A stretch of DNA of 64,000 nucleotides from Paralichthys olivaceus (Eukaryota; Chordata; Actinopteri; Pleuronectiformes; Paralichthyidae), in contig NC_091097.1 in the NCBI RefSeq assembly GCF_024713975.1, positions 4,748,361-4,812,360 of the forward strand, read 5' to 3'. The notes below the pieces were generated by a model. The model was not told the DNA's origin and ran no database searches. It saw only the letters and a program-made list of their open reading frames with translations. Below, piece by piece: positions 1 to 64,000 of this stretch. The first letter of the stretch is position 1; each line of letters starts with the position of its first letter. The translations under genes were made by a program, and so were the position numbers.

Positions 1-100
1 AATATGCAGAAAGTTGTTGAGTGATGGTGAGCGTGCCTGTGGCTTGGTGCTGGAGAGATCATCCTAACAAACATATAAATGACAAAAATCCCAGTTTCAG

Positions 101-175
101 ATAGATAGACAGATATATATATAGATAGGTAGGTAGATAGATGGATAGATAGATAGATAGATAGATAAACAGATC

Positions 176-224
<49 letters not shown>

Positions 225-264
225 CTAGATAGATAGATAGATAGGTAGATAGATAGATAGATAG
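101..264. repeat. GATA-type microsatellite
   Basis: An almost uninterrupted (ATAG)n tract with a few GGTA, GACA and GCTA variants. Antisense frames through it give meaningless IYLS repeats. Confidence 0.98.
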
Positions 265-1919
265 TTTATGCAGACTGGTGGCGGGTCCTTGGCGAGAGGA
301 AACCATGAGTTCTGGGAGGAGCAGGTTCCCACACCCAGAAGAAGAGACACACACATCACTCTAACACAAACAGTCCGACACTCAGGAAGGAAAGGGCTCT
401 CTTTGGGCCTTTTTTTATCAGATCTGCGAGATCCTCGGCCCGTCCATCACACGCTGCTGTCCGGGAGGTGGAGACCCAACCCACACTCTTCTTCTTCATG
501 TATGTATGTCAGATCCAGACGGCTGGAGTAGAGAACAGAAAAGGAAACTTCACCTGATGTTGCATTTATTGTGTATCTGTCTTCTGTGCCTTGTTTGACA
601 ATTCACCTTGTTGACACCTGCAAGAAATTTCTTGGAAAATGTTTTTCCTCCCGTAGTTGTTTCCATTAGATTTTTGTCACTCAGACTCGTAGGATTTCAT
701 TTTGTGGAAACTTGTAAGAAGCTTGTTCATATTGTCCCGAATGTTCCTTCTTGGGAGTTTCCCAAATTGTTTTAATTGGGGATGGGAAAAAAAGCTAAGC
801 CAAGTGTCTTGATCACCCCCTGTAGGCTGGCTGGAGTACAATAATAAATACAGCCTCATCCATGGTTACAGAAGGGACATGGACCAAACTCAATGTCTCT
901 CACAACCTTTGGGTTTTTTGTTGATATCAAAACAGGATGAAACGTCATGATTGGCAGCTGAGACGGTGTGTATCAGCAGGACCTCGACTCCGCAGCTCCA
1001 TCCAATGATCGCTGCTGTGCAGCCTCTGGCTCCACGAGAGTAAGATGGCAGCGTTTGTATCTGGGATACTCTGGCTTTATTTTTGCACAGTGGGAGGAAG
1101 TGGAGTCCATCTTTATTTACTTTTTTAGTTTTGCTTTTCCAGATGATGTGTTCTCATTTTATTCCAAACAAACAAATGTATTTGTTTGAAGCATGTTGAA
1201 GCATTTTCCATCCACTTTTGCGTACAGCCTTGAAATGTCCGAAAATGATCATTCTTTGCTGTTTTGCAAAGAAGAAAAAGAACTTGACTTAATTTTCTTA
1301 CTCTTGATTTAATATCAAACTGATTTTAATTTATTTTCTCTTAACTAAAGGATAAATGAAATAAATCAGTGGAACGAGTTCCACAGTGACAGCCATTAGT
1401 TCTAAACTGTGTTTCTGAGCGTCGCTCAGCTGACTCCTGGATGTGTAACAGCACCTCCTTGCTGACCTCATGGGACATCTCTGCAGTAACTCAAACAGTC
1501 TGAAGACACAAAGGAGACGGAGGATCACGTTAACCAAGTGCACAGTCCTTCACCCCACCTCACCCTCCCTCACCCCTCCCTCACCGCCCTCTGCCCAGCA
1601 CAGGCCGGTTCAGACTGAAATAAATATTCCCCTACGGGTCAGAGACTGACTCGAGGCACTTTTAAAAGAACATTGACGGTTGATGGAAACACACGTGCTC
1701 TATGTTTTTTTTAAGTCTGTGATCCTACTTGTTTTTCAGTGTCGAAGTTAACAAATGCAGTATTCTGGTTTACGATAAATGAACCAAGTGGACCCCCTGG
1801 AGTCCTTGTTCCTGCTCTTTGTGCTCCTTTTTTGAGTTTTTACCCTCATGAGGGCGCTGTGGACAAGAACTAACTAACTAACTTTATCGGAAATAAAGAC
1901 AATAATTTTTTTTTTCTTA

Positions 1920-2450
1920 GGTCGTTTTCACACCTGAAAGTCTGAACCATGCTTCATCATCTTTGTTACATTGTTAACATTTGATCTGGTTAGTTTTAGT
2001 TTCACATTGTAATGTATGGAGCAGACTACTGAATGTTGTATGACCTGTCATCTTCTGCTGCGTCTACCTATACTTGACATTGATTGGTTTGTAGACGTGC
2101 GGCTGACGTCAGCGTGTAGTCATATGAACAAGTAGTATTCTTTCTGTTTGAATAAGGAAAGTGAATGAACATTTGTTTAATTTGTTTGCCGTAGTAATCA
2201 TTAAGGTAATCAGCAAAATGAATGTCATCATTGTCAGAGGTGAAGACTACAAGCAAGTCACATCTGTCTTCTATCTATGTCTTCTATCTAACTGCAAATG
2301 ATCCAGAACATGGTTCACTTTGATCTGGACTGATTCCACCTCTTCTGGTCTGGACCACGGTCTGAGGCACAGTTCACATATGTTGTTCTGGTTCAGACCA
2401 AAACTGAAACGTCTGAAGGTCCAGACCAAACAATGTGGTTTGAAAAAGTT
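1920..2450. repeat. Possible degenerate hAT-like MITE
   Basis: The left end reads TTTTCACACCTGAAAGTCTGAACC. The right end, on the opposite strand, reads TTTTCAAACCACATT then GGTCTGGACC, giving an imperfect inverted terminus. Interior GGTCTGGACC and GGTTCAGACC motifs repeat. No coding capacity. Boundaries and family are tentative. Confidence 0.3.
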
Positions 2451-2986
2451 TATCTTATTAATTTGAATCTATTCACGAAAGTGTGACTGTTTCCATTTAT
2501 TTAGTATACATTGTTTATCAGTGAGTTTCTCAAACAACGAAGTGATCAAAGTATGACAGCATGTGTTGAGGATGGAGGAGATATCCTTCTGACCTGTTTC
2601 ATTATTTGAAGTTATGAAACAATATCTCGACACGAGTCATCAATCAGTCATTCAGCATCATCCAGGCTCTGGGAGAAAGATGATATCTCAGTGTGAGTTC
2701 ATAGCGGGCACATCGGCTTGTTTCTTGCTCCTCATTTGTTTTGGATGGTTTCGATGGTGGGAGAGCAGAGGTTGAGGTCAGGATGCCTCTGGTCCACCAC
2801 AGGCAGACTCAGCTTCACACTGTGAAAATGAGCAAATAGCATGTTTAGGCTTCGTGCCTGAGAGACGGAGGGCGAACCCAGACTCTTAACATCCTCTGCT
2901 CTCAACCACAAACAGCTGAAGTCCTCCTGCAGGATTTGTCAACACATCCTTCCACATCTCTCCCTGCCTCTGTCTCTGTCCCCCAG

Positions 2987-3087
2987 GTCCCGGCCGGGCT
3001 GCTGGACTCCCTGGCACCAGAGTCTGGCACTTGGGAAGATCTATATCGCCAAGATATGAGCAGGAGAAACTCCACCCAAGAAGCCTG
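2987..3087 (+). CDS. Candidate orphan internal exon
   Basis: A strong pyrimidine tract and CCCCCAG acceptor precede a 101-base open segment ending in TG before GTGTGTAC. The reading is VPAGLLDSLAPESG then TWEDLYRQDMSRRNSTQEA, ending in phase 2. Composition is protein-like and both splice sites are good. However, I find no partner exons on either side and do not recognise the family, and the donor leads straight into a CA microsatellite. It could be a remnant exon of a gene lying to the left, or chance. Confidence 0.35.
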
Positions 3088-3093
3088 GTGTGT

Positions 3094-3098
3094 ACACA

Positions 3099-3141
<43 letters not shown>
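3094..3141. repeat. CA microsatellite
   Basis: A (CA)n run directly after the candidate exon donor at 3088. Confidence 0.95.
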
Positions 3142-3143
<2 letters not shown>

Positions 3144-4600
3144 CTAATACATCCTCTCAGCTAATCATTCCTTGACGCCACAACAACACAAACATTCCCA
3201 GGACAGAAACACTCCTCCTCCGACCTGCTGCTGTTTTTAAAGCTTTAAATCTTTGCTGACTCTGACACCAAACACAGCTTTGCTTTGTTTCTCTGATCTC
3301 TTGTTATTTTTGGATTGATTGTTTTTCATTATTATTGTGGACATCATACCATATATACAATAAAAACACACTCTGCCTTCTTTATTTTTTAAATAAAACT
3401 TCCTGAGGAAAAAGCCATCTCCACAAAAATAAATATAATTATTGCAATGGGCAATGACAACCTATATATACAATGCGAACACTAATGAGATAAACAAACA
3501 GCATGCAGATACATAGACAAATTGAAGTTAAGCAAAACAATAAGATTCCGATTTTTTTAAATCATGGTAAATTTTGTTGATTGATTTGAGTGTCAAACTG
3601 TTATGTACAACAACAAAGATTCACAGAACAAATATATTCTATATTCTATTAAGTACGATAAACGTATTGACCAATAAAATGATTAGCATTAGAGCCTTTA
3701 AGCGTCTTAGAAATACTAAAAAATTAAACATATGTATAAATTGAACAAATTTCCAAACGACTTCGAATTTCTGAATTTTTATGTTTGACATTTTCAAACA
3801 TAATAATAATAATCTTTTATAACACTAGAGGCTAAAAATGACTTGAAATTAGCCTATAAATTAAACACCCACCATTCACTTTATATGTCATCCTCATCAG
3901 CTTTAAAACCCAACAAACAAAAGCCGCTTCCAGGAGCTTCAGGATCACCACCAGGGGGAAGGATTTGCTCTTTCAATGAGACACATGAGGACCTTTGTCT
4001 TGTCCCCAAAGAAATGTAATGTTTGATCGTGTCTAAATTTTGTTGCTGAAACATTAAGTGTTATTTAGAAAAAAAATTGTATTGCAAGATCTTTTATTGT
4101 CCAACTAATGCACCATTAAAACATATTTCCTGGCCAACAATGATAAATCTATATACTGCATGTTTTATTATGTGATTATTATTTATTAGCATTTTCTTAA
4201 ATTCAAAGTTAAGTAAAAAAGAAAAGAAAAACCCTTCTAGGTTATGAGTACAACCAGAACATATTCATTTTAATTAATTTTACTGTTCCCTCTTGGGTAG
4301 TGTATCAAACACATTCTATTTATAAGCAAACTTATAGTCATAAATCATATGAAGCATTTATTATCTGTGAGACACAGTAATATAAATAGTTTGACATTGA
4401 ATCCGGATTTATAGAATAATGTCCATGTAAATACCATGACCGTTACTGAAAATCAATCAATAAATCAAGATGATCATCGTATGTCACATGCAATGGAAAA
4501 TATAAACATTTTCAAAATGGAAATAATGTCTTTATGACGGCAGCAGCACCTGGATCTGTGACGCACAGAGGTCATCATCATTTCTCAGCCCCCCTCCCCA

Positions 4601-4602
<2 letters not shown>

Positions 4603-4662
<60 letters not shown>
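4603..4662. repeat. CA microsatellite
   Basis: A perfect (CA)n run of about 30 repeats in gene-free DNA. Confidence 0.97.
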
Positions 4663-5058
4663 ACCATCGTCAGCTCTCATCTGTGCGCAGGCCACTGAGG
4701 GTCCGGGTCAAGTGTTTTGCCTCTGACATCAGCTTCCTGAACATACAGAGGGATTAGAGGCCTGAGCGAGGTCACTCTGTGCTCTGCTGATATAACGCAC
4801 ACATCTGCTCTCCCACTGTTTCATACCAGGAGGCAGGAAACATCACATGTGTCAGATTTTGTTCTGCAGCAGATTAGTGCTGGATTTCACGCTCTCCTTG
4901 TTTATGGTACCAGTACATTTTTGTTTGGAGAAAAAACAAATCCACTGTGCTGCCCCACCGGTTCTGTTCTCCTGTCCTGGAGCTCTTTTAGTTTTGCCAG
5001 AATTGTAAGGATTTGAGCTGCATTATATTTCCCCTGGTAATACATTATACACTACGGT

Positions 5059-5215
5059 GATTGCAGAGATTGTACAAGGCTCTGAAAACCCATTAAACTG
5101 CAGCCTATCGTTACTGCATCACCCCAAACTCATTTTATGTGCTAAAACCTTGTGCAAACTCACACGTCTGCATTTTAAATTCAAGTCGCGACCCTGTAGC
5201 TTCAAATTATTAACA
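5059..5215. repeat. Dispersed repeat, copy 1 of a pair
   Basis: Shares TGCAGAGATTG, ACTCATTTTATGT, AAACTCACAC and GCATTTTAA-TT-AAGTC-CGACCCTG blocks with 17376-17505 in the same order and orientation. No coding potential was seen. The family is unknown to me. Confidence 0.65.
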
Positions 5216-6111
5216 TTAATGTACCATCTCATCTTTATCTATGGGAACGCCGAGTCTCTCCGGCTTCTGCAGTGACTGAGATGTACAAGCAGCAGTTGAA
5301 ACACTCCTGCGAACGCAAACCTGCTGTAGTGAAGATTCACAAAGTAACCATGCAAACAGGAGCAACATCTACAAGTTACCTGCCATCATCACAGACCTCA
5401 GCTGCAGACAAGACAAGGCTTATCATCCCTATAAATAACACTGATTTGATTCGGCTTGGTCTCTGACAGACATCCCAGCACACTCGCAGTGTAAACATCC
5501 TTCTCCTAGTTTGCTTTACAGGTTTCTTCTTTTGTCCAAATGAATCTAGCACACTTAAGGATGTGTCAACCTGCCTCCCATCTCCCTCCACTTCACTCAG
5601 CATCCCACTCTCACGCTTTTATACACAGCTCCTCCTTTCCTCACCCCCCAGTTCCCTGCGCTTCACAGCTCCTTTTCCCAGCTGACGTCAGCTTTCTCCA
5701 CCACTTGAGTATGCCGTCTGTCTCTCCCTGCCTTTTGCCTTTAATTCCAACCAACTAAATATTTGTTCTATTACCTAAAAAGTGCTAATTGTTGGACTGG
5801 TTGAAAATTATCTTAAGTCATTGAATTCAAGAGTTAACACAATACAATATACACATTATTAGCCAAACTGCATAGTGCTAACAAAATACTGGAAGTGAGT
5901 CATGGACTCAACACACACAGATGCAGTTTGAACTAACAACTATTCCAATGATATCATTCACTCTTTTTCTACTGACCATACAGAACTGTATGTAAGGACC
6001 TTCGTATCAGAGATATAAACAGTAAAGTGTATTATGTTGTTGTCAATGATGTTTGGGACCTGGTACTTCCACATCACAATGAAAACAGTACGCGCTTTCT
6101 CTTCTTTGTCT

Positions 6112-6117
6112 TTTATT
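6112..6117 (-). terminator. Candidate polyadenylation signal of nsmce4a
   Basis: The minus strand reads AATAAA here, about 240 bases past the nsmce4a stop codon. It is the first such hexamer that gives a normal-length 3' UTR. A cleavage site would fall near 6090-6100. Inference only. Confidence 0.45.
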
Positions 6118-6357
6118 ATTCAAACTTCTAAAAATAGTACAACATATATCAAACCAAAACCTACAGTTGCAATATTATGATCTCAAAATGTGAACAACAT
6201 TTCTGAGAAGAATGTCTAGGAATGTGTCTTTAAAAAAATGAAGCCTGACTTAAAAAAAACATTTATTTGCTGAAGCAACAAAAGAAGATAAGAGAAATGT
6301 GGCCATCTCAGTAATGTAGACAATTAAAACAGAACAAGAACAAGAACAGGGACACAC

Positions 6358-9300
6358 CTAAGACTTGGTTTCAGGTAAGAACAAGTGGCATGGTCCTTCA
6401 CCTATTCTGTGTGTTGCGTTAGGAGGCTGAATCATTGCGTGTTTGATGTCGAAGACATTGATGAGCTCCTGTGGAAGAACAAGCAGTATAATATAATAAT
6501 ACAAATGATGACCAATGATTTAAAATAATATGTGAACTAGGTATTTTAATGTTGATAAATTAAGTCTAACCCTCCACATCTTTGGATTCATGGAGATAAT
6601 GCACTGGTTATAGCTGCTTGATCCTCCGGCTTCTGCCTTCCCCTCCCCCTCCTCCACAGGTGCTGAAACACAAAAACACACAATGTAGCTGGAGACATTT
6701 TCTTTCCTATTCCCCTTGAATTCCCTTGAGATGTTCCTGTTTCCTATTCCCCAGCCGGAATACAAATAAAAGTCACATCCTCTCACCGATACAAGGCATT
6801 TCGTCATGCAGATATATCCGTGCCAAACCGTCCTGAAACACACAGACAGTGCTGTCACTAGAGGGCAGACGAGCTCAGTTAAAAACAGACTTTAACACAG
6901 GCAGCTCACCCTGATCAGAAAAGATGTGTAGAAAGTTTTCTCTACTGTCTGGGAAAAGGAGTCGGGGTCAGTGACAAACTCGTAGTACGGTATCGGTGTT
7001 TTTGCTGAAAAAAAAAAGTGTGTTAATAATAATTACACCAAGATGAAATGTTGGTCCACTTTAAACTCACCATTGTCTTGGTAATAACTCTTCAGGTATC
7101 CTAGGATCCTTTCCACTGCTTTCTCTGTCGTCTCTTGATGGGACTCTTCTATTTTCTCCAGCTGTCAGAAAACATGATCGTGCAGACGCAAGAAAGAAGT
7201 GAGTGTATCTTTATCTGTTTGTAAAAGCACAGTTACATGAATGCAGGTAAAGGAAGCGTGAGTTTAGCTACCTGAGTGGGCATTATCTTTTTGGAATCTT
7301 TGGTAGAAGCTTTAGTTTGCTGCAATATCTTTTGCTTTGGAGGAGGCAGTTTTGCATGGAATGAGCCCCTCCTAATGAAAGAAACAAGAAAAATTGTTTA
7401 ACGAAAGTCTAAAATGACCACACTGCAGTTGAATGTCTCAGTCAACCGGTGCAGTGTACAAAATTCGATATTTTCATATAACGTCACAACCCCGAAAACA
7501 TAGTGGCTGGTTAAATGGTGTTATATACTGTGACATCAATATTTTCCCTTCATCATAAAGTGGTCGTACATAATATGTTGAGGCACTTACATGTAGTGGA
7601 ATGAGGGTGCGGTCTTGAAACAGCACTCCGCTCTCCCGGCCAATGTGTGCCAGGCGTTCTGGGGCAGGGAGTAGTCAACCATGCCCCAGTTCTGCTCGTC
7701 TTCTAGTCCATTGAGTCCCATAAAAGACAACTATAAGAGAAGCAGAGACATTCCCACTGTAACATATGATTCCCTGGCGCTTGCACTACAAAACAACAGC
7801 ATTGAGATTGTTTTTACTTTGTATTATGAGGCTGCTAAATTTGTCATCTCCAACCTGGTTAAATAAACAGCCAATGGAAATTTTAAGTGGCATTGTTACA
7901 TTTATGTTGTACAGTTAAAATATAAGGCTAGTGTGAAATTTGCTTCTATTCACTTAAATGAACAGAGAATATCTCCACAATGTGCCATGAAGGTTATTGG
8001 CACTGGACCACTGGTTTAGATTCAAGGTCCAGTGTGTAAGATTTAGGTGAAAGGGATCTATTGGCAGAAATTTAATGTAGAATAATCCTCATGATGTTTT
8101 CACTAGTTTGTTTCATCTAAATTGTATGAATTGTAGTTTTCTTTACCCCAGAAAAGGCCCTTTATATTTAAATACTTTATATTTACATCGAGGGACCATG
8201 TTTTTTACATTAGTCCAGACTGAACAAACTAAACACCTTTTGAGTTTTTATGACAATTAAAGGTTCTTTATAATGTTTGGAAGCGGAGGGTGAGGTGAGG
8301 GGTGTTCAGCTGCAACATGCAATTTCAACACTAGATATCACAAAATTCTACACACTGTACCTTTAAATAAAGGGTAAGATCAGTAACAGAAACCACCCAA
8401 GCACTATAATATATCATGTTAGTTTGTATTTTTTACATATTACTACTCATATAGCTCTTATAACTGACGTGTTATAGCTGAATGTTTAAACATCTATACA
8501 CTCTTCTTTCAGCTGATTTGGCTTGTGTGTCTTTTCCACATCTGCAGCAGTCATCACTCTGAGTACATGGACACTCAGACATTCTAGTTACAGGACACTT
8601 CCCTCAGTTGTGCATGTTTGTGTACAAGTGGGAAAGATTTCATGTACAAAGACATATTGTGTTAACACAGTGAGTGTACTCACAAGATGCTCAACCATAG
8701 CGATGGGATCAAAAGCGGTGCACACAGCAGACATTTGGCTGGCTTTCTCCTTCCCCAGGTCTGTGGCCATCATGAGCAGCTGGGCATCGAGAGTCACTTC
8801 CCTCAGGTGTGAAACTGCCAAAGATCACAGTGGATTCAAACTCAACGAGCTGCAGCACTGCGTGATGATAGTGATGTTGTTGTTTCCTATATGGATTGAT
8901 ACTTCCAATGCAATATGATATAAAAGAGCAATTCAAACTTGACCTAACTCGCATGTCTTTGGACCAGAGCACCCAGGACAATCATACATGAAGAAATACT
9001 TCTCCTCCTCCTGAGCATATGAATATCAATGGAGTTGTTACCCCCACCAAGGAAGTTGAATGGATTATGAAGAAACTTAGTGGAAGGATGTGGTGTGGAT
9101 CAGGAAGTTTTTAAATGAATGCCAATCTAGTTCATATATTAGTTGTTACTCTTAATACTACAAATGCAAAATTACATTATTTATAAAGGGCAATTGAAAC
9201 AGGCCAATTTTCCAACTAGCTTTACTCAGATGTCTTTGAACAGTGAGTGAAACACCAGAGCACTCAGGGTAAATGCAGTCAGACATGGGGAAATATTTTT

Positions 9301-9924
9301 CTGTGGAGATGTTTCTTGACATCTTCATCTGTGTCTTCTATGTGTGGCACCATCCTAGAAAATCCTTCCTAAAGAACCACTTCTTCACACTGGCTATAAA
9401 TTTAGTTTGAGACCTTAATTTCATCTGTTATTTTGATATATTTATATATATAATTTCTCAAACATTCATGCTGTTAAACATGCTATTGCTTTTGTATTTT
9501 CTAGTCATACTTTAATATATATTTTTATGATCTTTCATTTTCCTATTCTAAGCCTATTTTAAACATGCTATACAAACTAACTTGGACTTGTCTTTAGCTA
9601 TCATACCACCTTTAAACAGCTTGTCTGCCTGCTCTAAAGCTTCTGTGAGTTGGTTGTTGGAGGGGCTCTGCAAATCTTCTCTGTTCTCTGAAAAACAAAA
9701 AACACATGTAAATATCAGAGGCATCAGATATAAAACCAACATCGACATCCAAACCTCCTCCCGACCTGTTGGTCTTACTCACCTTGCATCTTGTTGATGA
9801 GGTCTCTGTACCTGCTCCGTATATCTCTCCTGAGGACCAGGTTACTTTTCGGTCGGCCAGCTTTCTTGCGGCAGCCAGCCGAGCCGGCAGCGTCATCCTC
9901 AGTGCCACCTCTGGCTCTCTTCAT
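6358..9924 (-). CDS. nsmce4a: Nse4 kleisin subunit of the SMC5/6 complex (NSMCE4A), 10 coding exons
   Basis: Nse4 is the kleisin of the nuclear SMC5/6 complex, bridging the SMC heads and binding Nse1/Nse3 in DNA repair and chromosome maintenance (family knowledge). I read ten exons, high to low: 9783-9924, 9607-9687, 8684-8814, 7591-7730, 7272-7371, 7071-7161, 6910-7004, 6787-6832, 6571-6662 and 6358-6468. All joins keep phase with GT/AG ends and give 342 residues, near the usual family length. Recognisable blocks are a basic N-terminus with RRDIRSRYRDLINKMQ, the Nse4 helix block ending LDAQLLMMATDLGKEKASQ, then QNAWHTLAGRAECCF, and the conserved PYYEFVTDPDSFSQTVEKTF followed by SFLIRDGLARIYL. 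Exon 2 must end at GGTG before GTATGA to keep the VSHLREV block. The ATG at 9922-9924 is the only in-frame one and has A at -3. A 5' UTR exon probably ends at 10487 (donor GTAAAC), spliced to about 9976. A minus-strand AATAAA lies at 6112-6117. Confidence 0.95.
8021..8367. mobile_element. MITE-like non-autonomous DNA transposon in an nsmce4a intron
   Basis: Begins AAGGTCCAGTGTGTAAGATTT and ends AATTCTACACACTGTACCTTT, which is an imperfect terminal inverted repeat. The interior (GCCCTTTATATTTA, AGTCCAGACTGAACAAACTA, TGGAAGCGGAGGGTGAGG) matches a small element I know from many teleosts. It has no ORF and lies between exons 7591-7730 and 8684-8814. The TTTAAA flank hints at a TTAA target, unproven. 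Confidence 0.7.
8923..8999. repeat. Fragment of a common teleost repeat (CTAACTCGCATGTCTTTGGA family)
   Basis: Contains CTAACTCGCATGTCTTTGGA followed by AGCACCCAGG, a signature of a widespread fish repeat whose upstream half appears at 29392-29583. Intronic in nsmce4a. Confidence 0.6.
9034..9115. repeat. Fragment of CCACCAAG-type teleost repeat
   Basis: Contains CCCCCACCAAGGAAGTTGAA and ACTTAGTGGAAGGATG, resembling a fish family also seen at 23425-23640 and, in part, at 31490, 34030, 56185 and 58008. Confidence 0.45.
9184..9293. repeat. Second fragment of the same teleost repeat
   Basis: Reads CTTTACTCAGATGTCTTTGA, then CACCAGAGCACTCAGGG and GACATGGGGAAAT, parallel to 8923-8999 but longer. 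Also intronic in nsmce4a. Confidence 0.55.
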
Positions 9925-10519
9925 GTTCCGGTCAGTGAGGAGTGGAGCGTGGTGGTGAGCGGGAAACACGCTGCTGCAAAACGGGTCCGATAAAAACAAG
10001 CTGTGACTGAGTTAGTGAATGTTACAGCTAATAAACTACCACCAGCAAACAACTATAGAAACAAGCTGATCCTGGTCGAAGTAAAGTTGTTGTTGTAACA
10101 ACAAACTGGAGGTTTACTTGAAATTTTGCCAAATATGCTAAAAAAAAAGTCAAGATATAAACCCTTTACTTTGGCTCCTTTACAAGGTGATACATGGTAC
10201 AAGATTAAGCCAAAGTTGATATATATTATGCATTAGACTTCCTGGTGTTGTACTGTATGCTTAATGCTAACCACAACTGATGTCAGCCAATGTAAACCAT
10301 GTTGTTGATTCAGTGCTAGCTAGTGCTCGCTGTTCAGCTAACGTCTCATTAAATCTACGACCAAACATTGACTTAACACTATATCAATGGAAGGTTAGCT
10401 AACGTCATACCATATACTGTGATTCATACACAGCTAAAATAATCTAAACAAATAAAATCACACCCAAAAAAAAGACAAACGTTTACCTTCTGTTTTCTTT
10501 AGCGTGTGTCTTTGGTCCG

Positions 10520-11576
10520 TGCTAACGTTAGCTGTGAAAATCTGTTAATTCTAATGTAGCTTGATGTTGACGCTCTTTTTCCAGTGAGGCCACGTTAAAA
10601 TAAGTCACAGTATTTTATATCCCGCTGGTTTTCCTACTGAGACTACACATGTTTATTGTGGGTGAAATTGTTCCTTGGGATTATTATTCTTCCGCTTCCG
10701 TAAATTTTCGTCCCGCTGCTCCTCACACAAAGTTTGATGCACATTCACACAAAGCAAAAATACCGAAAGCCAAATGCATGGGAGTCAAGGTCTCTCGCCC
10801 ATTTAGAGCGAGCAGTCAAGGTCTCTCCAATGAGAGCGAGTGGGGAAAAAATACAAAACAGTTTTTTTGTGTTTAAAACCTTCTCAAGCCACAAACAGAG
10901 TCTGACAGACATGATTTTTACATCAGGTTCAGATAGAGTTTGTTTCCTACGCACACATGTCACTCTGACATCTCTCGGAGCTGCAGTTTAGGCTGGAACA
11001 TTTTTTGAAAAAAGTTTTCCAGTCTCACCTCTCCATTGACTGCCATGTTAATTTTTGAAAAAAAAGTCAGAAAGGAGAAAAACAGGAAAAATATTTCTAA
11101 CTCGCTCCCACGGTCTCATTTCTGAACTCTCACCAATACAACACATGCCTACGTCGGGCAAAGTCTTGGGATTCTCACTGTGTTTTCATTTCACAGATAG
11201 GACTTACAGTTTTTGAGTTACAAGTATTTGTTTGAAGCCTGGCGCTAGAGCACAGCACTCTGGCTTCCCCATTCACTCTAAAAAAATGATTTTTTTTCCC
11301 GATGAGAAAACTAAATGTTTAACTTGCTCCCACGGTTTCATTTCTTAGCTCTAACCAATAAAAACATATGTGTGCGTCGGGCAAAGTCTTGGGATTCTCA
11401 CGATGTGTTTATTATAGATTTTGAGTTAGAAGCATTTGTCCGGAGCTTCTTCAGCTCTCTAAAAAGAGGAGAACACAGGTGTTCCTAATCAAATCAGTGA
11501 GTATCCATAGCAACCCCATAGACAGAGGAAGAAGCTCCTCTTTATATTTACCGATTTCAAAGTTTCACCACGCTCT
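10520..11576. other. Gene-free stretch with an internal ancient duplication
   Basis: Upstream flank of nsmce4a. The main content is two related segments at about 11098-11190 and 11318-11408. Both carry CTCCCACGGT-TCATTTCT, then a CCAATA block, CGTCGGGCAAAGTCTTGGGA and TTCTCAC. I see no gene. Confidence 0.6.
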
Positions 11577-11578
11577 GC

Positions 11579-11640
11579 TTTAGTCCAGTGGTTAAAGCTC
11601 TCACATCATGTGACGTGAGTCTGGCTTCAAGTCCGGGTGA
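11579..11640 (+). mobile_element. tRNA-derived SINE-like fragment
   Basis: TAGTCCAGTGGTTAAAGCTC resembles a pol III box A, and GGCTTCAAGTCCGGGTG resembles box B, spaced as in a tRNA gene. It does not fold as a clean tRNA by eye, and a second copy occurs at 17127-17183. Confidence 0.5.
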
Positions 11641-11684
11641 AGATGGGAGCTTTTGAATCACTTTTTGACAATTCAAATAAATTG

Positions 11685-12377
11685 TAACTGGATATTACCA
11701 GGAAACATGTATGAGCCTATATTTTGAAAATAAGCCCCCCCCCCCTATTGTTATAGAATGTTACCAGGAAGTCTGTACAGAGCCTATATTTTGAAATGCC
11801 CCCCCCCCCATAGTAACTACTAGATATTACCAGGAAACATGTATGAGCCTATATTTTGAAAAAAAGCCCCCCCCCCATAGTAATAGTATGTTACCAGGAA
11901 GTCTGTAAAGAGCCTTTATTTTGAAAAAAGCCCCCCTCCCCCCATAGTAATAGGATGATACCAGGGAGCTGGAAAAAAAATGGATTTTCAAAATAAACCC
12001 CCCAGATAGTTACAGGATGTTCCTAGGAAGCCTAAAAAAGGCTGGACTTTCAAAATAAACCCCCCCAGATAATTACGGGATTTTCCCAGGATGCCTGAAA
12101 GATGCTAGATTTTCAAAATGAAATCCCCAGATAGTTACAGAATGTTCCCAGGAAGCCTGAAAAAGGCTGGACATTCAAAATAAAAGCCCCAGATAGTAAC
12201 GGGATGTTACCAGGAAGCATAAAAAAGGCTTGACTTTCAAAATAAAAACCCCAGATAGTTGCGGGATGTTGTCAGGATGCCCAAAGGAGGCTGGATTTTC
12301 AAAATAAAAAACCCAAATAGTTACGGGATGTTCCCAGGAAGCCTGAAGGAGGCTGAATTTTTAAAATTAAATCCCAT
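11685..12377. repeat. Minisatellite, about 11 copies of a 61-67 bp unit
   Basis: Each unit holds GGATGTTACCAGGAAG-like sequence, a GCC-T--ATTTTGAAA or GGCTGGACTTTCAAAATAAA segment, and a C-run followed by ATAGTAA or AGATAGTTA. Units start at about 11691, 11758, 11824, 11889, 11954, 12015, 12079, 12139, 12202, 12263 and 12324. The left copies have longer C-runs and longer periods than the right copies. Confidence 0.9.
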
Positions 12378-13401
12378 GGACAGTGATAAGAACTTGCAAC
12401 CTTACAACATGGTTTCTCTCTCTCTCTGAAATTGGTACATACAGTCTCTCTGTCACCGACCTGGATCATGCATGATTATAAAATCATGCAGCTTTTCTAA
12501 ATGCTGAAAATGTGTCTCTCTCTGCGGAGTGGCGGCAGCGATCACGCACAAGGCACCCATTCAAAATGTCTCCACAGAAGAGATTTTATTTTATTTAAGA
12601 CTCCTGTATGTAATGTGAACATCAGCATTTATGTTTACAATATTTGTATTCAATTATATATTTTTATTTATTTATATTGTTGATTTAAGTTCTATTTGTT
12701 TGCTTGTATGCATGTTATATACTTTATTTATAGTTATTTAAAATAAAGTTCATGTTTAACTAAACATTTTCAGGTCATCTTCGGAATCGTTTCCATTTTG
12801 TGAAACAGATACGTCGCATTGGACATTTTTTACTCATATATATTGACTAATAAAATCCATACCGCTCAGGCTCTTAAGCAGATTTGTGACTTTTCTTTCA
12901 AACTAATTGTTTATTCTAACCATCATTTGTTGTTTTATGCTTCAAACCATCTGTTCTCTAACTTCAATGATATTCTTGGTAGTTCATAACCCGGATTCAG
13001 ACCTTGATTTATTGTTTAAATTCATTGTCACGTTTTCTTCATCAGTAGTGAGAATGCACTTTCATCATGCCATAATGGTGTTCGGGGAGTTAAATCAACT
13101 TCATACATAACAAGGATCCCAAGCAAAGCTCATACAATTTCAAAAGATCTAAAATATAATCAGGAGCTGGGTCCTGAACAATCTTAAAGGTTTAAAAGTC
13201 AGTGAGACGTGGCTGTAATGGGTGGAATATGACTGAGCCTCTTGTACGTTACACGTTTTTTAAAGCAAAGTATTTCAGATGATTCTGGAATTAATTCAAG
13301 ATAAGATAAAACTTAATTGATCCACACATGGGAAATTCAGTTGTTGTTAGTCAGAGTGTGGAAGTCAAGTAAATAAAAAAAAGGTAATAGAATTTTTTTT
13401 T
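12378..13401. other. Gene-free stretch downstream of the coiled-coil gene
   Basis: AT-rich, with a fragment at 13300-13350 (AAGATAAGATAAAACTTAAT, TGATCCACACATGGGAAATTC) that resembles a common fish SINE tail. No convincing gene. The 3' UTR of the coiled-coil gene may extend into it; minus-strand AATAAA occurs at 13008-13013 and 12910-12915. Confidence 0.5.
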
Positions 13402-13731
13402 TTAATTAAAATTACATAAAAGAAAAAGCCAAAAATACAAAGTGCTACATGTAAGTGCAACTTGACTTAGACCACCAACACCTGCTGTTTGGGTGGGTGT
13501 CGGGAGTTGAAGTATCTTCTGGAAAGAAGAACACAAGTTTCTTTGTATCTTTTGCAAGTTTTCTATAGCACTTGTTGTCTCATCCATCTTCAACACAATG
13601 TCATTGTTATTTCTGGAGCTGAAGTTTGACTGTTGCTGCAGCTGACAGTGTGGCTTTGAGCTGTGTGGAGGAATGGACTCAAATGCTGCCGCTCCTGCAA
13701 TTTTACGATATTGATCTTGGCTTCCATGAGC
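13402..13731 (-). CDS. Overlapping open frame, possible alternative or true C-terminus of the coiled-coil gene
   Basis: This frame is shifted relative to the main coiled-coil exon. It opens at 13731, just after a TGA at 13732-13734, and runs to a stop at 13402. It is open alongside the last 140 bases of the main frame and then continues about 190 bases further. The product contains FESIPPHSSKPH, then KMDETTSAIENLQKIQRN and SSFQKILQLP. Its polar, helix-friendly composition resembles a real C-terminus more than chance sequence. A one-base indel, a sequencing error or an unseen splice could join it to the main frame. It has no ATG of its own before 13584. Confidence 0.35.
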   Translation of the reverse strand, partial: AHGSQDQYRKIAGAAAFESIPPHSSKPHCQLQQQSNFSSRNNNDIVLKMDETTSAIENLQKIQRNLCSSFQKILQLPTPTQTAGVGGLSQVALTCSTLYFWLFLLCNFN

Positions 13732-16123
13732 TCAACACTGTATTTCTTATTTGTGGCCCTTTCTTTTTTAAGAGCATTGGCAAAACGAATGGTTCTCGTC
13801 TTTTCTGTTTCAAGAGTGGAGGCAATGTTTTTACTTCTCTCCTCCAAGACAGCCTCTTGTATCTTCTCCTGATTAAGGGCATTTTCAAGTTGGACCTGTC
13901 TAATCTTGCTTTCTGACAGTTGTTCTCTGAGCTCATAGACTTTATGTTTGAGCTTAGCATTGATGGCTTGATTCTTCAAGATGATATCATCTTTCTCTGC
14001 CAGGACTTCATGCTGCTGTGCGAGACCTTTTTCCATTTGAACCACTAGCTGAACCTCCAAGGCTTCTAACTTACCCCTGATATACTTGTTATCCATCTCA
14101 AGTGTTTCCATGTCATACATCAGTGTCTCTACGGATACTGGGGCTTTCTTTAGCATCTTTATTTTCTTACATGCTCGCAAGAACTGGGGTTTCTCCTTCT
14201 TTGCTTGTTCCGCAAGTCTGCTGCAAGCTTTTCTGTCTTCCTGGTGCTGCCGTGCAGCATCCTCCAGTACCCTCTTGTTCTCACAAGCAAGTTGATGATT
14301 TTCCTGGATCAGATGGTCCAGTTTACACTGCTGGGAGATGGCAGCCTCACGAGCACCCTGCATCTCACGTACAGCGTCCTTCAGTTTACCTTGTAGCCTC
14401 TTGTTCTCAGAGGCAACTTGGTCATTATGTATCATCAGGTTGTCCAGTTCAGCTCTGTCTTCCTTATGCTGGTTCATGGCAGCCTCACGAGCAAGGCACA
14501 TGTCAGTTCGAACATCCTCCATTTCGTCTTGTACCCTCTTGTTCTCATAAGCAAGTTGGTGATTTTCCTTGGTAAGATGGTCCAATTTACACTGCAGGGA
14601 GATGGCAGCCTCATGAACACATTGCATCTTACGTACAGCATCCTCCAGTTCACTTTGTAGCCTCTTGTTCTCAGAAGCCAGCTGGTGATCTTTGTGATCC
14701 TGGTTGTTTTCCCCTGACCTCTTAAAATCAGCCATATGTGCCTTCATAGCGTCTTTTTCTGTTTGCTCCTTCTTCAGTACTTTTTCCATTTGAGCTTGAT
14801 CTCTTTTTACATTGTTCACATTCTCTTCAAGAGCAGTTCTGGCTCCACTTTCTCTCAGAGGGGCTTTTTGTAGATCAACTTCACATGACAGCTCCGATTT
14901 TCTGAGCTGTGAAACATAAAACAATTATTAGTTTGTTGTTCATTAAAATCAAGTTCCTCAAGTGTAGAGTCTGACAAGCTTCTCAACATATCATTCCCTG
15001 AAGCCTGAATTATAAAACAATTATCGTTTTGTTGTTCCTTAATGTTTATGTATGTCCTTAAACAATATTTGTAAATTTGCATATTTATCAAACCATTAAC
15101 ACGTGATTGAGATGAATTACACATCTAAAACTGAATGTTTATAACAAAAGATTATAATTTACAAATTAATTATTATTTAATAAATAAGTAATTTATTTAC
15201 ATTTTGTGATTGTTGTCATTTCAAGTCTAAAGTCTGTAGGTGTGTCTTAGTTAAAATAAGTAATTATCTGTGTGTATGAGTCGTTTATATCTTTTTGTAT
15301 CTGAAGACACACACTTACCTTGTCAGCATCAGAGGGAGGGTCAAAATCAAGTTCCTCAATGCCATCAAGAGTAGAGTCTGACAAGCTTTGCAACATATCA
15401 TCACCCGAAGCCTGAATTATTAAACAATTATCGGTTTGTTGTTCCTTCATGTTCATTCTTAAACAATGTAGCTGAATAAACTTGACAAAATTACAGGTAA
15501 ATAATACAATCAACACAGAATTATTAAATTTGAGTTAATAATACATTAGTTATTCTTGTGTACAAGTTGTTTATATCTTTTTGTATCTGAAGACACAAAC
15601 TTACGTCGTCAGCCTCAGTTTCCTCATCATTATCATTTATAATGTTCTGAAGAGAAGAGCCTGACCAGCAAGGCAAATCCTGAAACATAAAACAATTTTT
15701 AGTTTGTTGTTCATTCATGTTTATCCTTAAACGGTATTTGTAAATTTGCATATTTAGAAAACCATTAACATGTGATTTTACTTGTCTGCTTGTGTAGCTT
15801 AACAAACTCGACAAAATTACAGGTAAAATACAGACAACACAGAATTATTAAATTTGAGTTCATAATACATTGAAAGTAATTAGATGAGTTACACATTTAA
15901 AACTGAATATTAATTACCAATATCAATTCTAACGTCTGCAACTGTATCTTACTCAAAATAATTAATTATTCATGTGTACGAGTTTATATTTTTGTATCTG
16001 GAAATACACACTTACCTCTGAATGTGTATCCTCAAAGTCAGAGGGATAGTAAGTTTCCTGCGTACATTTCTCTTCTATATTTTTCTTAGTGTCCTGAAGA
16101 CAATAGCTCAGCAAGGTATCCAT
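13590..16123 (-). CDS. Unrecognised long coiled-coil protein, four coding exons
   Basis: I do not recognise this family. Exons, high to low: 16016-16123 (start ATG at 16121-16123), 15605-15679, 15319-15411 and 13590-14906. All are phase 0 with GTAAG donors and CAG acceptors, and would encode about 530 residues. The N-terminal exons are acidic and serine-rich (LSDSTLDGIEELDFD type). The last exon is almost entirely charged heptad-rich coiled coil with no membrane segment. It contains repeated HQLA-ENKR blocks of about 42-46 residues and ends in KKERATNKKYSVELMEAK. The start is uncertain: the first exon is open upstream to about 16280 without an ATG, so a further 5' exon may exist. A myosin-tail-like or golgin-like scaffold is possible, but coiled coils are poor evidence of function. 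The 3' end is doubtful because a second frame (13402-13731) overlaps the stop and also looks protein-like. Confidence 0.65.
14205..14687 (-). repeat. Internal coding repeat of the coiled-coil protein
   Basis: Four successive blocks begin with variants of HQLASENKRLQ, at residue spacings of about 42 and 46. Blocks 1 and 3 resemble each other most (ELEDAVRKMQ / KLKDAVREMQ, AAIS-QCKLDHL). Blocks 2 and 4 share the QHKEDRA / QHQEDRK variant. This suggests duplication of an 88-residue two-block unit, with a deletion in the last block. Confidence 0.75.
14908..16015 (-). repeat. Tandem exon-intron cassettes in the coiled-coil gene
   Basis: Three to four diverged copies of a roughly 300-400 bp unit are present. 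Each has a GTAAGTTTGTGTC-like or GTAAGTGTGT-like donor, an AT-rich intron with GATACAAAAAGATATAAAC-type sequence, a GAACAACAAACT-ATAATTG block before the acceptor, and usually one short exon. Shared intron blocks are visible at 14911-14945, 15005-15060, 15413-15465 and 15681-15735, and near the donors at 15200-15318, 15484-15604 and 15813-16015. Introns and exons were clearly duplicated together. Confidence 0.75.
14940..15005 (-). pseudogene. Degenerate extra copy of a 5' exon of the coiled-coil gene
   Basis: The minus strand reads ASGNDMLRSLSDSTLEELDF after a CAG acceptor. This nearly duplicates the functional exon at 15319-15411 (ASGDDMLQSLSDSTLDGIEELDF). The copy has lost the exon's 3' half and its GTAAG donor: it runs directly into sequence that is intronic in the sister copies. 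Reading through into the main exon is out of frame, so I infer it is skipped. Confidence 0.6.
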
Positions 16124-16885
16124 CACTGTCGATTTGTTTTTATCTTCTGATGATTCGTCTTGTTTGAATGTGAACAAAACTTTGTTTTTATTCACCAACC
16201 AGAGCACCTGATTAATGTCAAAATGGTGTTCCTGCTGTTTGTTTGGTTTAATGGCGGATGGCACCAAGTAAAGGTGCTTTAATCAGTTGCTGTGTTTCTG
16301 ATCTTTGATCCTTTGATGCTATTGATCCTTTGATGTATTTTATTTAATTTCATATTATGCATTCTATTACTGTGTGCACGTGTGTCTTTGAGTATGCATG
16401 TGCCTGTACACATGTATTTGTGTGTGTGTGTATGTGTGGGGCCGTTTTCAGACATGACTTGCGGCAACTGCAGTCAAATCTACAGATTTGCGGCCTTTCA
16501 CACATGTTGACATCTTATCGTTATATTTGTTTTCTTTTGTCTTTTTTTTGCTTCTGTCACGCATTAGAAGCGTCATCAACCCCGCCCCTCACTCGCTCTC
16601 AGTGAACCCAGCGTGGATCGACATGTGGGTCTCAGTTTGAGTTAATTGTAAAGGAACTTTTTCATAGTGTTACCAGTCAACACTTCAATTAAATCATGTC
16701 AATTAAAAGTATGTTTAATTTAACACTTATGGAGTCAATATTTCAAACCACTAAAAAGGTTTTATGTGAAAATGACGACAAAAAACATAATATCGATTGC
16801 TACAAATGTCTTACTTTTAATATATCCATACACTGTATTCAAAACTCGATGCTGCATTGACAGTGTCAACATGTCTGATCTTCAC

Positions 16886-17063
16886 ATAAAAGCTGTTTCC
16901 AGACGTGCACTAAACTGGAGGCGATCCTCTAGAGTTTCCCCAGAGGTGTACATGTGAACACAAATGTCCCTCTGGAGTTTCTGCTTAACTTTCTCTAGTT
17001 GGCCCTTTAGTATAAAGTCTGCAGAAACTCTGAAGGAGTGTGAACACAGCAGGGAATCCTCCA
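16886..17063. repeat. Possible MITE remnant
   Basis: Contains mirrored pieces: CTAGAGTTTCCCCAGAGG, CCCTCTGGAGTTTCTGC and GCAGAAACTCTGAAGGAGTG. These are imperfectly complementary and could form a hairpin. No ORF. Family not identified. Confidence 0.3.
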
Positions 17064-17126
17064 GAAGAGGAAAAAAACAGACTTAGTACACACAAACAGT
17101 ACACACAGTCTTAACAGTGGTTAGTC

Positions 17127-17183
17127 CTTAGTCCAGTGGTTAAAGCACATCATGTGACGTGAGTCTGGGTTCAAGATCGGGTG
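17127..17183 (+). mobile_element. tRNA-derived SINE-like fragment, second copy
   Basis: Reads TTAGTCCAGTGGTTAAAGCA then CATCATGTGACGTGAGTCTG and GGTTCAAGATCGGGTG. It is nearly the same as 11579-11640 apart from a short deletion. Confidence 0.5.
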
Positions 17184-17375
17184 TTATCATTGTATGATAT
17201 CAATCAGTAGCCTACAGATAAAGTGTAAACCCATTAAGTTTGTGCCTGAGAAATTTGATACCAAATATTTAGTTTTGGTAAATTTTCACTTTAATATCAA
17301 GATTTTAAAATTTCTGTTATGGTCTTGCAATTTTTTTTGGCTTTCAAGGAGTCTCAAAATATTATTGACTATATT

Positions 17376-17505
17376 GAATGCAGAGATTGCACAAAGCCAT
17401 TCAATTACACGGACGTCATCATCACACACACATTTTATGTCCATTAACTGTATTCAAACTCACACAACTGCATTTTAAGTTGAAGTCACGACCCTGCAGC
17501 TTCCA
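17376..17505. repeat. Dispersed repeat, copy 2 of a pair
   Basis: Matches 5059-5215 over most of its length with small indels; the end reads GCATTTTAAGTTGAAGTCACG then ACCCTGCAGCTTC. It lies downstream of the SINE-like piece at 17127. Confidence 0.65.
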
Positions 17506-18552
17506 AACACTATAAACCAAACAGATGAGGCAGTTTTATTTATGAAGCACATTTCATACAAAGAGGTAGACTAAGTGTGCTGTATAGGGACATTGAAAAC
17601 AAATTTAAAGAAATCTATGTCAAATTAGAAAGTAGTTTAAAACAATTTGCAATAAAAGCGATTAAAGGGAATTTAAAGGATAAATAATTTTCTAAAATAA
17701 GAACATTTTTCTAACATTGTTACGTAGGGCGTCGTTCAACATTTTCACAGATTTCTTAGGAAATCATGACTGAGTTTAAATGACTGATATGTGTGTGTGT
17801 TAAACTTGGTACATATCCAAATAAAAATAAGAATAAATATCTTTACTTTACCTAAAGTTGTTTCAGTATGTTCAGTATCAAAGCTGTGATTTTGGAATTG
17901 TGCGAAAAGCTTATCAGAATTCGTAAAGATTTTAAAAAGGGGAGAGAATACTCAGAAAACATTGAATCTGTGATAACTGTCTTTACTTCTCATGTCAGTG
18001 TGAGTTATAACTGGTTTATTTGCGTTTTGGTGTTTACCTTCTTCGTCCTCCACTTCTGCTCTCCCTCATTGCTAACTGCTGCCCTCTGCTGTTCATCTGT
18101 TCGACCTCTCTCAGCTAGACTCCCCACAGCAGCATTTAAGAAAAGGACTTGTTGAAACACATGCATCTTTTTTTTCATTCCGGCTCTGTGCCCACCTACA
18201 CACACTCATACGCCTGAATACATGGCTCGTATTGTCACGCATCAAACATAACAACAGATTATAAACCAGAGTAGTTTGTCGTCCGCTGTGTTAATCCCGT
18301 CTCTGATTCCCTGGAAACCTGCCGCCAGGATTCTGCCACACAGAGGACAGAGGCTGCTGTAATCTGTGTGGATCGCATGTTCAACAAAACATATGAGATC
18401 ATACATTTTGGGAAGGAATGTCATTTGCCTTGTTGTGTGATTAATTAAGTCCTCTGTTAACATTTTAGCATTTTTAGCCCTGCTTTGCCGCCTCTATTTA
18501 GCCAGATGGCTTCCCCTGTCAATCCCCACTCACAATCAAGATTAAGATTACA

Positions 18553-18553
<1 letters not shown>

Positions 18554-18588
<35 letters not shown>
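18554..18588. repeat. CA microsatellite
   Basis: A (CA)n run of about 17 repeats. Confidence 0.95.
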
Positions 18589-18589
<1 letters not shown>

Positions 18590-18880
18590 TGCACTCAAAT
18601 ACGTCAAAACATGCAGTAATTAACGTTCACTTGCTGGCAGATGACATAACACAGTCTGTCACAGTTGCTGAGTTACAGCTAAAGCTTAAGTTATTAAACT
18701 GTTCCATCGATCGCAGAAATTTCAGGCTGGAGGAGTGGCACGGATTAAAGTATTTTTACCGCAAAGCCACGTATACACGGTGCTCATCTGAAACAGAGAT
18801 GTGGGAGACGGAAGCGAGGCAGAGAGGATGAAGGGAGGGTGGGAGGAGGACAGTAGAGAGAGACAGATTGAAAAGGATAG

Positions 18881-19318
<438 letters not shown>

Positions 19319-19566
19319 CTGAGACCTAGAAGATTCAACATTTGTATATAGCAGACATTTTTTTTGTACATACATTCCTTTTTACACTTTTTCGCTGCTT
19401 GGACAATGCTGGAATTGAACTTACATAAGACCCATCTTGGACGGTAAGTGAAAGTGATGTGTTGATGTGTATGCATGTGAAACCCCTCTTTATATAAATG
19501 GTCTCAAGCCAAAGCTTGTACTGTTGTCTGCTCTGGAGAGAAAATGTCATAACTGATAAAACAAGG

Positions 19567-19572
19567 AATAAA
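19567..19572 (+). terminator. Candidate polyadenylation signal of smim36
   Basis: AATAAA lies about 250 bases after the smim36 stop codon and is the first canonical hexamer downstream. Inference only. Confidence 0.4.
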
Positions 19573-19599
19573 GAGGGCATTACTGTTGTATTGTGGTTT

Positions 19600-22500
19600 A
19601 GGATCAAGGTTAGAGTTTTGAAATCATACAGAGAAGTGTTGAAGAGGGTAAACCAGGTTAGTGTCATCATCTTTAAAAAATTGAAATGAGCCTTTACAAA
19701 AACAAACCAGTGCCTTTGTTGCACCTTGTTCTCTCTGGACTTTGTTCCTCATCTACATGTAGATAAAACTATTATCTCTGCTTTAACTACTCTATCGAAA
19801 TCAAAGGTGCATTGCTCTTGATTGGATGCCATTCAGCGATTAGTGTTCAACTTTTGGTTAAGTCTGGACGCCCGGAAACCTCTTACATAACTTGAGGAAG
19901 TGCGATGTGCATGGATATGGTTTTCGGACTGACTGATGGACGAGTGAAAGAACTTCCAACGATCAAGGTCCTGTCTTGCCACGACTCGATTCTTATTCTG
20001 AGACAGCTGTCTTTAATCATCCCACCCCACGGCGGGAGGAGGTTAACCCTTTGGTTGGGATAGTGCCCCACTTACCCACCAGCTATTGCTGAAAAAGATG
20101 CTCATCTGTAAGGTTTTCATCAAGGTGATGAATAGATAACCCACATAAAGTAATGCTTGAATATTCAAAGGGTTGTCTTTTATCCCTCTTCTTGCCCAAA
20201 GTGCAGATATGATGCATCAAATCTGTAGAAACATGGAAACAAAGTTTGTGTAAACAACAGAGAAGTTGTAAGACCTGAAGTTGCTGTTGTGTTGACAGTG
20301 TACGATAAATAAACTGCCATTTATTTCTTGAAAATGAGTTGTTATGACAAATTTTACCTTTCATTTTTATCCAAACTGTTTTTCATTGCGTGCAGAATCG
20401 TGCTGTAATCTGTGACGAGTGAGACCGATAAGCTAGTCTCTGTCAGAGCCGTCAGAGGGCCTGAAATCAGAGCAGGGGGGCCCATTCAGTGATGCAGGTT
20501 TACTAAGCTGGCAGGATAACTGTGCAGAGTGGAACATCAAGGCCTGTCAAATCTGAAAGGAAGGACTAACCGCAGCCTTTCCTGGGATTTACTGAGTCAC
20601 GGAGGTATTTAACCAAACCAGCCTCTTGGGAAAAAGGACCCCAGCTAAAAACAAATATTAAGAGGAAATACTCAATGAGTGGAGCCCAAGATCCATTCTG
20701 CCAAGTCATAACATAGACGCTCATTTCACATACTGTATTTTTACGACAGAGTACTTGCTGTAAGTGGAAATAAAGCTGCAATCTCACATTATGGACCTAT
20801 ATTGGCTAGTTAGCCTAGCCTGTCATTACAATACAAGTTATCCTGAGTTGGCCCAATAAAATTACAAGGGCTCTTCATGTTAGAAAAAGTTTGTTGGTCA
20901 ATGTAATAAAGTGTACATTTAGCATATATGTTAGAGTAAGTTGTCTCATCCCAGTACTATTCACATGTCCAACGTTTTAATCCACCATCTAATCTATCCC
21001 ATGGACATAGTATTCATGTGTTTACAATAGAACACTGAAAAAGGACTATTCTACCCAGCAAAATTGTGCCATCAATTTGTAGCTTGGAACAGACCATATT
21101 TTTGATTTTGGTCTCCCTATCTAGAAGTTAATGTCAAGTAACCTGGTATACAGTGCAGTATGACTGTATTGCATTGGATCAGTGAATAGTCTGAATAATA
21201 CATGAAAATATGTAATTTCACCTAGATAGCTCTCATTAACCGAAACAATATTTGATCATTCAAGGTATCAGGGCTAATTTAGCATGCTAACAAATGACAA
21301 ACACTGTGACCACCAGCAAAGTAAATATGTCGTCTGTAAATCATGTTTTTATTTTCTTGATCATAGATTTAGCTTTAGCATCATTTACTTTTTCTAACAC
21401 TTGGCCATGTGTCCTCCAGAAATAAATAAGTATATACAGTGAAAGTGCTATCTAACTCAAAGAAGAGTTAAATACAGAAAACTATCTGACTCCATGATCT
21501 TGATTATTTAACTGTGATTAGAGTTTCGGTTTGTGCTGCCAACACTCAACGCAAATAGATCTTATAGCTCTAAGAACTCTTACAGTAAGCATAGACAGAA
21601 ATCTGGATGGAGCGCTGTGTAATCCTGCTTCTGAGAAATGGGCAATAAATTGACCTCATTCATAAAATCAGCCCACAGTATTCTTTGTAAAGTTTCTTAA
21701 GATCAGCTATGGGGGAGATGCAAGTACATTATGTAACTGACACAAATTATATCCTAATTGGCTAAAATGTTGTCCAGTTGTATGCCTTGCATTGAAATTT
21801 TTGCCATTTCAGTACAACTGAATATATCCTGGAATTCACCCTTCCTCTTAGTGTCTACACAACCACAGACACTTTCTAAAACTTGTGACCAGGCCAGGAT
21901 GTTGCTTTGGTCAAAGATGGTGGGAACACGTGCTTCTCTTCATTTTCGTTTTATCAAAATAATATTTTGCGTACAGGTTGTATTCCAGTCTAACACTACA
22001 TACAATTTATTGGGATTCTTTCTTTTTAAAGATGTTAGTTGTTAGAAGTTAGATGATACAACCGATAAAGTCATATGGATGTCAGCTGCATTTGGAAAAA
22101 ACAACAGTCAAGGAAAAAGTATTTTAAAGTCAGAGCTGTGCCACAAAAATCTGATAGCAGGAATTTATTTGCAGGATAGGTGTACCAGACACAGGCTCGG
22201 GGCCCCAAATGGTCAGGGGACCCCTTGGCATCAAAGACACAAAAAAATAGCTGTAGCAATTCAAATCAGTAATGTGCCTAATTCTGTAAGTGATCAAACT
22301 GAATATGAATATTTGTGTTCTATATTAGTTGATGTGAATATCACAAACAGATAAAAACATGACTCCTGCTAAAATAACCAAACCAGAGAAGGACACACTG
22401 CTGTACACATCATCTGGCTCTAAATGTTTATTTGTTACAGGAGAGTCAAAACTGACCAGACGTCTGTCTGTGGCACCGAGGTGTAAAGTGAGGGAGGCGG

Positions 22501-25500
22501 CCATGCTTCGATGCACACACAGTAATCCTCAGTCAGAAGCGTGTGTGTTCCACTATACAGCACTCTAGGCTCAGCTTGTTAACCGCAAGATTCATTAAAC
22601 TGGCTACAACCAAACTCTGCAGCAGCAACACTTCTGATACAAATACACTGTTTAAGACTGTTTTCAGACAGGCATTCATGAACTGGGGTTTTGATAGCAT
22701 ACAGGATATAAAAAGAAATCTAAACTAATCTTAATATGCTGAGTGTTATAGTGTTTATCAGTGATAGATGCACTTCCTCTGTATTTGTTACCATACCTTC
22801 CCTTTCTCCTCTGGAGGTCACCTATGGGCAAAACATTCAAGCAAGAAACAGTAAACCAATTACAAGCTGTTTAACCCTGTGTCACGTGTGCACATAAAGC
22901 CTCTTATAGTATATGTATGACCTACAAGACCAGCGGAAGAATATAAAGTACATTACAGAACATATATTTCAGTAGTTTCTTTTATTTATCTGGGAATAAT
23001 CATATACTTTTGTGTTTGCACATGCCTGCGTGTGTTCTCAGTATGAAATTATGTGAGTGTTCGTCTAAGATGCAAAGTTTAGGTCAGAGAAACCAGGTCA
23101 GCAGGTTTCTAACCCTCGTGTGATAAAGCATGTGTGACGTCTGACCCCTGAATTATCAGGAAGATTCATCATTCAGAAAATGTTGCAACACATAAATTAT
23201 TATTTCTTTTAATCAGTGGGTCAGTACAAAAACTTTACTCCCTGCAACATATCACATTAAATAGCGCACAATTTCAAATATTTGTTGAGGCTCAAATTGT
23301 TGCACATTGATGAGAGAACTAAAACACCTTAGATTTAGACTTAAATATAATTATTTATTGACAGATTTGTTTTGTTCTCTGGCAGGAATCACAGATTGTC
23401 TAAGTTCATCAGCATTTTGTTTCTACCTTTCTTCCTCCCCAAGAGGGTTATATTCATTTGTTTGCGGGCATGTTTGTTTGTAGGCAAGATTAAGCAAAAA
23501 CTAAAGGACGGATTAGCACACAACTAGGTGGAACGTTCCGATACAGATCAGGGAAGAACCCAGTTAATTTCGGTGCTGATCTGGATCAGGGGGCAGATCC
23601 AGGATTGTTTTTCCACATTCTTTATTCGAGGATAATTCATGGATCTTAATGAGAAAAATAAATCTGCCCAATAATGAAATTACATGTGGTTTAAATCCTT
23701 CAGCAGTGTTTTCAGATACACCTCATCAGAATGATTTCTTCAATCGTTACTAGATTTCATTGTCTGTGACATGTCAGATACTTGGCAACAGGGAGAGAAG
23801 ACACTATTACTAAACGCTACACACCAGTTAGTTGTCAGGGTTACAGCTGGGGAGCAGGGGACTTTTCCTGTAGGTAAATAAAATGCAAATACAGACAACA
23901 GAGAACACAAGTTTGAGCCGTGCTGATCAACAGTTTAGAAAATGTGGAGAAAGCTGCTGGAGTTTATGTGCTCAGGCTTCATGAGGGGCAGTTGTGGCTT
24001 CATTAAGAAAACGAGGGACTGGTGTGCACGGAGGAGCAGGGCCAGGTCACCGGCAACTGGCTTGTTTGTCATTGGACAGCTCAGCTTGGTTAATGGAGAG
24101 TTGAGTGGATGAAGGTTTAAACACACTGTGCTGGGTGAATGTATCCTGCAGAATTTTTCAAGCTTTGTTTGTTTGCTTTTTTCTGCTCCTTCCAGATTAT
24201 TTAGTACCAAGTTGGACATAATGGTGCTTTTTGGAAAGCGAAAAGGTCTCAGGCTTTAGAGGAAGAACTTTAAAGAGAAGACAAATACACAAAACATTAA
24301 AACTGCAAAAAACTGAAAATATTGTGCCTGTATATGTAGTGATGAAGACCCATGGACTTAAAGGTACAGTCATGTCAATCATCCATCAAGTAAAACTGCT
24401 CAACTCTGAAGAGGATGTGATGTCACATGTCTAATGAAGGAAGTAAAAATGGACAGTCCTAAAATATAAACTATGTCAAATATGTACGTGTGCATTGCTT
24501 CAGTTAGTGGTCTAGTGTAAAGGGTGTCAGCAGATTTGAAGAGTGATATGTGCTGTGAAACTTTAACCTGCATGTCTGAACAGGATGCAGGAGGTTTCAT
24601 ATAACAGGAAATACAAGCCTGAATGAGTCCAACACGCAGGTTCAAGCAAAGTGACAGGTGATGGACAGAATGTGTGTGAATGCACCCTCAGACTGGTGAA
24701 GGTGTGTTAATCAGTTCTGCTCTGTGTAACACTCGTTTTGGCGAGGAACAAGAATTCATAAAAAATAAACAAAAGACGATATCTTTTGTTCTGCTGGATC
24801 GAGTCTGATTTTTCTTGAATCTTCTTAGTTCAACAATAAATCAGTTCAAATTCATCCTAATGTGAATCCTCAACATTTATTAAAATAGAGATTAGAGAAT
24901 ATTACAAATGTTATTCAAGGTATGCTGCTTTACAACTTGGGGCCAGTTCTAAGTTACATCTCAGCATGCAAGATGCACGGTTACATAAAGTGACACGTCA
25001 AGTGTCAAGTGTACGGCTGCTTGTGTGAGTGCAGGTTCAAACACCCACAAAACTGGATCCACCACCAAGGACATCAGTGCAAGTAGGTTGCAGATTGTTT
25101 ATGGCTGGGACGGGAGGCCGTCCTGAGCCGCTGTGACATTCTGCCAACCTGCTCCTCTCAGGTTGCTATCACATTAGAGGTGTTAGTGAAGCAGCATGGG
25201 GGAAAAAAAGTGAGAGCGAGGCCAGAAACAAGGAGACACGGTCCGCTGACATGTGGCCTCTGGTGTTTCAGGCTTTGTCTGTGATAATGTCCTTTTTAAA
25301 AGCCCGACACGAACAATAAGCTCTTTCTCTTCATCTGGATCAACCCCATTCTCTGTGCGTACCACAAAGGCCCAGATACTTTTATCTGATTTAGCACAAC
25401 CACTGTTCTGTGACTTTCTGATACGTGCTGGACCTTTCTTTGTAATCCAAGAAAATTATTGAATTATCTATTATCTCTACAGTTGCAAGAGAAAACTAAA

Positions 25501-26919
25501 TTTGTGTCTTGTTTTTTGCAGCAATGCTCACAGCAATGACAGAGTGTCCCGCTTGAGCTTCATTAAGCCTAAGGATTGCACTTTGGTCTTACATAAACGC
25601 AAGTCACTGATCAAGTTACAGTGCTATTATGTAACTGGGCTGGTAACACAGCGTGACCCTGTGCATGTGCAATTCACTGTCTGGCTGGGTCTGCCGCAGC
25701 ACCACACTCAGATTCAATGGAAAAATACATTTACATGTCCAGTGATAATCTGCTGCAGGGACTCGTCAGTGGTTTGCTCAGTCTCTGCACAATCGGTCTA
25801 GTGGTAAAAATGAGAATCCATCAAAATGAAAAAAGAATGAGAAGGGCAGCTATAGCATCAGCTGGTTTCATTTCGTGGTAAGAGTGGCCAGTGTGTCATC
25901 CTCCATCTGTGAGGAACTTTCTTACATAACATGTGACAGAACATGTTTTGTGTAAAAGAACATGATGTATCATGGTGCATGAACAGAATCGAACACCAAA
26001 ACATGGAGGAAACATTTGCTCTCCTTGTTCTCTCCTTGTTAAACACTGTATTTGTCTCTCACTCCCTTTTTCTCTTTCTCTCCATTTCTCAATTTAAGTA
26101 GAGGTGCTTTGAAAAGAAGTTATCCTTATTTTTCACAACAGCATTCTTACTTCTGATCAGTATGTGATACTAATCCCCTGCATATATCTTCAGTATGTTT
26201 TGGGATTTTGTGGACGCTAATGTTCCAAATATCTTGTTATTTGTGTTTTCATTAATAAATAATAAGTATGAAAATATAGAAATATAAATGTAAATAAATG
26301 GATTCTTACACAGACTTCTTTTCAAGAGGTTTGAATGTAAAACAGCAGCGATTAGTGAGAGGTCCCTCACTTTCTAATCCATCATCCCAACTAATGGCTT
26401 AATTAATGATTAAAAAAACATTTACCGATGCTTAATATGTCAGTTAAAGCTCAATTATTTTAGGGTGCCAGGTTTGTTTTCCTCCTCGTTTATAGAGTTT
26501 CTCACTTTCTAATCAATTACTACAGTACAATGTTTTCACATCAATTCTGAAATTACAATAACAATGTTGTAACCGAGGATGAGTCATTTTCCATTTAATT
26601 GCCTTATCAATGTCTTAAATCTGACCTATGAAGCAGTAACAGACTTATTTAACTGTTAATTAAGATTGTACTTCTCACGCTCCCTTTATAAAGTGCTGCA
26701 GAAATATGAAAAAGCAGAAGTGACCGACGTTGACTGCAGACATGTGATTTAACATTTGAAATGCACATGAGATAGTGCAGCTGGTACAAATAACAGTGTC
26801 GGTCCGTGAATGAACAATAAGAAGAAACTCCATCCAACAGTTAGAGACTTTGGAGTAACTTCTGTATTTATTCGCACATTAACTTGTTCTCATTCATGTG
26901 GATGTCCTGGTTGAATGAA
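19600..26919. other. Gene desert between smim36 and mmd
   Basis: AT-rich sequence with only short chance frames on both strands. Apart from the repeat at 23425-23640 I see no exon with good splice sites and protein-like composition. It may hold regulatory elements, which cannot be recognised from one genome. Confidence 0.5.
23425..23640. repeat. CCACCAAG-type teleost dispersed repeat
   Basis: Shows CCCCAAGAGGGTTATATTCA, TTTGTTTGTAGGCAAGATTA, ACTAGGTGGAACG and GATCTGGATCAGGGGGCAGA, the order typical of this family. Longest copy in the window. Confidence 0.6.
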
Positions 26920-27416
26920 CAGTTCACCGCCCACCTGACATGTGATTGGGCAGCACACTGCTCACTCCTCCGCTCATTGGCTGAACCCGCCTTCAGTCAA
27001 CATCTGACCACAGTTTGGGCGGCACCGCATGTTAAAGTGGAGGTTCTCCGCGGGGAGCGGCTCGTCACTGACCGGCGGGGTGCTTCAGTTTGCGGGGGGT
27101 AGCTTCTCTGTGCGTGCCGGCCGCCCCCGGTGCTCATGGATACTTGCAGCTGAACGAACAGGGAGTGAGTCGGTCTTTTGGTGCAGAATGGTTTTAAGAA
27201 AGAGGCTAAAACGGAGCCTGTGTGAAGGTGCCGCCGGAGCCTGGTAGCCGTCATGAAAGTTAGCTTGTAACGTTAGCTCATGCTAGGCCTCGGTTTGTCA
27301 GGCGTGTTGTTTGATTTGTGTTTGTGAACCGGAGCTGCCGCTGCCGCTGCTGCCGCTGCTGCTGCTCTGTGCTTTTGTTTGCCGGGGTTTCTCCCTGTGG
27401 CTCATCGGGCAGTGAA
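26920..27416 (+). promoter_or_regulatory. CpG-rich promoter region and 5' UTR of mmd
   Basis: Base composition switches from AT-rich to CpG-rich here, with two ATTGG boxes (inverted CCAAT) near 26946 and 26977. GC-rich sequence follows from 27040 to 27130 and a CTGCCGCTGC tract near 27330-27365. No TATA box is obvious, consistent with a housekeeping-type CpG promoter. The start site cannot be placed from sequence alone. Confidence 0.6.
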
Positions 27417-30400
27417 ATGAAGAGAGTGAACAGCTTTCAGAGGTGAGTGACATCCGATCATCCGCCAGGCTCAAAAAGCAGATCTATTCATGTTAAAGAT
27501 ACCTCGTGTTTACTGTAAACCTGATGTACACCTGTTTTCTGTGTGACACGCAGGAAACTTCAAACTAAAGCACTTGTGGATCTTTTTAAATGTCTGAAAT
27601 AGTAAATGTAGTCAAATGAGTTAATTAAATCAGAGTTAGTTATCTGGTGATCTAATTCTCAAGTTGGATGATTGATGCTTATTATTTAATATATATTTAG
27701 ATTTTGGACGAAAAATAAATAAAGGACATATTACCTAACAATGAAATATATACACACCATTTTTCTCCTTAACATGTGTTGTAATGCATCAGATGCCAAA
27801 GCAAATTTCTTGTGTGTTGATTGTGTTTATAATTGTCTATGAACACAACTTTATATAAATGTCATAAAAATCTAAACTAATCAGATCAAAAGTGCAGCGT
27901 ATGACTCACTGTACACATTTGGTTTGAGATTAGTTTAATTTGATTTGTGTTATTGCCTCATCACTGTTCAGTGTTTTTATGTCATCTGTCCATGATCAGT
28001 CTCTGCCTGTGAAAACCATGTGGGGTTATCTGTTTGCTACAGAAACCACATTACATTCCCTTTTAAAGGCTCATGTGCTTTAACGTAATGAATACTAGAG
28101 TTTACAAGTTTAATCGAGGCTTAGACTTATAAGTGTCTTTCGAAATAAAAGGCCCTGTGTGAGAGAAGCTGTACAGTACATGTACTTGTTAATATTCAGT
28201 CTTGTTTAATCGTGTGTTTCAGGTTCATGAACAGACGGGCCTCCGCTAACTGCCGCTACCAGCCAACCTGTTATGAACATGCTGCAAACTGCTACACTCA
28301 TGCAGTGAGTGTCTTGTGTTTATCTCTCAACGTCGATGCTGAAGTTGCCTTGAATATCCACACACTGATCCTTTTGACGGTTCTGTGATTTCATTCTCGT
28401 CCCCATAGTTCCTCATCATGCCGGCCTTTGTGGGCATGGCGTTGCTGTACCGTCAGTCGGACAACCGCTGGGAGAGGATCACTGCCTGGGTGTACGGCAT
28501 GGGCCTCTGTGCCCTTTTCCTGGTCTCTACTGTGTTTCACATCATCACCTGGAAGAAGAGCCACCTGAGGTGAGGAGAAGCAGATTGATGACGGGACAAT
28601 GTAGTGGCAAGAAAACCGTGAGGACAAAGACCTGACAACCCTGCACGGGACACAAACAAACAGTTCTTCCCTTTGTATTATGTAGAAAGAGAGTAATAGT
28701 ATACAGTACAGCTGGTCTCTGGTTTCAAGTGGGGAAAGTAGGATTAATATCTTATGTCCCCACAGAAAATGATATCACGCTGTTGCCTAACTGTTGACGA
28801 GGACACGTTCATTTTTGGCATTCCTTAGCTTCAACTGTGGCTTTGGTTTCTTCTTGGAATGTCATAATTTTGTTGAACTGGTTGAACATTTCCCCCCTTA
28901 CACACACTGCGTTCAGCAGATAAACTCTCACCTTCATCATATTTGATTATATATTTTAGCTTTTTGTAAAATAGAAACCCCCCCTGTGTCCATTATCTTC
29001 ATCAAAATTCATGTTTGCCGGTTTTTCCTGTTTCCTTCATTGTTAATTGTGTGTTGTGTTCAGATGCTGTGTTGTAGTGACACATGCAGAATACTGACAA
29101 CTACGGCTGCATATTGTATAAAGTACAATCTTCTATTTTAGTGCTGAGGCCGTACCTGATTTCCAGCTCTTATTTGGTTCCGCACTTTTAGAAAATAAGT
29201 AAAATTTCCAAAGTTCCAATTTTTAAATCTTGCTGAAATACAGGAACTGAGTAAAATATTTGAAAGTTGCGAAAGTGTGCTCACAAGTGAGGAAACTAGA
29301 TACTGAGTCTGACTCTTTCACACACTCCTTTTAAGAAGAAAGTTGAAATTTTCAAATTAATAATACGAGTGATACTCTCCTCACACTTTTTAATCCATCC
29401 ATCCATTGTCTGTACTGCTTATCCTTTGAGGGCTCATGGGGGAGCTGGAGCAAATGTCAGCTGATATTAGGCGAGAGGCGGGGTGCACCCTGGACAAGTT
29501 GTCAGGGTGACACTGGGCCAACACACAGAGACAAACCACCATTCACACTCACATTCACTCCTATGGTCAATTTAGAGTCTCCATTCAAACGTTAAACATG
29601 TGAGATCTAGAGTTTTAAAGTAGTTTCCTTACCGCTCGTTTGCTTCTTGTTTCAGGTCCATGGAACAGTGTTTCCATATGTGTGACAGAGTGGTCATCTA
29701 TTTCTTCATCGCTGCCTCCTACACACCTTGGTGAGTGTCACACAGTGGTCAGTCTCTAGAGTACTCGGGGGGGGGGGGGGGGTCATCTCACACATGGAGA
29801 TGTTACACCTGTACTGTTTTCTCAGGTTGAACCTACGTGAACTCGGACCTCTGGCGGCTCACATGCGCTGGTTTGTGTGGCTCATGGCTGCTGCTGGGAC
29901 CATCTATGTCTTCAACTATCATGAGAAGTGAGTTCATGTTACTGTTGGTTCACCGGGTGGTTGTTTACGTATGAGAAAGTATAATACAGATATCACGATG
30001 AACCCGAATCATACAGCACTGTTTATACAGCTATTTTCAAAACCCAGTTACAAAGTGCTTTATGTGGTCGAAACTGGATTCAAACATTTTTGGAAGAAGG
30101 CAAATAAGCTCAGGCAATAAGATAATTACAGAAGTATAACAATATCATATGTGGGTAATACAAATGGTGTGCTAGGATTAATAAGACATTTTAAAACCAT
30201 TTTAAGAAGTGATTTTTTTAAAGTTGCAGCCTCAGATCCTCAGGTAGGGTACAATAAAACATGTGCACACATTTGAAAAACTAGATGGTAGAAGACATTT
30301 TTAAGTGTCTACATGTTAAGTTGTTACATGTTTTCAAACTTTGAATCTAAATTTCTGGTTACACACGTTTCCTTTTTGTGCAGTGTGTGAAATAAAGTCC

Positions 30401-31989
30401 GACCCAGTCTGGACATACGCGTGAAATACGTGTTACGCCACTAGAACAAATATTTGTTTAATGAGATAATGATATCTTTTATAAACTAACCTTAGTTTGC
30501 TCAAGTCCAGCACAAACGAAGCCACATTGACTTTATCAGTGACACATTTTTTTCTTTTTTGTCTTCACAGGTATAAACTTGTCGAGCTGGCCTTCTATCT
30601 GACGATGGGCTTTTTCCCTGCATTGGTCGTGACGTCAATGGTAATTTATTTACAGTCATGTTCAGTTTGTTGCCATGCACCGTATCGCCACGTCAGCAGC
30701 TCAGCAGGTTCTTGCGTTCGTGTGGAGGTGTTGAGTGTGTGATGACTTCCTCTGTCACACTGGAGCAGTGGGAACCTCTTGGGGCCCTGTTGCCACTGTA
30801 GAAGCTCAGTGTAGAAGTGAGAGCTGTTATTTCACAGGGTTTGAACTCAGTATTATGAGTAAACAGACAGTGATCTGTATCAGAGAAGGATCCATGCGAT
30901 GTTGTGATATTAAACTGAAACAGAGAGTAAAGAGTCTTATTGTTTTTTTGCAGGAGTTTTTCTGTCTTGATTACTTTGAATTTGAAACGCCTCATAATGA
31001 CTATTAGGTTATGTTTGTGTCTGCGCTGGAAACCTATTTCAATGTGTCATTATGTGAACACACAAGGTTATGAGAGCACACAGTCAGAACTAAAGTGTCA
31101 CGTAGTAGAGCACGTAACTCCGCCAAGGCACAACAGTCGCCTTAGGCCTCATCTACAATACTGTGGGTATTCTGTTGAACAGATATTTCTTCCAATTTTA
31201 AAAAGCGATTACAAACACTTAAACAAGCGTGTTGGGCCTGTAGGTGGCGATAAAGTCTACATCACAAATACCAGACAAGAACATTTTGAGCACGTTGAGT
31301 GAGCCTATTGAGATCATTGATTCTCAGTAAGCTGTGACATTGTTTCTCAAACACTTGTTTTACATGTACACATGGATGCACAGAAACTTTTTTTAAATCT
31401 GCATTTTTGGAAGGTGTTTTTGCAAAATAAGTCAACGTGGACAAATTTCACACACTCAGAGATAGCAGTCCTCTGAATGTGCCAGATTATTTTTCGTCAA
31501 GATCCATGAACTGTTGAAATCAGTGAAAATTTCAAAACTTTCTATCTCACAATGTTAATCAAAAAAAATGTCTGGCTCCAGCCCCTTGTCGAGATCTATT
31601 CAAAAGTTCTTTCTTGATCCATGGTCCATCCTTCCACCAAGTCTCCATTCGGTAGTTTGACAAACAAACCAACAGACGGGTGCAAACAACCATGTTGGAT
31701 ATAATTCATAGAGCCTGTGCATAAAGAGAGCTGGAGAGTTGTTTTCTTTTCTAACGTCTCTTGTTTTTTTTGTATTTATCTGCAGACCAACACTGAGGGG
31801 CTTCATGAACTTGCCTGCGGAGGACTCATCTACTGCCTCGGCGTGTTCTTCTTCAAGAGTGACGGCGTCATTCCCTTCGCTCACGCCATCTGGCACGTGT
31901 TTGTGGCGCTGGCTGCTGCCGTGCACTACTACGCCATCTGGAAATACCTCTACAAGGCTCCCAGCGTCGACACCCTCCTCAACTCGTGA
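27417..31989 (+). CDS. mmd: Monocyte-to-macrophage differentiation protein MMD (PAQR11), 7 coding exons
   Basis: MMD belongs to the PAQR seven-transmembrane family and is reported on Golgi and endosomal membranes (family knowledge). Exons are 27417-27442, 28223-28304, 28409-28569, 29656-29730, 29826-29927, 30571-30640 and 31786-31989. All junctions are GT/AG and phase-consistent, giving 239 residues against 238 in human. Recognisable stretches are [94 protein letters not shown], and [17 protein letters not shown] near the C-terminus. The STVFH histidine, the CDR aspartate and HAIWH are the conserved PAQR positions thought to bind a metal. ARHGPL-type or MMD2-specific inserts are absent, and the MMD2 alternative fits less well. 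The tail ([10 protein letters not shown]) differs from the human end. It converges on hlf. Confidence 0.97.
29392..29583. repeat. Teleost dispersed repeat with ATCC start
   Basis: Starts AATCCATCCATCCATTGTCT and continues with CGAGAGGCGGGGTGCACCCT, then GGACAAGTTGTCAGGG and CATTCACACTCACATTCAC. This is a very common fish repeat. It lies in mmd intron 3, 73 bases before exon 4. Confidence 0.75.
29767..29782. repeat. G homopolymer in a short mmd intron
   Basis: Sixteen consecutive G inside the 95-base intron 4, 37 bases after the donor. This is prone to length variation and sequencing error. Confidence 0.95.
31100..31690. repeat. CCACCAAG-type repeat pieces in the last mmd intron
   Basis: Segment 31100-31150 reads ACTCCGCCAAGGCACAACAG. 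Segment 31490-31690 contains TCAAGATCCATGAACTG, CTTCCACCAAGTCTCCATTC and GACAAACAAACCAACAGAC. They look like two halves of one copy, split by about 350 bases of other sequence. Confidence 0.45.
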
Positions 31990-33509
31990 CCACGGCGCGG
32001 CCCGTTATCCCGAACAGTAGAGCTTGCACACTGTCTCCCTCAACTGCCCACAGAAGCTGCAGCGACAGCTGAAAAGTTTACGAAAATACTGACCGTGAAT
32101 TGTTTACTGTTTTCTAACATGGAGAACAGATTTTTTCAGCGTCTCCCTAACGAACAAAAGCTACTTTAAAAGCTGTTTTGTACCTCAGCGTAGACAGCGA
32201 GGGAGGGGATTTCTACTTTTTACTCTTAGTGTTAATCTTGGCACATTCATGAGTATTTGAGATATTTGATAGTTGTCTTTTGTATCACTTGATGAAAGTC
32301 ACATTCCACATTTTGGGTCACAACCTGGAGATTTCATCATTTCAGTGGGTGATTTGAACATTGGGGATTTGAGGTGCTAAGAATCCTGGCTGGGTCTCAA
32401 AACAACCATGAAATACGAAATAATACTTTGTTTTGATGCTTTACTTTTGAGAAGAATGAGCATGTTTCTCTACAAAACCATTTCCTTTGATTTAACAAAC
32501 AAAGCCATTAATCCAAAGCAAACACAAGCATATGCACAGGAACTGAAGATGGCAAAAGAGTATTGTTTCAAATTGGCAAATGAAATTGTATTGAGGAACT
32601 AATGAGTCGGAATCTGACCAGACAGTCAATGACAGCTTTAGATTCTCTACACTAAAAAATATTTTCAACAATTTCCCCCCATATCCACTATATCCCATAT
32701 ACACAACTTAGAAACACTAAGTTGTGTAGGAACAAAAACGTGCATCGGTCACTTGTTTGCCCATTTTCTGTATTTTTTTTTTTTGTATATTAATATTTTT
32801 TTATGCATTTTTCAGTCCATCTGATGCACATTCACACACATAAGAATGATGCTTTATCTCGACCTGCAGTTTTCAGGGAACAACAGTCAATCTTGATAGT
32901 ATTTAGCGCCCCCTGCCGTTGGGCTGGTGTAAGATGCAACATTTCAGGAAGTGCGGAGGTGACACCTTGTGGTTAGGTGGGAATTTTTGTTTATGAGCCA
33001 AATGAGAGGAAAAGAATCAGTTCAGTTTGATGAACCATGATAGTTTCACTGTGTTTTTTAATGTGAAGAGCGTGCTGTAGAGAGTGTGTGCGCATGTGTG
33101 CGTGCACGACCTTTGTACTGTAGTCCAGCGTTACATTTCCACTGATTCTCTCGTTGATTTGCACCACAAGGATAAAAAGTGTTTTATTCTGAAGTGGACA
33201 AACATCATTCTCTTGTTTTGTAAATTTACTAAATGGCTCCTGACTCATAAACATCATCGTTGTGTTGCTTTCCTCTCAGTGGAGCTGAATAATTGTTTTT
33301 CTGTTTTGTTTTGTTATTGTGGCCCTTGTAATGATTTCCTTAAACCACTGTTTTGTAATGTTTGTATATTCTGATGTTTATCGTGTGAACCTGATCCTGG
33401 CCTTTGCAGGGAAAAGAAACAAACTGCTTCTTGTCTGTTCCAGTGGCTGTTAATGGTGCTGAATTATGAACATGAATGCTCCTCCGCTGTATCACCTTTC
33501 TAATGTGAC

Positions 33510-33515
33510 AATAAA
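33510..33515 (+). terminator. Candidate polyadenylation signal of mmd
   Basis: AATAAA lies about 1.5 kb past the mmd stop, followed within 30 bases by T/G-containing sequence. It fits the long 3' UTR typical of MMD genes. Unique-looking sequence with no other gene fills 31990-33510. Confidence 0.5.
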
Positions 33516-34569
33516 AACCTTACTGCCCCACGTCTGCGCCTCCAAACAAGAGTCTCATTCATATCAGAGAATACATGAGTCCTGATAGTTAAGGCTTGTT
33601 TTTAAAATACAGATATATTTCCATTCCCTTGCATACAGACAGGAGTGTTATAACAGTAGGCAAAGCCTGGGACCCCAAGCTGAGAGAGGGGACCATGAAA
33701 ACCATGGTCAGGAACCTAACCATGACTTGTATCACTAACATGGTTAAAGACTAAATGTGTGGATGATGATGGTGATTGAGGTTAGCACTTAAACTTTACT
33801 ACTCCACTATTATTCATGTGTCTGCACTTTTTGAAAAGATTTCATACCAAAAGATTCTTCTGAAGTTTGGAATGACAGATGAATGGTTTGGCTCGATGCA
33901 GGGCCCCCCCTGTCCCTTTTGCCTGGGGGCCTCAAAATCCCTTGAAACTGCAAACAGAGAGGAATTAAAGATATGTTTTAACAAAATAAATCAGATGATA
34001 TCTAGAAGGCGCTGGCATTCAGCAGAGCCGAGGTCAACAGTCCCTTTAAATTCAATTATTACAACAAGGGCCACAATTCCTGCCACCAAGTTTCACATAA
34101 ACCTGTCCTGTAGTTTTACAAACAAACCAACAATGCTACACTGGTCCTCTACTTTATCTTCTACAGTATATGTGTGTGTTTGACTTGATTCAAATTGCTT
34201 TTTGTTCTGCATTCTATGCATCTTATTTATATACTGTGTCAATTTATTCACTATATAAGTATTTTGTCACTCGACATCATTGTAAATGAGGGCCTCCCTC
34301 AATGATCGCTCGAGAATGAATTATAGGTAGGATAAGAAAGGGTTAATAGACAAATAAACAGAAGAGAAAAAAATAACTAATAATAATAGTTCTCAAATTA
34401 CATTGCAGTTTAAAAAGCAGCCAAAGAAAAACAAAGTTTGTGATAAGTCAAGTTTTTTGTTCAAATATTCTGCTGTAATTATCGAGACTAGACATCCTCG
34501 ATAAAAAAACAAATATATTCATGTTTCAATAATAATCTGTTGTTTATGGACGAGCAGAGAGAGAAGATG
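33516..34569. other. Narrow gap between the convergent mmd and hlf ends
   Basis: Contains GGGACCCCAAG / GGGCCCCCCCTG-type fragments near 33670 and 33900, and a CCACCAAG repeat piece at 34030. No gene. Confidence 0.45.
34030..34130. repeat. CCACCAAG-type repeat fragment
   Basis: Reads CAACAGTCCCTTTAAATTCA, then TGCCACCAAGTTTCACATAA and AGTTTTACAAACAAACCAAC, matching 58008-58270. Confidence 0.5.
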
Positions 34570-36320
34570 TCAGAAAAGAATTGGGATTTTATTAGACACT
34601 ACAAATTACAGAGCGACAGAGAGGCTGAGGGCTGAACAGCACAAATAAATGTTATGCATCCATTCCATGACAAACAAGACCCAATACTCCTTTGTGTCAT
34701 ATTTGTATACATTCTGAAACAGTCCGTTGGTGTTGCCATGAATACAATGGTTACAAGTCTGTTGCAATGTCCAAAATCAGAAATGAGAAGAGTTGTCGGT
34801 GTGTATATAATATATATATATATTTTCGATGCACTAAGCGGCTCTTCAGTGCAGATCTGAACCTATCCGAGTGGAGCTGTGAGGAGATCTTTACATTGCT
34901 GAGAGACTGGGGAACAGTCAGTGTATTCAAGGCACTGGAATAGACTCAGAATTATGGTTAACGTTTCCGGGTGAGGTAGTGAAATCACTCAACAGTGAGG
35001 TCATTTTGGGACACGCGTGGATGAATTATTGGCTTTTTCCTGTATATGTATATATTACGTTTATTAAAAAGATGCTCCACAGATTCTGGAGGCATCGTTC
35101 CAGTCTTCACTCTTCTCTACAAACCCTGTTCACACTCGAGAAAAGACACAAGAGGGGAAACATCCTCTAAAGCTCAAAAAACACTATGACTACAGTTCGT
35201 GGATAGAAAAAGAATGACTTTACATTTCACACATCTTTGGATCAAATCGAAAAAGTTCAGCCAAGTCCGCTCAGACCGATGTGTCAGTTTGTAGATTTAC
35301 TGGTTCGATATTGACTTTTCTGATTGTTACGTTTGGGCTTTTTACTTTTTAAAATCCTGTTATCAGGTTTCTTTTTTTTTTTAACAACCAGAAAAGAAAA
35401 AAAATCTTATGACCAACCATCTTAAAACACACTGAGGACAATTATGGACATCCAGGGCTGTGATAGTAAAATAAAACTACTACATTTGTGCACATGATGT
35501 TTGACAAGATTAAATCAAACAGATACAATTCCATTGACATGTAGAATCAACACAACAAACACATTTTGTGTTTAATGTGTAGTTTGTATTTTTTTGTTTT
35601 ATTTATTTTTTTACAAAATTGGTTGACAGCCTGAACGGTAAAAATTTGAAGAGTGAACTATTGGATGGAATCATTCCTGCTGGTGTCCATTATTCAGCCG
35701 GTGGAATGTTTTTAATTACAAGCACACAAATGTGTGAATGTTTTTCTTGAAGATAACACAATTAGTTAAGCTGGTTAACAAAGTGCAAAGACTAAACATG
35801 AGGAGACAGCTGTCCTGGCTCTGAACAAAGGTAACACAACCTACCAGTGCTTCTAACGCTCACTAAATAACATCTTGTATCTCACGGGTTTCACTCCAAA
35901 GTGTAAAAAACAACAACACACAATGGTTCTAGAGGCGCCACAAAGTGAACAGGCCAACTGTTTCTCTTTGTCACAAGTCTTTATGCTAAGCTACGCTAAC
36001 TGGCTGCAGATACTTCATGTTTGCACACCTAAGAAATGTCAGTATCAACCTTTAAAAACACAAGTCGGCCACGTCCGACTCCTCCTGACTGAAAAAACCT
36101 CTGCAGCTCTACACGACAACAAGTCTGTGTTGGGGGGGACTCCACTGTAAGCCTCTGTTTGAAAAAATAAAAGCTTCCCAGTGTCAATCACTCGGGTTCA
36201 GGGAGGCGCTACAACTGCACTGACTGGAGGAATCAACCGCACACACTCACAGCAGCAGTAACCAGCAGTAGTTTCCCTTCCTTCATAGTAACTTCATGCT
36301 GTCTGCCTCTGACAGAGAAG

Positions 36321-36343
36321 CTGCTGCTGCTGCTGCTGCTGCT
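36321..36343. repeat. CTG/CAG trinucleotide run
   Basis: About seven CTG units, followed at 36380-36397 by a short GGC run. It lies in the presumed hlf 3' UTR, where the transcript would read CAG. Confidence 0.95.
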
Positions 36344-37229
36344 GGAGGACTCGTGTCGGGACGTGACGACAGGGCGGGGGTGGCGGCGGCGGCGGCAGGT
36401 GGGGGTCAGGTGATGGCACTACACATGCTGAACAAAGTGTGTGTTTTCTTGCTGGATGTGAGCTGGTGGATTCTAGAAAAGACTCCAACTGTACATTCTC
36501 TCTTCTGGACTGCATTTAGTTTTTCCTTTGAGTTGAATGGGGACTAACGTGACTTGATGTATTATTATGACATCATAATAATATAATATCAATAATGATA
36601 ATAATGCCCGGGGGTTGGGGTGCTGCTGAAAATCCATAATTCTCTGTAGAACTACCACATCCTATCTAATATAGAATATTAAAATACCACTATATGCATT
36701 TGTCTTTGAGTTATATACTTGTATCTTTTAATAATATGAATCTGTTGTGCCTTTAAAATACATACTTCAGTAATGTATAGGAAAAATACTGTACAAAAAG
36801 AACAACTTAAAAGGTTTATATAAACATATCTCTTGTTATCAATATATCATCTCTGTTGTGAATCGTTTGGTTTGCAGTAAACAAATTGATTGGGTTAACC
36901 ACAGTATTGGACAACACCATCCAACTTTTTTTTTTCGTTGTCAACATCTTTTACATTCATACAGCCATCTTTAAAAAGAGGGCGAACATAGAGCTACAAA
37001 GAGGGAGACTACAGACATCTGTTGATTCCTAAAATAAAAACACTCATCGATCATGCTAAGTTAAGCAGAAGCAAAAATAATTATGAACAACTTTGCAAAA
37101 AAAGAAGAAAAGAATAAATCTGTAAGTAGCTTTTCGTTCTGTTAAAGAAATTATGCTTAAATCTGAAAACAAGGAGGCTAAACAACAACAATGTCCAGAG
37201 TAGTATTAATACTAAAAATAATATGAATA

Positions 37230-37230
37230 G

Positions 37231-37261
<31 letters not shown>

Positions 37262-37262
37262 A
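37230..37262. repeat. AT microsatellite
   Basis: An (AT)n run with one interruption, in the presumed hlf 3' UTR. Confidence 0.95.
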
Positions 37263-38049
37263 AAAAACAATCTTCCATCTGAGAAATAAAAGGTAGATAA
37301 ATATGAGGCAGAGGAAATTTTTTGAGTGAGTTGAAACATTGCACCAGTTCAGATTGTGAGACACGCATTAGTGCAAACTAAGGTTTTCTTAGTTAACGTA
37401 GCTGTGCTGAGATGAATGAGGGAGATAAAACTAGGTAGTAATCTGCAAGTGGTGGGGGAGGTGGCAGGGCGCCAGGAGGTGGGTAAGAAACATGGAGGCT
37501 GTCATGTCTGTTTAATTCTGGACAGGGATTATTGCTCAGTGTCCGGGCGATGGAGAGAAACAAACCAAAAATGAACATAAGAAAAAATAAAGCAAATCTA
37601 CACCACGAATTTTGCTATGTGAAAACAAATTACAGGCGGTGCTGTTCCAGATTAGCCGCAGAGGTAAAAGGGGGGCGGGGCTGTGATCGACAACTGAAAT
37701 ATAAACATGAACATCAAGAAAAGAAGAAGAAAAGGGTGCTCGTAGGTGCTGATAGAAGAAAAAAATGAACCTCACACACGGCTTAATAACACCAGAGATA
37801 TGAGGGATCAGGTAGAGGCGAGCAACAACACTTCACATGGTTGTAACACAGCAGAAGAAGAAGAAGAAGAAAAAGTGAAACAGGAAACAACAGTTTTCAG
37901 TCCCGATGTCACGTATAAAATTGGTATGAAAACGACAAACAGCATGTTTTCTGAAAGGAGGACGGGGGGATGGGGGTGGGGTGGACTCAGCTGGTGGGTT
38001 GGCTCATGACTCCTCACCGTACATTAAAGTGGGAAGTATGCATGTGTAA

Positions 38050-38079
38050 ATATATATATATATATATATGTATATATAT
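38050..38079. repeat. AT microsatellite
   Basis: An (AT)n run with a TATG interruption, about 340 bases past the hlf stop. Confidence 0.95.
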
Positions 38080-38422
38080 GCTTTTTTAATCTATGTATAT
38101 GTAAATATATTCAGTCGAACGATGTGTAAGGTAAGATAAAAGAAGGAACAGACAAAACGAAGCTTATGAAAGAAGTCAAAATGACAGTTATAATAACAGA
38201 ATCATACAGGTGTGTGTTGGGGGGTGTGGGGGGTTTGCGGGAGGAATGGGATGAGGTGAGGAAGGTGGGGGAGAAAGAGGGGGCGGGGGCAGTGCCACCA
38301 AAGGAGACACATTGTCCTTCAAACTCCAAAAATGGGGCAGGGCGATAAAGTGTGGGTGAGAGAGGAGGAGATGGAGGGGGGCTTGTAGTGGATTTTTTTT
38401 GGAGGGGTAGTGTGGGGGGGGC

Positions 38423-40939
38423 TCACAGGGGCCCATGTCGGGCCTCGTATTTAGCCACAATGTTCTTGCAGCGACCCAGCTCCTTCCTCAAGTCCGCTAC
38501 CTCCATGCGGAGAGCGGCGTTCTCCTTCTCCAGGAAGCCGGCACGAATGGCGATCTGGTTCTCTTTCAGCCGCCGCGCGTCCCGTGACCGCTTGGCCGCC
38601 ACGTTGTTCTTTCTGCGCCGGGCCCAGTACCTGTCATCCTGAGGAGCAGAAAAGAGCGGGTCAGGACATTTTAAGAAGACCCTCACCTTTTCAAGGTTTT
38701 TTACTTTCCCCTTTTCAATGACTGAGACGTCCAACAATCAGGACTGACGCTGCGAGGAAACCATCGTACAGTTATTGACCTTTCATAGCGTTAATGTTTG
38801 CCAATACGAAAACTTTAATTTTCCAGTTTCGACAATCGGAGCTGGTTCCATTGCGTATCATGTCCATAACAAATAGTAGTTTATTATCATTATACATTTT
38901 TAGATGTTTACAATAATTCATAAAATATTTACAAAAATGTTTCTAAGATGTTCATCTTGTTTTTTTTCTTAGTTGAAGCTGCATTTGTGTTTTGTTTTTA
39001 TTTATATTTATTAATGCTACGTTTCTTTGTCATGGGTTTGATAACGACATTTTAGGAATCTGTGCGAAAACACAGCCTCAGACATCAAAGAGAGAGACCC
39101 ACATAAACCCCTCCCCTACTCCCGCCCTGCGTCACCTTCAGGTCCTCTGGGATGAAGACCTTGCGGGCTTTTTTGATCATGGGCTGTGGCTTCAGCTCCT
39201 CTGCAGAGAACTTGCGTTTCCTGGGATCGAACATTTCCTGGCCAGGCACGCTGGACAGCGCCAGGTCCGCTGGGTCAGGCTCATAGGCCATGGGCACCTG
39301 AATGGACTCTGGGTCGATGGGGCTGGGGGTGTCCCGGGATGAGGGCAGTGCTGCTGAGGAGAAGAAGAAAAGGGCATTTATTCTTTTGAAAGAAAAAGGT
39401 GTGCAGAAAACATGTGCATTTTATTTTCCTTTGTGCATTTTTGCTTTTGATTCCCTGAAGTTTGTGTTTCCGTGCTTTAGTCTATTCACTGTGTTTATAC
39501 GTTTTTTTTGTGACTTTGCTTCATTTGCTGTCCATCAAAACAGGATTCCTGGTAAAATAAATCACACGCCAGACACCTTAATGGCTCTATATTAAAGTTC
39601 CAGGTGGCGTTATGATTGAGGCCTCATCTGCAAATCCTTTCTGCGACTCTTTCAAAGCTGGACAGAGGAGGAGCAGCAGTGGTTACCCCTGCTGAGAGGC
39701 CTGGGGGGGGGGAGCTGAATGCTGCCTTTCTTCCCTCTGAGCTCACATGTTTGTGTTTGCAAGGGCTGATCCTTGAAGAAATGTCAGGCCTGATCGTCTG
39801 CACCGACGTTAAAGCTCAGGAGCAGGTGACACAACTTTACTGGAAAAACAACATTTGTCCCGTTCAGAGAGGCATGTCTTGAATCTGACCAGCAGGTGGT
39901 GCTATCACACAAGCTTTAAAAACCGGTAAACAATGAACCATTTTTATCTCATCTTCACTCTGCAGGTATCAGCCACCCTGATCTCAAACCAACAGATTCT
40001 GCTGCTGCACGTCTTTACAAACATTACTCTGTTATTCTTTGCAATCGCACTAATTTGTATCGGACCAAACGGACATTACCAAACCTACGCTACCCACACT
40101 GTCTGAGGAAACGACAGAACAAGAGTGTGGTGGGCATTTTCCCTCAGTGCTGATCCTCAGACAGCTTGTACATCATGACCTAGATTTCTGAACTTGCGAG
40201 CCTGCCATTACGGCCCTGCTGCTGACTTTCGGTGTGTGCATGGGCGAGCCGCTCTTTGCGTTTGACTTGCGGTGGAGATTGGAGAAGGGGCCCATCAGAA
40301 ACAAACGGCGAGTCAGTCTGTACGCTGTCTGCCAGTGAACACAGTGTTCGAAAAAAGCTATGCACAAACTATTAAAGCCTCCAATTATCACCTCATAAAA
40401 CTGAGCACAAAGGCAAAAAAAATCCCCAAAGAGAACATCACAAATGCAACGACTCTCTCATACACACGCCATCACCAGATGTAGATGTCACGGTTCACTG
40501 CACACAAGCAGGGCCGGGTGCGGTTTGAAGTTCCTCGCTGAGATGACAAAACGATGACTTTATTAATAACGTATTAATAACACGGGTTTTCTACAAGACA
40601 ACTATCAAATGCTGAACTGAGAATGTGGTCTCAGTACGAAAGAAGGAAAGTTATTGGATCTCAGTTTTTAATTTCAGACGTGAACAATCTGCCGATTATT
40701 CTTAGAATCAAATTATTAATTGTTTAATCCTAATGTCAGAAAACAGTGAAACTTATACATCACAATTTCCAAAACCCAAAACCTTTTATCAGGAGGTTAT
40801 CTGGGCTACTGCACAAGTTGTCAAGCAATCTACCACCACTTTAAATTATTATTGGATAGATCAGTTTATATTTTCAAAATAATTTTTATTGTCAAATGTC
40901 TCGTTTTCAGTCTGAAACAAACAAACAAACAAACAAAAA

Positions 40940-40970
<31 letters not shown>

Positions 40971-43900
40971 TATTGCCTTTAAAATGCTACAAAACCGAGA
41001 AAAGCAGCACATCTGAAAACGGAAACTCCAATTATCTTAAATAGATTATTTTTTGTGAGTCAATTCATGGTTTAATTTTCCTGCACAGTCTTAAAAACAA
41101 ACATTTCTGTAATTGATTAAAATCAATCAACATAATTATAATTGATGATGAAAACATCGTCAGTTGCCACTGATGAAAAATTCTTCCTGGATCCAGCATT
41201 TCCAGTCTGAGTATTGAATGTTTTGCGTTTTAGAAATAAACACCTCATTGATCTGTCGCGATGAAGCTCGAAGATGAAAATAACTGCCTGCACAGATCAG
41301 CCATCAGCTCAAGAGAATTCCTGAGAATCACATGATTTTTATCGCAGAGGTAGTTTGGTTAGTCCACGAGCTACGACACACGCATATATCCTAACATGAC
41401 CTCCCACCATTCACACTGTGAGCCCTGCCAGACTGCAATCTTCTTACCGACTAAAACTGGTGGCTGTCTCACACAATCTGTCACAAACGTGAAAATAGCC
41501 CGCCTTGCCCTAATCACCTTTACAACTAATTTTAATCTCACTTGGCTAAAAGTAAAATGTACAGGACATTTCTTTGACCCCTTAACTACTGAACAACACA
41601 TTCCAGGTAAGAGGAAATAGTTGAAAAAATTGTCTTCTTAAACTGGAAATCTAAAATTAACAGGCCAGAAGAGGTAGACCAGAGGTGACCTACAAAGATG
41701 TGAGCAGAGGCTGGAACATGCTCAAGTCTCTTAATTGAAAAACCTGTGGAACCGGTTTCAATCTGACCCCTGAGCGTTTTATCTATTTGCACAGATCTCC
41801 TGCTACAGGTCAGGGTGACACTACATGAGCACATCGAAGTCGCAGTGTGTTATCACCCTGCCGTGTGAGCGAGAAGGTTACAATTGGTGATAAGAGGGGC
41901 TGTTGGGTCATATATTGTGTGGGGGGAAAGAGAGGATGAACTTTTACCTGGGTGTAGCATGGGACCAACAATGGCCAAACCATCCTCTCAAAGTCTCCAC
42001 AGAGGCAAAAGGACAAGGTCAAGGATACTTTTTTTCTCTGGTTAATGGATTTAAAATAGTTTAAGAATGTGAAAATGACTTCTGGCAGATTCACAAAATC
42101 AGAGTCGCAGATATTCTATATTTCATCTTTCGTCGATGAGTCTCATGAAAAGATCAACAATGAATTGATCTGGCAGATGTTTTGTGTGGAATATATAGAC
42201 GTGTCATATTGTTCCATTGTTGAAATTTGACTAAATCCCAAGTGCTGCCCAAAATACTCAATGTGTTTTTACACGCTACTGAAAAATAGTCCCTAACCAA
42301 TCCACTATTTCCTATTGTATGAGAAACGTTTGATTTAATCTGCTTCAGGAAAGGGCCGAGCCTTTTTAAGATATGAATCATCATTTTTATTTTTTTTTTC
42401 CTGAAAGATTTACATCTTTGTTTTGTTTGGTTTTGGTCCTTTCAAGAATAAAAACCAGCTTCATAGTTTATTGTGACCAGGATTGCTGATGCTGAGCCTC
42501 CTGATACAGACGCTTATTCGAGAGGAAGGCGACTCGGTTTTCCAGAGGAAACTGCCTCAACAACAATGGTAAAGATAATAACTTAGAATATACTTTTCTT
42601 GGTGCAGCTTTGATAAGTAGTGTGATAACTTCTGGCTGATTCCTGCTTCAACACAATAAAATGTTTTGACCAGTTGAAACACAAACCCCCATGTTTTCTT
42701 CCTCAAAAAATGTGCAGACCTATGTCTCTCTCTGAGGCACCTTTCCTTGACTAACACCACAACACACCCTTTGACCCCTCCTCCATCTGACTTCCCCTCT
42801 GGCCCCTGTTAACAGTGCACCACAGCCACCTCCCGACCCGACCCTGACACGGACCCTGAATGTCTCAGGGGCCGCTCACATTGAGAATACACTGCAAACG
42901 CCTGTTGTTATTGCGTTTGTTCGTGGGTAGAGATAACAGTGTTATCAGCTGCCTGCTGTATTGCTTGCAAGCAGAGTACAGGCACAGAGGGATTGTGGTT
43001 GTTGTGGGGGGTGGTGGAGTGGCTGGTCAGACGAGACGCGGTTTAGCGAGCTGGAACAATATTGTGTGCACGTGACAAAAGCACATCCGAGTCCATGTGA
43101 TCTCTGCAGGGTACAGCCTGTGCCTTGGCTCTGAGTCCAGGCTGTGTCGGAGCCGAGCTCGGCGAGGGAGGGGCGAAAGACTGGATAGGAAGTGGAGAGT
43201 GTTAAAGGGAGAGGAGGTGGGGAGGGGAGGGTGAAGTGAGAGTGAGGGAGGGAGGGAGGGAGGAGAGAAGAGAGGCAGGGAGATTCATGCCGTGACAAGC
43301 TCCTGTTTGAAGCTCAGTGCTGCACACGGCTCCTGCATGTGTTCGTCACATGGCTGGGCACACTGCAGGAAACCCCAGCCGTGTTCACATGAAATGTGAG
43401 GAGACTGGTGCAAACAGAGTTCTGTCACTGCGTGTAACACACATGTGCACTCACTCTGGAATTAACAGTACTGTACACTTGCACCTCCTCTGAAGCGCAT
43501 GAATAAATACATTTCTTTAAAATGTGGGGAAAACTAAAGAGCTAATTTCTGCCATTGGGAAGAATCACAATGTTTCACAGTTAATCACCAATATGTTTGT
43601 CAGACGCAGTTGTAGGCTGCACTGTTTTCTTTTGAAGGGAGGAGCTGAGCAGGTGAGAGGCCATCAGGGAGTCTGCTGTAACACCAACCAACCAATCAAT
43701 TGATCGCTCTAATATGAGGAACTGTTTTTCTTCCTGCTTTCTTCCTTATCATGAACTTAAGATCTGACTTTTTCTGAAATGTGCCTTAACATTTTTTTGC
43801 ATTGAGCAGTTTATTGACTTTTCAATCATTTTTGATATATCTTATTAATTACAGTCTCAACACAGGTGAATACAAAGCCTGGATGCCATATTCACCACAC

Positions 43901-46428
43901 TGCAGCGTTTACAATAGCTCATCAAGGTTCCTTCCTTCCTAATCTTGAAACTCAAATACACGTTGCACAAAGTGTGTGCGGTGGGGGCACACCAGCTGGG
44001 GAGATCTACAAACATCGCTTGGCACAAACAGACCTAACTCTGCTCATGCTATGGGACATTGTGTTTTGTGGCTCTTTCGAGGGAGCAGTCTATAACAATG
44101 AGCACACAGGATCGGTCACATTTCATGTAATTAAAGTGATAAATGAACCGGTGGCGTGGCTGTCATCAGGTCGAAATGAGTCCTTGAAAAGGTTGATGAG
44201 AGGACTGTGATGAATCACCACTCATCCTCCATTATCATTCAAACTGTCGAGTCTTTAATCGTCTCTGAGGTCAATACACAGCAGCACAGAGGGTTAATCC
44301 GACTGAAGGTGAAGTGGAGTGAATGTTTAACATTTACACCAGGAGCCCACCTCCACAGTGTTTACAGGTAAAACACACATAAGCAGAGTATTTACCATCA
44401 TCTCACACACATACATACATACATACACACACACCCCCCATGAATCCAAACAACCCATCTGTTTATCTCTTATGTATCGTCAGATCTTTTGCCAGGAGGT
44501 GTTTGGTGTCAAGTATGGATGCGAAACACGAACCATATGCAGTGGTGTGGTTGTGCTTGAATTCGCTCTGTTCATGTTCATCCTGAAGATCTGCCCATCT
44601 TTTATGAGTCAAACGGTTCAGGTTTCTGGTGAATTGAAAACCTAAATGTCATCTGGCATCGGCCTATCAAACTCAGACTCACAGTTTAATGGTACACTCT
44701 AAATGTCAGCTGCTTACTAAATGCCACTTCATTGCGATGATAATATTTTCAATAGCAAATGGCTGTTTGATGAGAGAAATACTGGAACTTTGTACTGAAA
44801 TGTTACGTCTGTAAAAATAAAATAATCGGTCTTGCATCTGCTTTTAGCTTCATAATACAGCTCCAGCTCTGAAACGATGCATTCAGGGACTCAGGACACA
44901 AACCACAAGGACTGTGCTCTCTCTTAGCCTCTCAAGACTCTCACTCTGATGTTGGATGGAAGCTGTGTGTTTGTGTATCAGTGTAGACCACAGTAGGGGC
45001 GTGAAACAAGCGTGTGAACCCATCTGTGCATGTGTCCCTGCGTGCAGGTGTGACTTCAGGTGCACATTAGGCTCCGCTGCATGTGCTTCCTACCTGCTGT
45101 GCTGGGGCTGTGGAGGCTGGTTTGAGGTGCCATGCCCGTGTGAACCGAGGTGGTGGCGCGGCTGCTGAGGTCCACCACGGAAGGTGTGGGCGGGGCGGGT
45201 GGCGGGGCCTGCTGGAGGGGCGCCTGCGGTTGCTGCACCGCCTGCTGAGCCTGGTTGCTCTGGGCCGTGTTGGCGGGGATGCCATTCTCCGACAGGAACT
45301 CCTCCAGGTCCATGTACTCCAGCTGAAAGTTGTTGCCATCGTAGGGCAGGGTCTTGTCCCAGAGGGTCGGTCCGAGGAAGGCCGACTGTGGATCGCTGGC
45401 TGCGCTGCTCTCATCGTCCAGCTTCTTCGCCTTCTCTTTTTCTTTCCCAAATCCTGTGAATGTTTGCACACAGTCATTTTCATTGTCTCAAGCAGAGGAG
45501 GATCAGGGGTCAGTGCACGGGCAGAAATAGAAAGTAAAACTGCGGTTTTAACTCAAAGGTTCAATTTAACCAATTGACCAAAAAATACTAAAATGCTATC
45601 AGATCAGATCTTTAGATGTGCTGCAGTGATAGCTTTACATCCACCTTGTCAGAACACTTAGCTTAAATAAAAAGTTATCTGTGTGGCTAATCAGTAAACA
45701 ATGTGTTGTTATTTATTTGAAATTAACCTTTAAATCTGAAATCAGGTCTCCATTCATGATCAGATGGTGCAATGACACTCAATACATTCAACCAACGCAA
45801 ACAGAGGGTGGACTGCAAGCACTGACAGCTGACGAGCAGAAAACACGCCCTCTATCGGCAGCTAGTGCTATCGCTAATGTAAATCCCACTGAAGACCAGA
45901 GGCTTTAAAAGGTTAGAAACGCACCTGGTAGCTAAAAACAGCGCAGTCACAACAATCACGCATGAAACCGCGACGCTTATTTGATAAGCAGAAGCTAAAA
46001 TAGCTTCCTAGCTTGAGCTGAAGTTTACGTCCAGCTGTCAGCGCAGCAACATTTTACAGAGACGAGCCGCATCTGTCTTTTTATTCCATCTCTGCCGCCC
46101 ACACATCAATAACATTACACTGTCTCATCTTCCGCAGAGATCGCAGAGTGCGAAGAGGAGTCACTGCCTGTTGCTCCAGTCCGCCCCTCACTGCGCGGTT
46201 ATCGGTCTAAGTCACGGGTGCGAGCAGGATGAAAACAACAAGCGGCGGAGGGAGCACCGCAGAGAAGCCGAGTCAAGCGAAGCGTTGACCCGGGTGAAAG
46301 CAAACACACGTACCGTCATCGTGGTGGAAAGGCAGCTTGAGCGGGTTCTCCAGCAGAGACTTGAGCACGCCGTGAGTCGGCGGCAGGAACGCGGGGTTGA
46401 CAGCAAGAGGTCTGGCCATTTTCTCCAT
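38423..46428 (-). CDS. hlf: Hepatic leukemia factor HLF, PAR-domain bZIP transcription factor, 4 coding exons
   Basis: HLF binds D-box sites as a homo- or heterodimer with DBP/TEF and gives circadian and liver-type transcriptional output (family knowledge). Exons, high to low: 46314-46428, 45094-45453, 39136-39353 and 38423-38638, all in phase, encoding 302 residues. Exon 1 gives MEKMARPL and [15 protein letters not shown]. Exon 2 gives [24 protein letters not shown] and [18 protein letters not shown]. Exon 3 carries [33 protein letters not shown] and the PAR domain through [13 protein letters not shown]. Exon 4, from residue 232, has the basic region [20 protein letters not shown], the leucine zipper and the family-typical end YEARHGPL. 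Those ends and VFIPEDLK separate it from TEF and DBP. A glutamine/proline-rich stretch ([20 protein letters not shown]) replaces part of the human exon 2 linker. The long third intron (39354-45093) holds only repeats and unassigned sequence. Confidence 0.97.
39354..45093. other. Large hlf intron between coding exons 2 and 3
   Basis: Holds an (ACAA)n / poly-A / (AT)n compound tract (40919-40972) and a purine-rich G/A tract (43190-43280, GGGAGGGAGGGAGGGAGGA). No nested gene with usable splice sites was found on either strand. Confidence 0.55.
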
Positions 46429-46790
46429 ATGTCTCGAAGGGCGAAATGGAGAAGAACGCTCGCGAAGACTCGGACGCTCCCCGCCTCGGAGAGAGAGAGA
46501 GACGCGGCCGCACTCGCTGCAGTGAGGAGGGCGGCGGTGAGAAGAGACCGAGCCGGCGGTAGACAGACGGAGCTCCGCGGTGCTGCAGGACGGAGAGCGG
46601 CTGGCTGCTGTGTGGCCGGAGCGCTGCTGACGGGCGGGTATCTGAGGCGGGAGGGCGGAGGCAGCGCGGCGGGGCTTCAGCCTCCATGTGCGGGGACGGA
46701 CGCCGTTGACGTCACGGCAGCGGGGGGGGGCGGGGGCGCTGCGGGAGACGCGTTCACGGGACTGAGCGAAAAAGGAGTTTCACAGGTCTG
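46150..46790 (-). promoter_or_regulatory. CpG-rich promoter and 5' UTR of hlf
   Basis: CpG density rises sharply around hlf exon 1 and upstream to about 46780, including GCGGCGG, CGCGG and a G-run near 46722. The annotated ATG sits inside it. On the plus strand a 206-codon frame crosses this stretch, but it is a by-product of GC content antisense to hlf. The start site lies upstream of 46428; no TATA box stands out. Confidence 0.6.
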
Positions 46791-46917
46791 AGCGGCCTCA
46801 GACCGATGATGCCTTCGGATAGTGTAGGAAATATCCGTTTCTGATCAATTAAAGATGCCAAGATGATAAGTTAAGATAATATATTTATTAGTATTTTTCG
46901 TAGTAGTATGATCAATA

Positions 46918-46975
46918 AGTCAATCAAATTGTATTTGTATAGCCCATGGTCACAAACTTGGTACTGCACTTCCTC
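46918..46975. repeat. Teleost SINE-like fragment upstream of hlf
   Basis: Reads AGTCAATCAAATTGTATTTG then TATAGCCCATGGTCACAAAC, a widespread fish motif (ATTTGTATAGCGC-type). Confidence 0.5.
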
Positions 46976-47030
46976 TGGGAATTCACAATACACATGGAAG
47001 GTGTGAAGCCGTTATGATGAACAGTTCGTG

Positions 47031-47073
<43 letters not shown>
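47031..47073. repeat. GACA microsatellite
   Basis: A (GACA)n run of about ten repeats. Confidence 0.97.
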
Positions 47074-47419
47074 TGTTTGTGGAATTAGCAGGTAAATATT
47101 TATTTGTCCCACTATAGATTTGCTGTGTTACAGCAGGTGAAAGGAAACAGTGAAATACATACTAAGTATAGGTCATAAGTAAAATAAACAGAAGCAACTC
47201 TAAAAAGAGAAATATATCCGTATTGTCATAGATTTAGTTTATTTCTATAATAAAACATTGAATTTTGTTGCTGAAACTATTAAACATTCAATAGCTAGTC
47301 GACAAAAATAATCTGTGTTTTAATAATTGAATAATAATGGAAATTCTCCTTCAAAAAGTCCAACAAGAAGACTTGATACTTTATTGTGTGGAAAGTAAAT
47401 ATTTTTAAGTGTCTGGATC

Positions 47420-47713
47420 ATAGATAGAACTATAGAACGATAGCTGGAACGATAGATGGAACAACAGATGGAACAATAGATGGAACAATAGATAGATTGA
47501 AAAATGGAACAACAAATAGAATGATAGATGGAACGATAGATGGAACAACAAATAGATTGATAGATCGAAAAGTAGATGGAACAATAAATAGATTGATAGA
47601 TGGAACGATAGATGGGAACAACAAATAGATTGATAGATGGAACAATAGATGGAACAATAAATTGATTGAGAGATGGAACAATAGATGGAACAATGGTTGG
47701 AACGATAGATGGA
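47420..47713. repeat. GATAGATGGAACAA-type minisatellite
   Basis: GATAGATGGAAC and AATAGATGGAACAA alternate with ACAAATAGATTGATAGATG for almost 300 bases, apparently grown from a GATA tract. The minus strand is open in three frames through it because of the short period; the frames encode only SIY/FHL repeats. Confidence 0.9.
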
Positions 47714-50700
47714 ATGCGAACATTTCTGGTTTCTTCTGTCATGTGCGATATGTTGCAATCATGCATATACAGGATAAGTTCCTCCAAAACTACTGGTATC
47801 ACACATTTCAAACAGAGACGTAACTTTACTGTTTCTCTCTGTAAACCTCTGCTGTAAATCTGAGCAATAAGGAAACAATCCAGTGTTGTGCCACAGTGAA
47901 GCATGACGTGAATCTAAACTTGACCTACTTTCAGCCAATGGTTGTTGTCAGGCTGCCATTCTAGCTTCGCAGGCCCTGGCACATGCAAACTCATGCTATT
48001 GAGAACAGTAGTGGCTGAGTCATAGTTTAAAATCCTGGTTGCACTCTCCCATTCCCTCGTTTTCAATGATTAATGAATCTATGTCATCAGAACCACATAA
48101 TTCACCTGCACACGCACGCACGCACGCATGCACGCATGCACACACACACACACGCGTGCGAGTTGCATGAGGAGAAGGATTGTGCAGACATGGATGCAGA
48201 CCAGAGTAGGACAAACTGTTTTATCTGAAACTATCCCCATGCCTATGAAAATGTCACAGCATATCAAACCGCACATCTTATCTTGCGAGCCATGACACTG
48301 CTCTATTTTGAATTTTGCCTTTGACATTTTGAATCTTCATGAGAGTCTCCAGGAGCTCCACGCTGGTGTTTGTGATTCATTGTCTCAGTTTTTAGTTGTA
48401 GTCCACATATTTTGGACCCATCCCCAAATAGTATAATAGGATGTGACTGTATATAAAACCTAAAACAAACAGACTAAAGCAACTTCTGGTATCACATACA
48501 CAAAAATAGAGCAACACTCAGTAGAGTGTCTATCTCTCCCAAGACCAAACAGTGGGATTCATACAGTATTTTCTAAGAAATTGACAAAAATGTCCGCTCT
48601 TTTGTCCTGATTAATTTTTATCGTATGGTAGGTGGTGACATTTTATCCAATTTAACCTTTTCTCACCTTTATTTTTATTTTACTTTCTTTTTATTTGTTT
48701 TTTCTTTGTGTTGCATTTTATAGATTGAACTATATAAAGTTTATTACAATTTTTTAATACAAATATACGTTAAAAATGTGCAAGTGATCATTATCCTCGG
48801 GATAATAGTCAAATTCATAGCATGATGAGTCTCTGAGGAGTTTCAGGTTTTAATGGGTTCATGTGAGACACTGCGGCTATTCAAAGAATATCGTGAACAA
48901 AGGAAGCTGCGCTGCTCTGAAGACAGATAAAGGCCAGAGTTCATGTATCGATGGGTTGGACTGAACCCAAACAGCTGCAGGTGAACGGATGAACTTCAGA
49001 ACATTCTTCAGTCTGCAGCTGTGGGGCTTTCGTTCAGTACGAGAATGGATTGTTTTTAACTGTAATGAAAGAAAAAGCTATGCCCAAAAAAAAGAAAACT
49101 GTGACGTACTAACAGAACAAAACATGCATTGTATGAGAGCGCTCAGCTGAACGGAGCGGAGTGGCCCCGGATCACTGAAAACGGGTTAGTCAAGGTCACA
49201 GAAAGACAAATTCAAAGAAATTCAGCCACACTTAAAAAATTTGATTTCAAACTGTGACAGTAGACTACAAAGAGTTTTGTGTGGAGGTAACAGCTCCTCA
49301 GTTTCGGTGGCAGTTCTCCATATTTGTTTCATGTTAGTTGTGCGGACAAAGACTTTTTTTTTTACGTGGCCGTGTCCTTTTAAAGTCCTACAAGAAAGCG
49401 ATAAAAGATCACGTCCTCACCAGATAGAGATCAGCTCCGATCATTTTCCTGGGTTCATCTTCACATTTGCTATAGCGAAGGTTACAAGAAAGTTTCGCGG
49501 CATGTTATGCAAGAGTTTTCTTCTGCTAATATTGCAAAAAACCTTCCCACAACAACATTGTCAGAGCTTTTAGGGAACATTAGGAGCTGTTGTTTTTGTG
49601 TTCTTTTCTTTTAGCCAACTGCAGCTTGGGTGCACACTTCACATTTAAATATATGCAGAGCTGTCTAATACTGAGAAGTGTGACATTGCTCACTAATTAG
49701 TCCTCCTCAGCATAGTTCTTTACACAGGAGACAAACATCTGTCAAAGGAAACTATACTGAATTTGTTGAGCATCATGGAAACATGTTCAGTAGGAAAAAA
49801 AAAAACGTCTGTTCACCTCCATTTTGTTTTGGATGTTCTTACAACTTCACAGTCTGATATCTCAAAACCTGGACACATGAAAACCAAAGTATCAAAAATG
49901 TTGACCCAAATTTTGACACAATTTTGACAAGAGTTGCTAAAAAATTCCATAGATATTCACTTTCCTCTTTATGTAACAGAGCCTAGCCTAATTATGGCCC
50001 AGGTCATTATGTCCTCTAGACCATTAAGTCTGACGTTGATTTGACAGTTTTAAAACTCAAACCTGAAATAGTTTAATGTACAATGCTGCTGTAAATCACT
50101 TTCTTATTCAGAAAAAGCTCCAACTCTTTTATTTCCATTCATGTTCACACCCAGGACATGTGTCGTCAAAAGTGTATGTCGATGTCACAAAATGCTGTTA
50201 AACCCTTATAATGTTATAATAGGATGTTATAATGTAACTAAGAAGTATGTCTACATAATGCGACTTATTGCTAATTCTGTGTATGACCTTATTCAGGTTA
50301 ATATCAGAATATTGGTGTCCATATCAACACAGTCACTGTAAAAACCTGCACACAAACACAACTGTCTCTGCGCTCAGCCAACATTATACATCACTTAACT
50401 GTTTACTCAGAGCACATGCTTTTTCTGAAAATCTACCATTGGCTTAATTGGCTATAATTTTCTTTCATCCACATATTACTGTCACATTCTTTTTTTCTGC
50501 ACAGTTGCGGAGTCTTCGAGTTGCGTGACATAAAGTCTGAGTCAAGATGCATTAGCTCATCGGGTATGTAGACACACACACACACACACACACAAATTTA
50601 ACAAGTGTCAAATATACAAAGAGAATCAAATGACACACGTCCTAGAAATGTTTAAAAAGGTGATTATTAGTGGAAAGTTGCTTTTAAAGAGGTTCAGTAA

Positions 50701-52840
50701 GTTTCAGTTGCTGGGTTTGATATGATAGTGAGTGTTTTTTTGGTATTTCACTCGTGTGTTTGTGCACAGGGGCAGAGTCATGTTAAAACAGGCACAGGCC
50801 TTCCCCCACACTGTTGCAACAAAAGATGGAGAAATGGAGATGTCTAATACAGTGTGTTGTTGTTGTGGCAGGAAGATTTCTGCAGCCACACCAGGAAAAA
50901 ACAGCCACACAGACCAAAACAACACAGAGTAAACAGAAAAGAATCTAACTAAAGCTTCTTAGTCTTAGTTTTACAGAGGGCTCATTGTATTAATTCTGTC
51001 CAGGCATACTACAGTAAGTAATAAGAGTTGTGTGAGAAATATATCGTCCCCAAAGCACAACCCTGACCTGCTGCAATAAACAGATCAAACAATGTCGGAC
51101 ACCAAATTCACTTTTTTTCTGAGAACTGGGATAAGAGAGGGAGGAGTGGGAATGAATAAGCTTGATGAAATATAGCGGAATAATCCAGCAGCGCTGAGGC
51201 TCTAAGCCTGAATCTGCAACAAAACCATTCCTGTTACATAACACTTAGCGAAGCAATTACATTGGCTCGGGCAGTTATCCCTCACTTGTAACAGCAGTGT
51301 CCTGGGTCTGAAACTTCGCCACCATCCTCAGGATGGGACAGGACAGGACGGGACCTCCTCTCAGACGCTTCCATCAGAAGCTGTTTGCAGAGAAAGAAAA
51401 CTCCATAATAACCCGACATGCTTGTAAATTGCACAAGCTGCACACTGTGCAGGTCTCAGACATATCTTGGAAAATAAACCAGAGAGAACTGACTTTTTTC
51501 TCAATGGTGCATTCTTTCTGAGATTAGAAAAGACAGGAGATAGAATCCATCATCTGACAGATGAAAAACAACAACAGTGAATTTATATATTGCAGTGAGG
51601 AGAGCAAACTGAGGGATAATTAACAAAATGTAATTGTGCTGAATATAAAACCTTCTTGTTTTCCTGCTAAAGATTAAAAGAAAAGAACATGATTTACTTG
51701 TTTTTTCAATTAAAGCATCATATGGCTTTAAATTAGAGCAACACATTTTTGTAATTTCAGCTCAATTCAGGGGCCCAAATTCTCCCCTTTTCCCTCTAAA
51801 CCAAACAAAGTGACACATGTTTATGGTATATGGTCAGATAATGACTTCAGACCACATTCTGCCAAACGACAAGTGGAAACAGTCTCTCTGTGTTTTCCAG
51901 CTCGACTTCAGGCTTTCAGTAGAGACACAGTCAGTGCTTCCAGCTCAGAGTTTTTTCCCAGCGGACTCTCCTCCCATCATTTCCACTTGCCGCCAGGTGA
52001 GAGATGTCGAGGCGTAGGGTTGCTCATCTCCACGTCCCACACACTGCATTAAGCACTCACATTTCTCCGCTCGCCGCAACACACTCCGATGCCCACACAC
52101 ACACAGCGAGGGCTGCAGGTGAAGCCAAGTGGCTGATAGTATATTTTTGGATGTACTGCCTGTCCATTTATAGAGGGAGGAGGGAAGGTTGCTCTGCTGG
52201 GTTTCTTCACTGTTTAACATGCAGATGAAGGACTGAGCCAAAAAAGTGGATTAAAACAGAAAGAAAATACTTATAAATAAAGACTCCTGATCTAAAATAT
52301 GCTGGTAATTGGAGGAATATTTAGTTTTCAATGCATTTCAAGAGCAAAGTGCTGCTGAAAACAAATTCAGATCTTCTGAGTGTCGTGTTGCAGCAGGCAA
52401 AATTATGTGACCACAATTTTCCTCCATTCAAGTGTTTATTCTCTTTGCCAAAGTGCTGCAATTGTTTTGTTAGAGCAGATCCATACAGGAATCAATAATT
52501 TGGCTCTGACAAGAGAGTGTAACCTACTGCCTCTCCTTTTGGTTACTTTTCTGCGGCACAGTGGAGTGAGGGCTTTGTCCAATTTGGCCTTTTTGGTAAT
52601 TAATGCTGAGAGCCGAGGGAGAACAACGTGTTTGTTTGGGCTTCCATTAGCCCCCGGCTGTTGCGGTTGCTAATCTCACAGTAATCTCTTTTCAGCACTT
52701 TGAAGAACTTGTAGCAGTCGGCCTGAGAAAAAGAACATTGTCGTAAAAACGTGAGGATTTGAAAGAAGACATGAAGGAAAAAAAACAAATTCTGCTTGCG
52801 TACATGACTCCACACATGGAGCGAACCCTGCGAGCTAGTT
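47714..52840. other. Gene-poor upstream flank of hlf
   Basis: Apart from the CA tracts at 48109 and 50572-50595 I see no repeat family or gene. A GC-richer stretch at 52540-52680 (GTAATTAATGCTGAGAGCCG and following) looks less random and could be conserved non-coding DNA, unproven. Confidence 0.4.
48109..48160. repeat. Mixed CACG/CA alternating purine-pyrimidine tract
   Basis: CACGCACG, CATGCACG, (CA)n and CGCGTGCG form about 50 bases of alternating purine and pyrimidine. Confidence 0.9.
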
Positions 52841-52859
52841 CAGGCAGCCAACTCGAGCT

Positions 52860-53185
52860 GCACTGCTCCAATCATGTGACACACATCACGTGACATACCT
52901 CATTCTCCACAATCATCTATTTTACACACCCACCTTATTAGGCGGCCTATTTAAGCAGAAAGACATTTCCCATCAACCCCCTTTGCTCGCACTGCTGCTG
53001 TAGTATCACTACCAGTTGCTTCAGCCGCTCCACCACACCAGCGTCCAACTGTAGGCTTCGACTAGGGTTACAAGTATCTGCTCGTCACTTCCATCATATC
53101 TGTGTAATCATATCGGGGGGAGTGATTAAGTTGGAGCCTAGACGCCAAACACAAACTATGTTCTCGTGCTGCAATAAACGTTTGA
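52860..53185 (+). promoter_or_regulatory. Promoter- or solo-LTR-like block
   Basis: Within about 320 bases the plus strand shows CCAAT (52868), a CACGTGAC E-box (52887), a TATTTAAG TATA-like box (52949), a C-rich possible start region, and then AATAAA (53173). A promoter followed so closely by a polyadenylation signal is the layout of a long terminal repeat. A small non-coding transcript unit would look the same. No flanking retroelement genes were found. Confidence 0.35.
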
Positions 53186-56184
53186 ACGTGAGTTGTCTAA
53201 CTGAACTTATAATTATGGCCTAAAGTATGTGGACGCTGTGGGTTTTGATCCATGTTAGCGGCAGATGGTCTGACGGTTCAGCACTCTGAAATGTCTTTGC
53301 AACGTCTGTATGTACTGCCATGAATTTTAATACAGACATTCAGAGTTTCCAGAGGATGACTCCTTCAACTTTGGTGATCCCGAATGTATCATCAACACCA
53401 AACCAACTTCAGGAAATCTCTTGCTATGACTTAATGAAGCTTTTGAAGCTAACTCAAACAATTTCAGTCACATCTGTATCATGTAAAAGTTAGTGTTATA
53501 TGCAGGTTTTTAAATCCCACAAAAAAGGCAACTGACTCTTTTTCCACCGCCTGTAGTGGAGTTTGCCTTTAGTTTTTTTTCCCCCTGTGCATCATGGTCG
53601 ACATCAGAAACGCACCCAAAACTGAGGCGCTCTCTCACCTCGCTGCCAAATTAGTGTTGATCAGAGACGGAGCCAATTAAAACCTGTGCATACTCACTTG
53701 ACCTGGGAGTGAATGTTGATTGGATCCATTCCTATTGCAGACAAAAGCCAGATGTTAGTGGTTCTTTTTAGTGCAAGTTCACCCAGGAACTCCAACTAAG
53801 TCATATTCACATTTCCCACCATCTACAGGCTTCACCAGCTAATTCTCTCTTCATATCCAATCACAACCTAACACGTTCACCTTCAGCCAATCACCTGCAA
53901 GCTGTCAAAGTTTGAAATGTTGTCTCTCCCTCCTGTCAGCTGTCAGTTCAGTATGAAACCACGGAGTGAGCCAGTCATAACCTCCCCTTAACTGTCCAAT
54001 CAGGAGCCTGTAATCATCCTCTATTCCTCATCACCACCACCTTCTGCTCTGGAAGGACTCCCTCATATTCAAAGCATCTAATTAATAGGACTGCTTACAT
54101 TATAGTTCATATTGAACAATGCTTTATCAACATACCACACAAATTGCTTTTTCTAGTTTTCTAGTTTATGCGTTCACAAAAAATGCCACTGCAAATTCCT
54201 TGTATGTGTAAACCTACTTGACAACAAACCCCCAATTCTGATTCTTCTCAATTTTTTGGAAAAGTCACTTCCTCTGTTCACAATACATTTATTTTAATTC
54301 TATATTTGACTCACTCTCATTTGTTTCTCTCCTGATTGAATCTATGTTTTTTGATCAAAATCAAGAATGGGCAAATCTTGAAAAGCACAAGAATTTGATT
54401 TTGTTTGAGGTATACACATGCTGGGACTTAAAAAAGGAAAATGTGTCAAAATCAATAAGTGAATTTTCACAATAACATTAATATTTTGAATAAAATTTCT
54501 TGGTTTCTTGTTTTTTTGTTCGTTGTACTCTGCAAACCTAAGGTAGTGAAGATGGCAAATGGACTGCATTTATATTACACCAAGTGATTCTCGCACACAC
54601 ACCACACACACAAACACACACACACGAAGGAGTCACATGCTGTCAGCGAGGAAGGACACGTTTTCTAAAACATGCACTCTGTTCCATCTCTTTTTTTCTT
54701 TCCTTTATTTTTCACTCTGTCTCTCTTATTTTTCCTCCTCTCCTCTCAGATTCTCTCTTTCCGTCACACAGGCAATAAAAACCTGTTGTGCAGTAGATGA
54801 TGTTTCGGGCCTGTGTGCCTGTGTGTTTCCCTGTTAATGTGTCTCGCAGTGAGTTAGAAAGTGGAAGAAGAAAACAGGCAGTGTGCGCGGCCATTTCAAT
54901 TGAGCCCTCTCATCTTTCCATGACATAGAGCGCAAACAATCTGGACCTAGCAGAGCGCCTCATTAAACCACCTCTGCTCGCTCCCATTCCAACGTTCAGC
55001 TGATTGAAGATACTGGTGTCGAGCCGAGGGATCGCTGGGTGACTGAACGACTGCTGCAACCACAGAACATGTGATTATCCACTACAGTTCACTTTTGCTG
55101 TAGGTATTTTTATGCTTTGGCAATAAAAGTGACCATTTATAGGGTGAAGGTATAAACATACACAGAATCTATGGGCGGACCCTAGTTTGACCAATCACTT
55201 TTGAGCAAGCTTTAGTCTCCTACAGGTCTGTGTGTAGAGCAAAGGTGGAACACACTGACTGAAATGCAACAGCTTTTAAATGTATCTACATTTCATATCC
55301 AGATAGCTGTTAATAAAGATTACACACAATATCATCGAGACCATCAACACCTACAAAAGTCACTGTTTGTAAATGTCTTGGCCCATATATCTACATTGGT
55401 ACACAAATATTGGTCCCAGAGCCTAAAATTGTCATCAGTCGATAGCTGAAAGGCTCAGAGGTTGAGGTAAAGGATTGTTTTGGACACGATAGGGACTTGA
55501 TCTCTTGGTCTTGACTTGGCATTTGACTTGGACTTGTTTGGATTTTTTGTCTCAACTCTTATCAGTGCACCCAATGCAGCTAAAACTGGCTGCATTAGGT
55601 CATTTCAGACACTCAGGGATTAATAATAATAATAATAAAAAAAGAACACTACATGACTAATTAATACTGTTGTCGCTGAATGGGAGAAAATCCCTGTTGC
55701 CGTGTTCCAAAATGTGCTGGAGAGCCTGAAACCCAAAAGCCTCAGTCAGAGCAGCAGATCAGTGTGCAGGGCTGTGGAATGACGCGTTCATGTATCTCTA
55801 TCTTCTATACCAAACTTTTTGCCACTCATGCAACACAGTCAGCAAGAGTGACTGACCCAGCTCAGGTGCTCAAAGCAACAACTGCATTGATGCAAACCTT
55901 GTTTGTTCACTGTCGACACAGGGAACATTCAACCATTTTTGCAAACCAGCTCAGGGGCTCAAAAGCAACCATTTTACATAAGTCAAATATTTAGGAGGGG
56001 AAAACTCAAACAAAAGAACCATGGTCATTGCAATTAAAAACCATGTGAAAAAAATCTCATTATCCTATTTAAACAGTGGACAGGGTCGGGACAGTGCAGT
56101 GAAAGATCAGTCTAATAACAAAGAACAACAGGATCAGTCAAACAGACAAAGATCATTTGATTTGAATCTAGAAAGTCACTCAGG

Positions 56185-56312
56185 AGAGCTCCTAACTCCG
56201 CCAAGGCCCAACATTCCCCTTAAATTCAACTAAGCTGCACCAAATGTCACACAGCCCAACTTTAAATATGCCTGATCCAGGAATTATTCGAATGGAAATC
56301 AGTGAAAGGTGA
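56185..56312. repeat. CCACCAAG-type repeat fragment
   Basis: Begins AGAGCTCCTAACTCCGCCAA and shares CCTTAAATTCAACTAAGCTG and GCACCAAATG with 58008-58270. Confidence 0.55.
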
Positions 56313-57065
56313 AAAAACTATTGGCTTTGTTCTTTTGTCCATATTTGCACTGAAATTTATGTTAACGTTCTTGGCCCATCCACTCGCCAACTTTACTGGA
56401 TATCTGTTCGGTGTATTTTGTGTGATCATTCAGATGAACAAACAAACAAAACTGAACCACCGGAGCAGACTTTTCACATTTGGCGACAATTCGTCAGAAC
56501 CTCTGCTGCTTCATTTCCCTGTTGGACTGTGGACTGATTTCCTCGGGTCATCACACTCCACAAGATCCTCCTCAGCCACAGCTTTTCTAATGTTTAACAG
56601 GCCTGTTGACCACTCACATTCAAAGGAGTCTTACTGAAATGAAGCAGGGAAAGTGTGAATGTTCACTGTGTTTGCATGCTCTCAGTAATCCATCTGTTGG
56701 CTGCACACCAAATCCTTCTCAGGCTGAAGGTGAAAGAAGTTTCCATGCCGCAGGACCTGGATAAATATGAGAGTGAGCCAAGTCACTTAAGATTGTTTCT
56801 CATAATCGGATGAAAATTTACCACTGCCTACTCACAACCAGGTTTCTTTGATTGAATGGTTAAGAAGTGAATTCTCTGATGTGATGCACTGTTTTGTGTG
56901 AATGGATGAAGCACACAGTGTCTTCTGGTCCGTCTGTTATTTCCGGTGTACCAGTGTTGGTATGGCAACAGCAGCTGCTGCCTCGGCGGTGCGGTCCTCC
57001 TGCCTTCAGGCGGCCAGAGCCGAGCCAAGGCTGGCATCTGCAGAGCCAGCCAAGGCTCAGGAGAA

Positions 57066-57081
57066 GGGGGGGGGGGGGGGG
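57066..57081. repeat. G homopolymer
   Basis: Sixteen consecutive G in a GC-rich stretch (56980-57160). Antisense proline-rich frames here are by-products. Confidence 0.95.
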
Positions 57082-57516
57082 TTTGGACACTGAGACGTGT
57101 GTGTTATTGTACAAGTGAGAGTGAGGTTTGTTGGGGAGGGGGCGGGGGGTGTTCATCCTCCGGCTGTCTGGTGTTGTCACGGAAGCCCATTGGAGGCTCG
57201 CCAGGCAGCCATCAGGCCAAGTAATTCACACGTGGCGCTAATGTCCAAGCGCTAACAACTAACAAGCATTACGCTGCTACGGAGCTGGCACCGCTCCGGG
57301 ATAAGCAAAGCTTGTAACAGGAAGTGTGTAAAAAACAGGGCTCAACTGGATTATATGAAGCAGAGGTAATGTTAATAGTCTCAGAATGAAGCTTCAAAAC
57401 GCTGATTGTTTTTTTTCTTTGCAGATTTTCAGTCTCTTTAAACGTACATCTGTGGTTTGTCATACAACCTTTATCTACAATTCCTTATTTACACAGAGGC
57501 ACATACAAAGTAAAAT

Positions 57517-57602
57517 AATCCATCCGTCTGTCCATTACCTATACTGCTTATACTTTAGCTGGAGCCAATCCCAGCTGACACTGAGCAAGAGGTGAAACCC
57601 TG
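57517..57602. repeat. Truncated copy of the ATCC-start teleost repeat
   Basis: Reads AATCCATCCGTCTGTCCATT, then ACTGCTTATAC and AGCTGGAGCCAATCCCAGCT, matching the left part of 29392-29583. Confidence 0.6.
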
Positions 57603-58007
57603 GAGACAGCAAAACAAAGCTCCTTTTCCATTGGTCAAAAACCCCACTAACACCCACTGACATCTAGCTTTTGTCTGCGATGGGGAATGGATACAATCTT
57701 CATCCACTCCTGGGTCAAATGACTGTGCTAGACACAGGATTAGTTGGCAGTGATGGAAACATGACACTCAGGTGAATGTGCTATTTTGCAAAAGACAGAG
57801 AGGTAAGAGAGCACCTCAGTTGTTGTGTTGTCACACATGACGCACCGGAGGAAAACACTGAATGGCAAACTCTTCCAGTGGCAATGGGAAAGGAGTCATT
57901 CACCGTTTTCTTAGCAGTTTAACCTGTGTTTAAAAATCGTATAAACCTGCTAAATTTGGTGTAAAAGACGTTTATATAAATCACTTATATAAACAAGAGT
58001 GTCAATC

Positions 58008-58270
58008 ACTAGAGCTCAAACTCCTGCCAAGGCCCAACAGTCTCCTTAAATTCAACCAAGATGCACCAAATTGAACGCACTCCTAGATTTCAGTCCCCGT
58101 GAATTATTTGAGAAAAGGTTGAAAATGTTGGAAAACGTCCCATCTCGCAATTTTAAGGAAAGAGAAAAAAAAAGCTGGACAACTTTATGAGTTCCCTCCT
58201 GACCCATACCACACCCTCCACCAAGTTTAATGGTAATCCATCCAGCAGTTTTACAAACCAGGCTGAAATC
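58008..58270. repeat. CCACCAAG-type repeat
   Basis: Starts TAGAGCTCAAACTCCTGCCA, carries CCTTAAATTCAACCAAGATG and ends with CCACCAAGTTTAATGGTAAT and CCAGCAGTTTTACAAACC. No ORF of interest. Confidence 0.55.
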
Positions 58271-59045
58271 AGGCAGAATGATGTTAAAAAAGTGTAATCT
58301 TTCCACGGATGTTAATCAGTTATAACAGCATCTTACCAAAATGTATTGAGCTGCATCTCTTTTTTGCATCTCTCGCTGTTTTCAGCTTTTTTCTCGCTGC
58401 CCTTTATAATCTCCCTCCTGCAGCACTGCGAAGATTACAGCCAAACTGTCGCTCTGAAAAATGAGCTACTCTGATTTTTGTGACCTTTTTGAGGAGAACA
58501 AAAACGAGACTGAGAGGTTTGGCTTGTGCAGCCGAACAGACATGACGTCAGTATCAACTGACGCCAAAGGATCCAAATGGACCAATGTTTTTCAGAGGAG
58601 TACATGTCACTAATGTTGTCGTCCCAAAGCCTTTGATTTGCAAATCTTCACATTTTTAGAAGATACATACTTTGATCGTCATTCAACAAAGCTGCTTTTT
58701 TCCTGACCCTCAATGAATTAAATCAAACTTAATATATGTTTTTTCTTCATTTGTGTTGTTTCTTGAAATCTCTCTAAAATGCACCTAATGATAACCCACA
58801 CCGTGCAGCTTGTATTCCTGCAGGAGTGCTCACCCAAGATTAAAAAGCCCACAGAAATATTGCGGTGCAGTATCAGTAGGGCGAAAATAGTCGACGGGCT
58901 CTGACCAGCTGATGGGAGGATTACTAAGTAAATCCCTCCATGTCCTGGAAATCTTAACAAGCCACCTAAATGAGTCGCGGGGCACTTTAGATCATTAGTT
59001 TGACAGGAGCTGAGGGTCTCCTCCACGGCATGAACGTCCTCACCG

Positions 59046-60105
59046 AACACTTTATTAGGTACACCTTGCTAGTACCGGGTTGGACCCCCTTTTGCCTTCA
59101 GAGCTGCCTTGATTCTTCGTAGAATAGATTCAACAAGGTCCATATTGACGTGATAGCGCAGTTGCTGCAGATATGTTGGCTGCACACCAATGATGTGAAT
59201 CTCCTGTTCTACCACATCCCAAATGTGCTCTATTGGATTTTGATCTGGTGACTGTAGAGGCCACTGGAGTACAGTGCATGTTCATGTTCGAGAAACCAGT
59301 TTGAGATGATGTGAGCTCTGTGACATGCTGCATTATCCTGCTGGAAGTAGCCATCAGAAGAGGGGTACACTGTGGTCATAAAGGGATGGACATGGTCAGC
59401 AACAATACTAAAGTAGGCCGTGGCATTTAAACGATGCTCAATTGGTAATAAGGGGCCCAAAGTGTGCCAAGAAAATATCCCCCACACCATTACACCACCA
59501 CCACCACCCCCAGCCTGAACTGTCGATACAAAGCAGGATGGAGCCATGCTTTCATGATGTTTATGCCAAATTCTGACCCTACCATCTGAATTTCGCAGCT
59601 AAAATTGAAACTCATCAGACCAGGCAACGTTTTTCCAATCTTCTATTGTCCAATTTTGGGTGAGCCTGTGTAGCCTCAGTTTCCTGTTCTTAGCTGACAG
59701 GAGTGGCACCAGGTGTGGTCTTCTGCTGCTGTAGCCTATCTGCTCCAAGGTTCGACGTGTTGTGCGTTCAGAGATGGTATTCTGCATACCTTTGTTGTAA
59801 CCAGAGGTTATTTGAGTTACTGTTGCCTTTCTATTATCTCAAACCACTCTGCCCATTCTCCTCTGACCTCTGACATCAACAAGGCATTTTCGTCCACACC
59901 ACACTGGATATTTTCTCCTTTTTGGACCATTCTCTGTAAACCCTAGAAACGGTTGTGCGTGAAAATCCCAGTAACCCAGACTTATGTCACCTTATTGAGA
60001 AGAAAATCATGACAGAAACATGTGACTCTGACAAGAGAGCCTAATTGGCTGAATGACATAATGTTTGTCTTTAGAGGGGAGCTACAGGTACCCTTCTAAT
60101 ACGTG
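59046..60105 (-). mobile_element. Decayed Tc1/mariner-type DNA transposon
   Basis: The left end begins CACTTTATTAGGTACACCTT at 59048, a terminus I know from a very common fish transposon. A diverged inverted match (AGGTACCCTTCTAATACGTG) lies at 60086-60105, giving about 1.06 kb. Sequence typical of the family continues from the right side to about 59985; the last 120 bases are less recognisable, so the right boundary is tentative. The left 700 bases encode transposase fragments on the minus strand. Confidence 0.8.
59050..59910 (-). pseudogene. Tc1-like transposase pseudogene
   Basis: The minus strand encodes helix-turn-helix-like TISERTTRRTLEQIGY, then WSDEFQF (first catalytic aspartate), VMVWGIFSWHTLGPL and YFQQDNAACHRAH (second aspartate). 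Near 59275 the homology moves to another frame, where a SPDQNPIEHIWD block (third acidic site) follows. In-frame stops are at 59839-59841 and 59599-59601. The element therefore cannot make an active transposase. Confidence 0.85.
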
Positions 60106-61029
60106 TCTTTATTTCTCCCCGAATGTTTTGTTCCTTTTAAAAATGAGCCTGTAGTTGCATGGAGTGAAGAGTTGTGATGATCATGTCATTACAACAACAG
60201 CAATGTGAGACCTTGGAAAACTGAGGAATAAGCAGTTTCTGTTTCTAGGCAACATCGTCTCCACTGACCGTGGTGAGTTCAAAAGGAGAGAAAGAGTTCA
60301 CGCTGTCACTCTTACGTATTCTGGTTAAAGTGACCTAGTTTCACACAAATACACACACGCTGGTTGCCCCTCTGAGCCAATCATCCTCTATTTTATGAGC
60401 CCTTACAAGCTTCATTTACACCTGTTCTCACTATTTCTGCATTCAACAGCAGCAGGTTGGTTCTACATCGTCTCCACATGTCTGACAGCACTGATGGGGG
60501 AGAATCAGTCGAAAATAAGACACAAAAATCTTTTGTTCCCTCCCAGGAATATGGTTTGTAATTTAGCTTTTCTGTGTCCTGTGATGTGCTAAGAAGCTGT
60601 TTCAGATGGTTTTAGCACCTCAAGAAATAATGTATTGCTGCTGGAAGGCAGGTGATTGAATACAGTGTATAAACAAGAACAGGCTTTTACATTTCCTTCC
60701 TGAAAAAGAATGAAAAAATTGAAATACTGCTCTGCAGTTGCACGCCTCGTCAGCACATGCAGTTTCAGTATGACAGGAGGTCACCGTGACATTGAATATG
60801 GTTTTGAATAGGAAATTGTGGTTGAGAAATAGAAATTGTGAGAAACATTCAAAAAGGTACCATCGCCCTCTCAGAAGCCTATTGACTGCAGTAGTTGCCA
60901 GGGGAGAAAGGGAGACACTTTGAAATTGGAAGTCTGTCCTGTGGGTTTGTGATGATGCGGTGCAGTGAGGACAAAGCTGAGCTCTTCGTGTTCATCCTCT
61001 TGCCTCCCCTGAGTAAGCATATCAGCAGT

Positions 61030-61218
61030 CAGGCATAAAAAACACAGTCGGGGGTCACACAGGGTTAAGACTCTTTCTGGGGCGGAGCTCGGGACGCCAC
61101 TCAGGACGCACAGCGGACAGCGGGCTGCAGGTGCAGCACCCAGCCACGCTTTGACCCGAGGACTCGTCTGTGTCAGCAGGGTCTGTCTCTGCAGCAAACT
61201 GGATCCTGCAGAGACGGT
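61030..61218 (+). promoter_or_regulatory. Possible promoter and non-coding first exon
   Basis: A TATA-like CATAAAAAAC near 61035 is followed by a GC- and CpG-richer segment (61070-61215). That segment ends CCTGCAGAGACG before GTAAGG, a good donor. This layout fits a 5' UTR exon of a plus-strand gene continuing beyond the window. No coding exon follows that I can support. Confidence 0.25.
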
Positions 61219-61513
61219 AAGGCCAACATGACTCCTTCCATTATTGATCATTTCACTGAGCTGCATTTACAGCTACACATCATAAACCTATAAACTATTT
61301 TTTTGCTCATTTTTTTTTAAATGTATACGCAGTGTAACAGCAGCTGGCCAACATAAAAGCAGAAGCATGTATTATATTCTCATATGTTTCATACATTAAA
61401 CCTTCAGTTAGCATTTAAACAGGAAGCCATTAATCACATTATACAATAGGCCTGTAATTAGTTGTGTTGCCTTTGCCTTGTCTTACTGCTCTGCTAACAT
61501 TCCTGTCAATCAA

Positions 61514-61531
61514 GGGTTAGGGTTAGGGTTA
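61514..61531 (+). repeat. Short interstitial telomere-type repeat
   Basis: Three units of GGGTTA in a row. Too short to imply a chromosome fusion. Confidence 0.9.
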
Positions 61532-64000
61532 AGTAAGGCTATTAGAGTTCAATTAGAAACTCTTTCCAGTCTGTTGATGTCAGTTGTTAGCATTTGCTAA
61601 AAAGACAAATGGTTCCCTCCTTTCAAACATTTGAGACTATAGACAGTGAATAAAGATGGATGACAAAGTAAAGCTAAAACTTCACAACCCCCCCGGTGGC
61701 TGGCTGCAGTATGGATCGTAAACCTAGCCTGCCCAGTGTTAGCAGATACCCGTTGGCCGATAATCAGCCCATTTCACAGATATATTGGAATCTGCATTTA
61801 TGAAAAATATATTTTATTTTTTATTTATAGTTATAAATCATAAAGTATTTGGTTAAACTATCCAATATAAAATCTCAACTACATTTCTTTTTCATAAGAA
61901 TTTGTTCATGACATTTTGGTAATCATAACAAAAACTGTATTTTAAAACATATTTTAAAAAGATATATATATTGGACAACATGTGGGTATCGGCTCCAAAA
62001 ATCCATACAGTATATAGGGAGTTTTCAGTAGCCCTTGCTTATATAATATTATTTTCTATCCATTTCCACCTCTGTGAAGATCTTCTTTGAAGTCTTTCAT
62101 TCTGCAGCTCTGCAGGACACGTTGGAGGATTTTTCTGTTCTTCCCTGCGGAGGACGAGGCAGACAACAGGAGCAGCTATAAACTGAGCACCGAGCCGGGA
62201 AACAGAGACACAGTGAAGCAAGCAGGCAGCTGTGTGGGCAGCGGCTCCCACTGAAACCCTGCAAAGACGCTACGCTCTCCTCTTTACTGACTTGGTTCTT
62301 CATGTTTTAAATATACTTAATCAAATTTTGAAAGAAAGGAGCACAAATTATAAAATGGAGGTGGATAGAAAACATACCAAAGATTTGTTTTATCTATTTA
62401 TACTGTCAAATAGTTAGAAGGTGGCTGAGATTAATGATTCAAATCAGTTCCTCACTGAACTTGGAGCTCTACAGAGATCAAACACTTTTCGGATGTTTAT
62501 GTCACAGTTTAATGTTCAGAGTTGAATGAGAGACAGTAGGAGCCTCTGACTGTGGCGGCTGGGTCAGGATTTCTGGATGTATGAGCGATTATAATCATGC
62601 ACGCAAAGGTAAATGAACTTAAGAAAACCAATTGGCAAATACGATCAAATCATGTAAGAGGGATGGAACTCAGGTAACAGATTCTTAGCAGTTAAATGAT
62701 TCAGGTCGGAGTCTAAATGGAGGCAGCAAAGATCAGGGTCCAAAATTGACTGAAGGACATTTTCTGAGGAAATGGCATATCCTTATATTGAGGTTGATGA
62801 TTTAATTTCTGTTATTACTTGAGATGGTTTACATGTTCTATTGCTCAGAAAACCCCACTTTCCTCATACTGTCCATTGCTGCAGCTCCTCTTTTCAGTCT
62901 CTGTCTGAAATGCTTGGTTTTTGCTAGTGTTTTATCCATTTACCACAGAGTTGTGGCTTTTTAACCCTGCAGAACAAGCAACCTTTTTACCAAACACACA
63001 GATGTGAAAAGATCTGCCAATCAAACACGTCGTTTCCCTTCCAAATTTGGATTTGTCATTTTCAGATAAAAGACAATACATTAGTTGATCAAACATGGCC
63101 CCCCCTAAAAATATGATATTAGAGTAAATAAATTAAAAATGTATAATAATAAAATATCACAGGGCCATTTATTGATCACCTGTGGCCCTGCAGCAACACA
63201 TCTAAACATTATCACTAGGTGCACATGTCAAAATGTCTCCTGTGAAACACGTTTTCCTGAGGTGACAAAACATTCAGTCACTGCTGTCACGCTGAGCTTG
63301 ACAGACCTGCCCGACTCGGTCTGCTGTGTGATTAGTGGCTCATGGTGACAGATGTTCACTAATGGTTTCAAGCCTTAGACACCTTGTGCTCCTGTCTCAT
63401 TGTGGTGACAGTGTGGCCAAGCTGATCATATAAACGCAGCTCTCTTGACGTAGTGTTCAACAATAACCAGTGCTGTCAATTTCTTGCCGAGGATAATTAG
63501 ATTAAAAGTGAAACATGATTAAAGCCAAACGGCAGAGAGTTGTTATCACTGGTTTTGTTCTTTCAGTGTGGATTTTATTCAGGTTAGGGTGAAAGAAAAT
63601 GTCCATTGTCATCCAAAAGGCTAATTAATTGCTGTCTTTGCTTTTTTAACATGACACACCTGACATATTGTATTTACAAGTCACTCTCGCCCACGCCCTC
63701 GGATGAAGCCTTTCCTTGTAATGAGTCATGAAAAACTAATTCAGAAATGATGTGGGAGAGGAATCAGAAAGCATCTCTGCAATCTTCCTTTATGTTGCAG
63801 CAGGAGGATAAATATGAGCAGCTTCACTTTTCCCCTCAGTCAACTCAGTCTAGATATATCAGGCTGAATAACCAAATATTCGTTTCTGAAGACGAATGTG
63901 GGAGCTACAGCGAGGCCGGTCGAACAGACAAACTGTTTGATGGGATTTTATCACGCTGAGATGAAACCACGACAGATAAAAAAAAAAGAGAACATCTATA
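61532..64000. other. Gene-free right end of the window
   Basis: AT-rich with short chance frames only. A GC-richer patch at 62100-62280 could be another non-coding exon but has no decisive signal. Confidence 0.4.

Follow-up and report, generated by a model that had tools for sequence, protein, structure and literature searches.

The window, the whole 64,000-nt stretch of DNA analysed here, carries on its minus strand a gene in which short acidic exons precede a single large coiled-coil exon. It corresponds to C5:4748361-4812360 of its genome, from which three sister genes have also been annotated in detail: C4a and C4b on contig C4, and C20 on contig C20. From splice-site consensus and its occurrence in the sister genes, the exons of the window gene are predicted to be joined as E1-E2-E3-E5. 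The features of the gene are as follows.

16016-16123, minus strand: E1, first coding exon; 108 nt, 36 aa, starts at ATG (MDTLLSYC...) and ends in phase 0
15680-16015, minus strand: intron 1; 336 nt, of a type common to all four sister genes read
15605-15679, minus strand: E2, acidic cassette exon; 75 nt, 25 aa, phase 0; the same exon occurs in the C20 gene
15412-15604, minus strand: intron 2; 193 nt, of the type of the 206-208-nt introns of the C20 array (88% over 208 columns)
15319-15411, minus strand: E3, acidic cassette exon; 93 nt, 31 aa, phase 0, of a type found eight times in the C20 gene
15005-15318, minus strand: intron 3; 314 nt, its counterpart being intron 2 of the C4a gene (85.5% over 297)
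14945-15004, minus strand: E4 remnant; acceptor retained, 9-nt internal deletion, exon end and donor gone
14907-14944, minus strand: residual intron tail before E5; 38 nt, 100% identical to the tail of the last intron of the C4a gene
13590-14906, minus strand: E5, single large coiled-coil exon; 438 aa and then TGA (stop at 13590-13592), with 264-bp internal repeats

The coordinates given for the three short exons in the initial annotation (15319-15411, 15605-15679 and 16016-16123) proved exact, at 93, 75 and 108 nt, and all three lengths are multiples of 3 in phase 0. Predicted donors read GAG/GTAAGT after E1, GAC/GTAAGT after E2 and AAG/GTAAGT after E3, and the predicted acceptors before E2 and E3 end in CAG. 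Acidic residues prevail in each exon, with D/E to K/R counts of 9 to 3 in E1, 8 to 0 in E2 and 10 to 1 in E3. Homologues of E1 are present in the three sister genes.

Elsewhere in the window, open frames at 18881-19318 on the plus strand and at 39085-39420 and 45056-45487 on the minus strand appear to resemble SMIM36 and a bZIP factor of the PAR class, for example HLF, and these neighbours presumably mark an hlf region; the frames gave no Pfam match above cut-off. An open frame at 59230-59598 on the minus strand, presumably a fragment of a Tc1-type transposase, gave no Pfam match up to E=0.1. At 47435-47714, a 12/36-bp tandem repeat lies within a minus-strand open frame of 197 codons.

Self-comparison of the window confirms that the tandem exon-intron units of this gene are real. 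Cassette pairs were recovered by self-blast with E values of 1.3e-29, 1.0e-24, 3.6e-24, 1.5e-22 and 4.1e-17. The three intron pairs reached local alignment scores of 52.5-109.5 against a null maximum of 32.0 (300 Markov resamples per pair), and three of the six exon pairs beat every resample: E1/E2 (19.5 against a maximum of 13.0), E2/E3 (16.5 against 15.5) and E3/E4 (37 against 15.5). The scores of the remaining pairs compared (E1/E3, E1/E4 and E2/E4) were not above all Markov resamples. Neighbouring exons and introns are thus homologous, as in phase-symmetric tandem exon duplication, with E1 and E3 not directly alike. The similarity of the units that had been claimed for the gene therefore stands. 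The unit size of about 300-400 bp was loose, since the units measure 444, 268, 407 and 98 bp.

The introns had also been described as being as similar as the exons. This holds, and within the window gene the exon copies diverge more than the intron copies. Among units 1-3, exons were more diverged than introns in 15/15 pairwise alignments under five scoring schemes, with a Fisher test below 0.05 in 8/15, these 15 comparisons not being mutually independent. MAFFT alignments gave the same direction in all three pairs of units 1-3 and in two of three pairs with unit 4 (one below 0.05); the E3/E4 pair went the opposite way, not significantly. Two classes can be distinguished among the four acceptor tails, one before E2 and E5 and the other before E3 and E4. 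The last 34 bases differ at one position between the tails of E2 and E5 (two extra bases before E5 left out) and at two between those of E3 and E4, against six to seven between the classes. Intron 2 is a mosaic whose start and end resemble intron 3 and whose middle resembles intron 1. Its diagnostic sites (22 shared with intron 1, 13 with intron 3) form nine runs (P=0.002), a pattern to be expected of a recombinant, which uneven divergence of intron 3 could nevertheless mimic.

To place the window gene in its family, the whole genome (588,085,608 bases in 25 contigs) was searched. Unit DNA gave at least 20 matches, all at five places, and the E5 protein at least 57. The four closely related genes are organized as follows.

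C4b, at C4:25.296 Mb: E1-intron-E5, no cassettes, E5 of 676 aa
C4a, at C4:3.14 Mb: E1-Ex-E3-E5, two cassettes, E5 of 679 aa
C5, the window gene: two cassettes plus the remnant, E5 of 438 aa
C20, at C20:17.22 Mb: E1-Ex-E2-eight E3-E5, ten cassettes, E5 of 1511 aa

Cassette number therefore differs among homologues within a single genome: the four genes carry 0, 2, 2 plus a remnant, and 10. As with E1-E3 of the window gene, the tabulated intact exons of C4a and C20 have lengths that are multiples of 3. In C20 the array comprises 8.1 copies of 299 bp with 98% matches. The first seven E3 copies are followed by introns of 206-208 nt and the last by one of 171 nt. Four of the eight E3 peptides are identical, and the remaining four differ from those at one to three residues. 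Variable columns in the array number 7/93 in the exon and 4/206 in the intron (P=0.039), counted without a 2-base indel and without the eighth, different intron. A second array, of 9.9 copies of 264 bp with 95% matches, lies within the E5 of C20.

Homology to the window gene extends into the 5′ flank of all three sisters and into the 3′ flank of C4a and C4b; the stretch of C20 compared took in almost nothing of its 3′ flank. Because homology runs on into the gene flanks, more than exons has been copied. Downstream of the window gene, at 11687-12375, lies a minisatellite of 62-67-bp units to which the C4b locus also matches. In distant members on C19 and C10, inspection by eye likewise shows a coiled-coil exon preceded by an acidic stretch with a donor and by an intron whose tail is similar. 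One distant relative (L046, C10:7.288 Mb) has an in-frame TAG in the acidic stretch, the frame again being read by eye. At C4:1.958-1.970 Mb, two giant coiled-coil open frames (L043 4939-9532, 1530 codons; L044 2752-7849, 1698 codons) lie next to each other and are distant relatives of E5; their upstream DNA is nearly identical by eye, and they are apparently a fresh gene duplication.

The fourth unit of the window gene illustrates the loss of a cassette. A decayed exon without a donor had been placed at 14940-15005; the decay is borne out, and its position is refined to 14945-15004. Unit 4 holds four GT dinucleotides, none of them donor-like. Aligned with the intact last cassettes of C4a and C20, it shows 164 and 166 gap columns, comprising a loss of 9 bases within the exon and a single gap of 155 or 157 bases that removes the 3′ end of the exon together with its donor and the greater part of the following intron. 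The idea that the gene grows and loses exons as phase-0 modules is supported both by these intact sister copies of the broken cassette and by sisters with 0, 2 and 10 cassettes, gain and loss being read here from the sister genes of one genome. By contrast, the suggestion that intron retention might be tolerated fails. If retained, introns 1, 2 and 3 would be read for 17, 26 and 23 codons, respectively, before an in-frame stop, and introns 2 (193 nt) and 3 (314 nt) are not multiples of 3. If the E4 acceptor were used, 98 nt would be added and the frame shifted, with a stop after 49 codons. The open stretch of 'EQQT-NC' type is the intron tail common to the copies.

Turning to the coiled coil, a single-sequence structure model of E5 gives helices at residues 22-237 and 259-408 (mean pLDDT 74.7, pTM 0.27). 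Searches with the window E5 found nothing above cut-off in Pfam (best ADIP, 18.8 bits against a cut-off of 34.3) or NCBIfam (best 15.7 against 65), and no match in the PDB up to E=1. Five family proteins encoded at other loci were scanned as well; two of them scored above a cut-off (DUF6061; TPR_12 and bCoV_NAB), though no single stretch did so by itself, and we read these matches as coiled-coil noise. Pattern matches to E5 in viral and bacterial contigs numbered 5 and 22, and none was confirmed as a homologue.

One explanation of such a protein is that the family is decaying, so that the window gene would be a pseudogene and its array idle DNA copying. The broken E4 fits this explanation, as does the E5 dN/dS near 1: six pairs gave 0.65-0.93 across a stretch of 200-201 codons and, across one of 54 codons with few changes, 0.94-2.75. 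The distance between sisters in intron 1 (0.065-0.110), a rough neutral yardstick, is close to the synonymous distance of E5 in the longer stretch (0.07-0.12). The C-terminal end would also count towards decay, as, compared with C4a, the other three genes have it shifted or short, unless it is the C4a end that has changed. Because the C-terminal frame of the window gene is common to C4b and, up to an earlier stop, to C20, it is not a private lesion; C4a has another, longer frame. In the window, the E5 frame ends at 13590, and another minus-strand frame within 13402-13731 continues without a stop to 13402 and looks similar, on visual inspection, to the longer C-terminus kept in frame by C4a. 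Against decay, E5 is open in all four genes up to the codon homologous to codon 415 of the window gene, although several stops would be expected under drift. The expectation, computed for a star tree at a flat rate and with the recent repeats of C20 counted as independent, is about 14.2 stops in the four exons, or about 7.9 without C20. As E5 was picked as an open frame, its openness is by itself weak proof. The gap calls in E1 are all multiples of 3 (5/5), against 5/22 in intron 1, the pairs overlapping, and the internal 264-bp repeats of E5 in the window (14260-14425 and 14524-14689) differ by a dN of 0.13 against a dS of 0.32 (P=0.053). On this evidence decay of the family appears unlikely. 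In the E5 alignments, 12/38 gap calls are not multiples of 3, and 10 of these belong to the final two gap calls in a pair, in the region in which the sisters diverge in C-terminal frame. The coiled coil appears instead to retain its frame, guarded across most of the rod, while its amino acids change nearly as fast as silent sites, the sequence being either loosely held or driven to change.

Comparisons between sisters give a mixed picture for the short exons, which are too short for codon-model tests and are therefore described by counts. E1 is more diverged than intron 1 in 4/6 pairs (one below 0.05) and E2 more than intron 2 in the one pair (P=0.064). For E3 against its own intron, the exon is more diverged in 2/5 pairs and the intron in 3/5. 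Two of the latter (both P=4e-5) involve C20 introns of a different type, and the third (C20 copy 8) is not significant. Exons evolving faster than introns may therefore be taken as a tendency of the window gene and the C20 array only.

The cassettes could also be mutually exclusive alternative exons that serve isoform choice, as in Dscam-like clusters, and in PMC9013439 mutually exclusive choice is described as often linked to tandem exon duplications. The intact exons, however, are all phase 0 and multiples of 3, so that joint inclusion stays in frame and exclusivity is not demanded. The eight E3 copies of C20 encode nearly one peptide, so that a choice among them would add little, and the C4b gene does without any cassette; taken together, we hold this reading to be distinctly improbable. 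That the repeated introns are mobile elements of the introner-like kind, having entered a single coding sequence at several points, is very improbable: the window-gene introns are more alike than most exons between them, but the repeats take in exons (E1/E2, E2/E3 and E3/E4 lie above all resamples), and the genome search (lower-bound match counts, common words skipped) found unit DNA at family places only and the same intron in no unrelated gene.

With gain and loss of whole cassettes as the preferred reading, the next question is how a first cassette might arise, and Ex of C4a and C20 offers a clue. This exon starts like E5, with LSDSELS and FSDSELS against LRKSELS (LRKSEPS in C20). Its first 24 nt match the E5 start of its own gene at 16/24 positions, a level reached at 0/6486 other E5 positions in C20 and 1/6486 in C4a. 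The 3′ part of Ex resembles E1, beating 500/500 shuffles in both genes that carry it. The lengths compared were picked after the likeness had been noticed, and Ex and E1 are both GA-rich, for which plain shuffles allow only in part. The best-matching stretch of the intron after Ex in C20 is 80-85% similar to intron 1 of the four genes. Among the other exons, none of 500 shuffles reached the score of E2 with E1 (in C20 and C5), of E2 with E3 (in C20) or of E3 with Ex (in C20). No direct likeness was found between E3 and E1, with 182 and 76 of 500 shuffles equally good. Ex thus resembles a fusion in which the beginning of E5 is joined to the final part of E1, the outcome expected of an intron-centred duplication.

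The family core is probably a short first exon, one intron and a giant coiled-coil exon, as in C4b. The first cassette may have come from a duplication that began inside E1, ended inside E5 and copied the whole intron; such an event would place a new exon between two intron copies, its 5′ portion derived from the start of E5 and its 3′ portion from the end of E1. Whole cassettes could subsequently be added or removed by unequal crossover between the similar introns. Such gain and loss stays in frame, since the intact exons are all in phase 0 with lengths divisible by three. The product may be a long, rod-like helical protein that presents short acidic segments at its N-terminus, in a variable number possibly set by that of the cassettes. 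As a whole, the model of an E1-intron-E5 core, into which phase-0 acidic cassettes are inserted with intron copies and then gained or lost by crossover, seems to us very probable from sequence comparison.

A broader proposal is offered tentatively, and we regard it as possible but somewhat doubtful. Intron-centred duplication would act as an engine for new exons, the like introns would serve as a recombination track, and the exons could diverge freely, at the neutral rate or faster. The result would be a fast-evolving, frame-guarded protein, perhaps engaged in genetic conflict, that grows by N-terminal cassettes and by 88-residue coiled-coil repeats. A protein with a kept frame and a hardly held sequence bears on the origin of repeat-rich coiled-coil proteins. 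Since one genome holds the two-exon core, intermediates, a broken cassette and eight near-identical copies, exon birth and the order in which the events occurred are directly testable.

A literature search, made without a gene name, found no publication on this gene family among the papers listed; several known systems nonetheless provide useful comparisons. As in snake three-finger toxin genes, the introns of the copies stay alike while exon parts diverge (PMC2474615). That family, however, consists of whole-gene copies encoding venom proteins, whereas the copies here are exons within a coiled-coil gene, and nothing suggests that the window gene encodes a toxin. Tandemly duplicated exons occur in about 10% of animal genes according to a 2002 study cited in PMC9013439, where NBPF20 is named among the genes with high values. 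The window gene shares tandem exon duplication with these cases, including NBPF, and differs from NBPF in that searches revealed neither an Olduvai domain nor any other named one in it. Tandem exon amplification is also known from teleost piccolo b (pclob), in which a zinc-finger exon has been amplified to 8-16 copies; in zebrafish the repeated exons all begin and end in frame 0. Single exons gained or lost change the copy number, and unequal crossover has been proposed (PMC3484663). The window gene is a further case of this phenomenon, in that one exon type has been amplified in tandem inside a fish gene as frame-compatible copies. While the pclob exons encode a zinc finger and are conserved at their ends and in their middle (PMC3484663), those of the window gene are short and acidic and are not consistently better conserved than the introns, which give long similar stretches. 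Unlike in pclob, the copy-number series here runs among sister genes of one genome.
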